A DNA stretch of 41,321 nucleotides from a virus (IMGVR_UViG_3300036944_000712:1-41321); one strand, 5' to 3'. Counted from the first letter of the stretch, positions 1 to 41,321 are shown. Numbers and translations: made by a program. The notes: generated from the letters alone by a model not told the origin.

Positions 1-233
1 AACTCGGATACATGATTGTACATTTTAGGTGATAAGAGCATGTGACCTTTCTTACCAACTAAGCGAAACAATTCATCAACAGCTTGTGAAGACCAAAGTT
101 TATTCATTATAGCAGAAAAAGCACATTTATGAGCTACGCGCATATCGAGCATTACATCTGGATCACGTTTATTTACTTCCTTAATAAACTTGTTAAGGAC
201 TTTAAGAGTGCGCTTTAAATGTTTAACTTTCAT
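1..233 (-). CDS. Hypothetical protein, C-terminus beyond window edge
   Basis: An open frame of 77 codons begins with ATG at 233 and runs off the left end. The visible protein starts MKVKHLKRTLKVLNKF and is rich in Lys and Arg near its N-terminus, with an amphipathic helical look; no cysteine cluster or membrane segment is visible. An AGGAA ribosome site lies about 7 bases before the ATG, and the gene follows the 157-residue gene upstream with only 9 bases between them, so the two are probably co-transcribed. I recognise no family. Its missing 3' end could hold the domain that would identify it. Confidence 0.7.
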   Translation of the reverse strand, partial: MKVKHLKRTLKVLNKFIKEVNKRDPDVMLDMRVAHKCAFSAIMNKLWSSQAVDELFRLVGKKGHMLLSPKMYNHVSE

Positions 234-242
234 TTCAATTTC

Positions 243-716
243 CTATTTAGGTCGGGCTTCTAAAGACTGCTGCCAGTCACCAGCACATGCTGCTATTTTC
301 TTTAAGATGTAGTACTCTGAGTTAGACTGCCATCTGCCAGTATTGTTCAGTGCTACAAATTTGTGAGGGGAGCTTTGAAAGCCCTTAACCTTCCCATCAC
401 TGTCGGTTGTCAAGAACTCTACCTCTTCATCTACATGCGTCCAATCATACTTAGTAGTACGAATCAAAGACTCTTCATCAAAGTAGACTTCGTAAGTCTC
501 AAACGGTTTATCTGCATCACGGTAAACGTGTGTAAGCTGTTCACCGTAAACATCTACAAAATTATGCCACTGAAGCTTTGCAAAACCTTCCGCATCGACT
601 TGAAGTTTATGCGCCCAACCTCGGTTTTTGTAGTAATCATCATACAACTTCAAACCAAGAGCTGTAGGTCTGAAGTACACATAACTGTTCAGATTGAATT
701 TCTTTAGTTTCACCAA
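243..716 (-). CDS. Hypothetical protein, 157 aa
   Basis: No family recognised. The protein is mixed alpha/beta in character, rich in aromatic residues (several Tyr and Trp) and has no signal peptide, membrane segment or zinc cluster. The first codons are TTG then GTG; a GAGG ribosome site is 5 bases from the TTG (716) and 8 from the GTG (713), so either could be the true start. It overlaps the end of the upstream 77-residue gene by 7 bases, which suggests translational coupling within the small-gene operon that starts near 1440. Confidence 0.75.
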   Translation of the reverse strand: MVKLKKFNLNSYVYFRPTALGLKLYDDYYKNRGWAHKLQVDAEGFAKLQWHNFVDVYGEQLTHVYRDADKPFETYEVYFDEESLIRTTKYDWTHVDEEVEFLTTDSDGKVKGFQSSPHKFVALNNTGRWQSNSEYYILKKIAACAGDWQQSLEARPK

Positions 717-943
717 TCAAACCTCATGTTGATTTTAATTCCAAGCTCTTTCTCCAGCACATCTTTAAAGTGTGATTCAGAGTAAACAGCCATAGGAAAA
801 TAATTATGCAACTTCCCAATGTGCAGTAAAATTGCACTAACAAACCCTGCTGTGAAGACCTTCACTGTACCGTCTTCTTGGACGATTTCACAGGTAAACT
901 CATCTACACCTTCAGGTGCTTTAATGTCATACTCGTTTTGCAT
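710..943 (-). CDS. Hypothetical acidic protein, 77 aa
   Basis: No family recognised. It starts at ATG 943 with a GGAAC-type ribosome site and overlaps the upstream gene by 17 bases and the downstream gene by 7. The N-terminal half (EYDIKAPEGVDEFTCEIVQE) reads as beta strands and the C-terminal half as helix. Tight overlap on both sides supports it as a real gene of the operon despite its short length. Confidence 0.7.
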   Translation of the reverse strand: MQNEYDIKAPEGVDEFTCEIVQEDGTVKVFTAGFVSAILLHIGKLHNYFPMAVYSESHFKDVLEKELGIKINMRFDW

Positions 944-1130
944 TATCTTGTTCCAAAATAAAATTAAGACAATCTTTAAAATCTAGTGAAGAGTGCATCA
1001 CTTCGGCTTTAGGTACTTCAAACTTACGTGTAGTTCCAGATGCTACAGTCGCTACAAAAATATTGTAAGCAGACGCGCTAAGGATTTTAACTACCTTCTT
1101 TCCAACTTCCTGATTAATTACTGCAAACAT
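927..1130 (-). CDS. Small SH3/KOW-like protein, 67 aa
   Basis: The segment MFAVINQEVGKKVVKIL resembles the first strands of the SH3/KOW-like proteins at 6676-6930 and 10676-11059 (pattern AVI..., NVGK-V-), so I place it in the same loose family of short beta-barrel proteins; this is inference from a short match. I chose ATG 1130 rather than the in-frame TTG at 1157 because AGGGG lies 5 bases before the ATG, while the TTG has no ribosome site. The ribosome site overlaps the stop codon of the upstream gene. Confidence 0.65.
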   Translation of the reverse strand: MFAVINQEVGKKVVKILSASAYNIFVATVASGTTRKFEVPKAEVMHSSLDFKDCLNFILEQDNAKRV

Positions 1131-1138
1131 ACCAGCCC

Positions 1139-1417
1139 CTAGCGATAACGTGGACAACGTAGAACGTGAACATATAAATTATTACGCTGTTCTTGGGTTA
1201 AATACGTCAAGAACTTAGCGAAGTACTCTTGGCAATCAAAACGGAAGTGCATAAACAATCGGGATGCTTCTTCTTTCCCAAACACTTCATCAAACGTCAT
1301 GATGGTAGCTTTACGCTGAAAGTCCACTACACGGTTATGAAATGTTCCGTAAGCCTGTAGCAATTGCAGCTCTTCAGGAGCTAATTTAGGGTCTTTCTCA
1401 ACAGCATCTACGTGCAT
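1139..1417 (-). CDS. Hypothetical protein, 92 aa
   Basis: No family recognised. The protein is soluble and mainly helical with several aromatic residues in its C-terminal half (MHFRFDCQEYFAKFLTYL). The frame extends 11 codons further upstream, but the ATG at 1417 has a textbook AAGGAG seven bases before it, so I take that as the start. It is the first gene after the terminator/promoter element at 1442-1488 and therefore probably opens the operon that runs to the left edge. Confidence 0.72.
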   Translation of the reverse strand: MHVDAVEKDPKLAPEELQLLQAYGTFHNRVVDFQRKATIMTFDEVFGKEEASRLFMHFRFDCQEYFAKFLTYLTQEQRNNLYVHVLRCPRYR

Positions 1418-1441
1418 GGTAATCTCCTTGTTGATAGTGCA

Positions 1442-1469
1442 AGTATACACGAAATAAAAAAGAGCACAA
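1442..1469 (-). promoter_or_regulatory. Sigma-70-like promoter overlapping a terminator
   Basis: Read on the minus strand there is TTGTGC, a 16-base spacer and TATACT. The -35 box lies in the 3' arm of the terminator hairpin at 1459-1488. Transcription would begin near 1435 and serve the genes from 1417 to the left edge. Confidence 0.6.
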
Positions 1470-1488
1470 CCCTAAAGTTATGCCCTTT
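1456..1488 (-). terminator. Rho-independent terminator
   Basis: Twelve-base-pair stem with two G-U pairs (arms 1477-1488 and 1459-1470, loop 1471-1476), followed on the minus strand by a run of six U (1456-1461). It ends the transcript carrying 1497-1841. The stem sequence is clearly related to that of the terminator at 34401-34428. Confidence 0.85.
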
Positions 1489-1496
1489 GCTATTAT

Positions 1497-1841
1497 TTAC
1501 CCTTTAATCATTGGTTTATTGCCTAAAACGAGTACAGTGTATACTTCATTTTTACAAATGTAGACACCTGTATTAATAACTTTTGCACTTTCTAAGCGCA
1601 TTTCACACAACATACCATCTTTGATACCTGTGTTTTTGAAGATATAACCTTGAGCTGCGCGTGGTCGCTGAGAAATATCGTTCGTTACTAAGATAAAATC
1701 GTACTGTAAGTCAGAATAATACTCTTTTAACCACTGATCCAGTCGCTGAGCGAGTACTCCTGCATCTTCAATAGTTAAACCGTAGTGAGGAAACCCCATT
1801 TGAAGTAAAGCAATATCTGTTAGTCTTGGTACTCCCTTCAT
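1497..1841 (-). CDS. Hypothetical protein, 114 aa
   Basis: No family recognised. Starts at ATG 1841, one base from the stop of the upstream lipoprotein-like gene, so the two are coupled. The N-terminal half is helical (DAGVLAQRLDQWLKEYYSD) and the C-terminal half reads as beta strands (TGVYICKNEVYTVLVLG). A soluble protein with no signal peptide. It is the last gene before the terminator at 1456-1488. Confidence 0.72.
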   Translation of the reverse strand: MKGVPRLTDIALLQMGFPHYGLTIEDAGVLAQRLDQWLKEYYSDLQYDFILVTNDISQRPRAAQGYIFKNTGIKDGMLCEMRLESAKVINTGVYICKNEVYTVLVLGNKPMIKG

Positions 1842-1842
1842 T

Positions 1843-2148
1843 TTAATCTCGATCTATGCACTTGTAACCGTTGAAACCGCTTGCAATATGTCGTGTACAG
1901 TCTTGGAAAGCAAAATATTCGACTTCATACGATGCTTTAGAGCGTTTTGTAGCTACAGTTTTCTGTACAGGTCGTGGTGTTGGCTTCACAACAGCTTTAT
2001 AGGCGGGTTTAACTGGCTTAGGACTGGACTTGTAGCTGCTCTTAGGTGCTGTGCTACGGCTTGACGATGAGCTTTTGGCACAGGCTGTAGACGTAACTGT
2101 CATAGCTAAGATAACGCCAATTAGGATAGGTTTAATTACTCGCTTCAT
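1843..2148 (-). CDS. Secreted or lipid-anchored Ser/Lys/Pro-rich protein
   Basis: The first 24 residues form a signal peptide: MKR, a hydrophobic core (VIKPILIGVILAMTVTS) and TAC at the cleavage region. If the Cys is lipidated this is a lipoprotein, although Ser at -3 is not the usual Leu, so simple secretion is also possible. Residues 25-75 are a low-complexity linker of Ser, Lys, Pro and Thr, and the last 30 residues contain two Cys. The layout, a signal peptide with a flexible basic linker, suits an envelope protein that spans peptidoglycan, for example a superinfection-exclusion or spanin-like role, but there is no direct evidence. AGGAGA precedes the ATG. Confidence 0.72.
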   Translation of the reverse strand: MKRVIKPILIGVILAMTVTSTACAKSSSSSRSTAPKSSYKSSPKPVKPAYKAVVKPTPRPVQKTVATKRSKASYEVEYFAFQDCTRHIASGFNGYKCIDRD

Positions 2149-2163
2149 TCTGTTCTCCTAGTT

Positions 2164-2202
2164 AAAAAGAAAGGAGATGCAGCTTTATCGCCACACCTCC
2201 TT
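2164..2202 (-). terminator. Rho-independent terminator after terC
   Basis: Nine-base-pair stem (arms 2194-2202 and 2171-2179, one G-U pair) followed on the minus strand by UCUUUUU. It lies 7 bases after the terC stop and closes the Ter module. The 3' half closely matches the plus-strand terminator at 30520-30554. Confidence 0.85.
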
Positions 2203-2208
2203 CAGATT

Positions 2209-2928
2209 TTAAACCACTGATACCGCTTTAGGTTTTAATTTCTTAGCTAATGCTAGACCAACTGTACATGTAGTTAACACTGTAGCAGCAAGTAATGCAG
2301 AAGTATGATCAGTACCTAACCACGTTGCAATGAACGGCTCTTTAAGTAGCATTTCTGATCCGACAAAGGCAATCAATGCACCACCTAACCATACAATCAC
2401 TGGGAACTTCGCAATCAAAGCAATCAGACCTTTAGAAGCAAAGATGATGATTGGAATTGAAAGTAAGATACCGAACACTGTATAACCGAAAGCATGTGAA
2501 CCTGTACCTTCTGCTGCACCAACCAATGCTACTACGTTATCAAGTGACATTAACAGGTCGGCTGATACGATGGTAACTGCTGCTCCCCACATTGTTGTCT
2601 TTGCTTTAACACCGTGATCGCTGTCATCACCTCCACTTGATAGCATTCCGTATGCAAGGTAGATCAAGTAAGCACCTGCTACCAGCTTAACGAATGGTAG
2701 ACCAACCAACCAGAAACCAATGAACAAGAACAAGATTCGGGCTAAGATCGCACCTGCCGTACCGATGATAATCGCCTTGTTCCGCAGTTCAGGGGCTAAC
2801 ATGGCACAGGCTAAGGCAATCACAATGGCATTGTCTAAACCTAAGATCAAATCAATACCTACAACCTTTGCCAGTACGTCCCAATGCAAACTAATAAAGA
2901 ATGCTAAAATGTCGTATAAAAATTCCAT
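2209..2928 (-). CDS. terC: TerC-family integral membrane protein
   Basis: A 239-residue protein with seven or so hydrophobic segments. It carries the two acidic signatures of the TerC family: DLILGLDNA (Asp26, Asp32) in the first membrane segment and ADLLMSLDNVV (Asp124, Asp130) in a later one, separated by a hydrophilic loop near residues 98-112. TerC proteins are inner-membrane proteins linked to metal (Mn) export and to the tellurite/stress systems in which TerC partners with TerD and vWA proteins. Here terD and a vWA gene are directly upstream. The start ATG overlaps the vWA stop (TAATG), so translation is coupled. Cytoplasmic-membrane location is confident; its job during infection is unknown. 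Confidence 0.9.
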   Translation of the reverse strand: MEFLYDILAFFISLHWDVLAKVVGIDLILGLDNAIVIALACAMLAPELRNKAIIIGTAGAILARILFLFIGFWLVGLPFVKLVAGAYLIYLAYGMLSSGGDDSDHGVKAKTTMWGAAVTIVSADLLMSLDNVVALVGAAEGTGSHAFGYTVFGILLSIPIIIFASKGLIALIAKFPVIVWLGGALIAFVGSEMLLKEPFIATWLGTDHTSALLAATVLTTCTVGLALAKKLKPKAVSVV

Positions 2929-3719
2929 TATTTATTCATCCAAGTTACAAGCTGTGGAGCTGCAAGAAGTTGATCGTAAAGAGCTTCATCTGTGACGTTC
3001 GCAAGATTGCGTAGTTCAGCAGGTGTGTAGTTCAAGTACATTGCATAAGGCTGTTTAGCAAACGTCTGCAAGAAGTGAACTGGGCGGTCATTAATGCTAA
3101 TAAACACGATAAAGATATTATCTTGCATCAATTGCGATAAAACTGTTCGTGCTTCATGTTCGCTGTCAGGATCACCGTCTGTAATAAAGAAGAACAAGTG
3201 CTTATCGGCTGCTTTGCCCGTTGCAGGAGCTTGCTCTGTTACAACTTCAGACACCATCTTCGATTCAGTTTTACCAAACAGTTTACCGAAGAAGCCAGTT
3301 GCAGGTTGAGTTACCATTTTCTGAACAACTTTTGAAACTGTACTTTGTTCTCCCTGACAGCTTGCAACCATTAAACGGAAGGCATCTGCATAGTCAGTAG
3401 AACAACCCCCTACACCATTAATCGGCATGTGCTTTTCAATGTAGTTTGTAAAGTTGTTTGCAGTAATTTCAGGAAGGTGTTTAGCATTGCTTCCGAACGC
3501 ATAACTGTCAAGCACTTGGTCTTTATCAAAGAGCATCGAGAATGGTACGAAACGATTCAAGAGCTGCTGTGTGTAACCTGCGCGGTGTTCATCACGGAAC
3601 GAACCTGATACATCCATCACCATGTGTACTTGACATGGTAGGATACTGCCTACTTGGTTTTTTACTAAAGCAAATGATAGTGCTTGAGTAGATTTTTCTA
3701 AGTTAAACTGTAAAGCCAT
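2928..3719 (-). CDS. vWA-domain protein, TerF/TerY-like
   Basis: 263 residues. A complete metal-ion-dependent adhesion site is visible: DVSGS (Asp36, Ser38, Ser40), Thr108 in GGCSTDYADAF, and Asp181 in FFITDGDPDSEHEA. This is the TerF/TerY-like type of von Willebrand A domain found in Ter stress systems, where it is thought to bind metal and scaffold the complex. Residues 1-21 (MALQFNLEK...FALVKN) resemble the N-terminus of the TerD protein encoded two genes upstream. I chose ATG 3719, preceded by GGGAAG, rather than an ATG 11 codons earlier that lies inside the upstream gene. Confidence 0.85.
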   Translation of the reverse strand: MALQFNLEKSTQALSFALVKNQVGSILPCQVHMVMDVSGSFRDEHRAGYTQQLLNRFVPFSMLFDKDQVLDSYAFGSNAKHLPEITANNFTNYIEKHMPINGVGGCSTDYADAFRLMVASCQGEQSTVSKVVQKMVTQPATGFFGKLFGKTESKMVSEVVTEQAPATGKAADKHLFFFITDGDPDSEHEARTVLSQLMQDNIFIVFISINDRPVHFLQTFAKQPYAMYLNYTPAELRNLANVTDEALYDQLLAAPQLVTWMNK

Positions 3720-3720
3720 G

Positions 3721-3912
3721 TTATTTCTTCCCAAATCGTTTGTTAAATTCAACTACTGCACGGTCAGCCCATGCCAAAGGTGTATCAATTTTCGTTACTC
3801 GTGTGTCATTTGACACTGCAACAAGCATCCGACTCCAAAGATCACGTTCTTGAGCACGTAATATCTCTTCTTCGCGGGTATCTTGTGGAGCTTTAGTTAG
3901 ATCAAATTCCAA
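3721..3912 (-). CDS. Small Ter-module protein, 63 aa
   Basis: A 63-residue charged helical protein between terD and the vWA gene. It starts at TTG 3912 with AAGGAG six to seven bases before it. Its first residues (MEFDLTKAP) resemble the (L)QFNLTK motif that opens the neighbouring TerD and vWA proteins; the rest (EEEILRAQERDLWSRML) is a probable helix. No family is recognised. The position and the shared N-terminal peptide suggest it is a partner of the same complex. Confidence 0.65.
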   Translation of the reverse strand: MEFDLTKAPQDTREEEILRAQERDLWSRMLVAVSNDTRVTKIDTPLAWADRAVVEFNKRFGKK

Positions 3913-3925
3913 GTTTATCTCCTTA

Positions 3926-3952
3926 GTAAGAGCCTTGTAGTAAGACTCTTAC
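3926..3952 (-). other. Stem-loop between terD and the 63-aa gene
   Basis: Perfect 7-base-pair inverted repeat (GTAAGAG at 3926-3932, CTCTTAC at 3946-3952) with a 13-base loop and no U tract. It lies just upstream of the ribosome site of the 63-residue gene, so it may tune translation or mRNA stability rather than terminate. Confidence 0.45.
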
Positions 3953-3963
3953 CGTTTCATAAT

Positions 3964-4587
3964 TTATGCTAACAAGTTCAAAATATCTTGGAATGAACCG
4001 TTGATACCTACAGCGACAGGGTTGAAGTCCCAAGCACCTGTTTGAGCATTTTTGACAATTGAACCCATTTGAACCATATCGTACTGATCAAAGTCATGCG
4101 TCAAGTTTGCAGTCAAGAGAACAACACCAGCATCATCTTTAATAACGAGTTTAGCATTATCTACATCTTTAAACTTCACTTGCTGCGGTGGATGCGCTGT
4201 AACAAAGAAGCTAACTTCATCTACATCGGAAGGTAAGCGTGACATTTCAACTGTCATTACTTCGTCTGGCTGACGACCATCTACACTGATACCTGTACGT
4301 TTATCACCTAAATGCGACAAGCTTGCACAAGCATTTCGGAAAGCTGCTTTACTTCCTGCAAAGTTATTCAGTGAAGGGTTGTCAGTTTGAACTAACGTAG
4401 GGTTGTACGTTGATAAGCACATCTCGCTGTCTGTACAGCTACCAACACGTAAGCCCATTGCATGTGCATCTAAATCATGCTTCGAGTCCCAATACAGTTC
4501 AATGTGGAACTTGTGGTTTTTCGACAAAGCGAAAGCTAATGGTTTTGCACCTGCATCTTTTGTTAAGTTGAACTGTAAAGCAGCCAT
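3964..4587 (-). CDS. terD: TerD-family stress protein
   Basis: 207 residues matching the TerD (Ca2+-binding beta-sandwich) family: IELYWDSKHDLDAHA near residues 29-43, GDKRTG at 94-99, then DGRQPDEVMTVEMSRLPSDV (103-122) and the strand VSFFVTAH. TerD proteins bind calcium and work with TerC and vWA partners in tellurite, oxidative and phage-resistance phenotypes. The N-terminus MAALQFNLTK...FALSKN is shared with the vWA protein. It starts at ATG 4587 with a weak AAGGAA site. The product is expected to be cytoplasmic and to associate with the TerC membrane protein. Confidence 0.88.
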   Translation of the reverse strand: MAALQFNLTKDAGAKPLAFALSKNHKFHIELYWDSKHDLDAHAMGLRVGSCTDSEMCLSTYNPTLVQTDNPSLNNFAGSKAAFRNACASLSHLGDKRTGISVDGRQPDEVMTVEMSRLPSDVDEVSFFVTAHPPQQVKFKDVDNAKLVIKDDAGVVLLTANLTHDFDQYDMVQMGSIVKNAQTGAWDFNPVAVGINGSFQDILNLLA

Positions 4588-4623
4588 GTTATTTCCTTAA
4601 ATTTGTAGTATTAAATCAGTTTT

Positions 4624-4662
4624 GAATTTAATGGTGTAGCCTAGAGCATTCTAAACTACACC
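4624..4662 (-). terminator. Possible weak terminator or stem-loop
   Basis: Seven-base-pair stem GGTGTAG / CTACACC (4656-4662 with 4633-4639) with a 16-base loop, followed on the minus strand by an AU-rich stretch but no true U run. It lies 7 bases after the stop of the coiled-coil gene and may only partly reduce read-through into terD. Confidence 0.4.
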
Positions 4663-4669
4663 CGAAGAA

Positions 4670-5320
4670 TTACTTGTTAGTGTTTACCACTACACCAGAA
4701 GCGTTTGAACGGTGTTCTTCGATTGTTACACGAGCTTCACGTTCTTTCTTCAAGTCTTCACGAGACTGGTCAAGGTTGGTTTGAAGCAAGTCAATCGTTT
4801 TCGCGTCAGAAGTAGCTTGCGCTGTAAACTGAGCGATTTTAATTTTGTTGTCAGCTACAACAGCGTCCAATGCACGTTCTGCTTTAGCTTCAGCGCGTTC
4901 AACTGCGTCATTAACTGCTTCTTGCAATTTTTCAGAGTTGTCTTGCTGAGCAATATTCAGATTATGGTAAACATCTTCTAAAGCTTCTTTTTTAATTTCC
5001 GCTAAACCGAACTCTTTAAGAAGTTCTTTCAGTGTTGCTTCTTTGTTGTCACGAACTTTAATCTTCAACTGGTAGTTAAGATCATCTACCTTTTGCTCAT
5101 GCTCTTTAGTAAGAGAGTTCAAGACACTTTGCTTGTCCTGCACCTGCTCAGAAAGATTCGATAGGTTTTGAACAGCAGCGTTCACTTCAGCGTTTAGACC
5201 AGCAACAACAGTATTAACGACTTTTTCTACACCAGAAGCTGCGGTTACTAACGCTTTAGTAGTACGTTCAGCGATAAGGTTTTGAGTAGTAACAGCGTCT
5301 GTAGTTTTAGCAGTAGTCAT
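4670..5320 (-). CDS. Coiled-coil protein of the Ter module, 216 aa
   Basis: Mostly alpha-helical, Ala/Glu/Lys-rich and strongly coiled-coil from about residue 30 to 205 (for example NLSEQVQDKQSVLNSLTKEH and NLDQSREDLKKEREARVTIE). No membrane segment or catalytic motif. The gene lies between telA-like and terD and has its own promoter-like element at 5389-5417. A structural or scaffolding role beside the TelA-like and TerD proteins is inferred from position only. AGGAGATACACC precedes the ATG. Confidence 0.75.
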   Translation of the reverse strand: MTTAKTTDAVTTQNLIAERTTKALVTAASGVEKVVNTVVAGLNAEVNAAVQNLSNLSEQVQDKQSVLNSLTKEHEQKVDDLNYQLKIKVRDNKEATLKELLKEFGLAEIKKEALEDVYHNLNIAQQDNSEKLQEAVNDAVERAEAKAERALDAVVADNKIKIAQFTAQATSDAKTIDLLQTNLDQSREDLKKEREARVTIEEHRSNASGVVVNTNK

Positions 5321-5380
5321 GGTGTATCTCCTAGATATTAAGTTTAAGTTTCATGTAATTTGTGAAGCATCTCTTGCTTA

Positions 5381-5413
5381 CGAGGTGTATATTACTTGAT
5401 AAACATCACCTCG
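5381..5413. repeat. Inverted repeat around the promoter of the coiled-coil gene
   Basis: Perfect inverted repeat CGAGGTG (5381-5387) / CACCTCG (5407-5413), 19-base spacing. It encloses the -10 box and overlaps the -35 box of the minus-strand promoter. There is no U tract after it, so an operator is as likely as a terminator. A second small stem (AAGCA/TGCTT, 5365-5379) follows. Confidence 0.5.
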
Positions 5414-5417
5414 TCAA
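5389..5417 (-). promoter_or_regulatory. Sigma-70-like promoter
   Basis: Minus strand TTGACG, 17-base spacer, TAATAT. It would start transcription near 5382 and serve the coiled-coil gene and the downstream terD, vWA and terC genes. It lies just after the telA-like stop. Confidence 0.5.
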
Positions 5418-5427
5418 CAACTTTTTA

Positions 5428-6666
5428 TTAAATTTCTAAAATATTTTTAACATCTTCTGTAGCTTGTAGCAAGAGAGCAGATGCTTGGTCAATATTTTGC
5501 TTAGCTTCAGCTTTCACTGTTACTAAGTGGTTAGCAAACTGAGCAACTTCCGCTACTCGTTGAGTTACGCTTTCAGCTTCACGCAAACGCGCTTGGCTTG
5601 ATAACAATTCAGCTTTAACAGTCAGGTCATTTGTCACCTTCGTTGCTAAACTGGTTGAGTGTGCTTCTAAGTTTTGGGCTGCTTCAGTGCTCAATAAGGA
5701 CTTCTGAGCTGAAATTGCAATCCCAATCTGTAAAAGGTTAGAACGGATCATTGGGAAGCTGCTCTGACGAGTATTTTCTGCTTCCTTCATCAAGCTCTTA
5801 CACACTTTAATCAGGTTGTCGTTCTGTTGTACAGTCATAGGAAGCTGTAGCAAGGTTTTATGCAAGATTAAACGCTTATTTTGAATGTCTTCAAAGGTTC
5901 GTTCATAGCCTTGCAGCTTCTTATTAACAGTTAATTCAGTAAGCATACCTGCATTAACTGCTTTGTACTGGTCTAACTGGTTTTTGTACGAGTGTTCTAA
6001 GTACACCACTAAAGCAAACTGCTTACGCAACTGCATGAACGCATGGTAATAAACATCGAACGTACTTTCAAGAGTCTCAATATTCTTCTCTTGCAAGCGT
6101 TGTTTGTTTTCCAGTTCACGTTCAATCTTGGTCAGTTTAACTTCAAGAGCATTACCTCGTCCTGACAAGAGTTCCTGTAAGTCCGTCAATTGTTCACTGG
6201 TGAATTTCTTAACAAAGGAAGGTCGGAACATGGAGATTAGTCGCACCCAAAGCGGAGCTTTAGCATTACAAGCTTTCGTCCAGATACCCTCAAGATCAAC
6301 TTCAGTTACGTCTTTAGAAAGATCATCAAGCATTTCAAGCATACCTGCCGTTTCTACACCGTTCATTGCACTGGTAAACTTTTTGAGCTTTGTATTTAAA
6401 TCTGCAAACTCTGCTTTACCAATGTCTTGTACCGCTGTAAACGTCACTTTATCAATATCGTTGAAGCCTTTGTTCTGGAACACCGAATTGACGTACATTA
6501 GCTCTGTTTGATCAGGCTGCATTAACTTGTCAAAGCCTTGAGACACTAAAGCTGCCGTAATATCATCATTACGCGTCTGCTGATAAGTCGAAACTTGGTG
6601 TTGAATAGGATTTACGTCGATTGTGACAGTCTTTAAACGGTCAGCTAATGAAGTTGCAGGTTTCAT
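5428..6666 (-). CDS. TelA-like toxic anion resistance protein
   Basis: 412 residues, almost entirely helical. The region around residues 190-235 (LQEKNIETLESTFDVYYHAF) and the later QQNDNLIKVCKSLMKEAENT followed by a SFPMI segment and repeated Gln/Ala helices match the TelA/KlaA pattern, in which an apparent dynamin-like helical protein ends in a Q-N-rich helical core. TelA-family genes commonly accompany terC, terD and vWA genes, as here. The function is not known biochemically; membrane or envelope stress remodelling is proposed for relatives. AAGGAA lies before ATG 6666. The family call rests on pattern and neighbourhood. Confidence 0.72.
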   Translation of the reverse strand: MKPATSLADRLKTVTIDVNPIQHQVSTYQQTRNDDITAALVSQGFDKLMQPDQTELMYVNSVFQNKGFNDIDKVTFTAVQDIGKAEFADLNTKLKKFTSAMNGVETAGMLEMLDDLSKDVTEVDLEGIWTKACNAKAPLWVRLISMFRPSFVKKFTSEQLTDLQELLSGRGNALEVKLTKIERELENKQRLQEKNIETLESTFDVYYHAFMQLRKQFALVVYLEHSYKNQLDQYKAVNAGMLTELTVNKKLQGYERTFEDIQNKRLILHKTLLQLPMTVQQNDNLIKVCKSLMKEAENTRQSSFPMIRSNLLQIGIAISAQKSLLSTEAAQNLEAHSTSLATKVTNDLTVKAELLSSQARLREAESVTQRVAEVAQFANHLVTVKAEAKQNIDQASALLLQATEDVKNILEI

Positions 6667-6675
6667 GTGTTTTCC

Positions 6676-6930
6676 TTATGCTGCAAAGTAAGTGAAAGCA
6701 GGTTTTAAGTGCTTGAGTTCGATTGTACCAAAGTTTGATGTAACACCTGTAATGCCAGTTAAAGGCGTAAGACCTTCGACTTCTACAGCTTGTTCGTAGT
6801 GGTAGTGCAAGATACGCAACGGTTTGGTGTGAATCTTAGCAACACGTACAATTTTACCAATGTTATGGTCATTACGACCACCGATAATGACCGCTAAATC
6901 ACCTTTGTTTAAGTGTATTTTCTGTTTCAT
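6676..6930 (-). CDS. SH3/KOW-like small protein, 84 aa
   Basis: All-beta 84-residue protein. GDLAVIIGGRNDHNIGKIVR near residues 10-29 has the hydrophobic-Gly pattern of a KOW/SH3-like barrel and matches GAFAVISVGATDEQNVGKVV in the protein encoded at 10676-11059. Such small barrels often bind nucleic acid or protein partners, but no function can be assigned. The start ATG overlaps the stop of the upstream gene (ATGA), so the pair is translationally coupled. It is followed by the telA-like gene after 9 bases. Confidence 0.75.
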   Translation of the reverse strand: MKQKIHLNKGDLAVIIGGRNDHNIGKIVRVAKIHTKPLRILHYHYEQAVEVEGLTPLTGITGVTSNFGTIELKHLKPAFTYFAA

Positions 6931-7133
6931 GCTTCTTTCCCAACCTGTAAATCAATTTCTTCTAAATCTTTTAGAAGACCCCAAGAGTAACAACCACTGT
7001 TTTGTGTATGACATACACGGCAAGAACCATCGTCTTTTACTTCCACTAAAGTAACGATATTACTCCAATGTTCAGGAAGATCAAAAGATGTACTCCCACC
7101 TTTGATACGGCATTTCTCATTGATCTGTACCAT
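6927..7133 (-). CDS. Hypothetical protein, 68 aa
   Basis: Short beta-rich protein with three Cys (residues near 8, 38 and 48) and a WSNIVTLVEVKDDGSCRV segment that again looks SH3-like. AGAGG precedes ATG 7133. It sits between a 34-residue Cys-rich gene and the SH3/KOW-like gene and is coupled to the latter. No known family recognised. Confidence 0.7.
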   Translation of the reverse strand: MVQINEKCRIKGGSTSFDLPEHWSNIVTLVEVKDDGSCRVCHTQNSGCYSWGLLKDLEEIDLQVGKEA

Positions 7134-7142
7134 ATTAACCTC

Positions 7143-7247
7143 TTAGAAACCTAGACAACAAGGACAACCGCCAACTAACCCGCAACGTGAACAGACAAAA
7201 TCATCTGGAATATCATCGTCATCTAAGTAACAAACTACTGTGAACAT
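7143..7247 (-). CDS. Cys-rich micro-protein, 34 aa
   Basis: A 34-residue gene missed by usual length cut-offs: MFTVVCYLDDDDIPDDFVCS followed by RCG and a CPCC motif near the C-terminus. Six Cys in 34 residues, arranged roughly as C, CxxCG and CPCC, suggest a small zinc-ribbon-like fold. It has a strong AAGGAG site eight bases before the ATG, and lies directly after a sigma-70 promoter at 7271-7299, so it is the first gene of a new transcript. No function assigned. Confidence 0.65.
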   Translation of the reverse strand: MFTVVCYLDDDDIPDDFVCSRCGLVGGCPCCLGF

Positions 7248-7270
7248 TGTACTTCTCCTTTGTTGCAGAC

Positions 7271-7299
7271 ATAATAAAGGGACTACCAACCTAAGTCAA
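7271..7299 (-). promoter_or_regulatory. Sigma-70-like promoter inside a hairpin
   Basis: Minus strand TTGACT, 17-base spacer, TATTAT. The -35 box is in the loop of the hairpin at 7277-7308, the 3' arm fills the spacer, and the -10 box is the AU-rich tail. It would serve the 34-residue gene and the genes down to telA-like. Confidence 0.7.
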
Positions 7300-7308
7300 T
7301 AGTCCCTT
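7277..7308 (-). terminator. Terminator-like hairpin after thyX
   Basis: Perfect nine-base-pair stem (AAGGGACTA / TAGTCCCTT; 7300-7308 with 7277-7285) 5 bases after the thyX stop, followed on the minus strand by UAUUAU. The U tract is imperfect because it is also the -10 box of the promoter at 7271-7299. Confidence 0.65.
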
Positions 7309-7313
7309 CTGTA

Positions 7314-8369
7314 TTACTTGAACATTTTTAAGCGTTCTTCAAGATTAAACTTCCAGCAGGTGTTATATGGTAGTAAGTGTCGATATGATACCCAACCTGT
7401 TAAATTACCTGATCCAAAGCGTCCATCGCGTCGAAGATGTGTGATACCTTCTTGCCATGTGTTAGGGGAAGCTGCATTATTTATAGCGTAGACATAAACA
7501 CCACCTGATTCTAAACGCTTCTCCAGCCCTTCCTTCTTAACAGGTGTAGCTAAATGCCCGAATGGAGAAGCATGTAAAACATCTGCACCAATAAGCATAT
7601 CAAAGATTTTATCAGCTTTCTCTAAGCTGTCATCACTCTTACGATACGAAGTCTGAGCACAACAAGAAGCAGAAATACGTTGAGCTTCTTCCAAAGAATG
7701 CCACTGGAAGGTATCTGTACCAACTTCACCTGTATGGTAGCGTAATGTGCCTTCAATTGCATTACCAAACTCATCAATTCCATAGCTAGAATCTACATAA
7801 GGAAGATGCCATTCACCATCGCGTAGTAAGGTAGGTTCACTATCCTTCATTGCCATGTAAATCTTGTAAGCAAGCATACAAAATTCAGGTTGAGCGTCTG
7901 GATGAATACGAAGATTAAAGAAGTTATCCCAGTCTGTTGCAGTCATTACCGTTTTCATCATCTGGAACGGTTCTAACAAGCGATTTGTCGATTGTTTATG
8001 CAAGTTACAAGCTAAATCTAGCTGAGTTGCATAGAAAATCGCATCGTTCTGCGCTGCATTCCACAAGTCAGTCGCACAGGCTAGGTTTTCAATCTCTTCA
8101 CCAGCTTGCATTCCAGACTTCTTACTACCCCAGTACAAAGGTTTACCACCATTCATAATGATCTGAGCAATAATTTCTTTAATTGGAATAGCACGACTTG
8201 AGCTGCTGTTCTTTTCAATAGAACTGTGAGTGTTCACTTCACCAAGAATGAAGCGAGGGTATTCAGCTTCAATCGTAGTAATACGCGCACCTGCTGCTGT
8301 AATGCTGTCGCAGACCACTCTAGCTGTGATATTAGTAAGACGTTCAAAGAACTCTTTAGTTAAAGCCAC
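7314..8369 (-). CDS. thyX: ThyX-like flavin-dependent thymidylate synthase
   Basis: 351 residues, longer than typical bacterial ThyX (about 220-250) but usual for phage forms. THSSIEKNSSSSRAIP at residues 47-62 aligns with the phage form THRxxSRNxxSSRAIP of the ThyX motif, with Ser49 in place of the second Arg and Glu52 in place of Ser. RLLEPFQMM...MTATDWDNFFNLRIHPDAQPE fits the conserved substrate region. The enzyme would make dTMP from dUMP with FAD, NADPH and methylene-tetrahydrofolate, complementing the ribonucleotide reductase on the other strand. Start GTG 8369 has AAGGAAG before it and overlaps no other codon. The altered motif may change activity. Confidence 0.8.
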   Translation of the reverse strand: MALTKEFFERLTNITARVVCDSITAAGARITTIEAEYPRFILGEVNTHSSIEKNSSSSRAIPIKEIIAQIIMNGGKPLYWGSKKSGMQAGEEIENLACATDLWNAAQNDAIFYATQLDLACNLHKQSTNRLLEPFQMMKTVMTATDWDNFFNLRIHPDAQPEFCMLAYKIYMAMKDSEPTLLRDGEWHLPYVDSSYGIDEFGNAIEGTLRYHTGEVGTDTFQWHSLEEAQRISASCCAQTSYRKSDDSLEKADKIFDMLIGADVLHASPFGHLATPVKKEGLEKRLESGGVYVYAINNAASPNTWQEGITHLRRDGRFGSGNLTGWVSYRHLLPYNTCWKFNLEERLKMFK

Positions 8370-8588
8370 TTAGTCTTCCTTCTTTGCAATTAATTGTTCA
8401 GGGTAGCGTTTTACAGTACCATTTTCGCGTGAACCCCAACGGTCTTTCTTCGGATAATTGACATGAACAGTTTTATCACTGACACGTTCAACGATACCGA
8501 CCTTAAATTCATGCTGACCAAGTACAGGAACTTGTAGCAAGTAGACCTTCATGCCTACGGTGATCGGTGTTCCATCTAATGTTTTCAT
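8370..8588 (-). CDS. SH3-like small protein, 72 aa
   Basis: 72-residue beta-rich protein. TPITVGMKVYLLQVPVLGQH followed by FKVGIVERVSDKTVHVNY reads as a small SH3-like barrel with a basic C-terminus. The stop abuts the GTG start of thyX, and the start ATG follows the stop of the upstream gene directly, so all three are one operon. GAGGA precedes the ATG. No specific function recognised. Confidence 0.72.
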   Translation of the reverse strand: MKTLDGTPITVGMKVYLLQVPVLGQHEFKVGIVERVSDKTVHVNYPKKDRWGSRENGTVKRYPEQLIAKKED

Positions 8589-8810
8589 TTAATCCTCACA
8601 AAACTCTTCAAGTTTCTCTGCTGTACATCCTTGATTCCATGCGCTTAGTTCCCAACCGTGGTCAGATTCTACTAAGTACTTGTTACCACCAATTTCACCT
8701 GTTTCTTCAGATTCCAGTGCAAGTAGTTGTGCAGCCTGTTCAGCATTCTCAGCTTCTACACTATAGGTTGCTTCACCTGCAAGTGGTACTGTAAAAATAA
8801 AGTGTGGCAT
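8589..8810 (-). CDS. Hypothetical acidic protein, 73 aa
   Basis: Starts MPHFIFTVPLAGEATYSVEA and continues with an Ala/Glu helix (NAEQAAQLLALESEE). This order, strand-strand-helix, resembles many small phage proteins in which a repeat strand is followed by an 'AENAEQA' helix; the function is unknown. AGGAGA precedes the ATG. The end abuts the 72-residue gene. Confidence 0.72.
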   Translation of the reverse strand: MPHFIFTVPLAGEATYSVEAENAEQAAQLLALESEETGEIGGNKYLVESDHGWELSAWNQGCTAEKLEEFCED

Positions 8811-8821
8811 AGTGTTCTCCT

Positions 8822-9226
8822 TTATACCTTTTTGAATGTTCGAATACCTGCTTCTACGTCTTTATATTTCGTAGTTGAAGCAAGGTTTTGATAAAGATGC
8901 CATTTGACACCTTTGTTATACTGTAATTCAATCTTAATTGCTCGTTGAATCCCTTTTGGCGTAAGAAAGACTTCTTGGCAGAGGTTTTTCGGCTGCTGGG
9001 TAAAGGAATGAACAGCAAAAGTACCTTCATAATGAATAAGTACCCAGATTGTCTCATCCACTTCTGTCGTACACGGCAAGAATGCTGGTACAGCTTGCAA
9101 ATGTTTATGCCATTTCCGTGGTTGTGTAGCTTGTTTACCATTTGAAATGATACAACTTTTGACGCGTTCTTTCATTTCTTCTCCAATTAAGAAGTTTTCA
9201 ATGAAAGCAAGGCTGGTCATCTTCAT
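8822..9226 (-). CDS. Hypothetical basic protein, 134 aa
   Basis: No family recognised. The protein is basic with beta strands in the middle (ETIWVLIHYEGTFAVHSF). The ATG at 9226 overlaps the stop of the upstream gene (ATGA) but has a poor ribosome site; an in-frame ATG at 9175 has GGAGAAGAA before it and would give 117 residues. Coupled translation favours the first and site strength the second, so the start is uncertain. Confidence 0.68.
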   Translation of the reverse strand: MKMTSLAFIENFLIGEEMKERVKSCIISNGKQATQPRKWHKHLQAVPAFLPCTTEVDETIWVLIHYEGTFAVHSFTQQPKNLCQEVFLTPKGIQRAIKIELQYNKGVKWHLYQNLASTTKYKDVEAGIRTFKKV

Positions 9227-9510
9227 AGTTCACACCAACAAATACAATCAGGTGATTGGATCAAGGCATACAACTGCTGAACTGTTACTGCAATAACATC
9301 ACCACGACTGTACATGTAGCAAGTAGCTTGTGTAAGTGGAGGTGTGATCTTAGCTAAGATGTAATTATCTTCTTTCAGAATTGCCAAAACATTGGCATCT
9401 GGCAAAGACACATAACTAATCGGAACTGTCATGTGCTCTGAGCAGTGCAACAAAGACGTTGGGATCAAGTAAGCTGGAACAGCTTCAGCAGTATTAGTCG
9501 TATTAGTCAT
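9223..9510 (-). CDS. Hypothetical protein, 95 aa
   Basis: Beta-rich soluble protein with a mostly hydrophobic middle (PLTQATCYMYSRGDVIAVTV) and a C-terminus holding three Cys (CICWCEL). No family is recognised. The start ATG overlaps the end of the 149-residue upstream gene by 8 bases, and its own stop overlaps the next ATG. It is a member of the small-gene operon running toward thyX. Confidence 0.7.
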   Translation of the reverse strand: MTNTTNTAEAVPAYLIPTSLLHCSEHMTVPISYVSLPDANVLAILKEDNYILAKITPPLTQATCYMYSRGDVIAVTVQQLYALIQSPDCICWCEL

Positions 9511-9952
9511 CTTTCAACAGCTCCGCTATAAGCTCACATTTAACTTCGTAAAACAGGTTATTATCCGCTAAGATTTTTAATGCAGCTTCTTGCTTCTTCT
9601 GAAGACCTGTAAGAGTCTCACGGTAATGCGCACAAGAACGTGCCATACCTTCTTCACTGGCAATAAGACGATTAATCTTCTCTTGCTGGCGATTATAGAC
9701 TACTTGGCTGAAAGCAGGAAGATGCAAGCGTTCTACTGGAGTCATCGCTTGACGAGCATCATACCATTGCTGATATTCTGTTTTCGGAGGTTTAAGGTCT
9801 TCAAGACGTTTAAGCTCTATCAACAGGTCATGAACTCGCGCATAGTCATTACCACGGGCTATATTGCCTTCGGTCTTACAACCAATCGCATCTTTCAAAC
9901 CAGCAGTACCATACTTTTCAATAAAGTCTGGAGCAGTCATCTTAGGCATCAT
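9503..9952 (-). CDS. Hypothetical helical protein, about 149 aa
   Basis: No family recognised. Mostly helical with a likely coiled coil in residues 75-140 (NRQQEKINRLIASEEG and LQKKQEAALKIL). The frame stays open 50 codons further upstream, but that part overlaps the 75-residue gene; AAGGAGACT stands before two adjacent ATGs at 9952 and 9949, so the start is one of these. It overlaps the upstream gene by 11 bases. Confidence 0.7.
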   Translation of the reverse strand: MMPKMTAPDFIEKYGTAGLKDAIGCKTEGNIARGNDYARVHDLLIELKRLEDLKPPKTEYQQWYDARQAMTPVERLHLPAFSQVVYNRQQEKINRLIASEEGMARSCAHYRETLTGLQKKQEAALKILADNNLFYEVKCELIAELLKDD

Positions 9953-10169
9953 AGTCTCCTTCGTTCCGACCATCCCAACCTTCGTACTCACCAGAACCAA
10001 TATGAACTTTAATAGGTTTAGGCTGTCGAACTTGGTAAGAAGGTTTTGTTTCACCAGAACCTTCAAAGAGTGAGATATTACCACCTCGTTTACGAAGGTC
10101 ACGCAACGTCTTCGCTTGCTTCTTAGCTTGCTTGATGTTTGTTACTGTAGTACGGTTAAATGTTTTCAC
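9942..10169 (-). CDS. Hypothetical protein, 75 aa, basic start and acidic end
   Basis: Starts at GTG 10169 with AAGGACTTAAT before it; an ATG one base away leads straight to a stop in another frame. The N-terminal 30 residues are Lys/Arg-rich (NIKQAKKQAKTLRDLRKRGG) and the C-terminus is acidic (GSGEYEGWDGRNEGDYDA), a charge split seen in small nucleic-acid-associated proteins. No family recognised. Confidence 0.65.
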   Translation of the reverse strand: MKTFNRTTVTNIKQAKKQAKTLRDLRKRGGNISLFEGSGETKPSYQVRQPKPIKVHIGSGEYEGWDGRNEGDYDA

Positions 10170-10180
10170 ATTAAGTCCTT

Positions 10181-10210
10181 ATAATAGAAAGCTGCACCGT
10201 TAAGTGCAGC
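10181..10210 (-). terminator. Rho-independent terminator
   Basis: Seven-base-pair perfect stem GCTGCAC / GTGCAGC (10204-10210 with 10191-10197, loop 10198-10203), followed on the minus strand by UUUCUAUUAU. It ends the unit holding the 141-residue gene, 9 bases after its stop. Confidence 0.75.
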
Positions 10211-10219
10211 CTTGTTCAC

Positions 10220-10645
10220 CTACGATGATGAAATACGGTAGTAACCTTTACCGAAGATTGTATCAACGATACTTTGAGCAATGCTGTGCGTTTTCGCTTG
10301 GACATACAACCTGTTACCAAGTGCAGTTGTCAGGTGAAACTTATACACAGCAGGTCGTTTGTAGTCAAGACCTTCTTCGTTGAAGTTGTCAATGTTATCT
10401 AACACGTTAATATCTTTCGGTGTTAGTACAGAAAGCTTGTATTTCTTACCTTCGAATCGGTAAGTATACTGTCCACCTTTTGCAAGAATCTCATTCAGTG
10501 TCATTGCTTTCTTTGCAGGTTCAGCAGTTGTTGCTGCCAAAGCTTGTTGTTGCTCTAACAGCTTTGCTTGAATCTGTTTATCAAGCTCTTTATTACTAAA
10601 GAAGTCTGAGATTCCAGTGTCCTGCATCTGCTTCAGTGATAACAT
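10220..10645 (-). CDS. Hypothetical protein, 141 aa
   Basis: The N-terminal 45 residues form a Gln/Ala/Lys-rich helix (KELDKQIQAKLLEQQQALAA) and the C-terminal 90 residues read as an alpha/beta domain ending in an SIAQSIVDTIFGKGYYRISSS segment. No family is recognised. A strong GGAGGTGAT site stands before the ATG. It lies between the SH3/KOW-like gene at 10676-11059 and a terminator at 10181-10210. Confidence 0.72.
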   Translation of the reverse strand: MLSLKQMQDTGISDFFSNKELDKQIQAKLLEQQQALAATTAEPAKKAMTLNEILAKGGQYTYRFEGKKYKLSVLTPKDINVLDNIDNFNEEGLDYKRPAVYKFHLTTALGNRLYVQAKTHSIAQSIVDTIFGKGYYRISSS

Positions 10646-10675
10646 ATCACCTCCAAGTTTAGTAAGAGTTAATAT

Positions 10676-11059
10676 TTAAGCTTGGTTTTCTGTTTGTGGA
10701 AAGATTTGTACAGCCTGTGCAGGTTCAGCGGGTAGAGCTACTGCAACTGGAAGGTGAGCAACAGAACCCATTAGCATATTACATGCAGCGTCAGCTAACG
10801 CACCTAAGACTTCATTTTGGGCTTGCGCCAAGATCGGCTCAAGACGGATTGGAGTCAAGCGGAACTCTTCAATACGCGCAACGTGAGTTTCTAAACCACA
10901 ACGTGTATTAAGCGGTTCTACAGAAGCTACAGCCCAGACTTCACGACCATTAACAGGTTGGGTTTTAGCTACCAAGCGTACAACTTTACCTACGTTTTGT
11001 TCATCTGTAGCACCTACAGAAATAACAGCGAAAGCACCAGTTTGAAATTTGTTTGTCAT
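10676..11059 (-). CDS. SH3/KOW-like protein, 127 aa
   Basis: The N-terminal half (GAFAVISVGATDEQNVGKVV, then VWAVASVEPLN) matches the SH3/KOW-like pattern of the 84-residue protein encoded at 6676-6930. The second half is Ala/Pro/Leu-rich and helical (AQAQNEVLGALADAACNMLM) and lacks a clear motif. AAGGAGATACTCT precedes ATG 11059, and a promoter-like sequence is at 11107-11134. Function unknown. Confidence 0.74.
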   Translation of the reverse strand: MTNKFQTGAFAVISVGATDEQNVGKVVRLVAKTQPVNGREVWAVASVEPLNTRCGLETHVARIEEFRLTPIRLEPILAQAQNEVLGALADAACNMLMGSVAHLPVAVALPAEPAQAVQIFPQTENQA

Positions 11060-11106
11060 AGAGTATCTCCTTAATTGACATGTGTTGGAATCGTTTCAGT
11101 GAAGAG

Positions 11107-11134
11107 ATAATAGCACATCTACTCTAAATTACAA
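11107..11134 (-). promoter_or_regulatory. Possible sigma-70-like promoter
   Basis: Minus strand TTGTAA, 16-base spacer, TATTAT, about 50 bases before the 127-residue gene. Unlike most internal promoters in this window, it has no overlapping hairpin. Confidence 0.5.
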
Positions 11135-11168
11135 TACATGTTAGTTAATTTTTACAGTTATTTTGCAG

Positions 11169-11630
11169 TTATTTCGATGGTTTGTAGAAAACGTGACCAC
11201 CAATACGGGCTGTGCATCTTACATTACCAAAATCTTTTGGTTTTTTGATGCTGGAAGCATGAAAATAAGTCGCCCCGTTAGTAACATCTTCATGTTTCCC
11301 TTGAATAACTTCATGCACTGTCTCTTTAATCTCTTGATAAAGCTCCTTTTCCTTAATCGGACGGTTCTTGTTAGAAGTCCAACTGAATTGATTACGTTGA
11401 TATACTACACTGCAAATGTCCGAAGGGAACTTGCCCGATGCAGCGCGGTTCAAGGTCGTATAGATTACAGCGACTTGACCCTTTTGGGGTTCACCCCTGC
11501 TTTCAAAATAGGCATTATCAGTCAGGCATTTGATTTGTCTGCTGTCGATACCTTTAGCTTCTGTATGACTTGTTAAGAAGAGAAGTACGCTTGCTAAGAT
11601 TAAAGCTTTCGCTCTGGTAAATAGAATCAA
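11169..11630 (-). CDS. Secreted SleB-type cell-wall hydrolase
   Basis: 153 residues. Residues 1-26 are a signal peptide (hydrophobic LILASVLLFLT, then HTEAKG). The rest matches the SleB/CwlJ hydrolase family: CLTDNAYFESRGE with the likely catalytic Glu43, GQVAVIYTTLNRA, NQFSWT, ATYFHA and IGGHVFYK. Such enzymes are murein lytic transglycosylases or amidases. Start TTG 11630 has AAAGGAAATCAAT before it. It lies far from the holin/endolysin pair at 30569-31429 and has its own promoter with a terminator-like hairpin in the leader. It could aid wall remodelling during infection, release, or exclusion of other phages. Confidence 0.85.
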   Translation of the reverse strand: MILFTRAKALILASVLLFLTSHTEAKGIDSRQIKCLTDNAYFESRGEPQKGQVAVIYTTLNRAASGKFPSDICSVVYQRNQFSWTSNKNRPIKEKELYQEIKETVHEVIQGKHEDVTNGATYFHASSIKKPKDFGNVRCTARIGGHVFYKPSK

Positions 11631-11654
11631 ATTGATTTCCTTTTGTTAGTTAAT

Positions 11655-11687
11655 AAAAAAGAGGGATAAGAAAACTCCTACCCCTCT
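11655..11687 (-). terminator. Strong hairpin with U run in the leader of the SleB gene
   Basis: Nine-base-pair stem with one G-U pair (11679-11687 with 11660-11668), followed on the minus strand by six U. It ends the operon holding 11752-12518. Transcription from the promoter at 11692-11720 would start about 11685, so the SleB mRNA would begin with nearly the whole hairpin. Confidence 0.85.
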
Positions 11688-11691
11688 CTAT

Positions 11692-11720
11692 ATTATACCA
11701 AAATAGTAACTTGATTACAA
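11692..11720 (-). promoter_or_regulatory. Sigma-70-like promoter of the SleB gene
   Basis: Minus strand TTGTAA, 17-base spacer, TATAAT (perfect -10). The -35 box overlaps the loop of a 6-base-pair stem (CTTGAT / ATCAAG, 11710-11726). Start near 11685. Confidence 0.65.
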
Positions 11721-11751
11721 ATCAAGCTCTTCTTTCAGTATTTTGAAACTG

Positions 11752-12081
11752 TTATAGCTCAAACTTCGCATCTGGATACTTAGCCTGTAGCCGTTTCAAA
11801 GTAGCTAGCTCACGTTCACGCGTTTCAGCTTCCTTCTTACGAAGGTTGTTAGTGCGCTTTTCATATTCATGGTCGTTTTCAAGACGGTAGGCATTAAAGT
11901 AAAAGTCAGCGCAGTTAACTGCCAGCGTAATTTTGTCTACATTACCGTAACGGGCACGTAAGCTGCTTTCTTTTTCCGTTAATTTTACGACAATTTCTGC
12001 AAGCGTCTTACCTTCCAGCTCCGATTCGTCAATATAGGAATCACCTACAAGAATATACAATCGTTCGTAATTTCGGCTCAT
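11752..12081 (-). CDS. Hypothetical charged protein, 109 aa
   Basis: No family recognised. Alpha/beta N-terminal half (RLYILVGDSYIDESELEG) and a charged helical C-terminus (EKRTNNLRKKEAETRERELA) that may be a coiled coil. ATG 12081 overlaps the stop of the upstream gene (ATGA), so the two are coupled. It is the last gene before the terminator at 11655-11687. Confidence 0.72.
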   Translation of the reverse strand: MSRNYERLYILVGDSYIDESELEGKTLAEIVVKLTEKESSLRARYGNVDKITLAVNCADFYFNAYRLENDHEYEKRTNNLRKKEAETRERELATLKRLQAKYPDAKFEL

Positions 12082-12518
12082 GGTGATTCATTTCCTTTTG
12101 CTGTAGCATCTTCAAGCTGAGCTGCAAGAATGTCATTCTTCTTCTTAGAAAGTTCTAGTTCTTTCTTCAAAGCTTCAATCGTTTTCTTGTAGTTTGCTTT
12201 AACTTTAGCAAGGTTAATAAACGCTGCATTATCTGCTTTAACAAATCCTACAGTATCGTCAGACGCTGTAACAACAACATGTGTTTCTTCATGTCCATAA
12301 GTTGATTTAGAAAACTCAACTGTTTGACCAAGTTCAATAGAAGCTGCTGGTTTGATTAACTCAACTTCTGAGTAGCCTTCACGGACATACTGCGCATTGT
12401 TTTCAAACATTGCAATTACGTCTTCAGCTTTAGAAAGCTCAGTACCTAAGTTAATGACAATGTTAAGCGCGTTTGAAGTGTTAGTATTGCTGTCTGGAAC
12501 TCGAACTTTTAAAAACAT
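12078..12518 (-). CDS. Hypothetical protein, 146 aa, coiled-coil C-terminus
   Basis: The first 95 residues are beta-rich and the last 50 are a helical Lys/Glu coiled coil (KKTIEALKKELELSKKKNDI). No family recognised. AAGGAGATTAAC precedes the ATG, and a promoter-like element lies 31-59 bases upstream at 12549-12577. It opens a two-gene unit with the 109-residue gene. Confidence 0.72.
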   Translation of the reverse strand: MFLKVRVPDSNTNTSNALNIVINLGTELSKAEDVIAMFENNAQYVREGYSEVELIKPAASIELGQTVEFSKSTYGHEETHVVVTASDDTVGFVKADNAAFINLAKVKANYKKTIEALKKELELSKKKNDILAAQLEDATAKGNESP

Positions 12519-12548
12519 GTTAATCTCCTTGATTAATATTTCGTCGTA

Positions 12549-12577
12549 AGTTTAAAGGGTTGTAGTAAGGCTGTCAA
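12549..12577 (-). promoter_or_regulatory. Sigma-70-like promoter overlapping a hairpin
   Basis: Minus strand TTGACA (perfect -35), 17-base spacer, TAAACT. The -35 box lies in the loop of the stem at 12562-12588, which also contains the stop codon of the upstream gene. Confidence 0.6.
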
Positions 12578-12588
12578 GCCTTAACTAC
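12562..12588 (-). terminator. Hairpin around the stop codon of the 128-aa gene
   Basis: Stem TAAGGCT / AGCCTTA (12577-12583 with 12566-12572), four-base loop, extended by GTAG / CTAC with one bulge. No true U run follows, so it may be a weak terminator or a pause; it carries the -35 box of the promoter at 12549-12577. Confidence 0.45.
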
Positions 12589-12960
12589 GAACTTCTTAAA
12601 GATTTCAGCGAGTGTCATGTACTCGTCTTTAACATCTGAAGGTTTAAGCGGTTTGGACAGCTTGCCAATGGTAGGTACAAGTTTTTCTGGGCTTACTAAC
12701 TTCAAAATAGTTTTACCTTCTACTTTGATTTCTAAGCTAACAAGTTCAAACTTGTCTTTGAGAATCCAGCTACGCTTAGCGCAGGTATAAATACCACTGA
12801 TTTCAATTGCACGGTCAAACTGTTCTGACTGGGTTACATTACTAACATGCCAGTCAGCAGGAACAGCTCCGCGTGTAATGCGCTTGCTAATCGGGTAGTT
12901 CCAAGCACCAAGTAATGCAACGATTGTCTTTGGTTCTAAGGTTAGAGGTGATTTGTGCAT
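12574..12960 (-). CDS. Hypothetical protein, 128 aa
   Basis: No family recognised. A soluble alpha/beta protein with a conserved-looking N-terminal LEPKTIVALLGAWNYPISKR and a Lys-rich C-terminus (KLSKPLKPSDVKDEYMTLA). The ATG overlaps the stop of the upstream lipoprotein gene by one base. Its own stop codon lies inside the hairpin at 12562-12588. Confidence 0.72.
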   Translation of the reverse strand: MHKSPLTLEPKTIVALLGAWNYPISKRITRGAVPADWHVSNVTQSEQFDRAIEISGIYTCAKRSWILKDKFELVSLEIKVEGKTILKLVSPEKLVPTIGKLSKPLKPSDVKDEYMTLAEIFKKFVVKA

Positions 12961-13370
12961 TACGGTGCTCCTGTTAGACTGGTCTTCAAGGCAATGTCTG
13001 GCACGATCAATTCAGGCTTAAAGTCTACTTTGTAGTGATAAGTGCTGACTGCATAACCATCGACCTGTTCAGAGAAGTACGTGACGTTATCCGACAGACC
13101 TAAAGAGTGCTTCTTAAACTTCCCTTCACCGATCTTACAGGTCACATCGACCTTCTTCGCTACGTCAGCATCAAAACTGCACTTTCCTTCGATAGAAAGC
13201 ATGTATGCACCTGTGATGCCATTGTAGAACACGATACGACGATCTAGTTCAAAGTTATCAGCAGCATGTGACAAGTTACGGGAAGCAACCTTAGCGTCAC
13301 GATCACAGCCTGTAGTTACCAGTGCTGCACTCAACATCAAAGCCATAGCAGCAGCTTTATAAAGTCCCAT
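12960..13370 (-). CDS. Phage beta-sandwich-type lipoprotein
   Basis: 136 residues. N-terminal lipoprotein signal: MGLYKAAAMALMLSAALVTT then GC (lipidated Cys about residue 22). The mature part (NLSHAADNFELDRRIVFYNG, IEGKCS, KKHSLGLSDNVTYFSEQVDG) matches a lipoprotein family common in phages and variously labelled beta-sandwich lipoprotein or recombination directionality factor; I favour the first because the lipoprotein signal is clear. A role in superinfection exclusion is possible. I chose ATG 13370, with AAGGAG upstream, rather than an ATG 23 codons earlier within the previous gene. Confidence 0.78.
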   Translation of the reverse strand: MGLYKAAAMALMLSAALVTTGCDRDAKVASRNLSHAADNFELDRRIVFYNGITGAYMLSIEGKCSFDADVAKKVDVTCKIGEGKFKKHSLGLSDNVTYFSEQVDGYAVSTYHYKVDFKPELIVPDIALKTSLTGAP

Positions 13371-13998
13371 GATTTCGAATCTCCTTACGAGGTGTTGTGG
13401 GTTTAATATGAGGTAGCTTGTAGTTCCAAGCATTACCAAAACAGTTGAATAATTCTTTACTGAACGTAATTTTAATGAACGTCCGTAGCACAGCTTTATT
13501 AAGTTTGTTCATTGTTACATTGTGAACACACTCTTGGTCTAAGAGATACAACGTATGAGTATGCAGTGAATGACAGAAGTGACGCTCTGCTTGAGCTTGC
13601 TCCTGCATTTCTTCAAGAGAAATCTCATGGTCATCGGTTAAATCGAACTGACCTACAGAGACTTCAGTTGGAATCGTGTCACACCAGATGAAGTTATCCT
13701 GATCACTCTTGAACCCATCAATATGCCAGCCGTAACGGTTAGGTACAGAGTGCGGTTGAATGTACTGACGCTTCACTGTCAAGTAGCAATACTTTGTCCA
13801 GTCATCTTCGTACAGACTTGGCTTCAGAGCATACACCTTACCTAACAACTCGTCTACAAGCGCACGAAGATGGTCGGGAACTTGATATTCACTACTTCCA
13901 GCTTGCTTGATGCACATGTAAACAATACTGCAATACTCAAGCTCGTATACGTTAAAATCGGCTTGTATGCCTAGAGGTAATGCTGAATTAATTTTCAT
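13357..13998 (-). CDS. Probable 2OG-Fe(II) oxygenase
   Basis: 213 residues. The pattern WHIDGF (His92, Asp94), then CVHNVT (His159), then RTFIKITFS (Arg172) fits the HxD...H...R iron and 2-oxoglutarate binding set of the Fe(II)/2OG dioxygenase fold, with typical spacing. Substrate unknown; phage relatives are thought to modify protein or DNA bases. The start is taken at ATG 13998, which overlaps the upstream stop (TAATG) and has GGAG before it. Related phage proteins also carry an aromatic C-terminus like GNAWNYKLPHI. Confidence 0.6.
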   Translation of the reverse strand: MKINSALPLGIQADFNVYELEYCSIVYMCIKQAGSSEYQVPDHLRALVDELLGKVYALKPSLYEDDWTKYCYLTVKRQYIQPHSVPNRYGWHIDGFKSDQDNFIWCDTIPTEVSVGQFDLTDDHEISLEEMQEQAQAERHFCHSLHTHTLYLLDQECVHNVTMNKLNKAVLRTFIKITFSKELFNCFGNAWNYKLPHIKPTTPRKEIRNHGTL

Positions 13999-14339
13999 TA
14001 ACATCTCCAGCAATTATTCACATATTCATCGGCAGTAGCAAGCACTAAACCATCCAGACTTCGAATTTCATCTAGGAAGACATAGAGCAATAATTCCATC
14101 TGAATAAAGATTGAATACATGTCAATAAACACTAAGTCATTGGCATGTTCAATAACACCACCAGTCTTAGAGCACTTGAAGATATACTGTACGATTTCTT
14201 TCTCATCCTCTGGTACTAAAGCCCATAGGTATGGATTACCATCGACAGTATCAATTCGAACTACTTTACTACCTTTTGGGAGGTTCAGTGTAAACCCTTC
14301 AGCAAATGGTATCAAGTATTTATACACAACAGATTTCAA
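13998..14339 (-). CDS. DUF7352-like protein, 113 aa
   Basis: KYLIPFAEGFTLNLPKGSKV near the N-terminus, then TVDGNPYLWALVPE, matches the pattern of a family of small phage and bacterial proteins (DUF7352-like). No biochemical function is known. Start TTG 14339 has AAGGGGATATTAA before it. It is the first gene of the left operon and is served by the promoter at 14369-14396. Confidence 0.68.
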   Translation of the reverse strand: MKSVVYKYLIPFAEGFTLNLPKGSKVVRIDTVDGNPYLWALVPEDEKEIVQYIFKCSKTGGVIEHANDLVFIDMYSIFIQMELLLYVFLDEIRSLDGLVLATADEYVNNCWRC

Positions 14340-14368
14340 TTAATATCCCCTTAATCTCAAGGTTTGTT

Positions 14369-14396
14369 AGTATAGAGTATTTTTAGTACAAAGCAA
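14369..14396 (-). promoter_or_regulatory. Sigma-70-like promoter of the left operon
   Basis: Minus strand TTGCTT, 16-base spacer, TATACT, start near 14362. It reads into the TTG-started gene at 14339. No hairpin overlaps it. Confidence 0.55.
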
Positions 14397-14399
14397 GTG

Positions 14400-14680
14400 T
14401 AAATTACAAGAATTAACATGTAAAACACATAGTAATTTACTAAGAACAGAGTTTACATAGTATTCTAAATAATACAAGAGTTATTTATATAAATATTTAT
14501 TATAAGTATTATGTTTATTTATAATTATTAGTAATATATCATAGAATCTATAAGTGTTATAATCTAATATTATTACTAATTACAATAAATATTCTATTAA
14601 GATATAAATATCTTATAAGTATTCTATTGTATATTATATAATATTAAACTACCTAATTAACTTATTACTGCATCGCCAGT
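14400..14680. other. AT-rich gene-free divergent region, possible replication origin
   Basis: About 280 bases of A/T-rich sequence with direct repeats of TTATAAGTATT (near 14504 and 14612) and several AT-only inverted repeats, no open frame of use and no RNA gene visible. It lies exactly where transcription diverges, next to the replication genes, between two minus-strand promoters and one plus-strand promoter. This is the usual setting of a phage origin, but no recognisable DnaA box or iteron set was seen, so this is inference. Confidence 0.4.
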
Positions 14681-14686
14681 TGCTCT

Positions 14687-14714
14687 ATCATATCACAGTT
14701 TTTCAACCTGTCAA
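14687..14714 (-). promoter_or_regulatory. Strong sigma-70 promoter reading into the AT-rich region
   Basis: Minus strand TTGACA (perfect), 16-base spacer, TATGAT (5 of 6). Start near 14680. It would transcribe over 300 bases of non-coding AT-rich DNA before the first minus-strand gene. Confidence 0.75.
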
Positions 14715-14748
14715 GTACTAAGATTAAAATAATTTAAATTAAATTTAG

Positions 14749-14777
14749 TTGACAAGTGTACTAATCAAGTTTAGCAT
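14749..14777 (+). promoter_or_regulatory. Sigma-70 promoter of the replication operon
   Basis: TTGACA (perfect -35), 17-base spacer, TAGCAT. Start near 14784, with a 20-base leader to the first plus-strand gene. No hairpin overlaps it. Confidence 0.65.
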
Positions 14778-14803
14778 GTGCAAATCTTAAAAAGGAGATA
14801 AAC

Positions 14804-15142
14804 ATGCTTTTCAAATTTCTACGTGTTGGTGCAACCCTTCAACCGATTGTCCGTGGTACAGGATTTGCAGTTGTAATTGAAATTGTTCAAGAGAAACACC
14901 CAGAAGGTCTGATCCACTACACCTTGCTAACAGATTTTGGTAGTTTGATTACTTTAACGGATGCAGAACTCTGCAAAACCTACACAAACGAATGCTACTA
15001 CACAAACTTATCAGAGTTCTGTAGTGAACCGACTGAAATCTACCAAGACCCACATAACTTTAGTGTAAAAGAGCGTTTTGAATTGCAGAAGCAGAAACTT
15101 GCAGAAGCTGAAATCAAACTACGTGAAATGGGTTTACTATGA
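14804..15142 (+). CDS. Hypothetical protein, 112 aa
   Basis: First gene of the plus-strand replication operon. The N-terminal half is beta-rich (GATLQPIVRGTGFAVVIEIV), another SH3-like look, and the C-terminus is a charged helix (KERFELQKQKLAEAEIKLRE). AAGGAGATAAAC precedes the ATG. Early position before primase-helicase suggests an early-expressed host-interaction or replication accessory protein, but no family is recognised. Confidence 0.72.
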   Translation: MLFKFLRVGATLQPIVRGTGFAVVIEIVQEKHPEGLIHYTLLTDFGSLITLTDAELCKTYTNECYYTNLSEFCSEPTEIYQDPHNFSVKERFELQKQKLAEAEIKLREMGLL

Positions 15143-15372
15143 CAGAAGGGCACTTAATCGTATTGTTCACTTCATGCGTATTTAAAGAGATACCAAACCC
15201 ACAAGTTACCTTTAAATTTCTAAAAGAAGTTGGTCGGCACTACAAACTTTCCCAGAAAAACTGGAAAGAATCGGAAGGTCTGATTAGTATTGCTGAAAAG
15301 ATGAAGTTGCATATTCAAGCGAATCTTCAAGACTTTAAAATTGACATTAACTTAGCTAACAAATCTTATTAG
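15139..15372 (+). CDS. Hypothetical protein, 77 aa
   Basis: Starts at ATG 15139, overlapping the stop of the previous gene (ATGA), and ends 8 bases before primase-helicase. Residues read as an alpha/beta protein with several Lys-rich helices (KFLKEVGRHYKLSQKNWKES). No motif recognised; operon position suggests co-expression with replication genes. Confidence 0.68.
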   Translation: MTEGHLIVLFTSCVFKEIPNPQVTFKFLKEVGRHYKLSQKNWKESEGLISIAEKMKLHIQANLQDFKIDINLANKSY

Positions 15373-15380
15373 GAATTGAA

Positions 15381-17180
15381 ATGACTAAAGAAAATATTCA
15401 AAGTACTTTATTGGGACATTACGCATGTCCACAGTGCTCGAGCAATAACAACCTTGCTGTTTATGTTAAGACAGACGATGCAGGAAATGAAAAGTTAGAT
15501 GGTTCTTGTTTCACTCCAGATTGCAAACGCTTCTGGTCGGAAGCAGAACTTCGTGAAGGTGGTGTGCTTGAAGAAGGGTTCATTACTCCGAAAGTTAAGC
15601 ATAATCCTAAAGAGCCTATCACCAAAGCAGAGTATACGGCTCTCACAGCTCGTTGTAACCACAATACGACAATGTTAGATGGTTCTCTATACCGTGGTAT
15701 TAAAACCGAAACAGCGGAGTTCTACGGGCATCTCTTTGAACGCAATGCAGCAGGGGAAATCATTAAAACGTATTACCCTGAAACGAAGTTTGATTACCGT
15801 GGTGAATGCAACTCGTTACGTGGTTATAAAACTCGCGTACTACCTAAAGTCTTTGGCATGGGCAACATCGGTATCACTGGTTTATCGAATGACTTTTCTG
15901 GTCAGCATAAATTTCCTATCGGTGGTAAGAAGGTTCTGATTGTAGGCGGTGAAGAAGATAAGTTGGCAGCAGCCCAAATGCTTCGTGAATACCAGATCGG
16001 ACGTAACCAAAGCGCGTATGACCGCTATGCTGTAGTTAGTCCTACATCGGGTGAAGGTGGTTTAGCAAAGTCTTGTAGTGCAAACTACGATTGGTTGAAT
16101 ACTTTTGAAGAAATTATCCTTTGCATGGATAATGATAAAGCTGGTCAGAAGGCAATAGCAGCAGCCTTGAAGGTTCTCCCTGAAGGTAAAGTGAGTTTAA
16201 TGCTTACTTCACTAAACGATCCAAGCCAGATGCTTCAGGAAGGTCGTCAGAAGCAGTTTATCAGTAACTTCTACGATGCTAAACCTCTTGTATCTACAGG
16301 GATTGTAAGCTTTGGTGAAGCAGCGAAAGGTATTAAAGAGTTTTTACTTGCTCCAAAGATTGAATTTCCTCCGATGTTGCACCGCTTAAATGCAGCTTCA
16401 CGCGGTGGTATTCGTTCTACTGGCGCTATTGTAAATATCATCGCTGATACTTCGATTGGTAAAACTTTAGTAAGTGACGTATTGCAGTTGTGGTGGGGGC
16501 ATCATTCACCATTAAAGCCAACTACGCTTACTATTGAACGGACTCAAGAAGAGTTTGTTGTTGACATGCTATCTAACCATGTCAAAAAGAACTTAACATG
16601 GATTGAACCTGATAAGGCTGTAGATTACCTTGATTCAGAAGAAGGCTTGCAGATGATTCACGATCTGTCCTACGATGATCTTGGTCAACCTCGTTTCTAT
16701 ATCATTGATGACCGTTCAGGTAGTGTAGCAAGCTTGAAAGCTCAAGTGTATCGCGCTTGGAAGATGCTTGGTAGCCGATTGTTTATCTTCGATCCACTGT
16801 CAGATGTACTTCGACAGCTACCGAATGAAGAGCAGGAAGACTTCATGTTATGGGAAAAGCAGATGAAGAAAGAAGGCTTAGTCTTCATTAATATTCTGCA
16901 TACACGTAAACCAGCTCCGAATAAGGACGGTACTATTCGCCCTGTTACTGAATATGATGCAATTGGTACTGGTTCATTTGTGCAGTCTGCGGATATTAAC
17001 CTTGTACTAAACCGTAACAAAATGGCGAAGGACGATAACGAACGTAATACTATGGTCGTTGAAGCTCCTAAACTTCGTAACGGTACGACTGGACATATTT
17101 GTGATCTTATCTACGATCCAGTAACCCGTCAGCAGCATGACAAGATTGACTTCTTTGCTCAACAGCCAAGCGACTTTTAA
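15381..17180 (+). CDS. T7 gp4-like primase-helicase
   Basis: 599 residues with domains in order: a zinc-binding primase start (Cys16, Cys19, Cys43, Cys48), a TOPRIM primase core (LIVGGEEDK at 185-193; LCMDNDKAGQ at 247-256), then a RecA/DnaB-type helicase from about residue 330. The P-loop is ADTSIGKT (355-362), with Ala in place of the usual first Gly; Walker B is LFIFD (467-471), and ILHTRK with His507 fits the sensor motif. It primes and unwinds at the phage fork with the polymerase encoded next. A hairpin and promoter follow 7 bases after its stop. Confidence 0.92.
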   Translation: MTKENIQSTLLGHYACPQCSSNNNLAVYVKTDDAGNEKLDGSCFTPDCKRFWSEAELREGGVLEEGFITPKVKHNPKEPITKAEYTALTARCNHNTTMLDGSLYRGIKTETAEFYGHLFERNAAGEIIKTYYPETKFDYRGECNSLRGYKTRVLPKVFGMGNIGITGLSNDFSGQHKFPIGGKKVLIVGGEEDKLAAAQMLREYQIGRNQSAYDRYAVVSPTSGEGGLAKSCSANYDWLNTFEEIILCMDNDKAGQKAIAAALKVLPEGKVSLMLTSLNDPSQMLQEGRQKQFISNFYDAKPLVSTGIVSFGEAAKGIKEFLLAPKIEFPPMLHRLNAASRGGIRSTGAIVNIIADTSIGKTLVSDVLQLWWGHHSPLKPTTLTIERTQEEFVVDMLSNHVKKNLTWIEPDKAVDYLDSEEGLQMIHDLSYDDLGQPRFYIIDDRSGSVASLKAQVYRAWKMLGSRLFIFDPLSDVLRQLPNEEQEDFMLWEKQMKKEGLVFINILHTRKPAPNKDGTIRPVTEYDAIGTGSFVQSADINLVLNRNKMAKDDNERNTMVVEAPKLRNGTTGHICDLIYDPVTRQQHDKIDFFAQQPSDF

Positions 17181-17186
17181 TATTAG

Positions 17187-17215
17187 TTGATTTTTCACAT
17201 AAGGCAGTGTACTAT
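17187..17215 (+). promoter_or_regulatory. Sigma-70-like promoter of the DNA polymerase gene
   Basis: TTGATT, 17-base spacer, TACTAT, start near 17222. The -10 box is in the loop of the terminator hairpin at 17199-17231, and the spacer includes its 5' arm. Confidence 0.6.
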
Positions 17216-17235
17216 TCGTGCATTGCCTTATTTTT
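17199..17235 (+). terminator. Rho-independent terminator after primase-helicase
   Basis: Eight-base-pair perfect stem ATAAGGCA / TGCCTTAT (17199-17206 with 17224-17231), 17-base loop, followed by a U-rich tract. It overlaps the promoter of the next gene. Confidence 0.78.
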
Positions 17236-17252
17236 ATTATAGAGGAAAGAAA

Positions 17253-19643
17253 ATGACTCGTAAGGTTGTCGATATTGAAAGCAACGACCTGTTAGCTAAC
17301 ATGCTCGACTTTTCTAAACTACCTTATCGCTTGAAGCCTGACGCTCGTTTATGGGTTGTTGTTGTACGAGATATTGATACGAAAGAAGTAACAGTATTAT
17401 CAAGTCCAACTGGCGACACCATTAGTAAGGCAGAAGTAGCTAAAGCGTTTGAAGGTGCAACAGAAATCATCGCGCATAATGGTATTAAGTTTGACTTTAT
17501 AGCCATGAAGTTGTTCGGTGTTCTGGATTATGAAGTTGGTTATCTAAACAAACCTGATAAAATCTTTGGACATGAAGTAAAAATTACTGATACGTTAATT
17601 CGTTCACGTTTGTTTAACCCAGACCGCTACGGTGGACATGGTTTGAAACCTTGGGGTGAACGCTTAGGTAACTTTAAAGATGATTTCCGCCAGCAATGTA
17701 TTGACGCTGGTATCATTACTAAGACAGCTCCGAAAGGCGCTGAGTTCCGTCAGTTCTCACCTCTCATGGTTAGCTACTGTATTCAAGATACGGCTGTAAC
17801 AGAACTTGTGCATCTTGAACTTGAAAAAGAATTTATTGATTACCCTCGTTGGAAGCAACCAGAAAAGATTGAGAACAAATTAGCTGATCTTGCCATTCGT
17901 CGAGAGTCCTACGGATTCTGGTTTGACCGTGATCTTGCTTTGTGGTGCTTGGACGACCTTCAAACGAGAATGAAGGTGCTGTCAGATAACGTGACACCGC
18001 GATTACCACCTAAGAAGATGAACAAAGGTACGTTGAAGGGTTTTACACCTCCTGCTTTGCAGTTAAAGCAAGATGGTCAGCCTACCGTTCACATGAAGAA
18101 CTTTGCTAAGAAGCATGGCGCGGAACTTGAAGGTGATCTTTTCGTTTACAAAGGTTATGCGCGGCAGATGCCGTTCACTGAGCCGATTGAAACTGAAGAA
18201 GTCGCTACGATTGACGATCTGGATCATGTGAAGCTTTACTTGATTGAATTAGGTTGGCGACCAACGGAGTTCAAGATTCGTGATCTAACCAAGAACTCTA
18301 AGAAGCAAAGCATTCCTTTTGAAAAACAGGTTGCAGCTTTAGACAAGTGGTTAGATCAAACCTTTGACGATCAGAAGTACATTGTAGGTCGTTTAGCTGA
18401 ACTTGGTATTAGTGGTGGTAAAGCTGTAGTACGCGCTAAGCTTCTTAAAAAGCTAGAGTCTGGTAAAGCTTGTAAAGTACCAACAGCACCTTCAGTTCGG
18501 GTAGGTGTAGAGAAAGAGCTTTGTAAGAACTTGACTGCACTGGGAGACAAAGTTTCATTTGCTAATGACTTTTCGCGTTATCTAACGTACCGACACCGTA
18601 AGAGCAGTATTGCTGGTGGTGATATTGAAGATATGGACTTTGACGAAGAAACGCCTAATACTGGCTTCTTGTCAATGTATCGTGAAGCAGATGGTCGTGT
18701 AGCTACTCCAGCTATCGAGATTGGCGCTTCAACTAACCGATACCGTCATATTGGTATTTGTAATATTGCCAGAGCTAAATCGGAGTATGGTAACTTCATG
18801 CGAAGCCTTTTTGGTTGTGGTGAAGGGATGGTGCAGCTTGGGTTCGACTTTTCTTCATTAGAAGCATGTGAACAAGGGCATTACATTTTACCGTTCGATG
18901 GTGCTGAGCTTGCTAAACAGTTATTAGCTAAGAAGCCAGAGGATATTCACTCGTTGAATGCAATCAAACTTTTTGGTTCATTAGACTTCCGTGATTCGGC
19001 TAAATCTATTTCGTATGCGTTAATGTATGGTGCAGCATATCAAAAGCTTAAATCCATGCTTGGTTTATCCGATCAAGAAGCCAAAGAGCTATTTGACAAC
19101 TACTGGAACGCGGTATTACCTCTCAAGAAGTTGAAGGAAGCTGTAACAAAAATCTGGAAAGATCGTGGCAGTAAGTATGTTGTAGGCTTGGATGGTCGTA
19201 AGATCATGACTCGTTCAGAACATTCACTTCTAAACGCTTTGTTCCAGTCAGGTGGTGTGATTTGTGCTAAGTATGCTACGGTATTTATTTACGAGATACT
19301 AGAAGCGCAAGGTTGGTGCTGTGATCCGTTTGAATCAGCGGAACTTGATATGTGTGGTATGATTGAATACCATGACGAATGCCAGTTAGCTGTCAATCCA
19401 AAGCATATTAAGTACAAAATCTTCCAGTCTAAAGATGAAGCTAAAGAGTTTGTTAAGGAATGGAAAGGTGATCAGCTTGGAAGTATTGTCGAAGGTAAGA
19501 ATGATACGTTTGTGATCGCGCTACCTAACCCTGTTTCTAAGGCAATTACACAAGCTATTAACATGGCTGTTGAAGAAGTTAAGTTAAAAGTCCCATTAGG
19601 TATGGAATGGGTTGTTCATAAAAACTGGTATGGTTGCCACTAA
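17253..19643 (+). CDS. Family A DNA polymerase with 3'-5' exonuclease
   Basis: 796 residues. Proofreading motifs at the N-terminus: VVDIES (Asp7, Glu9), AHNGIKFDF (Asn76, Asp81) and YCIQD (Tyr175, Asp179). Polymerase motif A is FDFSSLEA (Asp532), the O-helix is RDSAKSISYALMYGAAY (Arg580, Lys584, Tyr588, Tyr592) and motif C is YHDE (His707, Asp708, Glu709). Tyr588 matches the position where E. coli Pol I has Phe762 and T7 polymerase a Tyr. I chose ATG 17253, with GAGGAAAG before it, over an ATG 22 codons upstream lying in the terminator/promoter element. It replicates the phage DNA. Confidence 0.94.
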   Translation: MTRKVVDIESNDLLANMLDFSKLPYRLKPDARLWVVVVRDIDTKEVTVLSSPTGDTISKAEVAKAFEGATEIIAHNGIKFDFIAMKLFGVLDYEVGYLNKPDKIFGHEVKITDTLIRSRLFNPDRYGGHGLKPWGERLGNFKDDFRQQCIDAGIITKTAPKGAEFRQFSPLMVSYCIQDTAVTELVHLELEKEFIDYPRWKQPEKIENKLADLAIRRESYGFWFDRDLALWCLDDLQTRMKVLSDNVTPRLPPKKMNKGTLKGFTPPALQLKQDGQPTVHMKNFAKKHGAELEGDLFVYKGYARQMPFTEPIETEEVATIDDLDHVKLYLIELGWRPTEFKIRDLTKNSKKQSIPFEKQVAALDKWLDQTFDDQKYIVGRLAELGISGGKAVVRAKLLKKLESGKACKVPTAPSVRVGVEKELCKNLTALGDKVSFANDFSRYLTYRHRKSSIAGGDIEDMDFDEETPNTGFLSMYREADGRVATPAIEIGASTNRYRHIGICNIARAKSEYGNFMRSLFGCGEGMVQLGFDFSSLEACEQGHYILPFDGAELAKQLLAKKPEDIHSLNAIKLFGSLDFRDSAKSISYALMYGAAYQKLKSMLGLSDQEAKELFDNYWNAVLPLKKLKEAVTKIWKDRGSKYVVGLDGRKIMTRSEHSLLNALFQSGGVICAKYATVFIYEILEAQGWCCDPFESAELDMCGMIEYHDECQLAVNPKHIKYKIFQSKDEAKEFVKEWKGDQLGSIVEGKNDTFVIALPNPVSKAITQAINMAVEEVKLKVPLGMEWVVHKNWYGCH

Positions 19644-19653
19644 GGAGAAAGAA

Positions 19654-19962
19654 ATGCAAGATAAGTTATACGAAGTGATCTTAACCCCTGCGCATATTGA
19701 CACGTTCCATGCAGGTTTAATCTCTTTAGAGCGTATGTACAGAGGTTTGTTGAGTTTACATGATCAAGGTGATAAGCCTACTTTAGACTGGTTAGCAGGA
19801 CAAGGATTGACGGTTAAAAACCTTGAACATGTATATGAAAATACGATGCAAACCCTGTACCAAGTAGCGCATTTCACAATAGGTACAGAGATTCCACCTA
19901 ATGCTGATCCTGCGTTTACGCTGAACTTTAAAGAAGCCTTCGAACCTTTTGAAGAACTTTAA
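19654..19962 (+). CDS. Hypothetical protein, 102 aa
   Basis: Helical protein following the DNA polymerase by 10 bases, starting at ATG 19654 with AAGGAGAAAGAA before it (a longer frame to 19612 overlaps the polymerase). Contains MYRGLLSLHDQGDKPTLDWL and a Pro-rich mid-part. No family recognised. Co-expression with the polymerase suggests a replication accessory role, but this is not supported by a motif. The terminator at 19990 follows. Confidence 0.72.
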   Translation: MQDKLYEVILTPAHIDTFHAGLISLERMYRGLLSLHDQGDKPTLDWLAGQGLTVKNLEHVYENTMQTLYQVAHFTIGTEIPPNADPAFTLNFKEAFEPFEEL

Positions 19963-19989
19963 AATTAGTTGAAATATTATGTGAAAAAT

Positions 19990-20022
19990 ACCGTAATAAG
20001 GGTTGACTCTTGTTACGGTTTT
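19990..20022 (+). terminator. Rho-independent terminator before ssb
   Basis: Seven-base-pair perfect stem ACCGTAA / TTACGGT (19990-19996 with 20013-20019) followed by UUUU. The loop contains the -35 box of the ssb promoter. Confidence 0.7.
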
Positions 20023-20031
20023 CAGTAAAAT
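20003..20031 (+). promoter_or_regulatory. Sigma-70-like promoter of the ssb gene
   Basis: TTGACT, 17-base spacer, TAAAAT, start near 20038. The -35 box is in the hairpin loop, the 3' arm and U tract are in the spacer. Confidence 0.7.
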
Positions 20032-20063
20032 AGCTCATGTTCTAAAGAACTGGCAATTAATTC

Positions 20064-20080
20064 ACAACTCATAGAGTTGT
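20064..20080 (+). other. Stem-loop in the ssb leader
   Basis: Perfect 7-base-pair stem ACAACTC / GAGTTGT with a 3-base loop (20071-20073), in the 5' leader of ssb, about 30 bases before the ATG. No U tract. It may stabilise the mRNA or be a site for translational control. Confidence 0.5.
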
Positions 20081-20110
20081 TACCTACTAAATCTTGGAGT
20101 AATTATACTT

Positions 20111-21109
20111 ATGGCATTTGACAACTACGCACCTGCACCTTCCACTGATAAACCTGCTGTCGATTATGACGCTTTAAATCGTTATGTAGTAGAAGAATGT
20201 AAACTCCAACAACCTGAAACCATGCTTGGTGTAATCAGCATGATCGTTGACTTAGGCACACAGAAACAGAACGATGCAACCTACAAACTTGAAGGTGACG
20301 ATGTAGGCTTAACTGCCGAACAACTTACCGTGAAGTACGCGAAAGAAATCGCTGAAGGTAAAATCTCGAAGTTCGCTGACGCTTACGACAGCGACTCAAG
20401 CTCTTGGTTACTTCAGAAATTTGTTCCACAAAAACCTCACCAGTCAATTGCTTACGCTGTAGATTTCCCAGACATTATGCTTGATAAAGGCAAATTCTTT
20501 GGTGAAGACAATCCTAATCCAAAACCTCTTCGTATGTGGATTGGTGGTCAGTACTGGAACAAACACATTGGCGAAAAAGGAAAAATGCTTGTACAGAACG
20601 TCATTCCGTTGAAAGTAACGAAAGATGACAAGATCACAGGTTGGACAATGAACCCGCTGTCTTCTATGTACAAAATGGCATTAGCTGCGAAGCTTATCCA
20701 AACTGACGAAGCTTTCTTGCCTGAAAACATCGACGCTCTACTTGGCAAAACTTTACAGTTCAAAGCTCAAATCTTCTTTAAGAAGGGCAAAGACGGTAAA
20801 GAATACTACACTGAAAAGTTAGCGTATGCAGCAGGTATGGCTCGTGGTCAAGCGGAACGCCAGTTAGATGCAACTTACTTGATCCAGTTTAAACAAGATA
20901 ATGATCCACAAGGTTTGAAAGAACTCCGTGGTCACATCGTAAACACGATCCAGAATGCGACTAACTACGAAGGCAGTGCGATTCAGAAGCAGTTTGAAGC
21001 CCTTAAAGGTGGACAAGCGCAACCTGCGGCAGCACAAGCAGCTCCAGCGGCAACTAAACCTGTAGCTCCGACAGCACCTGCTGACCTTGACGACGACATG
21101 CCGTTCTAA
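20111..21109 (+). CDS. Phage single-stranded DNA-binding protein
   Basis: 332 residues. It ends in the acidic tail DLDDDMPF after a low-complexity Gln/Ala/Pro linker (about residues 302-322), the standard arrangement of SSB proteins that recruit partners through an acidic tip. Residues 90-290 form an alpha/beta core with aromatics (for example WIGGQYWNKHIGE and LKEYYTEKLAYA). This is the phage-type SSB family rather than the short bacterial OB-fold type, judged by length. Its own promoter and hairpin leader suggest high expression. TTGGAG precedes the ATG. Confidence 0.8.
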   Translation: MAFDNYAPAPSTDKPAVDYDALNRYVVEECKLQQPETMLGVISMIVDLGTQKQNDATYKLEGDDVGLTAEQLTVKYAKEIAEGKISKFADAYDSDSSSWLLQKFVPQKPHQSIAYAVDFPDIMLDKGKFFGEDNPNPKPLRMWIGGQYWNKHIGEKGKMLVQNVIPLKVTKDDKITGWTMNPLSSMYKMALAAKLIQTDEAFLPENIDALLGKTLQFKAQIFFKKGKDGKEYYTEKLAYAAGMARGQAERQLDATYLIQFKQDNDPQGLKELRGHIVNTIQNATNYEGSAIQKQFEALKGGQAQPAAAQAAPAATKPVAPTAPADLDDDMPF

Positions 21110-21130
21110 AATCTGTTAGCTAACAGAACT

Positions 21131-21155
21131 GGAGACTAAATAGTCTCCTTTTCTT
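21131..21155 (+). terminator. Rho-independent terminator after ssb
   Basis: Eight-base-pair perfect stem GGAGACTA / TAGTCTCC with a 2-base loop as drawn (21131-21148), followed by UUUUCUU. A 14-base palindrome (21113-21126) precedes it. Confidence 0.85.
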
Positions 21156-21192
21156 ATTAAGATACTTCATAACCATTCTCAAGGAGAAACCC

Positions 21193-21432
21193 ATGACTGA
21201 TTTAACAAAGACCAAAGACTACTTCAACCGTTTAGTCAACATTCACACTGAAATTGATACACTGACACAGGATTTAGGTCAACTGAAAGAGGAAGTGAAA
21301 GAGAAGCTTCCAGATGTAAACTTTACTGATTTGTCTCGTGCAGCAAAACTTCAAGCACAGCAAAAACTTGGACAGACTGTAGACAAAATGAACAGCTTTG
21401 TTGACCTCGCTGAAGCAGTGACTGGAGCTTAA
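21193..21432 (+). CDS. Small helical protein, 79 aa
   Basis: A helical, probably coiled-coil protein: DYFNRLVNIHTEIDTLTQDL and LQAQQKLGQTVDKMNSFVDL. AAGGAGAAACCC precedes the ATG. It lies between ssb and the exonuclease gene and could be an SSB or recombination partner, by position only. No family recognised. Confidence 0.72.
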   Translation: MTDLTKTKDYFNRLVNIHTEIDTLTQDLGQLKEEVKEKLPDVNFTDLSRAAKLQAQQKLGQTVDKMNSFVDLAEAVTGA

Positions 21433-21433
21433 T

Positions 21434-21589
21434 ATGGGCAGTACAACAGTAGCAATTTCACAAGAACGCCTTGACGAACTTGAAGCCGATGAAGCGAAAT
21501 TAGCGGCTTTAGAAGCCTACGGTGTAGATAACTGGTGTGGCTATGATGAAGCTATGCAATCTTTGCGTTCCGAAGATGACGACGATTAA
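21434..21589 (+). CDS. Acidic micro-protein, 51 aa
   Basis: Starts at ATG 21434, two bases after the stop of the previous gene, with GGAG six bases upstream inside that gene's last codons. The 51-residue product (MGSTTVAISQERLDELEADE, then a short helix and a C-terminal SEDDDD tail) is strongly acidic. The tail resembles SSB-type acidic tips. It lies directly before the terminator at 21611-21639. No family recognised; coupling supports it as real. Confidence 0.62.
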   Translation: MGSTTVAISQERLDELEADEAKLAALEAYGVDNWCGYDEAMQSLRSEDDDD

Positions 21590-21610
21590 AACTTAATTAC
21601 CAAACACACA

Positions 21611-21639
21611 GAGGGAAGTGAAAACTATCCCTCTTTTTT
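21611..21639 (+). terminator. Rho-independent terminator before the exonuclease gene
   Basis: Stem GAGGGA / TCCCTC (21611-21616 with 21628-21633), followed by six U (21634-21639). It is only 18 bases before the TTG start at 21657, and I see no promoter between them, so the exonuclease must depend on read-through or on an undetected promoter. Confidence 0.8.
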
Positions 21640-21656
21640 GTATCAAGGAGAAAGTA

Positions 21657-22595
21657 TTGAAAGACTTTACAAAATATGACTTTACCAAGTTTAACCCAGA
21701 CCAAAAACGCAACCTGTATATTGATGCAGACACAATTATTTATGCCAACGCTGCTGTATGTGAAAAAGATGAATGCACGGTTACTCACAAAGCAAGTCAG
21801 CGTGAAAAGACTTTTGCTAATTTCCCTGCTTTCATTGATTTCTTAACCAATGACGAACGTGGTAAACGCTTCAGCATTCATGAATTTGATGTACCAGTGA
21901 TCGGACATGCTATTGGTAATGTCAATGGTAAGTTTGAACGACTTCTTGATCAACCGTGGATTAAAGACTTTAAAGTGTATGTAGGTGGTGTAGGCAACTT
22001 CCGCAAAGACATGTACGATGACTATAAGGGAAATCGACCACCTAAACCTTTACTTCACAAATACTGCTATGACCATGTACTGCGTAAGTTTAAAGGTAAA
22101 GTGACAGTATGCAACGGGGTAGAAGCTGAAGACCATTGCTTAGCAGATGCCTTAACTGATCCTTTAGGTGTAGTTGGGTATGTAGATAAAGACTTAGAAG
22201 GTCAAGCTGGATTATTCTTTAACTACAATCACATGGAAATGGGTGTTTTCTTTATTAACAAAGAACAAGCATTCTACAACCTATGTACCCAGTTGCTCAT
22301 CGGAGATCGCAGCACTGATAATATTAAAGGTATTGATTTTGTATCTCCTGCATTGAAAGCTAAATACAAAATCTCTACGAAGTCGATTGGTGCAGGTACA
22401 GCAGCTAAACTACTTGCTGGAACTGAACACTGTAAGAAGCTTATGAAAGAACGTATTGTAGATATTTACATGCTCTCTTACGGGGAAGACTGGAAGCATT
22501 ACTTGGACTTTACAGGAAAGCTGGTCTTTATCACTAAAGTACGAAACGTGTTCTTTAACGTAGACACATTTTTAGAAGGAATTGAAAGTGATTGA
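21657..22595 (+). CDS. T7 gp6-like 5'-3' exonuclease (FEN-type)
   Basis: 312 residues. Acidic motifs of the FEN/5'-3' exonuclease fold are visible: NLYIDADTIIYANA near residues 20-33, FRKDMYDDYKGNRPPKP in the helical arch region and GVEAEDHCLADAL plus VGYVDKD in the core. The enzyme degrades RNA primers and 5' flaps and supplies nucleotides or recombination ends. I chose TTG 21657 with AAGGAGAAAGTA before it; an upstream start at 21618 lies inside the terminator. It is followed by the endonuclease VII-like gene with an 8-base overlap. Confidence 0.85.
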   Translation: MKDFTKYDFTKFNPDQKRNLYIDADTIIYANAAVCEKDECTVTHKASQREKTFANFPAFIDFLTNDERGKRFSIHEFDVPVIGHAIGNVNGKFERLLDQPWIKDFKVYVGGVGNFRKDMYDDYKGNRPPKPLLHKYCYDHVLRKFKGKVTVCNGVEAEDHCLADALTDPLGVVGYVDKDLEGQAGLFFNYNHMEMGVFFINKEQAFYNLCTQLLIGDRSTDNIKGIDFVSPALKAKYKISTKSIGAGTAAKLLAGTEHCKKLMKERIVDIYMLSYGEDWKHYLDFTGKLVFITKVRNVFFNVDTFLEGIESD

Positions 22596-23106
22596 TGCAG
22601 AAGGTACTAAACATCTCTACACAACCAAAGACGTAGGCTTGACTCGCCAGAAGCTGCTAGATGCTCAAGATGGTGTTGATCCGATCACAGGGCTAATTAT
22701 TCCTTGTGGTCAGGCTGTTCTGGATCATGATCACGGTACGCAGTTTGTACGCGCTGTCTTGCACCGTCAATCCAATGCAGTGCTTGGTAAACTTGAAAAC
22801 ATGTACACGCGCTATCTTAGCTGGTGGTACAAAGGGACATTAGCCGACTTCCTACGAGGTTGTGCTGATTACCTTGATACTAAACACCCGCAAGATTATG
22901 TACATCCTGCCTTTGTTAAGCACTTGCAAATTCAGTTTAACAAGCTGACTGAAGGGCAGAAGAAAAATATCCTTGCGTCTTTCAACTCTGAAGTTGGGAC
23001 AAACGGAAAACAACGTAAAGAACTCTTTAAGAAGGTCATCCAGCGCAAAGAGCATGGTATGAAAGAGATTCTACAAATCATTGAAAAGGAGAAAGCAGTT
23101 GAGTAA
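22588..23106 (+). CDS. Endonuclease VII-like HNH nuclease
   Basis: 172 residues. ILDHDHGTQFVRAVLHRQSN (the AVLDHDH segment near residues 44-50 followed by AVLGKLEN) matches the core of phage recombination endonuclease VII, an HNH-type resolvase of branched DNA. The zinc-binding cysteine pairs usual in T4 endonuclease VII are mostly absent: only one Cys precedes the motif. GTG 22588 is chosen because AAGGAATTG places the ribosome site 7 bases before it; TTG 22582 is an alternative two codons earlier. It overlaps the exonuclease gene and the phosphatase gene. Confidence 0.72.
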   Translation: MIDAEGTKHLYTTKDVGLTRQKLLDAQDGVDPITGLIIPCGQAVLDHDHGTQFVRAVLHRQSNAVLGKLENMYTRYLSWWYKGTLADFLRGCADYLDTKHPQDYVHPAFVKHLQIQFNKLTEGQKKNILASFNSEVGTNGKQRKELFKKVIQRKEHGMKEILQIIEKEKAVE

Positions 23107-24088
23107 AATTACTAAGGATGATTACAACGATTATATCGACTTAATCAACGAAGGTTTATCACAACGTGAAGCATGTAAGGCTTTAGGTGTGAAGCGTACT
23201 ACAATGCAATACTACTTGAAAAACAAAGCTTTACTTGATGCAATTGCAGCAAAAGATGCAGCAGACAAGAAGGTTATTGATACTTGGAAGGAAGTTACAA
23301 ATCCGAACCTTCCAGTATTTAAGCGTAAGAAAACAATCTTAATTATTGCCGATACACAGTGCAAATCAGAAGAAGACTTAACTTACATGCTTTGGATCGG
23401 TAAATACATTGCTGAAAAACAACCTGACATTATCGTGCATATCGGTGATCACTACGACTTCCCAAGTCTGTCTTCATACGATAAAGGTAAAGCTTCTGCT
23501 GAAGGTCGTCGCTTGCATAAAGACATTGAAGCTGGTAACTTAGGCTTTGAATATCTTAACAAGTTCATTTCGCAAATTGAAGGTTACAATCCTCGCAAGG
23601 TATTTACTGTAGGTAATCACGAGCATCGTTTAGACCGTTACGTTGAAGATAACCCTGAACTTGTAGGTACGTTAGGTGTAGATCAATTACCATTTGCAAA
23701 ATACGGTTGGGAAGTTCACCCTTTCTTAAAACCTGCTGTCATTGAAGGTATCTTCTTTGTGCATTACTTACAGAATGAACACAGCGGTAAACCTTACGGT
23801 GGCAACGCTCTGAACATCTTGAAGACTGTAGGACGTTCTTATGTAGTTGGTCACAAGCAATGCTTGGATATGGCAGTACGACCAATCATTGACGGACGTT
23901 TGCAGTTTGGGATCGTAGCTGGTGCTTGTTACCCGCATGATGAAGGTTACAAAGGCTATCAAGGTAACAACCATTTCCGTGGTTTGACAGTCTTGCATGA
24001 AGTTGAAGATGGGTTCGGTTTACCGATGTTTGTATCCTTAGACTTCATGAAAGAAAAGTACTACCAAACACTAGGAACAACCGTCTAA
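23099..24088 (+). CDS. HTH-metallophosphatase fusion protein
   Basis: 329 residues. The first 50 residues form a helix-turn-helix (YIDLINEGLSQREACKALGV) followed by TTMQYYLKN. From residue 78 it is a calcineurin-like metallophosphatase: IADTQ (Asp85, with Gln87 where His is usual), GDHYD (Asp117, Asp120), GNHEHR (Asn173, His174) and VVGHKQ. Such fusions occur in phages and may act on DNA ends or nucleotides; the exact substrate is unknown. Start TTG 23099 with AAGGAG upstream overlaps the previous gene by 8 bases. Between it and the next gene lies a hairpin/promoter element. Confidence 0.82.
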   Translation: MSKITKDDYNDYIDLINEGLSQREACKALGVKRTTMQYYLKNKALLDAIAAKDAADKKVIDTWKEVTNPNLPVFKRKKTILIIADTQCKSEEDLTYMLWIGKYIAEKQPDIIVHIGDHYDFPSLSSYDKGKASAEGRRLHKDIEAGNLGFEYLNKFISQIEGYNPRKVFTVGNHEHRLDRYVEDNPELVGTLGVDQLPFAKYGWEVHPFLKPAVIEGIFFVHYLQNEHSGKPYGGNALNILKTVGRSYVVGHKQCLDMAVRPIIDGRLQFGIVAGACYPHDEGYKGYQGNNHFRGLTVLHEVEDGFGLPMFVSLDFMKEKYYQTLGTTV

Positions 24089-24106
24089 TAACTAGGCGAA
24101 CAACAG

Positions 24107-24157
24107 GCTATAGCTAGTATTTTCATTGAACATATTACGTGAAAGTGCTACTATAGC
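24107..24157 (+). other. Long hairpin overlapping a promoter
   Basis: Seven-base-pair stem GCTATAG / CTATAGC (24107-24113 with 24151-24157), with further partial pairing inside. It encloses the -35 box and overlaps the -10 box of the promoter at 24126-24154. After it the sequence is U-rich (UUUACUUUAUU), so it may also terminate. Confidence 0.5.
24126..24154 (+). promoter_or_regulatory. Sigma-70-like promoter of the nucleotide-metabolism unit
   Basis: TTGAAC, 17-base spacer, TACTAT, start near 24161, about 20 bases before the ATG of the dATP/dGTP pyrophosphohydrolase-like gene. The -10 box is identical to that of the polymerase promoter at 17210. Confidence 0.62.
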
Positions 24158-24181
24158 TTTACTTTATTAAAGGAGATACAA

Positions 24182-24754
24182 ATGCCAGAATTAACCCCAT
24201 TTCAAAAAGCAGGTTTTACCCCTGAAGATATTTTTTTATACAACGGCACTGAATACCCTATCCTCAAGAAAAACAACCGCTTCCTGAAATTAGTGAACGA
24301 TCTTGACGGTTCTAGTGTCTTTGTTGCGCGTGTAGATGGTAAAGGGATGGACTCAAAAGGTAGTACTTCACTTTTCCTACCTATTTCTTCTCTTAAAAAG
24401 ACGATTAGTTATGCACAAGCTCTCTCCAAAGCTGACGCACTTACCAAAGCTATTCCATTGGGTTCAGTAGGTCTTAAATTCGATTCAGATAAACTTGAGT
24501 TCAGCTTACTACCTAAAGGTGTTTTACAGCCTATTCTCCGCGTCTTAGGCTTTGGTAAGAAGAAGTACGCAGCGGATAACTGGCAACGCGTAGATAATGC
24601 ACGAGAGCGTTATTTCAATGCCATTCAGCGTCACATGACTTCTTGGTGGGAAGGTGAAAAGACCGATCCAGAAACAGGTGAAAATCACTTAGCACATGCG
24701 GCTTGCTGCATCTTATTTTTATTATGGTTTGATAACCAAACAGGGAAAGGTTAA
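24182..24754 (+). CDS. dATP/dGTP pyrophosphohydrolase-like protein
   Basis: 190 residues. The C-terminal half (FSLLPKGVLQPILRVLGFGK, then KYAADNW, RYFNAIQRHMTSWWEGEKTD and ETGENHLAHAACCILFLLWF) matches the all-alpha MazG-like dATP/dGTP diphosphohydrolase domain, with conserved Lys-Tyr...Asn-Trp, Arg-His and His-Ala-His/Ala metal and base contacts. It would hydrolyse dATP or dGTP to the monophosphate and shape nucleotide pools before the reductase. Residues 1-95 are an extra N-terminal beta-rich part. AAGGAGATACAA precedes the ATG. Confidence 0.75.
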   Translation: MPELTPFQKAGFTPEDIFLYNGTEYPILKKNNRFLKLVNDLDGSSVFVARVDGKGMDSKGSTSLFLPISSLKKTISYAQALSKADALTKAIPLGSVGLKFDSDKLEFSLLPKGVLQPILRVLGFGKKKYAADNWQRVDNARERYFNAIQRHMTSWWEGEKTDPETGENHLAHAACCILFLLWFDNQTGKG

Positions 24755-24756
24755 TT

Positions 24757-25095
24757 ATGAAGCCAGTTGCAGTATTTACATTAAAAGAATTACAACGGAT
24801 TGTCCCTTCTTTCACAAAAGAAGCTGTAGCAAGTGAAGACGAAAAGGTTAAGAAAGCTGTTCATGCTTTATTCTGGCGTTTAGGATGTGATTGCTCAGGT
24901 GGAATTGAGGTACAAGAAGGTTGTGTATCTAAGAACAAGTTCAGTGAAATGGATGACAGCCCACGATTCATTGTTGCTGAACGCTTAGATCATGCTTGGT
25001 TCATGAGTGGTCATGCAAGCACCGCAGCTAAACAGTATACAAGTGATACCAGTTTAGTTATTGACTTATGGAAATTAAAGAACAGAGGAATTTAA
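24757..25095 (+). CDS. Hypothetical protein, 112 aa
   Basis: Alpha/beta protein with Cys residues in RLGCDCSGGIEVQEGC, which might bind a metal but does not match a known zinc motif. Lies 2 bases after the pyrophosphohydrolase-like gene and 1 base before nrdB, so it is co-translated with nucleotide-metabolism genes. No family recognised. Confidence 0.7.
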   Translation: MKPVAVFTLKELQRIVPSFTKEAVASEDEKVKKAVHALFWRLGCDCSGGIEVQEGCVSKNKFSEMDDSPRFIVAERLDHAWFMSGHASTAAKQYTSDTSLVIDLWKLKNRGI

Positions 25096-25096
25096 A

Positions 25097-26146
25097 TTGA
25101 CACAGAAATTATCTGAGTTAGCAAGTAGTTTAAAAATCACAGATAAGTATGACGGGTATGAAACACGATACCCGTATATCTTAGAATTATCCAACAAACA
25201 GTTTGAAAAGCAACTTTGGTTTGCGTCAAAGATTCGAGTTGTTGAAGAAGACCGTATGGAAATGCTTTATGGTTTAGATGCACAGCAACGTAATGTAGTA
25301 CAGCGCATCCTACCAACTTTCCGTAAGTACGAGCATGATGTAGCCGACTTCTGGACTAAAGTGTATTGTGCTTTCTTCAAAGCTCCTGAATGCCAAGAAG
25401 CTGGTGCTGTGATCAACGTAGTAGAACGTGCAGTACATGAACGCTTCTATGATAAGGTAAACAAAGTCTTTGGAACAGATAAAGATGAATTCTACTTATC
25501 GTACTTGAATGATCCAATCTTCCGTGAACGAGCGAAATGGTTAGGACGAGTTCTTAATCAGCCTGACTATAAAGAAACATGCTTAGTGTTTGGTTTGGTT
25601 GAAGGTGTGTCACTGTTTAGTATGTTTGCCTTGCTACGAAGCTTCCAAGCAAATGGTATTAACAAGATTGCCACTACTGTAAAAGGTACGAAGCAGTCCG
25701 CTATTGACGAATTACTTCACAGTGAAATTTTAGCAGCTTCGTTCCAGTACTACTACAATGAGTTAGGTTCTAGTTTAGATGAAGACCAAGAGTACTACGA
25801 CAAACTGCTTGCACAGACCTTCAATGTGATTGAGATGGAAAAGTTCATCTTAACTGAAGTAATTAAGACAGAAGGCTTCCCAGAAGATTCATTCAATGGT
25901 GTACCTTTAACTGATTACTTTGATTTGATCATGGTGTTAGCTAACATCTACTTTGTACGTTTAGGTAGCCATAAATTACCGTTCCCTGAACTTGGTTTGA
26001 CTTGCAAGCTGTACGATTGGTTCTTAACTGCTTCTGTTGCTTATGCTGAAACGGATTTCTTCGGTAAAGGTGAAGGGAAAGAATATGAACATGCTTGGAA
26101 TGAAGACGCTTTTGTTAAATGCTGGTTAAACCTAGTAAAAATGTAA
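25097..26146 (+). CDS. nrdB: Class Ia ribonucleotide reductase, small subunit
   Basis: 349 residues. Iron ligands and radical Tyr are visible: NVVERAVHERFY gives Glu110, His114 and Tyr118 (His+4, as in E. coli His118/Tyr122), LVEGVSLF gives Glu169, and IDELLHSE gives Glu205 and His208. The first Glu-His pair has spacing of four rather than three residues. The first acidic ligand is Asp81 or Asp84 in EHDVADFW. With NrdA it reduces ribonucleotides to deoxyribonucleotides in the cytoplasm. Start TTG 25097 has GAGGAATTTAAA before it. A 16-base gap separates it from nrdA. Confidence 0.9.
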   Translation: MTQKLSELASSLKITDKYDGYETRYPYILELSNKQFEKQLWFASKIRVVEEDRMEMLYGLDAQQRNVVQRILPTFRKYEHDVADFWTKVYCAFFKAPECQEAGAVINVVERAVHERFYDKVNKVFGTDKDEFYLSYLNDPIFRERAKWLGRVLNQPDYKETCLVFGLVEGVSLFSMFALLRSFQANGINKIATTVKGTKQSAIDELLHSEILAASFQYYYNELGSSLDEDQEYYDKLLAQTFNVIEMEKFILTEVIKTEGFPEDSFNGVPLTDYFDLIMVLANIYFVRLGSHKLPFPELGLTCKLYDWFLTASVAYAETDFFGKGEGKEYEHAWNEDAFVKCWLNLVKM

Positions 26147-26162
26147 TTCAAGGAGATTTTTA

Positions 26163-27911
26163 ATGAGTCAGGCAATTGACTACCGTAAACTGAAGGATGA
26201 GTGGAAAGCAGCAGGTGAAATTCCTGCTTGGTACTCTACCAATGCTTTGCAATTCTTCATGGAAAGTTATTCATATCAAGGTGAATCAGTTCGTAGTCGT
26301 GATGCTACAATTGCTAAGTACCTTGCAGAACATGCTCCAGAAAACCTACCGCTTTGGTGGGAGTATAACCCGTACACAGCAGGTAAAACATGGGAAGAAG
26401 TCTTCTTTAACTTAATCTTTACAGATGGTTATGCAGTTCTTTCTACACCTTTGAAAGCAAACGGTGGGCTTCCTGAACGTGGAATGCCAATCAGTTGCTC
26501 AGGACAAACGCTCAGTAATTCACTAGCTTCTAAAAGCTTTATTAACTGTGAGCTTGAGCAGCTTATTAAGAATGCACATGGTTGTGCTATCTCAATGGAA
26601 GACTGGTTAGCTGAAGGTGATGTATACGATGCAGACGGCAACATGTCACATGGTATCATTCCTTTAATTAATGACTACCTGAAAACAACAGAAGATACGA
26701 ATCAAGGGGTACGACGAGGAAGCACAGCTTTCTATGTCAACGTAACTCATGGTGACTTCTGGAAGGTTGCTGCGCTTCTTGAAGAACTCTCAGATAAGCT
26801 CAACATCGGTTGGATTATCCGTGATGACTTCATTAACCGTGTACTGATTAAAGACCCAGATGCTTTAGCACGTTTAGCGCGTATCATTAAGCTTCGTGTT
26901 GCTTTCGGTAAAGGTTATATTGCTAAGCTTGATACGATGAACCGTAACAAAGCTGACGTATTTAAAATCTTGGATATGGCAGTACGCGGGAGTAACTTGT
27001 GCAGCGAATTAAACCTTCCTGCTGACGATGAGTACACATTCTCTTGTCCGATCATCAACTTGAACTTGACACTTTGGGATGAATTACCAGAGCACATTTT
27101 CTTCTTGCTACAAGTTATGCAAGATTGTAATGTCTCAGGGTACTTGAAGCAGCTTGAAAGTAAGAAAGGTTTCTCTTCACTCTTCTTACAGAAGATTTAC
27201 AAGTTTACGAAAGATTTCCGTGCTACAGGCATGGGAACATGCGGCTTCCACTCATTGCTTATGATGAAACGCTTTACCCTTGACAGTGTAGATGCAATGC
27301 TTCTTAACGAAGAAATCTTCAGTCGTCAACGTAAAGAGACTTACGAAGCTTCAGAATGGTTAGCTAAAGAGCTTGGTGTTCCTGAAGGGATGGTTCGTGC
27401 AGGTATCTTCCGACGAAATGCAACAACCATGTTTGCACCTCCAACGAAGTCAAGTACAGAGTTAGCGCGTAATTCACCGTCTGAAGGTATCGGCTTGCAG
27501 ACAGCGATCATTAAGATCAAAGAGACAGTAGGGGGAGATATTCTCCGTATTGAGAAAGCCTTCTTGGACTTGATGAAAGAACGTGGCAAGTTCACGCAAG
27601 AGGAAGTCAATAAGATTGCTCAAGCGCGAAGCATTAAAGTTTGTGACTGGTTGACGGATCATGAAAAAGATGTGTTCTCTTGTGCCTTTGAATGCAGCAT
27701 GTACGCTCACTTGGACTTGTGTGCTCAGCGACAGGTTCACTTTGACCAACAGCAAAGTATTAACTTGTATGCTTCGTCAAGTGATACGGAAGAAACTATC
27801 GGTGAATGGCACATGTATGCACTGCTAAACGACATGATCAACGCTTTGTACTACTGCTACTCAAGCCGTGGTGCAAGCTACGAACGTAACGAATGCGCGA
27901 TGTGTCAATAA
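26163..27911 (+). CDS. nrdA: Class I ribonucleotide reductase, large subunit
   Basis: 582 residues, much shorter than E. coli NrdA (about 760) because it lacks the N-terminal ATP-cone, so overall dATP inhibition is probably lost. Active-site elements: PISCSGQ (Cys112), GSNLCSEL (Asn278, Cys280, Glu282) and SCPIINLNL (Cys295); a Tyr pair lies in LYYCYSSRGAS and the C-terminal CAMC tail (Cys578, Cys581) relays electrons. It is fed by the glutaredoxin encoded next. AAGGAGATTTTT precedes the ATG. Confidence 0.93.
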   Translation: MSQAIDYRKLKDEWKAAGEIPAWYSTNALQFFMESYSYQGESVRSRDATIAKYLAEHAPENLPLWWEYNPYTAGKTWEEVFFNLIFTDGYAVLSTPLKANGGLPERGMPISCSGQTLSNSLASKSFINCELEQLIKNAHGCAISMEDWLAEGDVYDADGNMSHGIIPLINDYLKTTEDTNQGVRRGSTAFYVNVTHGDFWKVAALLEELSDKLNIGWIIRDDFINRVLIKDPDALARLARIIKLRVAFGKGYIAKLDTMNRNKADVFKILDMAVRGSNLCSELNLPADDEYTFSCPIINLNLTLWDELPEHIFFLLQVMQDCNVSGYLKQLESKKGFSSLFLQKIYKFTKDFRATGMGTCGFHSLLMMKRFTLDSVDAMLLNEEIFSRQRKETYEASEWLAKELGVPEGMVRAGIFRRNATTMFAPPTKSSTELARNSPSEGIGLQTAIIKIKETVGGDILRIEKAFLDLMKERGKFTQEEVNKIAQARSIKVCDWLTDHEKDVFSCAFECSMYAHLDLCAQRQVHFDQQQSINLYASSSDTEETIGEWHMYALLNDMINALYYCYSSRGASYERNECAMCQ

Positions 27912-27931
27912 TACCTCAATAACAACCTAAC

Positions 27932-27954
27932 AGGGAGCGAAAGCTCCCTTCTTA
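27932..27954 (+). terminator. Rho-independent terminator after nrdA
   Basis: Seven-base-pair stem AGGGAGC / GCTCCCT with GAAA loop (27932-27949), followed by a short U-rich stretch. The U tract is weak, so some read-through into glutaredoxin is expected. Confidence 0.72.
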
Positions 27955-27977
27955 ACATTTGAAATAAGGAATATGAA

Positions 27978-28211
27978 ATGAAAGTAACTATCTATGGTAA
28001 ACCAATGTGTCCTGCTTGTAACAAGGCTAAAGATTGGATGACAGCACATAATGTTGAGTTTGAATATAAGCTGCTCAACAATGACTACAATATTACAGAG
28101 TTCTATGAAGTAGCCCCACGAAGCCACCGTACCTTCCCAATGATTGCCGTGAATGGTGAATATGTAGGGACTTTTGCTGATTATCTTGAAAGTATTTACG
28201 TGAAAAGTTAA
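27978..28211 (+). CDS. Glutaredoxin, probable electron donor for NrdAB
   Basis: 77 residues. Active-site CPAC (Cys11-Cys14) after the strand KVTIYGKPM, and RTFPMI supplies the cis-Pro region, then GEYVGTFADYL. The glutaredoxin fold is complete and short, like phage NrdC. It would reduce the C-terminal cysteines of NrdA. AAGGAATATGAA precedes the ATG. It ends before the terminator/promoter at 28224-28258. Confidence 0.85.
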   Translation: MKVTIYGKPMCPACNKAKDWMTAHNVEFEYKLLNNDYNITEFYEVAPRSHRTFPMIAVNGEYVGTFADYLESIYVKS

Positions 28212-28223
28212 TTAATATCAAAT

Positions 28224-28251
28224 AAGGGGTTGACAGAAATGTTAGCCCCTT
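28224..28251 (+). terminator. Terminator-like hairpin after glutaredoxin
   Basis: Ten-base-pair stem with two G-U pairs (28224-28233 with 28242-28251), then UUAUUAU. The -35 box of the next promoter lies within the 5' arm and loop. Confidence 0.65.
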
Positions 28252-28258
28252 TTATTAT
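28230..28258 (+). promoter_or_regulatory. Strong sigma-70 promoter merged with the hairpin
   Basis: TTGACA (perfect), 17-base spacer, TATTAT, start near 28265. The order hairpin-CCCUU-TATTAT is almost the same as at 7271-7308 on the other strand. Confidence 0.78.
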
Positions 28259-28302
28259 GACTGCACGTTAGTAAGACATTAAAGCATTTCAAGGAATATA
28301 GC

Positions 28303-29211
28303 ATGTCAATCCTCTTAGTAGATCACAAACACACTCTGCAAACTCAAGACGCTTTTGGTGTTACATGGTGGGAAAACCCAAACCTTAACATCACGTTAAA
28401 CTCTCTTGGTGAGATTCATAAAAACGACTTAACAAATGAAAAAGTAGAAGGTGCAGTTTCAAGTAACGGTGTACGTGTTTATAATGCCGTGATTGAAACT
28501 CCAAAAGGAAATGAGCACTTCCAAGCAAGCTTTAATGCCATTTACGCTCGTATGGTTTTAGGTAAACGCATACTACCAGCTTACACGATTTACCTTAAAA
28601 ACCCGAAGAAAGGTTATCTACCTGCTAACGTAGATATTAAACCTGCACCAAAGCAATTAAAACACGTAAATGGTTCAAATGTACAACCCGTTTTACAGTT
28701 ACAACCTCAAGCACCAGAAACAACTTCAGAATTGTTTTACACGCATCATCTTGCAGTTGAAGCTCATACAACAGAAGATGGAGCTGTATTCCATAATAAA
28801 GATGAAGCTGCTGAACACCAACGCTATGTAGCAAAGGGTAAGAGTAATGCTCAGGTTGTGTTGGATCATGTGACGGATTACAACCTTGCTGAACAGATTT
28901 ACTTCCAAGAGGTGAAGTATTCGGGTAAAGTGCCTTACTTAAACTTCCGCGATGTAATGGACAATAATGCAGGTATGGTTTCTTCTGTTCTTTCTGAACA
29001 TGCAATCTTTGATAAGATTCCACCTACTATTCTACAATGGATTCAAAGTGAAGGTATTTATGATTTCCGAGCTTTAGAAATGTCATTGAAACAGGCTGAA
29101 CTCGTACAAGAGAAATTAGAGCAGTTCCTACTTAAACGTGCAAGTTTTGTATCGACTATACTTTCTTTAAAAACCACCCTTGTAGGACGATTTAATGCAA
29201 AAGAATCCTGA
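28303..29211 (+). CDS. Hypothetical protein, 302 aa
   Basis: Alpha/beta protein with a Pro/Gln-rich linker near residues 110-138 (NVQPVLQLQPQAP) and a helical second half rich in Glu and His (SELFYTHHLAVEAHTTEDGA). The C-terminus is a coiled-coil-like helix (MSLKQAELVQEKLEQFLLKR). No family recognised. It is the first gene after a strong promoter and is followed by small genes with overlaps, so it begins the last plus-strand unit. AAGGAATATAGC precedes the ATG. Confidence 0.74.
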   Translation: MSILLVDHKHTLQTQDAFGVTWWENPNLNITLNSLGEIHKNDLTNEKVEGAVSSNGVRVYNAVIETPKGNEHFQASFNAIYARMVLGKRILPAYTIYLKNPKKGYLPANVDIKPAPKQLKHVNGSNVQPVLQLQPQAPETTSELFYTHHLAVEAHTTEDGAVFHNKDEAAEHQRYVAKGKSNAQVVLDHVTDYNLAEQIYFQEVKYSGKVPYLNFRDVMDNNAGMVSSVLSEHAIFDKIPPTILQWIQSEGIYDFRALEMSLKQAELVQEKLEQFLLKRASFVSTILSLKTTLVGRFNAKES

Positions 29212-29395
29212 AAAGTATGAAATGATTGCTCATTCATGGAAGCTTACTGTAGCTGGAAAACAAGTTTGTAATACTTGTGGACTGGTTGCACTAAACAATG
29301 ATTTTACTCGATGGTCTATGGATAAGGGTTGCTTGAATCACTTGCACCCCGACTTTAAAAATGCGTACCGCCGATACACAAAACAGTTTGATTAA
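29195..29395 (+). CDS. Small putative zinc-finger protein, 66 aa
   Basis: Contains CNTCGLVALNN, then a Cys and three His (CLNHLHPDF), a CxxC plus C/H arrangement typical of a small zinc-binding phage protein. Overlaps the end of the 302-residue gene by 17 bases; AGGACGATTTA precedes the ATG. Binding of nucleic acid or protein is plausible; no family is recognised. Confidence 0.7.
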   Translation: MQKNPEKYEMIAHSWKLTVAGKQVCNTCGLVALNNDFTRWSMDKGCLNHLHPDFKNAYRRYTKQFD

Positions 29396-29404
29396 GGACT
29401 ACTT

Positions 29405-29800
29405 ATGAGCAGAACACAACGAGGTAGTAAGCGATCAGGTTATGATTATTGGTCGAAGCGTCCTTATAGTGGACGGGGTTATGGTTCAGTAGTTAAGAAG
29501 CTTTGTCACAGTGCAGAACGTATGCAGGAGAAAGAGATGCTACAAAACATTTTGAAAGACGAAGAGAATTTAGTTGAACATAAATCTATTGTTGTTTATC
29601 CTTTGTCAGATCATCGAGTCCTAGCTCTTGCTAAAAAGGAATGGGGCAGTAATGAATGTAATTGGTTACTGCAACACAATACGCATTACCACATACAAGG
29701 TGGTTGGTTCTGCCGACAAGGTGATCAACACTGGGAAGAATACGACCTTTCAGTTGGTAACTACGACGATTATTTAAAGGAACAAAGCAATGTCAATTAA
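29405..29800 (+). CDS. Hypothetical basic-tailed protein, 131 aa
   Basis: The first 34 residues (SRTQRGSKRSGYDYWSKRPY) are Arg/Lys/Gly/Tyr-rich and resemble the start of other small phage proteins of the form RKGKGPGYDYWSRRP; the function is unknown. The C-terminal half is rich in Trp and aromatic residues. AAGGACTACTT precedes the ATG. It overlaps the next gene by 11 bases. Confidence 0.7.
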   Translation: MSRTQRGSKRSGYDYWSKRPYSGRGYGSVVKKLCHSAERMQEKEMLQNILKDEENLVEHKSIVVYPLSDHRVLALAKKEWGSNECNWLLQHNTHYHIQGGWFCRQGDQHWEEYDLSVGNYDDYLKEQSNVN

Positions 29801-30092
29801 AGATGTAATCAAACTGAACGAAGACTATGGTTTACATGCAGATGATTTGAATTTAACACTCTGTCATCGACGCGTAAACACTACTGAAGGTAGTCCGTTC
29901 TTTGGTAAAGAAACTTATGTTGCAATTGGGTACTATGGTAATGTAGAATCTTTGCTGAAAGCTTTAGTTAACAAACGCATTATGCTTGAAGCCAAGCAAC
30001 AACAATCTTTAGAAGCTCTTGCTGCATCTGTTGACCAATATGTCAGTAAACTTCACAATGATCTTGTTAAGATTGTTGCAACATTACGCTAA
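29790..30092 (+). CDS. Hypothetical protein, 100 aa
   Basis: Alpha/beta protein with KLNEDYGLHADDLNLTL near the N-terminus, a GYYGNVESLLKALVNKR segment and a C-terminal helix. The Leu-Asn-Glu-Tyr-...GYYxNLExLL arrangement occurs in other phage hypothetical proteins of unknown role. Its ATG is inside the end of the preceding gene, so it is translationally coupled. Confidence 0.68.
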   Translation: MSIKDVIKLNEDYGLHADDLNLTLCHRRVNTTEGSPFFGKETYVAIGYYGNVESLLKALVNKRIMLEAKQQQSLEALAASVDQYVSKLHNDLVKIVATLR

Positions 30093-30114
30093 TTAATATC
30101 AAGGAGATATTTAT

Positions 30115-30285
30115 ATGCACGTATTAGCTAACAGCCCTGCACCTCTACCAGTGTGCATTCCTTTCCCTAAACCTATTCAAAACCCAGTTCTAGTTGAACT
30201 AGAAAAGGTTGTAATGGTGTTGAAGAAAGAAGGTGTTAAACCAGAAGTTATTCTTGCCGTTCGTGAGTTGGAGTTATATTCATGA
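30115..30285 (+). CDS. Pro-rich micro-protein, 56 aa
   Basis: Starts at ATG 30115 with AAGGAGATATTTAT before it. The product begins MHVLANSPAPLPVCIPFPKP, a Pro-rich hydrophobic N-terminus, followed by a Lys/Val/Glu helix (EKVVMVLKKEGVKPEVI). The stop overlaps the ATG of the 64-residue gene (ATGA). Too short for a longer-gene filter, but site and coupling support it. No family recognised. Confidence 0.64.
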   Translation: MHVLANSPAPLPVCIPFPKPIQNPVLVELEKVVMVLKKEGVKPEVILAVRELELYS

Positions 30286-30476
30286 AAAGTATTATGTTAG
30301 GAAGTCCATCGTTTCTAGTTGCCCTTGCTATGGCAGAAGTAATGCAACATGAACCAGAAAGACGATCTTCACCAATTAAGATTCCACGTTCTAAGTGTTA
30401 TTACGCATCTCATGCAGACATGCACCCTAATGATGATTGGCGCGGCAAAGGCAATAAGAAGCGGAAGTTAAAGTAA
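30282..30476 (+). CDS. Hypothetical protein, 64 aa
   Basis: Last gene of the plus-strand block. It starts at ATG 30282 coupled to the preceding gene. The N-terminus contains a short hydrophobic helix (PSFLVALAMAEVMQ) and the C-terminus is strongly basic (RGKGNKKRKLK). A small membrane-associated or nucleic-acid-binding peptide is possible. No family recognised. Confidence 0.65.
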   Translation: MKSIMLGSPSFLVALAMAEVMQHEPERRSSPIKIPRSKCYYASHADMHPNDDWRGKGNKKRKLK

Positions 30477-30487
30477 AGTCCAGACGT

Positions 30488-30510
30488 AAAAAAGAGAGCC
30501 GAAGCTCTCT
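30488..30510 (-). terminator. Rho-independent terminator of the late minus-strand unit
   Basis: Seven-base-pair stem AGAGAGC / GCTCTCT with a 4-base loop (30493-30510), followed on the minus strand by six U (30488-30493). It receives transcripts from the lysis and tail genes. Confidence 0.82.
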
Positions 30511-30519
30511 GAGGAAGGG

Positions 30520-30554
30520 GGAGGTGTAGAAATACATCTCCTTTCTTTGTTTTT
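30520..30554 (+). terminator. Rho-independent terminator of the plus-strand unit
   Basis: Nine-base-pair stem with one G-U pair and GAAA loop (30520-30528 with 30533-30541), followed by UUUCUUUGUUUUU. It faces the minus-strand terminator 10 bases away. Confidence 0.88.
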
Positions 30555-30568
30555 ATTATACCGCTTTA

Positions 30569-31117
30569 TTACTTTTCAATCTGGAAGTGAGGTTTATCAC
30601 AAAAGCTTTTCCAATCTCCACCCCAAGTAATTGTAACTTTCAATTCTTTAGCTGCTTGCTTCATTGCTTTAGCTACAGCGTCAAACTGTCCTTTCGAGTT
30701 GTTCCAATCAATCGTACCATTCTCTACAGGCGCTAAATCTACAGCTTGTCCAATCAAGTGTCGGCTGTTGAGGGTAGTTGTTTTACCTTGAGCAAGGTAC
30801 TTCTTCTGAGTCTCTAAGGTACGCATACCTTCAACAACCATGAAGCTGTACGGGCTGATTTCAATGGCTCTTTTAACAACCTGCACCAGTTTATCATCTA
30901 CCCCTGCTAAACGCGTCATATCGCGCTCTGAGAGCTTTCTGGCATCTGTTACAGGTGTCAATGCAGCATCCTGAACGACTTCTGTATCCAATCCAACAAA
31001 GATTGATAAATCTTCTACAGAAGCTCCACTGTTAAGAAGTCTTAGTAAGGCATCATATTGTTTCTGTGAGCTGCCAAGTTTGTTTCTTACATGATCAAAG
31101 ATTATTTTACTATTCAT
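30569..31117 (-). CDS. M15-family endolysin (peptidoglycan endopeptidase)
   Basis: 182 residues. The C-terminal domain from about residue 90 has the M15 zinc motif: SRHLIGQAVDL (His120, Asp127) and WGGDWKSFCDKPHFQI (Asp174, His177), as in L-alanyl-D-glutamate endopeptidases of the VanY/T5 Lys type. It cleaves the peptide bridge of murein and should be released through the holin encoded upstream. The N-terminal 55 residues are helical and could bind the wall, though I see no known motif. ATG 31117. No signal peptide. Confidence 0.88.
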   Translation of the reverse strand: MNSKIIFDHVRNKLGSSQKQYDALLRLLNSGASVEDLSIFVGLDTEVVQDAALTPVTDARKLSERDMTRLAGVDDKLVQVVKRAIEISPYSFMVVEGMRTLETQKKYLAQGKTTTLNSRHLIGQAVDLAPVENGTIDWNNSKGQFDAVAKAMKQAAKELKVTITWGGDWKSFCDKPHFQIEK

Positions 31118-31126
31118 TTGACTTCC

Positions 31127-31429
31127 TTATTTTTTAGTGTCAAGAGAAATGCCTAAGCGGTTGCCTACCCAAGTACTTACAAAGTGAGTACCTTTATAAC
31201 CAACCATACCACCAAGCAGAACTCCTGCACCTTCAGGGAAATTAAAGAAGCTTAGTAAGAACCAGATGCCGTATGCGAAGATACCGCACATACCAGCTTC
31301 TAACCAGTCAACCTTTCCGTTTGTCTTTGCTGTACGAAATACAGCCATTAGGACAGTCATAACAACCATCGAGATAACAACCCAATATTCTTGAGCTGTC
31401 TGCCATGTGTTATGTAAAAAATCTTCCAT
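31127..31429 (-). CDS. Holin
   Basis: 100 residues with membrane segments near residues 15-32 (YWVVISMVVMTVLMAVF), 45-62 (AGMCGIFAYGIWFLLSFF) and 66-83, and a Lys-tipped C-terminus. The combination KVDWLEAGMCG...GGMVGYKGTHF resembles phage holin family 3 proteins. It lies directly upstream of the endolysin and would form the inner-membrane lesion. The first residues MEDFLHNTW have little charge, so topology is uncertain. ATG 31429. Confidence 0.78.
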   Translation of the reverse strand: MEDFLHNTWQTAQEYWVVISMVVMTVLMAVFRTAKTNGKVDWLEAGMCGIFAYGIWFLLSFFNFPEGAGVLLGGMVGYKGTHFVSTWVGNRLGISLDTKK

Positions 31430-31446
31430 TTTAAATCCTTGTGTTA

Positions 31447-32841
31447 TTATCTGAAAAATAAGATGTTAGTAGAAGAGCTATCGACTGCCGCTACACCGTC
31501 TGGAGTTACTACAAGAATACCGCATGATGAAGCAGAGCGTGTAGATGTTGATTGGTTAGTTACCAGTTTTTCAATTACTTGACTACCTGAGCCACCTCCA
31601 CTTCCGTTTAAGATTGCTCCTGTACCTTGCAAAGCATAGTTACTGTCTGGTAGTGCAATAGCAAAGTTAACTGTAAAATCACCTACACCATTGTCTGTAA
31701 TACTTGCAATATTTCCACTTGCACGGATAAACAGATTTCGTGTAATGTTCCCTGAAGTTGTTAAACTTGAAGGGTTGTTGTAGGTAAATGTGTTAGCGTT
31801 AGCTACAGAAGTGATAGTAAAGCTTCCGCTTGTTGACGTACCAGATGTAGGGGATACATTGACTTGTTGACCAATTGCCATACCATGCGCAGTCATAGTC
31901 ACAGTTACAGTGTTACCTGATTGTGAGTAAGTACCTGTCAAAGGAATTGCATTAAAGTTCGCCCAAGCACGGCATCCGTAGAAAGGAGCTGTACCTGTAG
32001 AGTTTAAAGTTGCAGGATCAAGAGTCCCTTTCAATTTACCACTTGCAGTAATATCAGTGGCGTTTACGTTACCATTGATTTGTTGTGAACCATTGAAAGT
32101 GTTACCACCCGTAAGTACTGCGTTTGTAGAAGGATCACCAGCCTGTGCTGTTGTATCACCTACACGACAAATCCAAACACCGAATGCTGATACAGGACGG
32201 TTTTCATCTGCTGTTGGAACTACGTTAGACGCATTGAACACGAAACGAGGTGTTGTACCGTTGTAGACACTAGATTCACCAGTTAAACCACCGTCTTCTA
32301 CTGTGAATGCTCCAGTCGCAGTGTTGAACGCATTGAAAGCTGTGTATACAGTTGCCGTACCTGTGATGTTACGGATCGCGTCACCTAGTACAGTACCAGA
32401 AGCAGCGTAACCATCACCACGAAGTACAGGAGATTTAAGAGCACCCGCTGACTTACCATTCAGGTCAGGCATACGGAAGTTTGTTGATCCATCACCTGAA
32501 GAGTAGCTACTACGCACACCATTATTAGATAACCATAAAGTGTCGTTAACTAAGTTAAAGCTTGATTGGATTTTAGCCCATAAGATTGGATAAGTAGCAC
32601 GAGAAAGTAACTGTCCGTCCATAGCAACGTAACCAGTTTCAATACTTGCTCTTGCACCGTTATGCCATAAAGGACAACCAAGTGGTGTACCTGTTGAGGT
32701 AACTAAAATACCTCCTGCTGTAGCTCCATCATGCAAGATAAGAGCCTTACGTGTTGTATCTACTGTCACTTCACCAAGAGCACCAGTAAAGGCAACGTGC
32801 TGCGCCTGTGTACCGCGACGAAGTTGTAAGCGTTTAGCCAT
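31447..32841 (-). CDS. Tail fibre or receptor-binding protein with Mtd-like N-terminus
   Basis: 464 residues. The first 45 residues (LQLRRGTQAQHVAFTGALGE, then VTVDTTRKALILHDGATAGG) match the N-terminal domain of major-tropism-determinant and tail-fibre proteins. Next is a tail-collar-type region (GYVAMDGQLLSRATYPILWA). The middle is a Thr/Ser/Gly-rich beta segment and the C-terminus (GTAPFYGCRAWANFNAIP, FTVNFAIALPDSNYALQGTG) is a receptor-binding tip type found at phage fibre ends. It contacts the host surface. Position before holin and endolysin is typical of the end of a late operon. Confidence 0.8.
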   Translation of the reverse strand: MAKRLQLRRGTQAQHVAFTGALGEVTVDTTRKALILHDGATAGGILVTSTGTPLGCPLWHNGARASIETGYVAMDGQLLSRATYPILWAKIQSSFNLVNDTLWLSNNGVRSSYSSGDGSTNFRMPDLNGKSAGALKSPVLRGDGYAASGTVLGDAIRNITGTATVYTAFNAFNTATGAFTVEDGGLTGESSVYNGTTPRFVFNASNVVPTADENRPVSAFGVWICRVGDTTAQAGDPSTNAVLTGGNTFNGSQQINGNVNATDITASGKLKGTLDPATLNSTGTAPFYGCRAWANFNAIPLTGTYSQSGNTVTVTMTAHGMAIGQQVNVSPTSGTSTSGSFTITSVANANTFTYNNPSSLTTSGNITRNLFIRASGNIASITDNGVGDFTVNFAIALPDSNYALQGTGAILNGSGGGSGSQVIEKLVTNQSTSTRSASSCGILVVTPDGVAAVDSSSTNILFFR

Positions 32842-32853
32842 TGTTTATTCCTT

Positions 32854-33462
32854 TTAGTTTGTTATCACAGAGTCTGTAATAAGCCCATTGTCGATTGTTT
32901 CAGTAATATTTGTATCTGTGATCAACCCCATATCTTCATTTTGATAACAGACTTGATCTATGTAGGTGTAGCAACTATTCAATGCTGTAGTTACGTTCGC
33001 TGCTGCTAATGAAAAAGCTGAAGCTGAAGTATTGAAAGCTGCTAAAGCTTGTGTTCGGCTATGTGGAACTGGAAGAGCAGGGATGGTAGGATTGTTCGCG
33101 TCACTTGTTACACTTCCTACTTGTGCCAGTACAGCGTCAATGTAAGCTCCGACAGCTCCTGCATTTGCACTGTTAAGCTGTAAACCATTGTAAAGTACGT
33201 CAATGGAACTTACATACGTGACACCTGAACCTGTTGGGTTTGCTACGACTGTTACAGTTGGTTTGACAGGGTTTACATCATCCATCACACCGCAGTTGAA
33301 TCGGTTAGGAAATGCTGCATTGATATAAGCAGTCAAAGCATTGTATTCAGTTCGGAAAGTAGGTAATGCTTGTAAGTACAAAGCAGCTTGGTTAACGAAG
33401 TTTACTTGGTCACTGATCTTGGAAGGTGCAGGAGGTAAAGCTTTTACTGTTGGATATGGCAT
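32854..33462 (-). CDS. Tail-associated protein, 202 aa
   Basis: Ala/Asn/Thr-rich beta/helical protein without membrane segments, between the fibre gene and the carbohydrate-binding tail gene. Its C-terminal 28 residues hold a repeated GLITD...IT unit (EDMGLITDTNITETIDNGLI). Position suggests a minor tail or fibre-chaperone component. No family recognised. Confidence 0.7.
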   Translation of the reverse strand: MPYPTVKALPPAPSKISDQVNFVNQAALYLQALPTFRTEYNALTAYINAAFPNRFNCGVMDDVNPVKPTVTVVANPTGSGVTYVSSIDVLYNGLQLNSANAGAVGAYIDAVLAQVGSVTSDANNPTIPALPVPHSRTQALAAFNTSASAFSLAAANVTTALNSCYTYIDQVCYQNEDMGLITDTNITETIDNGLITDSVITN

Positions 33463-33463
33463 C

Positions 33464-34357
33464 TTAAACTAACCCCTCTACTCTTAAACTACATTTACTT
33501 ACTGTTGGGAAAGAAATTGTTGCTTTGAAATCATTGTAGAAACCAAAGACTACTAATTCTTCCATGTCTGGATTACCAATAAATACTGAAGGTATACTGT
33601 CAATCTCTGCAAAGTATCGTTGAACCTCCGCCAGTTTATAGTTATCAATGTCAATATCATATTCAGCAAACTTTGAGTTCTTCCGTTTAACGACTTTGAC
33701 ATTACCGAACTCGTCAATTTCTTTTCGGCTGTATGATTTGATCCCGATAGCTGTTCCATAGTTAGTTCTACCGATTACCATTTGTTGTCCGTAAATGACT
33801 TCACCAACCTCTGCCAGTGCAGCTCCAGAATCAATGTAAGCATCAATTGTGGCTGTAGGGTATGAAGGTAAGTCTAAAAATAAAGCTGAAATCTTCTTTA
33901 AGCCTACGGGAGCAAAGAAGTAGCTGTAATGGTCTACTACGTTATCGACGCTAGATAAGACCTGTGTTTGATCGTAAACTACACCTTGTACTGGATCGGT
34001 CATAACGATACGAACTGTAGCAGCATTGACGTTTAAGAAAACGATACTGTCTACTACTTGGCTTGGTGTTAGTCTAAAGTTAATACCACCGACTCTACTT
34101 GAAGAGTTCGAGATGATATTGTCAAACATTCTATATTTGTTGGTGTAACTGATTGGCATCCAATTTACTAAGTCCAGATCAGGAGGTGTTGTTTTATTCG
34201 TATGCCCTAGAACTGCTTCATAAATCTTGTGCTGATAAATAACTCTTGCTGCGATTGCGTAGGTTGCATTACTCACCCAAGCAGCGTATTCTGTTTCAGT
34301 AATGTTGCTGCTTGTTAGAATCGCATCGGTTGTTGTGATACTTTTAATAACTTTCAT
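33464..34357 (-). CDS. Carbohydrate-binding tail protein
   Basis: 297 residues. The N-terminal part (TEYAAWVSNATYAIAARVIY, QHKIYEAVLGHTNKTTPPDL) matches a CBM5/12-like chitin-binding type 3 module with its aromatic binding residues. The rest is beta-rich. Such modules occur in tail tip and baseplate proteins that bind host surface glycans. It lies between the tape measure and fibre genes, which supports a distal-tail place. ATG 34357. Confidence 0.74.
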   Translation of the reverse strand: MKVIKSITTTDAILTSSNITETEYAAWVSNATYAIAARVIYQHKIYEAVLGHTNKTTPPDLDLVNWMPISYTNKYRMFDNIISNSSSRVGGINFRLTPSQVVDSIVFLNVNAATVRIVMTDPVQGVVYDQTQVLSSVDNVVDHYSYFFAPVGLKKISALFLDLPSYPTATIDAYIDSGAALAEVGEVIYGQQMVIGRTNYGTAIGIKSYSRKEIDEFGNVKVVKRKNSKFAEYDIDIDNYKLAEVQRYFAEIDSIPSVFIGNPDMEELVVFGFYNDFKATISFPTVSKCSLRVEGLV

Positions 34358-34390
34358 CTGCTTTCCTTTGTAATTCTTACGTTAACAACT

Positions 34391-34428
34391 TTAAATAATG
34401 CAAGAGCACCACCGAAATGATGCCCTTG
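34391..34428 (-). terminator. Rho-independent terminator after the tape measure gene
   Basis: Eleven-base-pair stem with two G-U pairs (34418-34428 with 34401-34411, loop 34412-34417), followed on the minus strand by CAUUAUUU. The stem is a relative of that at 1459-1488. Without a U run it may only limit read-through to the downstream tail genes. Confidence 0.65.
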
Positions 34429-34434
34429 TTGATC

Positions 34435-37400
34435 TTATACGTTATGTACTTGAAGTGGTACGTCTGTTGCATCTTGTTCTACGTGAACATTCATACGATC
34501 TCCATAGTCCCAACGCTCTAATCTTCGTGCAGTGTCTTGTGTGTACTTGGCTACAGCAGTAATAGCTGTAATCATGTCTTCACGTAAAGCATCCAGTTTC
34601 GCATCGCTTGAACTATTTGTAGTTGCAATCACTTGGCTTGCTCCTGTTGTCCCGTTAGGTAATGCAAGAGAAGGAAGTGTTGTTGCTACAGGATCAGTCG
34701 TTGAACCATTTGCTGAAGAACCTAAAGATTTCTCTTGAAGGTCAGCTACCAGAGTAGCCATTGCTTGAACCCAAGCTAAGTCTTTGGCATAATCGTTACC
34801 TGTCACTGAGTATTGTTTGCTCAATGTCATTAAGTCTTTACCAAGAGTCAATAGCTTCTCAGCAGCAGCTTTATCACCTTGCAGTGCAAGCATAGACTGA
34901 GATTCAAACTCGTTACGAACGTAAGCTAAGTTAGACGGTTGATCTGTTTCACCTCTCGCTGCTCGTGCTTGTTCAGCTAGATCACGAAGAGATTGGACAA
35001 GAGCATTCAGATCACTGTTAGCATCTGCCATAGCGTCTTGAAGGTCGCTGAACTCAGGTGCAAGAGCGATGATTTGCCCGTACAGCTTTTGTCCTGCTTC
35101 AGTGCTAATGTCAATACCAGCTACTAAGTCGCGGAAAGCTTTCACATCGGAAGGAAGCTCTTTACCAAAGATTGCAAACTCTTTAGTAAGTCTACGTGTT
35201 AACTCAGCAACTTGTTCAGCAGGAGAAAGCATTTCAAAGTAAGCTTCTAAACCACTTTGTAAGCGTTCTAAACTACCAGCTCCTGCAAACATCGCAGAGG
35301 TTAAGTAGTCTCCATTTTTCCCAGTTGCAAAGATTGCATCTTGCAGATCACGCAATGTAAGTACGAAGTCAGTAATTTCACTTGCAGTTCCGTTGAAGCT
35401 GTTTACAAGATCATAGAACCCATCTTTAATGTTTTTGTTACCTTCCGATAATAAAACAGATTGACGGATGATCTCAGTAGCAACATCGCCTTGCTTGTTG
35501 ATTACATCATTGTATTTGATTGCTGATACATTAAGTCTATCGGTGTAAACCTTAGAAAGCTCAATGCTTGATGCTACACGCATAACAGTTTCGAAGTAAC
35601 CTTCACCTACTTTCTGGAAGCCTTCTAAACCTCCTAAAGCAGCTTGAGCCATCTTATCTGCTTCAGCTCCAAGAATCGCAGTTAGCTGTTCTTGAATCTG
35701 TTCACCACTTAAGCCTTGCAGGTTGATTCGTCCGATGTTCACGACGAAATCGTTAAGCTTAGTTGTTACTTCACTTAAATTCTGATCAAGGAGTGGAGCT
35801 GCATTTAAGATTGAATCATTCAGATTTTTAAACACTAAGGTAAATTGATCTGATAACTCTTGACTTGCTTTGGTGTACTGTGTGCTGTTCTTAGTGCTTG
35901 TTGTGATACCAAACTTTTTCTTCTTAGTTTCAATATCGACGTACTCGTTCAATCCAAAACCGTGATCTAAGATACCACTTAATGACTGAGCACCAGCGGC
36001 AAGACCTTGACCTTTGATTGTAGTTTTACTACCGAATAAACCACCTAAGAAGCTACCGATTGCTTTGTTCAATCCTAAGAAATCGCCAATACCTGCAAAG
36101 CCTGTGTTACCCGCTTTTTCAAGGTATGAACCATATTTATCAGAAGCGAACCCTTCTGTGACTCCACTTGCAAGAGATGTTCCTACACCTCCACGAACAA
36201 CCAGACTAGCTAGACCACCGATACTGTTTTCGATGTTTTGTAAAGACTTCAACATTGCAGAAGTAAGTGGTAGAGTCACATCACTGTTATCTGCCAAGAT
36301 TTCCATAGCATTCTTGATACTTTCAGACTGAGCTGTTGCATCACCGAATACTGTTCCTTTACCTTCGTTTGTTGGTTCGAAAGTTCCAGAGCTACTTCCA
36401 CCTGCAACACCACCTACTGCAATACCTAAACCAGCTACGATTGCTGCCATTGCTGCCATTCTTGCGAACGCAGTGTATGGATCACCTGAACCTTGATTTA
36501 AGACCGCTTCAGTACCTGTTGCTACGTTAACTGCCGCTTGAGATGCTACCTTCGCAGTTGCACCCATAATGAATGCCGCTGTTGATTTAACATATCCTCC
36601 AAGAGTCAATGCTAGGGTTTTAATTTGATCTTTCTTTTCCCAAAGAGCGAAAGCCATTTTACTAGCTTGGTACGCTTGTTCAAAGTTAGAGATTACTTTA
36701 TAACCTTTGCTTTCTTCTTTGAAGAGAGACTTAGCAAGTTTCAGACCTTGACCGAAGGCAATGTCGTTCGCTTTTTCTTTCTCTTTCACGTAGTCTTTTT
36801 CAAGATCACCTTGCTTCGCAGCTAGGTTTAACAGTTCCTTCTGTTTAGCAATATTATTGTCTAACCCTGCAAGTTCAGCTTCTGCTTCATACTGACGTTT
36901 TACTTCTTGAACTACTTTAAGGTTCTCAGCAATACTGTTAAGAGAAGAGATGTAGTTGTTAGCACCATCTAAAGCATCTTTGAAAGGATTACCGAAATCA
37001 CCAAACGCATCGAAGTTTACAGTTGAAAAATCACCTAGAGGTGTTTTCTTCTGTTCTTCTTTCTTAGCAGCAAAATCATCAAGAAGTTTTAAATGCTTCC
37101 GTTCGATTTCAAGTGCCTTAGCTTGTTCAGGAGTGATCGTAGTATACGTGTCTTTAATGTCACGAAGTACTTCACTTTCACCATTTAAGTATGAAAGCAT
37201 TTGTACTGCATTGTTTGCACGTTCTGTATCCATCGCTACTGAATCTTGCTTGATAAGAAGACTTGTAGCTAGGTGAAGAGACATACCTTTAGTTGATCCT
37301 GCAAGAGCAGCAGCGGCAAGATTTGAACGTGTGTAACCTTCTGATAGTGCTTTAGCAAGTAAAGCTCCTTCACGGTTAAGGTCGTTGATCTTGATTAGCG

Positions 37401-40400
37401 TTTCTTGAACGGCTGCATAAGCATCCGCTTGTTTCAACTGCTTGTCGTAAGCTGCATCAAGATCATCAAGATCAGTTTGCTTACCACTTAGTCCACGTAC
37501 TTTAGCTGATCTGATACGGAAAGTAGCAGCTTCTAAACTGTAACCTTGTACCAGTAACGCGTTGATAGCTTCTTGGTCAGCGATTTGTGAAGCCAGTGCA
37601 TAGTGTTGTTCATACGCTGCATTGGTCAATTGAAGTTCTGCTGCAATTTTACCTTTAGCATTGTTAGTGAATTTCGCTTCAACTAAAGATTTCGCTTCTT
37701 CAATGTTCAAGCCAAGTTTCATTAATTCTACTAAACGACCTTGAGCTTCTGCTTCTTCAGAGAGAGACTTCATGTACTCTGCTCGTGCTTCAACTTGATC
37801 TGATTGACGTTTAAGTTCTTTCAGTTCTTTCGCTTGTTCTAAGTTAGCACCGAAAGCGTTTTGATATTCCTTTTCACTTGCAATACGAGCAACTTCTACA
37901 TCTTCCGCTTGAGTTAACAAGTTGATATAAACTTGAAGTTCTTTTGCTTGATTCAGGTACTTATCTTTGTCTTTACGCTTCTTATTAGCAGCTTTATCAG
38001 CATCCTTGTCAGCTTTGTTCTGCGCTTTAGTGTAATCTGTTTGTGCTTGAGTTTCAGCTTCTACAGTTTTTAAAGCTTTCACATACTGGTCAGTTGCCGC
38101 AGCTTTACCTTTCAGAATGATTGTACCTTCTGATTGAGCTGCATTTAAAGCCTTTTGATACCCTGCCATTCCAGCAGTATCACCAGAAGCTACCGCAGTA
38201 TCGAAACCAGCTTGGTATTTCTTCTTACGTTGAGCAAGTGAAGATTCTTTAGCACCAAACTCTGATTCAAGTTGCGCTTGAAGTTTAGTTGCTGAAGTGA
38301 TTTCTAAACCATAAGCTTTAGCAAGGCGTGTAACTTCGTGAAGTTTTTTCGCTTGATCTTCTAAAGATTTAGTAAAGGCATTCACACCAACTTTAGCGAA
38401 CCCTGCTTTTTCTCCAGTGCTAGTTACTTCTTTACGCATTGCTGCGATCAGACCTTTAGATAGTCCAGCTTTTTCACCAGCTTCAAGTACAGCAGTAGCA
38501 AAGCCACGCGCTTGAACTTTAGATTCTTCTGATACATATCCAGCTTTAGCAACGGCTTGCATTAACTGTTCAACAGAGATTTCACCTGCTTTGTATGACA
38601 TAGCTAGAGCTGAGATTGATTTAGATTGTTCTTGTGTCATATCGTTGTGACGACTGATATTAAGAATATTTGCAATCAACTTGCTTTTGTTGTCATCATA
38701 AGCTTTAGTAAGCTCTTGTAGATTTGCTTTCTCACTATCAAGGATCGCTTCTTGTTTCACTTTGCCAAGCTCTTTATACTTGTCAATTGTCCCTTGAAGT
38801 GATTCACCTTCTTTACGGAAAGATTCTGCGGTTGCAGCGTTTGCTTTGTTGAAGAACAAGTATGCAGTTGTTGCTGCAACTACAGTAGCGATAAGACCAA
38901 CCCAACCTCCTAAGAAGGCAAAGGCAGTTTTCATCATTGTACCTGCTGTAGAGATCATTGTTCCAGCTTGTAGGGCTGCTGCTCCTAAGCGTTGTGTCAT
39001 GATCGTAGCAGCCGCTGCTGAGCGACTTACGCCCAATTGAGATGCTACTAAGGCTACGTTAGCTTTCGCTGCTTGCATTGCTCCTACAGCCGCTACAACG
39101 TAGCTTGCGAAGAGTTTACCACCGATTAAGTATGCTGTTACTTCAACAGCTTTACCTACACCTTCAATAATACCTTTATTGTCAGAGAACCATTGTTTAA
39201 CTGAAACACCGAAAGTCTTAGCGCCATCTGCTGCATTCATCATACCAGAAGCAAGGTTCATCATCTGAGCACCGAAGAACTGAGTGATTCCTGCACCTTC
39301 GTTGAACTCACCAATCATTACAGTGAATGAAGTTTTGATAGCGTTCGCACCTTGTTCTAAAGTGAAACCTAGCTTTTCATTCTCTGCACTAAGGTTTGCA
39401 TACTCTTTGATTAACGCTTTAGAGATTACTTCAGTTGTTAACATACCTGCTGAAGACATTTCTTTCAGCTTGCTTGCTGCAATACCAGAACCATCTGCGA
39501 TAGCTTTTAGGAATCGTGGAGATGCTTCAGAGATAGAACGGAACTCGTCCCCTGCTAATTTACCTGAAGCCATTGCTTGCGAGAACTGAAGTGTAGCACT
39601 TGCCGCTTCTGTTGCTGTAGCACCACCGATACGCATAGATTTACCGAATGCGTCAACTACAGTTGTTACTGCTGCTGTGTTAGCACCGATCTTTTGCATA
39701 GCTGGAGCAAGACGAGCGAATAGAGTAGAAGTTTCACGTAGACCTACGTTGTTGTTCATTGCATATTGAGCAAGCTTGTCATTAACCTGAGCTAATTCTG
39801 TTGCATCACTAATGTACAATCTCATACGGTTTTGAATAGAAGTATATTCATCGGCTGTCTTAACTAAGGCAACACCAAGATTAACTACCGCAGACATAAC
39901 CCCATAGATTACAGCAGACAATACAGCGTACTTGACAATACCACCGATTTGTGTGTTGAAGAAACCTTGTTGTCGTCCAGCCCCTTGAGCTGCGTTACCT
40001 AGAGCTGTTGTAGCTGCCTGAGCATCTAACAGAGCTTGTCTGTAACGGTTTACAGTATTTACATCTGCACCTGATAATTCTAACTTAGCAACTTTACCTG
40101 CATTCGTAGTATTTAAACCTTGAGCTTGGTAACGTGTTGTAGCCCGAACTAAATCAATTGCTTTTTGTTGTTGAGCTAACTTCGCTTTCTCTGCATCTTT
40201 AATACGTTGGATATTATCCATCTGTTGCTGATAATGCTTTTGTTCAGCAGATAAGCGTTTCTGACGCGCTTTCTCTTCATTCTCTAAAAGCTTTTGAGCT
40301 TGCTTGTTCTTAGCTGTTTGTTCTGCTTGAGCAAGAGCCATTTGTTTTTGATAATAGTCTTGAGCAGCTTTGAAGTTTTGTTGACGAGCTTTCTCTGCAT

Positions 40401-41112
40401 CATCTACAAGTTTTTGTTGACGCGCTACAGTAGCAGCATGTTCTTTCTTCGCTGCATCCATTTGCTGTTGATAGTACTTCTGTTCATCGGCAAGTTTCTT
40501 CTGACGAGCTTTTTCTTCAGCGGTAGTTTTACCTGCTGCTGTAGCTCTCGCCATTTCCATTTGTTTTTGATAGTACTGTTGTTCTGCTGACAGACGTTTC
40601 TGTCTTGCTTTTTCTTCTGCTTCATTGGCAGATTGTACAGACGCTTTAGCTTTGTCCATACGTTTTTGATAATCTTGTTGCTCTTTTGATAGAGCCTTTT
40701 GACGATCTTTTTCAGCTTGTTCTTGAAGTTTCTTTTGTGCAGCAATAAGTCTTTCAGCAGCTTCTTGTTGTTTCAGGAAAGCTTTATTTTGCCCTACAAG
40801 AGTAAGGTATTTATTAAGGTCTGCTGTGCTGTCTGAAAGGGCTTTAAACTTAGCAGCTAATGCCGCTGTTTGTTTATCCATTAACGGTAGGAAGTGAGCA
40901 AGAAGTTCTTGCTGTTTGATCATCTTCTCTGTAGTTTTAGTACTCGCAGATGAACCACCTCCAGCCGATCCTGAATTAGAACCTGCACTAGAACCTTTAC
41001 CCGCGCCAAGATTTTTCAGGCGATCTGCTTTAGCAAGCAAGGCATCAACTTCCTTGTTCGCTTTTTCAAGACCATCTGCATGGATTATAAATCCAATTTT
41101 AACTAAATCCAT
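34435..41112 (-). CDS. Tail tape measure protein
   Basis: 2225 residues. Order: a short start followed by Gly/Ser-rich residues 36-60, a charged coiled-coil region with five repeats (about 134-310), a hydrophobic segment (VLSAVIYGVMSAVVNLGVAL, near 397-416), a tape-measure domain (RFLKAIADGSGIAASKLKEM near 533-552), a second hydrophobic stretch (GGWVGLIATVVAATTAYLFF), long coiled coils and a final Ala/Gly-rich C-terminus. Tape measures set the tail length and pass to the host membrane. At about 1.5 angstrom per residue this length suggests a tail of roughly 300 nm. GAGGAAGTC precedes ATG 41112. Confidence 0.92.
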   Translation of the reverse strand: MDLVKIGFIIHADGLEKANKEVDALLAKADRLKNLGAGKGSSAGSNSGSAGGGSSASTKTTEKMIKQQELLAHFLPLMDKQTAALAAKFKALSDSTADLNKYLTLVGQNKAFLKQQEAAERLIAAQKKLQEQAEKDRQKALSKEQQDYQKRMDKAKASVQSANEAEEKARQKRLSAEQQYYQKQMEMARATAAGKTTAEEKARQKKLADEQKYYQQQMDAAKKEHAATVARQQKLVDDAEKARQQNFKAAQDYYQKQMALAQAEQTAKNKQAQKLLENEEKARQKRLSAEQKHYQQQMDNIQRIKDAEKAKLAQQQKAIDLVRATTRYQAQGLNTTNAGKVAKLELSGADVNTVNRYRQALLDAQAATTALGNAAQGAGRQQGFFNTQIGGIVKYAVLSAVIYGVMSAVVNLGVALVKTADEYTSIQNRMRLYISDATELAQVNDKLAQYAMNNNVGLRETSTLFARLAPAMQKIGANTAAVTTVVDAFGKSMRIGGATATEAASATLQFSQAMASGKLAGDEFRSISEASPRFLKAIADGSGIAASKLKEMSSAGMLTTEVISKALIKEYANLSAENEKLGFTLEQGANAIKTSFTVMIGEFNEGAGITQFFGAQMMNLASGMMNAADGAKTFGVSVKQWFSDNKGIIEGVGKAVEVTAYLIGGKLFASYVVAAVGAMQAAKANVALVASQLGVSRSAAAATIMTQRLGAAALQAGTMISTAGTMMKTAFAFLGGWVGLIATVVAATTAYLFFNKANAATAESFRKEGESLQGTIDKYKELGKVKQEAILDSEKANLQELTKAYDDNKSKLIANILNISRHNDMTQEQSKSISALAMSYKAGEISVEQLMQAVAKAGYVSEESKVQARGFATAVLEAGEKAGLSKGLIAAMRKEVTSTGEKAGFAKVGVNAFTKSLEDQAKKLHEVTRLAKAYGLEITSATKLQAQLESEFGAKESSLAQRKKKYQAGFDTAVASGDTAGMAGYQKALNAAQSEGTIILKGKAAATDQYVKALKTVEAETQAQTDYTKAQNKADKDADKAANKKRKDKDKYLNQAKELQVYINLLTQAEDVEVARIASEKEYQNAFGANLEQAKELKELKRQSDQVEARAEYMKSLSEEAEAQGRLVELMKLGLNIEEAKSLVEAKFTNNAKGKIAAELQLTNAAYEQHYALASQIADQEAINALLVQGYSLEAATFRIRSAKVRGLSGKQTDLDDLDAAYDKQLKQADAYAAVQETLIKINDLNREGALLAKALSEGYTRSNLAAAALAGSTKGMSLHLATSLLIKQDSVAMDTERANNAVQMLSYLNGESEVLRDIKDTYTTITPEQAKALEIERKHLKLLDDFAAKKEEQKKTPLGDFSTVNFDAFGDFGNPFKDALDGANNYISSLNSIAENLKVVQEVKRQYEAEAELAGLDNNIAKQKELLNLAAKQGDLEKDYVKEKEKANDIAFGQGLKLAKSLFKEESKGYKVISNFEQAYQASKMAFALWEKKDQIKTLALTLGGYVKSTAAFIMGATAKVASQAAVNVATGTEAVLNQGSGDPYTAFARMAAMAAIVAGLGIAVGGVAGGSSSGTFEPTNEGKGTVFGDATAQSESIKNAMEILADNSDVTLPLTSAMLKSLQNIENSIGGLASLVVRGGVGTSLASGVTEGFASDKYGSYLEKAGNTGFAGIGDFLGLNKAIGSFLGGLFGSKTTIKGQGLAAGAQSLSGILDHGFGLNEYVDIETKKKKFGITTSTKNSTQYTKASQELSDQFTLVFKNLNDSILNAAPLLDQNLSEVTTKLNDFVVNIGRINLQGLSGEQIQEQLTAILGAEADKMAQAALGGLEGFQKVGEGYFETVMRVASSIELSKVYTDRLNVSAIKYNDVINKQGDVATEIIRQSVLLSEGNKNIKDGFYDLVNSFNGTASEITDFVLTLRDLQDAIFATGKNGDYLTSAMFAGAGSLERLQSGLEAYFEMLSPAEQVAELTRRLTKEFAIFGKELPSDVKAFRDLVAGIDISTEAGQKLYGQIIALAPEFSDLQDAMADANSDLNALVQSLRDLAEQARAARGETDQPSNLAYVRNEFESQSMLALQGDKAAAEKLLTLGKDLMTLSKQYSVTGNDYAKDLAWVQAMATLVADLQEKSLGSSANGSTTDPVATTLPSLALPNGTTGASQVIATTNSSSDAKLDALREDMITAITAVAKYTQDTARRLERWDYGDRMNVHVEQDATDVPLQVHNV
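40183..40713 (-). repeat. Five imperfect coiled-coil repeats in the tape measure gene
   Basis: Units like ARQKRLSAEQQYYQKQM recur with the R-Q-(K/Q) anchor at residues 137, 170, 203, 243 and 283, a spacing of 33, 33, 40 and 40 residues. The nucleotide repeats are visibly diverged, so this is an old duplication rather than a recent expansion. Confidence 0.75.
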
Positions 41113-41129
41113 GACTTCCTCGATTTGAA

Positions 41130-41321
41130 TTATTTAGTTTTAGTTGCTTTCTGCTGCTCTTTGTAAGAGTGCTCAAGTGCAAGGCGATCCCATACTCTTA
41201 TCAGTTCGAGTTCGTATGGCTCAGGGTAGGTGTCTTCAAGGGTAAAAAAAGCTAACATCTCTTGATAGCTAATAGCAAAAAAACCTCCAAACCCTCCAGA
41301 TTGCCGTGTCTGGTGTAAACG
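41130..41321 (-). CDS. Tail assembly chaperone-like protein, C-terminal part
   Basis: Partial gene: 63 codons before the stop at 41130, running off the right edge. The visible end (FGGFFAISYQEMLAFFTLED, then EPYELELIRVWDRLALEHSY) resembles the C-terminus of lambda GT/phage tail assembly chaperones in the segment that precedes the tape measure gene. It directly precedes the tape measure gene, as in most siphoviruses. A possible -1 frameshift site lies at 41276-41282, so this may be the extension (GT-like) half. Its start is not visible. Confidence 0.65.
   Translation of the reverse strand, partial: RLHQTRQSGGFGGFFAISYQEMLAFFTLEDTYPEPYELELIRVWDRLALEHSYKEQQKATKTK
41276..41282 (-). other. Possible -1 frameshift slippery site
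   Basis: On the minus strand the heptamer T TTT TTG is in phase with an open frame that ends at 41252-41254 and, after a -1 slip, enters the frame of the chaperone-like C-terminus. The seven-U context and the position before a tape measure gene fit the lambda G/GT arrangement. Not proven; the upstream frame runs off the window. Confidence 0.4.

Follow-up and report, generated by a model that had tools for sequence, protein, structure and literature searches.

How the widespread Ter genes act is a long-standing question. In jumbo phages, abbreviated operons of TerD, TerC, TerF and TelA have been described, for which superinfection exclusion was proposed (Iyer 2021; PMC7824862), and terC, terD, terF and telA are listed in the paper on PhiPsa374, in which a role in tellurite resistance was doubted (PMC9796965). 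We found sets of TelA, vWA, TerC and TerD in Otagovirus, Stephanstirmvirinae, Dolichocephalovirinae, Rhizobium phages and others, with hosts that include Caulobacter, Brevundimonas, Pseudomonas, E. coli and Rhizobium, and a related Ter set in Acinetobacter phage ME3. In several phages (L005, L006, L007 and L012) the Ter genes have NAD-salvage genes nearby, among them that for nicotinamide phosphoribosyltransferase. Proteins of the TerC family act at the membrane in the export or loading of Mn (PMC10550928); in K. pneumoniae, terC helps the cell to tolerate tellurite and zinc and plaques are larger once it is deleted, and TerC–TerD has been cited as the minimal functional tellurite unit (PMC12054061).

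The DNA analysed here, termed the window, is a linear IMG/VR virus record of 41,321 bases (IMGVR_UViG_3300036944_000712:1-41321), probably a fragment, which also encodes ThyX, a primase/helicase, a DNA polymerase, a ribonucleotide reductase and a tape measure protein of 2,225 aa. An ORF at 12960-13439 matches PHROG 478, annotated as a recombination directionality factor (E 1.6e-51). ORF calling returned six ORFs on the minus strand where the original prediction had placed a phage-borne Ter set, and that set was correctly recognized: profile HMMs recovered TerC of the YjbE type, a TerF-type vWA protein and TerD. The further suggestion that the composition of the set may be new was mostly wrong, as the core has been seen in phages before and conservation does not extend to the two unnamed proteins. 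The Ter genes are bounded by the thyX terminator (7309-7276) and by an intrinsic terminator after terC (2203-2170, minus strand), which is a hairpin with a 14-pair stem and a U-run (z -5.4), as had been predicted. The gaps between the genes had been described as overlapping or near-zero, but three of the five are larger (measured 107, 82, 51, 1 and -1 bp). These three are filled by RNA hairpins without U-tracts, possibly processing or stability elements: one of z -2.3 in the 107 bp upstream of the coiled-coil gene (5321-5427), a strong one of z -4.9 in the 82 bp downstream of that gene (4588-4669) and one of z -4.8 at 3913-3963. The 107-bp gap also has a weak promoter-like site (TTGACG-17-TAATAT, 9/12), although such matches overall were not above chance. 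Downstream of the thyX terminator and upstream of the TelA-like gene are two small minus-strand ORFs of 68 and 84 aa (6676-7133; an overlap, and a 9-bp gap to the TelA-like gene), which are probably on the same transcript as the cassette and had no Pfam matches. Each of the three cassettes of this type has a thymidylate synthase gene a few genes upstream (ThyX at 7314-8369 of the window, L002:9776-10678 and L013:6191-7078), and a small Ser/Lys/Pro-rich protein with a lipoprotein-like signal is encoded directly past the terC terminator (1843-2148).

The assignment of the core proteins was clear. TerC (2209-2928, minus strand) is an integral membrane protein with two LDN motifs that matched PF03741 (E 2.5e-41, 142 bits against a cut-off of 27.8) and was placed in the YjbE subfamily by TIGR03717 (174 bits against 134.8); it is 60% identical to its counterpart in Acinetobacter phage vB_AciJM_313 (PX050566; phage 313). 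The TerF-type vWA protein of 263 aa (2928-3719, minus strand) matched PF10138 (E 1.8e-24, 87.5 bits against 29.4); a TTG start at 3752 was replaced by the ATG at 3719 as the best placement. Its metal ion-dependent adhesion site, MIDAS, is intact as predicted, with D36-x-S38-x-S40, T108 and D181 all present and invariant in relatives, and a single-sequence structure model of the protein was poor and unusable (pLDDT 45). The TerD-domain protein of 207 aa (3964-4587, minus strand) is clear yet divergent (PF02342, E 6.9e-14, 52 bits against 25.3; 56% identical to the phage 313 counterpart), with its N-terminal portion lying outside the Pfam alignment. The calcium signatures of TerD, which had been called intact, are so only in part, as the GD.RTG and DLD motifs are kept but the GDGDDE loop seen in the solved structure of TerD, 2KXT, is replaced by VDGRQPDE.

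The fourth core protein, of 412 aa (5428-6666, minus strand), is the one for which the HMM searches did not bear out the prediction: the Pfam TelA model (PF05816) gave no matches for the proteins of the window, phage 313 or L013, which are nonetheless related to one another (42.5% identity of the window protein to phage 313 and 48% to L013). The original label holds in the sense of a remote relationship. The family of these three proteins aligned with a bacterial helical family (hhalign 98.6%, E 1e-15), and that bacterial family aligned in turn with canonical phage TelA (95.3%, E 2e-8), whereas direct comparison of the window family with canonical TelA gave a probability of only 1-2%, so that the bacterial intermediate alone rescues the link. 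The predicted structure, a moderate model (pLDDT 66), consists entirely of helices, two of them about 90-105 residues long, and its best viral fold matches were proteins named as toxic anion or tellurite resistance proteins (E 9e-5 to 2e-4, TM about 0.4-0.45); a fold search of the PDB gave no match with E<=0.001, its results being only generic helical bundles and helical pore formers. As both the intermediate family and the viral fold search connect the 412-aa family to TelA, the name TelA-like is reasonable, inferred as it is through the bacterial proteins.

The bacterial helical family belongs to an operon that is kin to the window set. When the helical protein of L026 was searched against one genome each of 84,980 prokaryote species, 24 bacterial loci were recovered in alpha- and beta-proteobacteria and Chloroflexi, nearly all with the genes for helical protein, TerD, a protein termed X358 and vWA in that order; the helical and X358 proteins are annotated as hypothetical in RefSeq. 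L026 itself (MT836679.1) is a GenBank entry named "Bacteriophage sp.", but its ter operon shares 99-100% identity with a Rhizobiales contig; the entry is probably bacterial DNA in a phage record and was excluded as a phage from the trees. In these trees, in which long branches were flagged and canonical bacterial TerD and vWA were left out, TerD of the window, phage 313 and L013 joined TerD of the bacterial operon (support 100/100) and the vWA proteins did likewise (support 97/93), in both cases apart from 15 other phage modules. A vWA signature common to the branch, DVSGSF..EH..G.T, agrees with the tree, as does the common gene order. The window set belongs to a divergent branch whose nearest kin, rather than the ordinary ter module of phages, is an unnamed bacterial operon, a relationship that seems to be new. 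Of the 24 bacterial loci, 11 had a gene for a metal P-type ATPase, a CDF protein or an Nramp-like transporter within the fetched flanks (one P-type match is truncated at the end of its contig), and in Agrobacterium a plasmid-borne copy of the operon adjoins both a P-type ATPase and a CDF gene. We would expect this proximity to be well above background. When parts of phage 313 were compared with the window, only the Ter genes were strongly alike (43-60%), with the remainder weak or absent; the cassette therefore appears to move between different phages. We note that in the bacterial operon (L029-L052) the helical protein and X358 have in common a short motif at the N-terminus, [KR]PTxI, which in some cases is repeated, and that the TelA-like proteins of phage 313 and the window start MKPT and MKPAT respectively; this motif is possibly a second tag, in addition to the one described below.

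Two further proteins encoded within the same-strand run had been taken as parts of the module, and it could be argued that they are true components of a new six-part system. Both are absent from the modules of the nearest relatives. The gene for the 216-aa coiled-coil protein (4670-5320, minus strand; PHROG 9325, E 1.4e-34) is missing between the TelA-like and TerD genes in L013 and in phage 313, where the gap is 13 bp. Its family is common in phages (88 phage records), and in the two neighbourhoods inspected, those of Escherichia phage 4MG and Salmonella phage FSL SP-058, the homologue sits among tRNA genes; neither TerD nor TerC was found in either of these genomes. Phage FSL SP-058 does have a lone TerB away from its coiled-coil gene. 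Scans of IMG/VR with TerD alone and with the coiled-coil protein yielded nothing. Given its absence from the two closest modules, its standalone occurrence elsewhere and the hairpin-containing gaps of 107 and 82 bp on both sides, the coiled-coil gene is probably an unrelated insertion rather than a module component. The 63-aa soluble protein (3721-3912, minus strand; TTG start, AAGGAG Shine–Dalgarno sequence; phrog_13068, E 0.003) occupies a variable slot, filled by a membrane peptide in phage 313 and L013, so that the phage 313 peptide was rejected as a homologue, and by X358 (320-360 aa) in bacteria. By this comparison it is accessory and not conserved. It does carry a sequence, EFDLTK, that resembles the TerD and vWA tags, but overall we consider a six-part system very unlikely.

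The tags in question are at the N-termini of TerD (ALQFNLTK..LAFALSK in the window) and vWA (ALQFNLEK..LSFALVK), which share a two-strand motif of the form LxFxLxK...LxLxK; the vWA tag resembles the start of a TerD domain. In a comparison of 11-14 lineages, the TerD tag closest to that of vWA was the one from the same genome, with a permutation p of about 5e-5 to 1.5e-4 in a test that ignores residual relatedness among lineages; L026 contributed one row to this first test and was absent from the later one. Over the first 11 residues the within-genome vWA–TerD score was 22.7, compared with orthologue scores of 15.5 and 16.5, and the own pair exceeded the mean orthologue pair in 11/11 genomes and was ahead in 8/9 of a stricter set (p 7e-5). 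Orthologue scores catch up over 25-31 residues and the effect is therefore concentrated at the very start of the proteins. Controls with other protein regions and with shuffled tags were negative, and amino-acid composition was rejected as the cause, as shuffled N-termini gave no effect. Nor would an old duplication followed by independent drift produce the observed pattern. Recent gene conversion was ruled out overall: identical tag residues shared codons in 50 of 79 cases against 44.4 expected, with no overall excess, which argues for selection on the tag peptide rather than recent copying. In the window itself 6/7 codons are identical against 2.9 expected, and here a recent copy of the tag is possible. 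The covariation of the TerD and vWA tags seems to be a new observation. One explanation, which we advance tentatively and rate as somewhat short of probable, is that the tags act as an assembly code, in which a beta-strand address private to each genome would bring TerD and vWA into one complex, in the phages and in the bacterial sister operon, and other small proteins could be recruited by gaining the tag. The 63-aa protein may have been recruited in this way, although its tag is only suggestive because the pattern occurs in about 1% of unrelated ORFs. In Vibrio phage D69 (L011:5844-8367), three tandem TerD-like proteins have repeated LNFxK motifs at their N-termini.

What might such a complex do for a phage? 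The proposal that we favour, to which we would give slightly less than an even chance, is that this mobile and divergent cassette encodes a membrane complex for metal and envelope stress that protects the infected cell and possibly also excludes rivals. TerC in the host inner membrane would be a divalent-metal (Mn/Zn) exporter or metal-loading protein, a role suggested by the export or loading of Mn by TerC proteins and by the observed kinship with a bacterial operon that is often beside metal-transport genes. On the cytoplasmic side of TerC, the long-helix TelA-like protein, TerD and vWA could form a complex, held together by the N-terminal beta tags that match between TerD and vWA, to which the 63-aa protein may add its own, with vWA binding a ligand through its metal site. 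Expression of the cassette during infection would then keep the envelope and metal balance of the host workable until lysis, and exclusion of competing phages would likely be a side effect or second use.

Exclusion could instead be the primary function, with the cassette altering the inner membrane such that rival phages cannot establish and any metal effects being incidental. As well as having been raised in the original prediction and, before that, proposed for phage Ter sets (PMC7824862), this would fit with the finding that phages are inhibited less or not at all when bacterial terC, terD or terZ carries an insertion, and with the plaque enlargement on deletion of terC (PMC12054061). However, terF insertions were without effect on phage inhibition in the same study (PMC12054061) while a TerF-type vWA is regular in the phage sets; moreover, the bacterial sister operon accompanies metal genes and PADLOC matched no module protein. 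We regard exclusion as the main function as unlikely, if still a live alternative. Host ter operons are able to restrict phages (PMC12054061), and the phage TerD, vWA and TelA-like proteins might then be decoys that join and poison the host Ter complex. The tags common to TerD and vWA do suggest specific complexes, but each is matched to its partner in the phage itself, as would be expected of a self-contained complex more than of host mimicry, and the phage supplies its own TerC; counter-defence of this kind is in our view quite unlikely. That the cassette is passenger cargo of little function in the phage seems highly improbable, for its reading frames are intact, its metal-site residues are conserved and its tags coevolve across deep divergence, even though its distribution is patchy and it appears to be transferred between otherwise different phages.

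With the bacterial terZABCDEF operon the window set has TerC, TerD and a TerF-type vWA in common, but it includes a TelA-like protein, and no TerB was found within the window, probably a fragment, and only a single TerD-family gene; it is not a complete tellurite operon. The biosynthetic genes (PRTase/HAD) of complete Ter systems likewise appear to be missing from the set. The canonical phage Ter modules (Bertelyvirus, Otagovirus PhiPsa374 and Phapecoctavirus) share TelA, vWA, TerC and TerD with it, as well as the N-terminal tags of vWA and TerD. Unlike in the window, their order is often TelA-vWA-TerC-TerD and their TelA is seen by Pfam, and their TerD and vWA fall outside the branch of the window. 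Phages thus bear Ter cassettes of at least two branches, one of which is linked to metal-resistance islands. Closer is the cassette of phage 313, with the same order of TelA-like, TerD, small ORF, vWA and TerC, from which it differs in lacking the coiled-coil gene and in having an unrelated membrane peptide as the small ORF, in a genome that is otherwise mostly dissimilar. In the bacterial operon, of which Mesorhizobium, Sphingomonas and the Agrobacterium plasmid provide examples, a second helical-type protein replaces the small ORF and TerC is usually not adjacent, and perhaps the link to TerC is therefore specific to the phages. With a compact four-protein version of Ter, a sister operon in bacteria and a tag that covaries, the identity and assembly of the Ter complex become directly testable, and it is the sister operon that has the same gene order as the window set and provides the closest relatives of its TerD, vWA and helical proteins.
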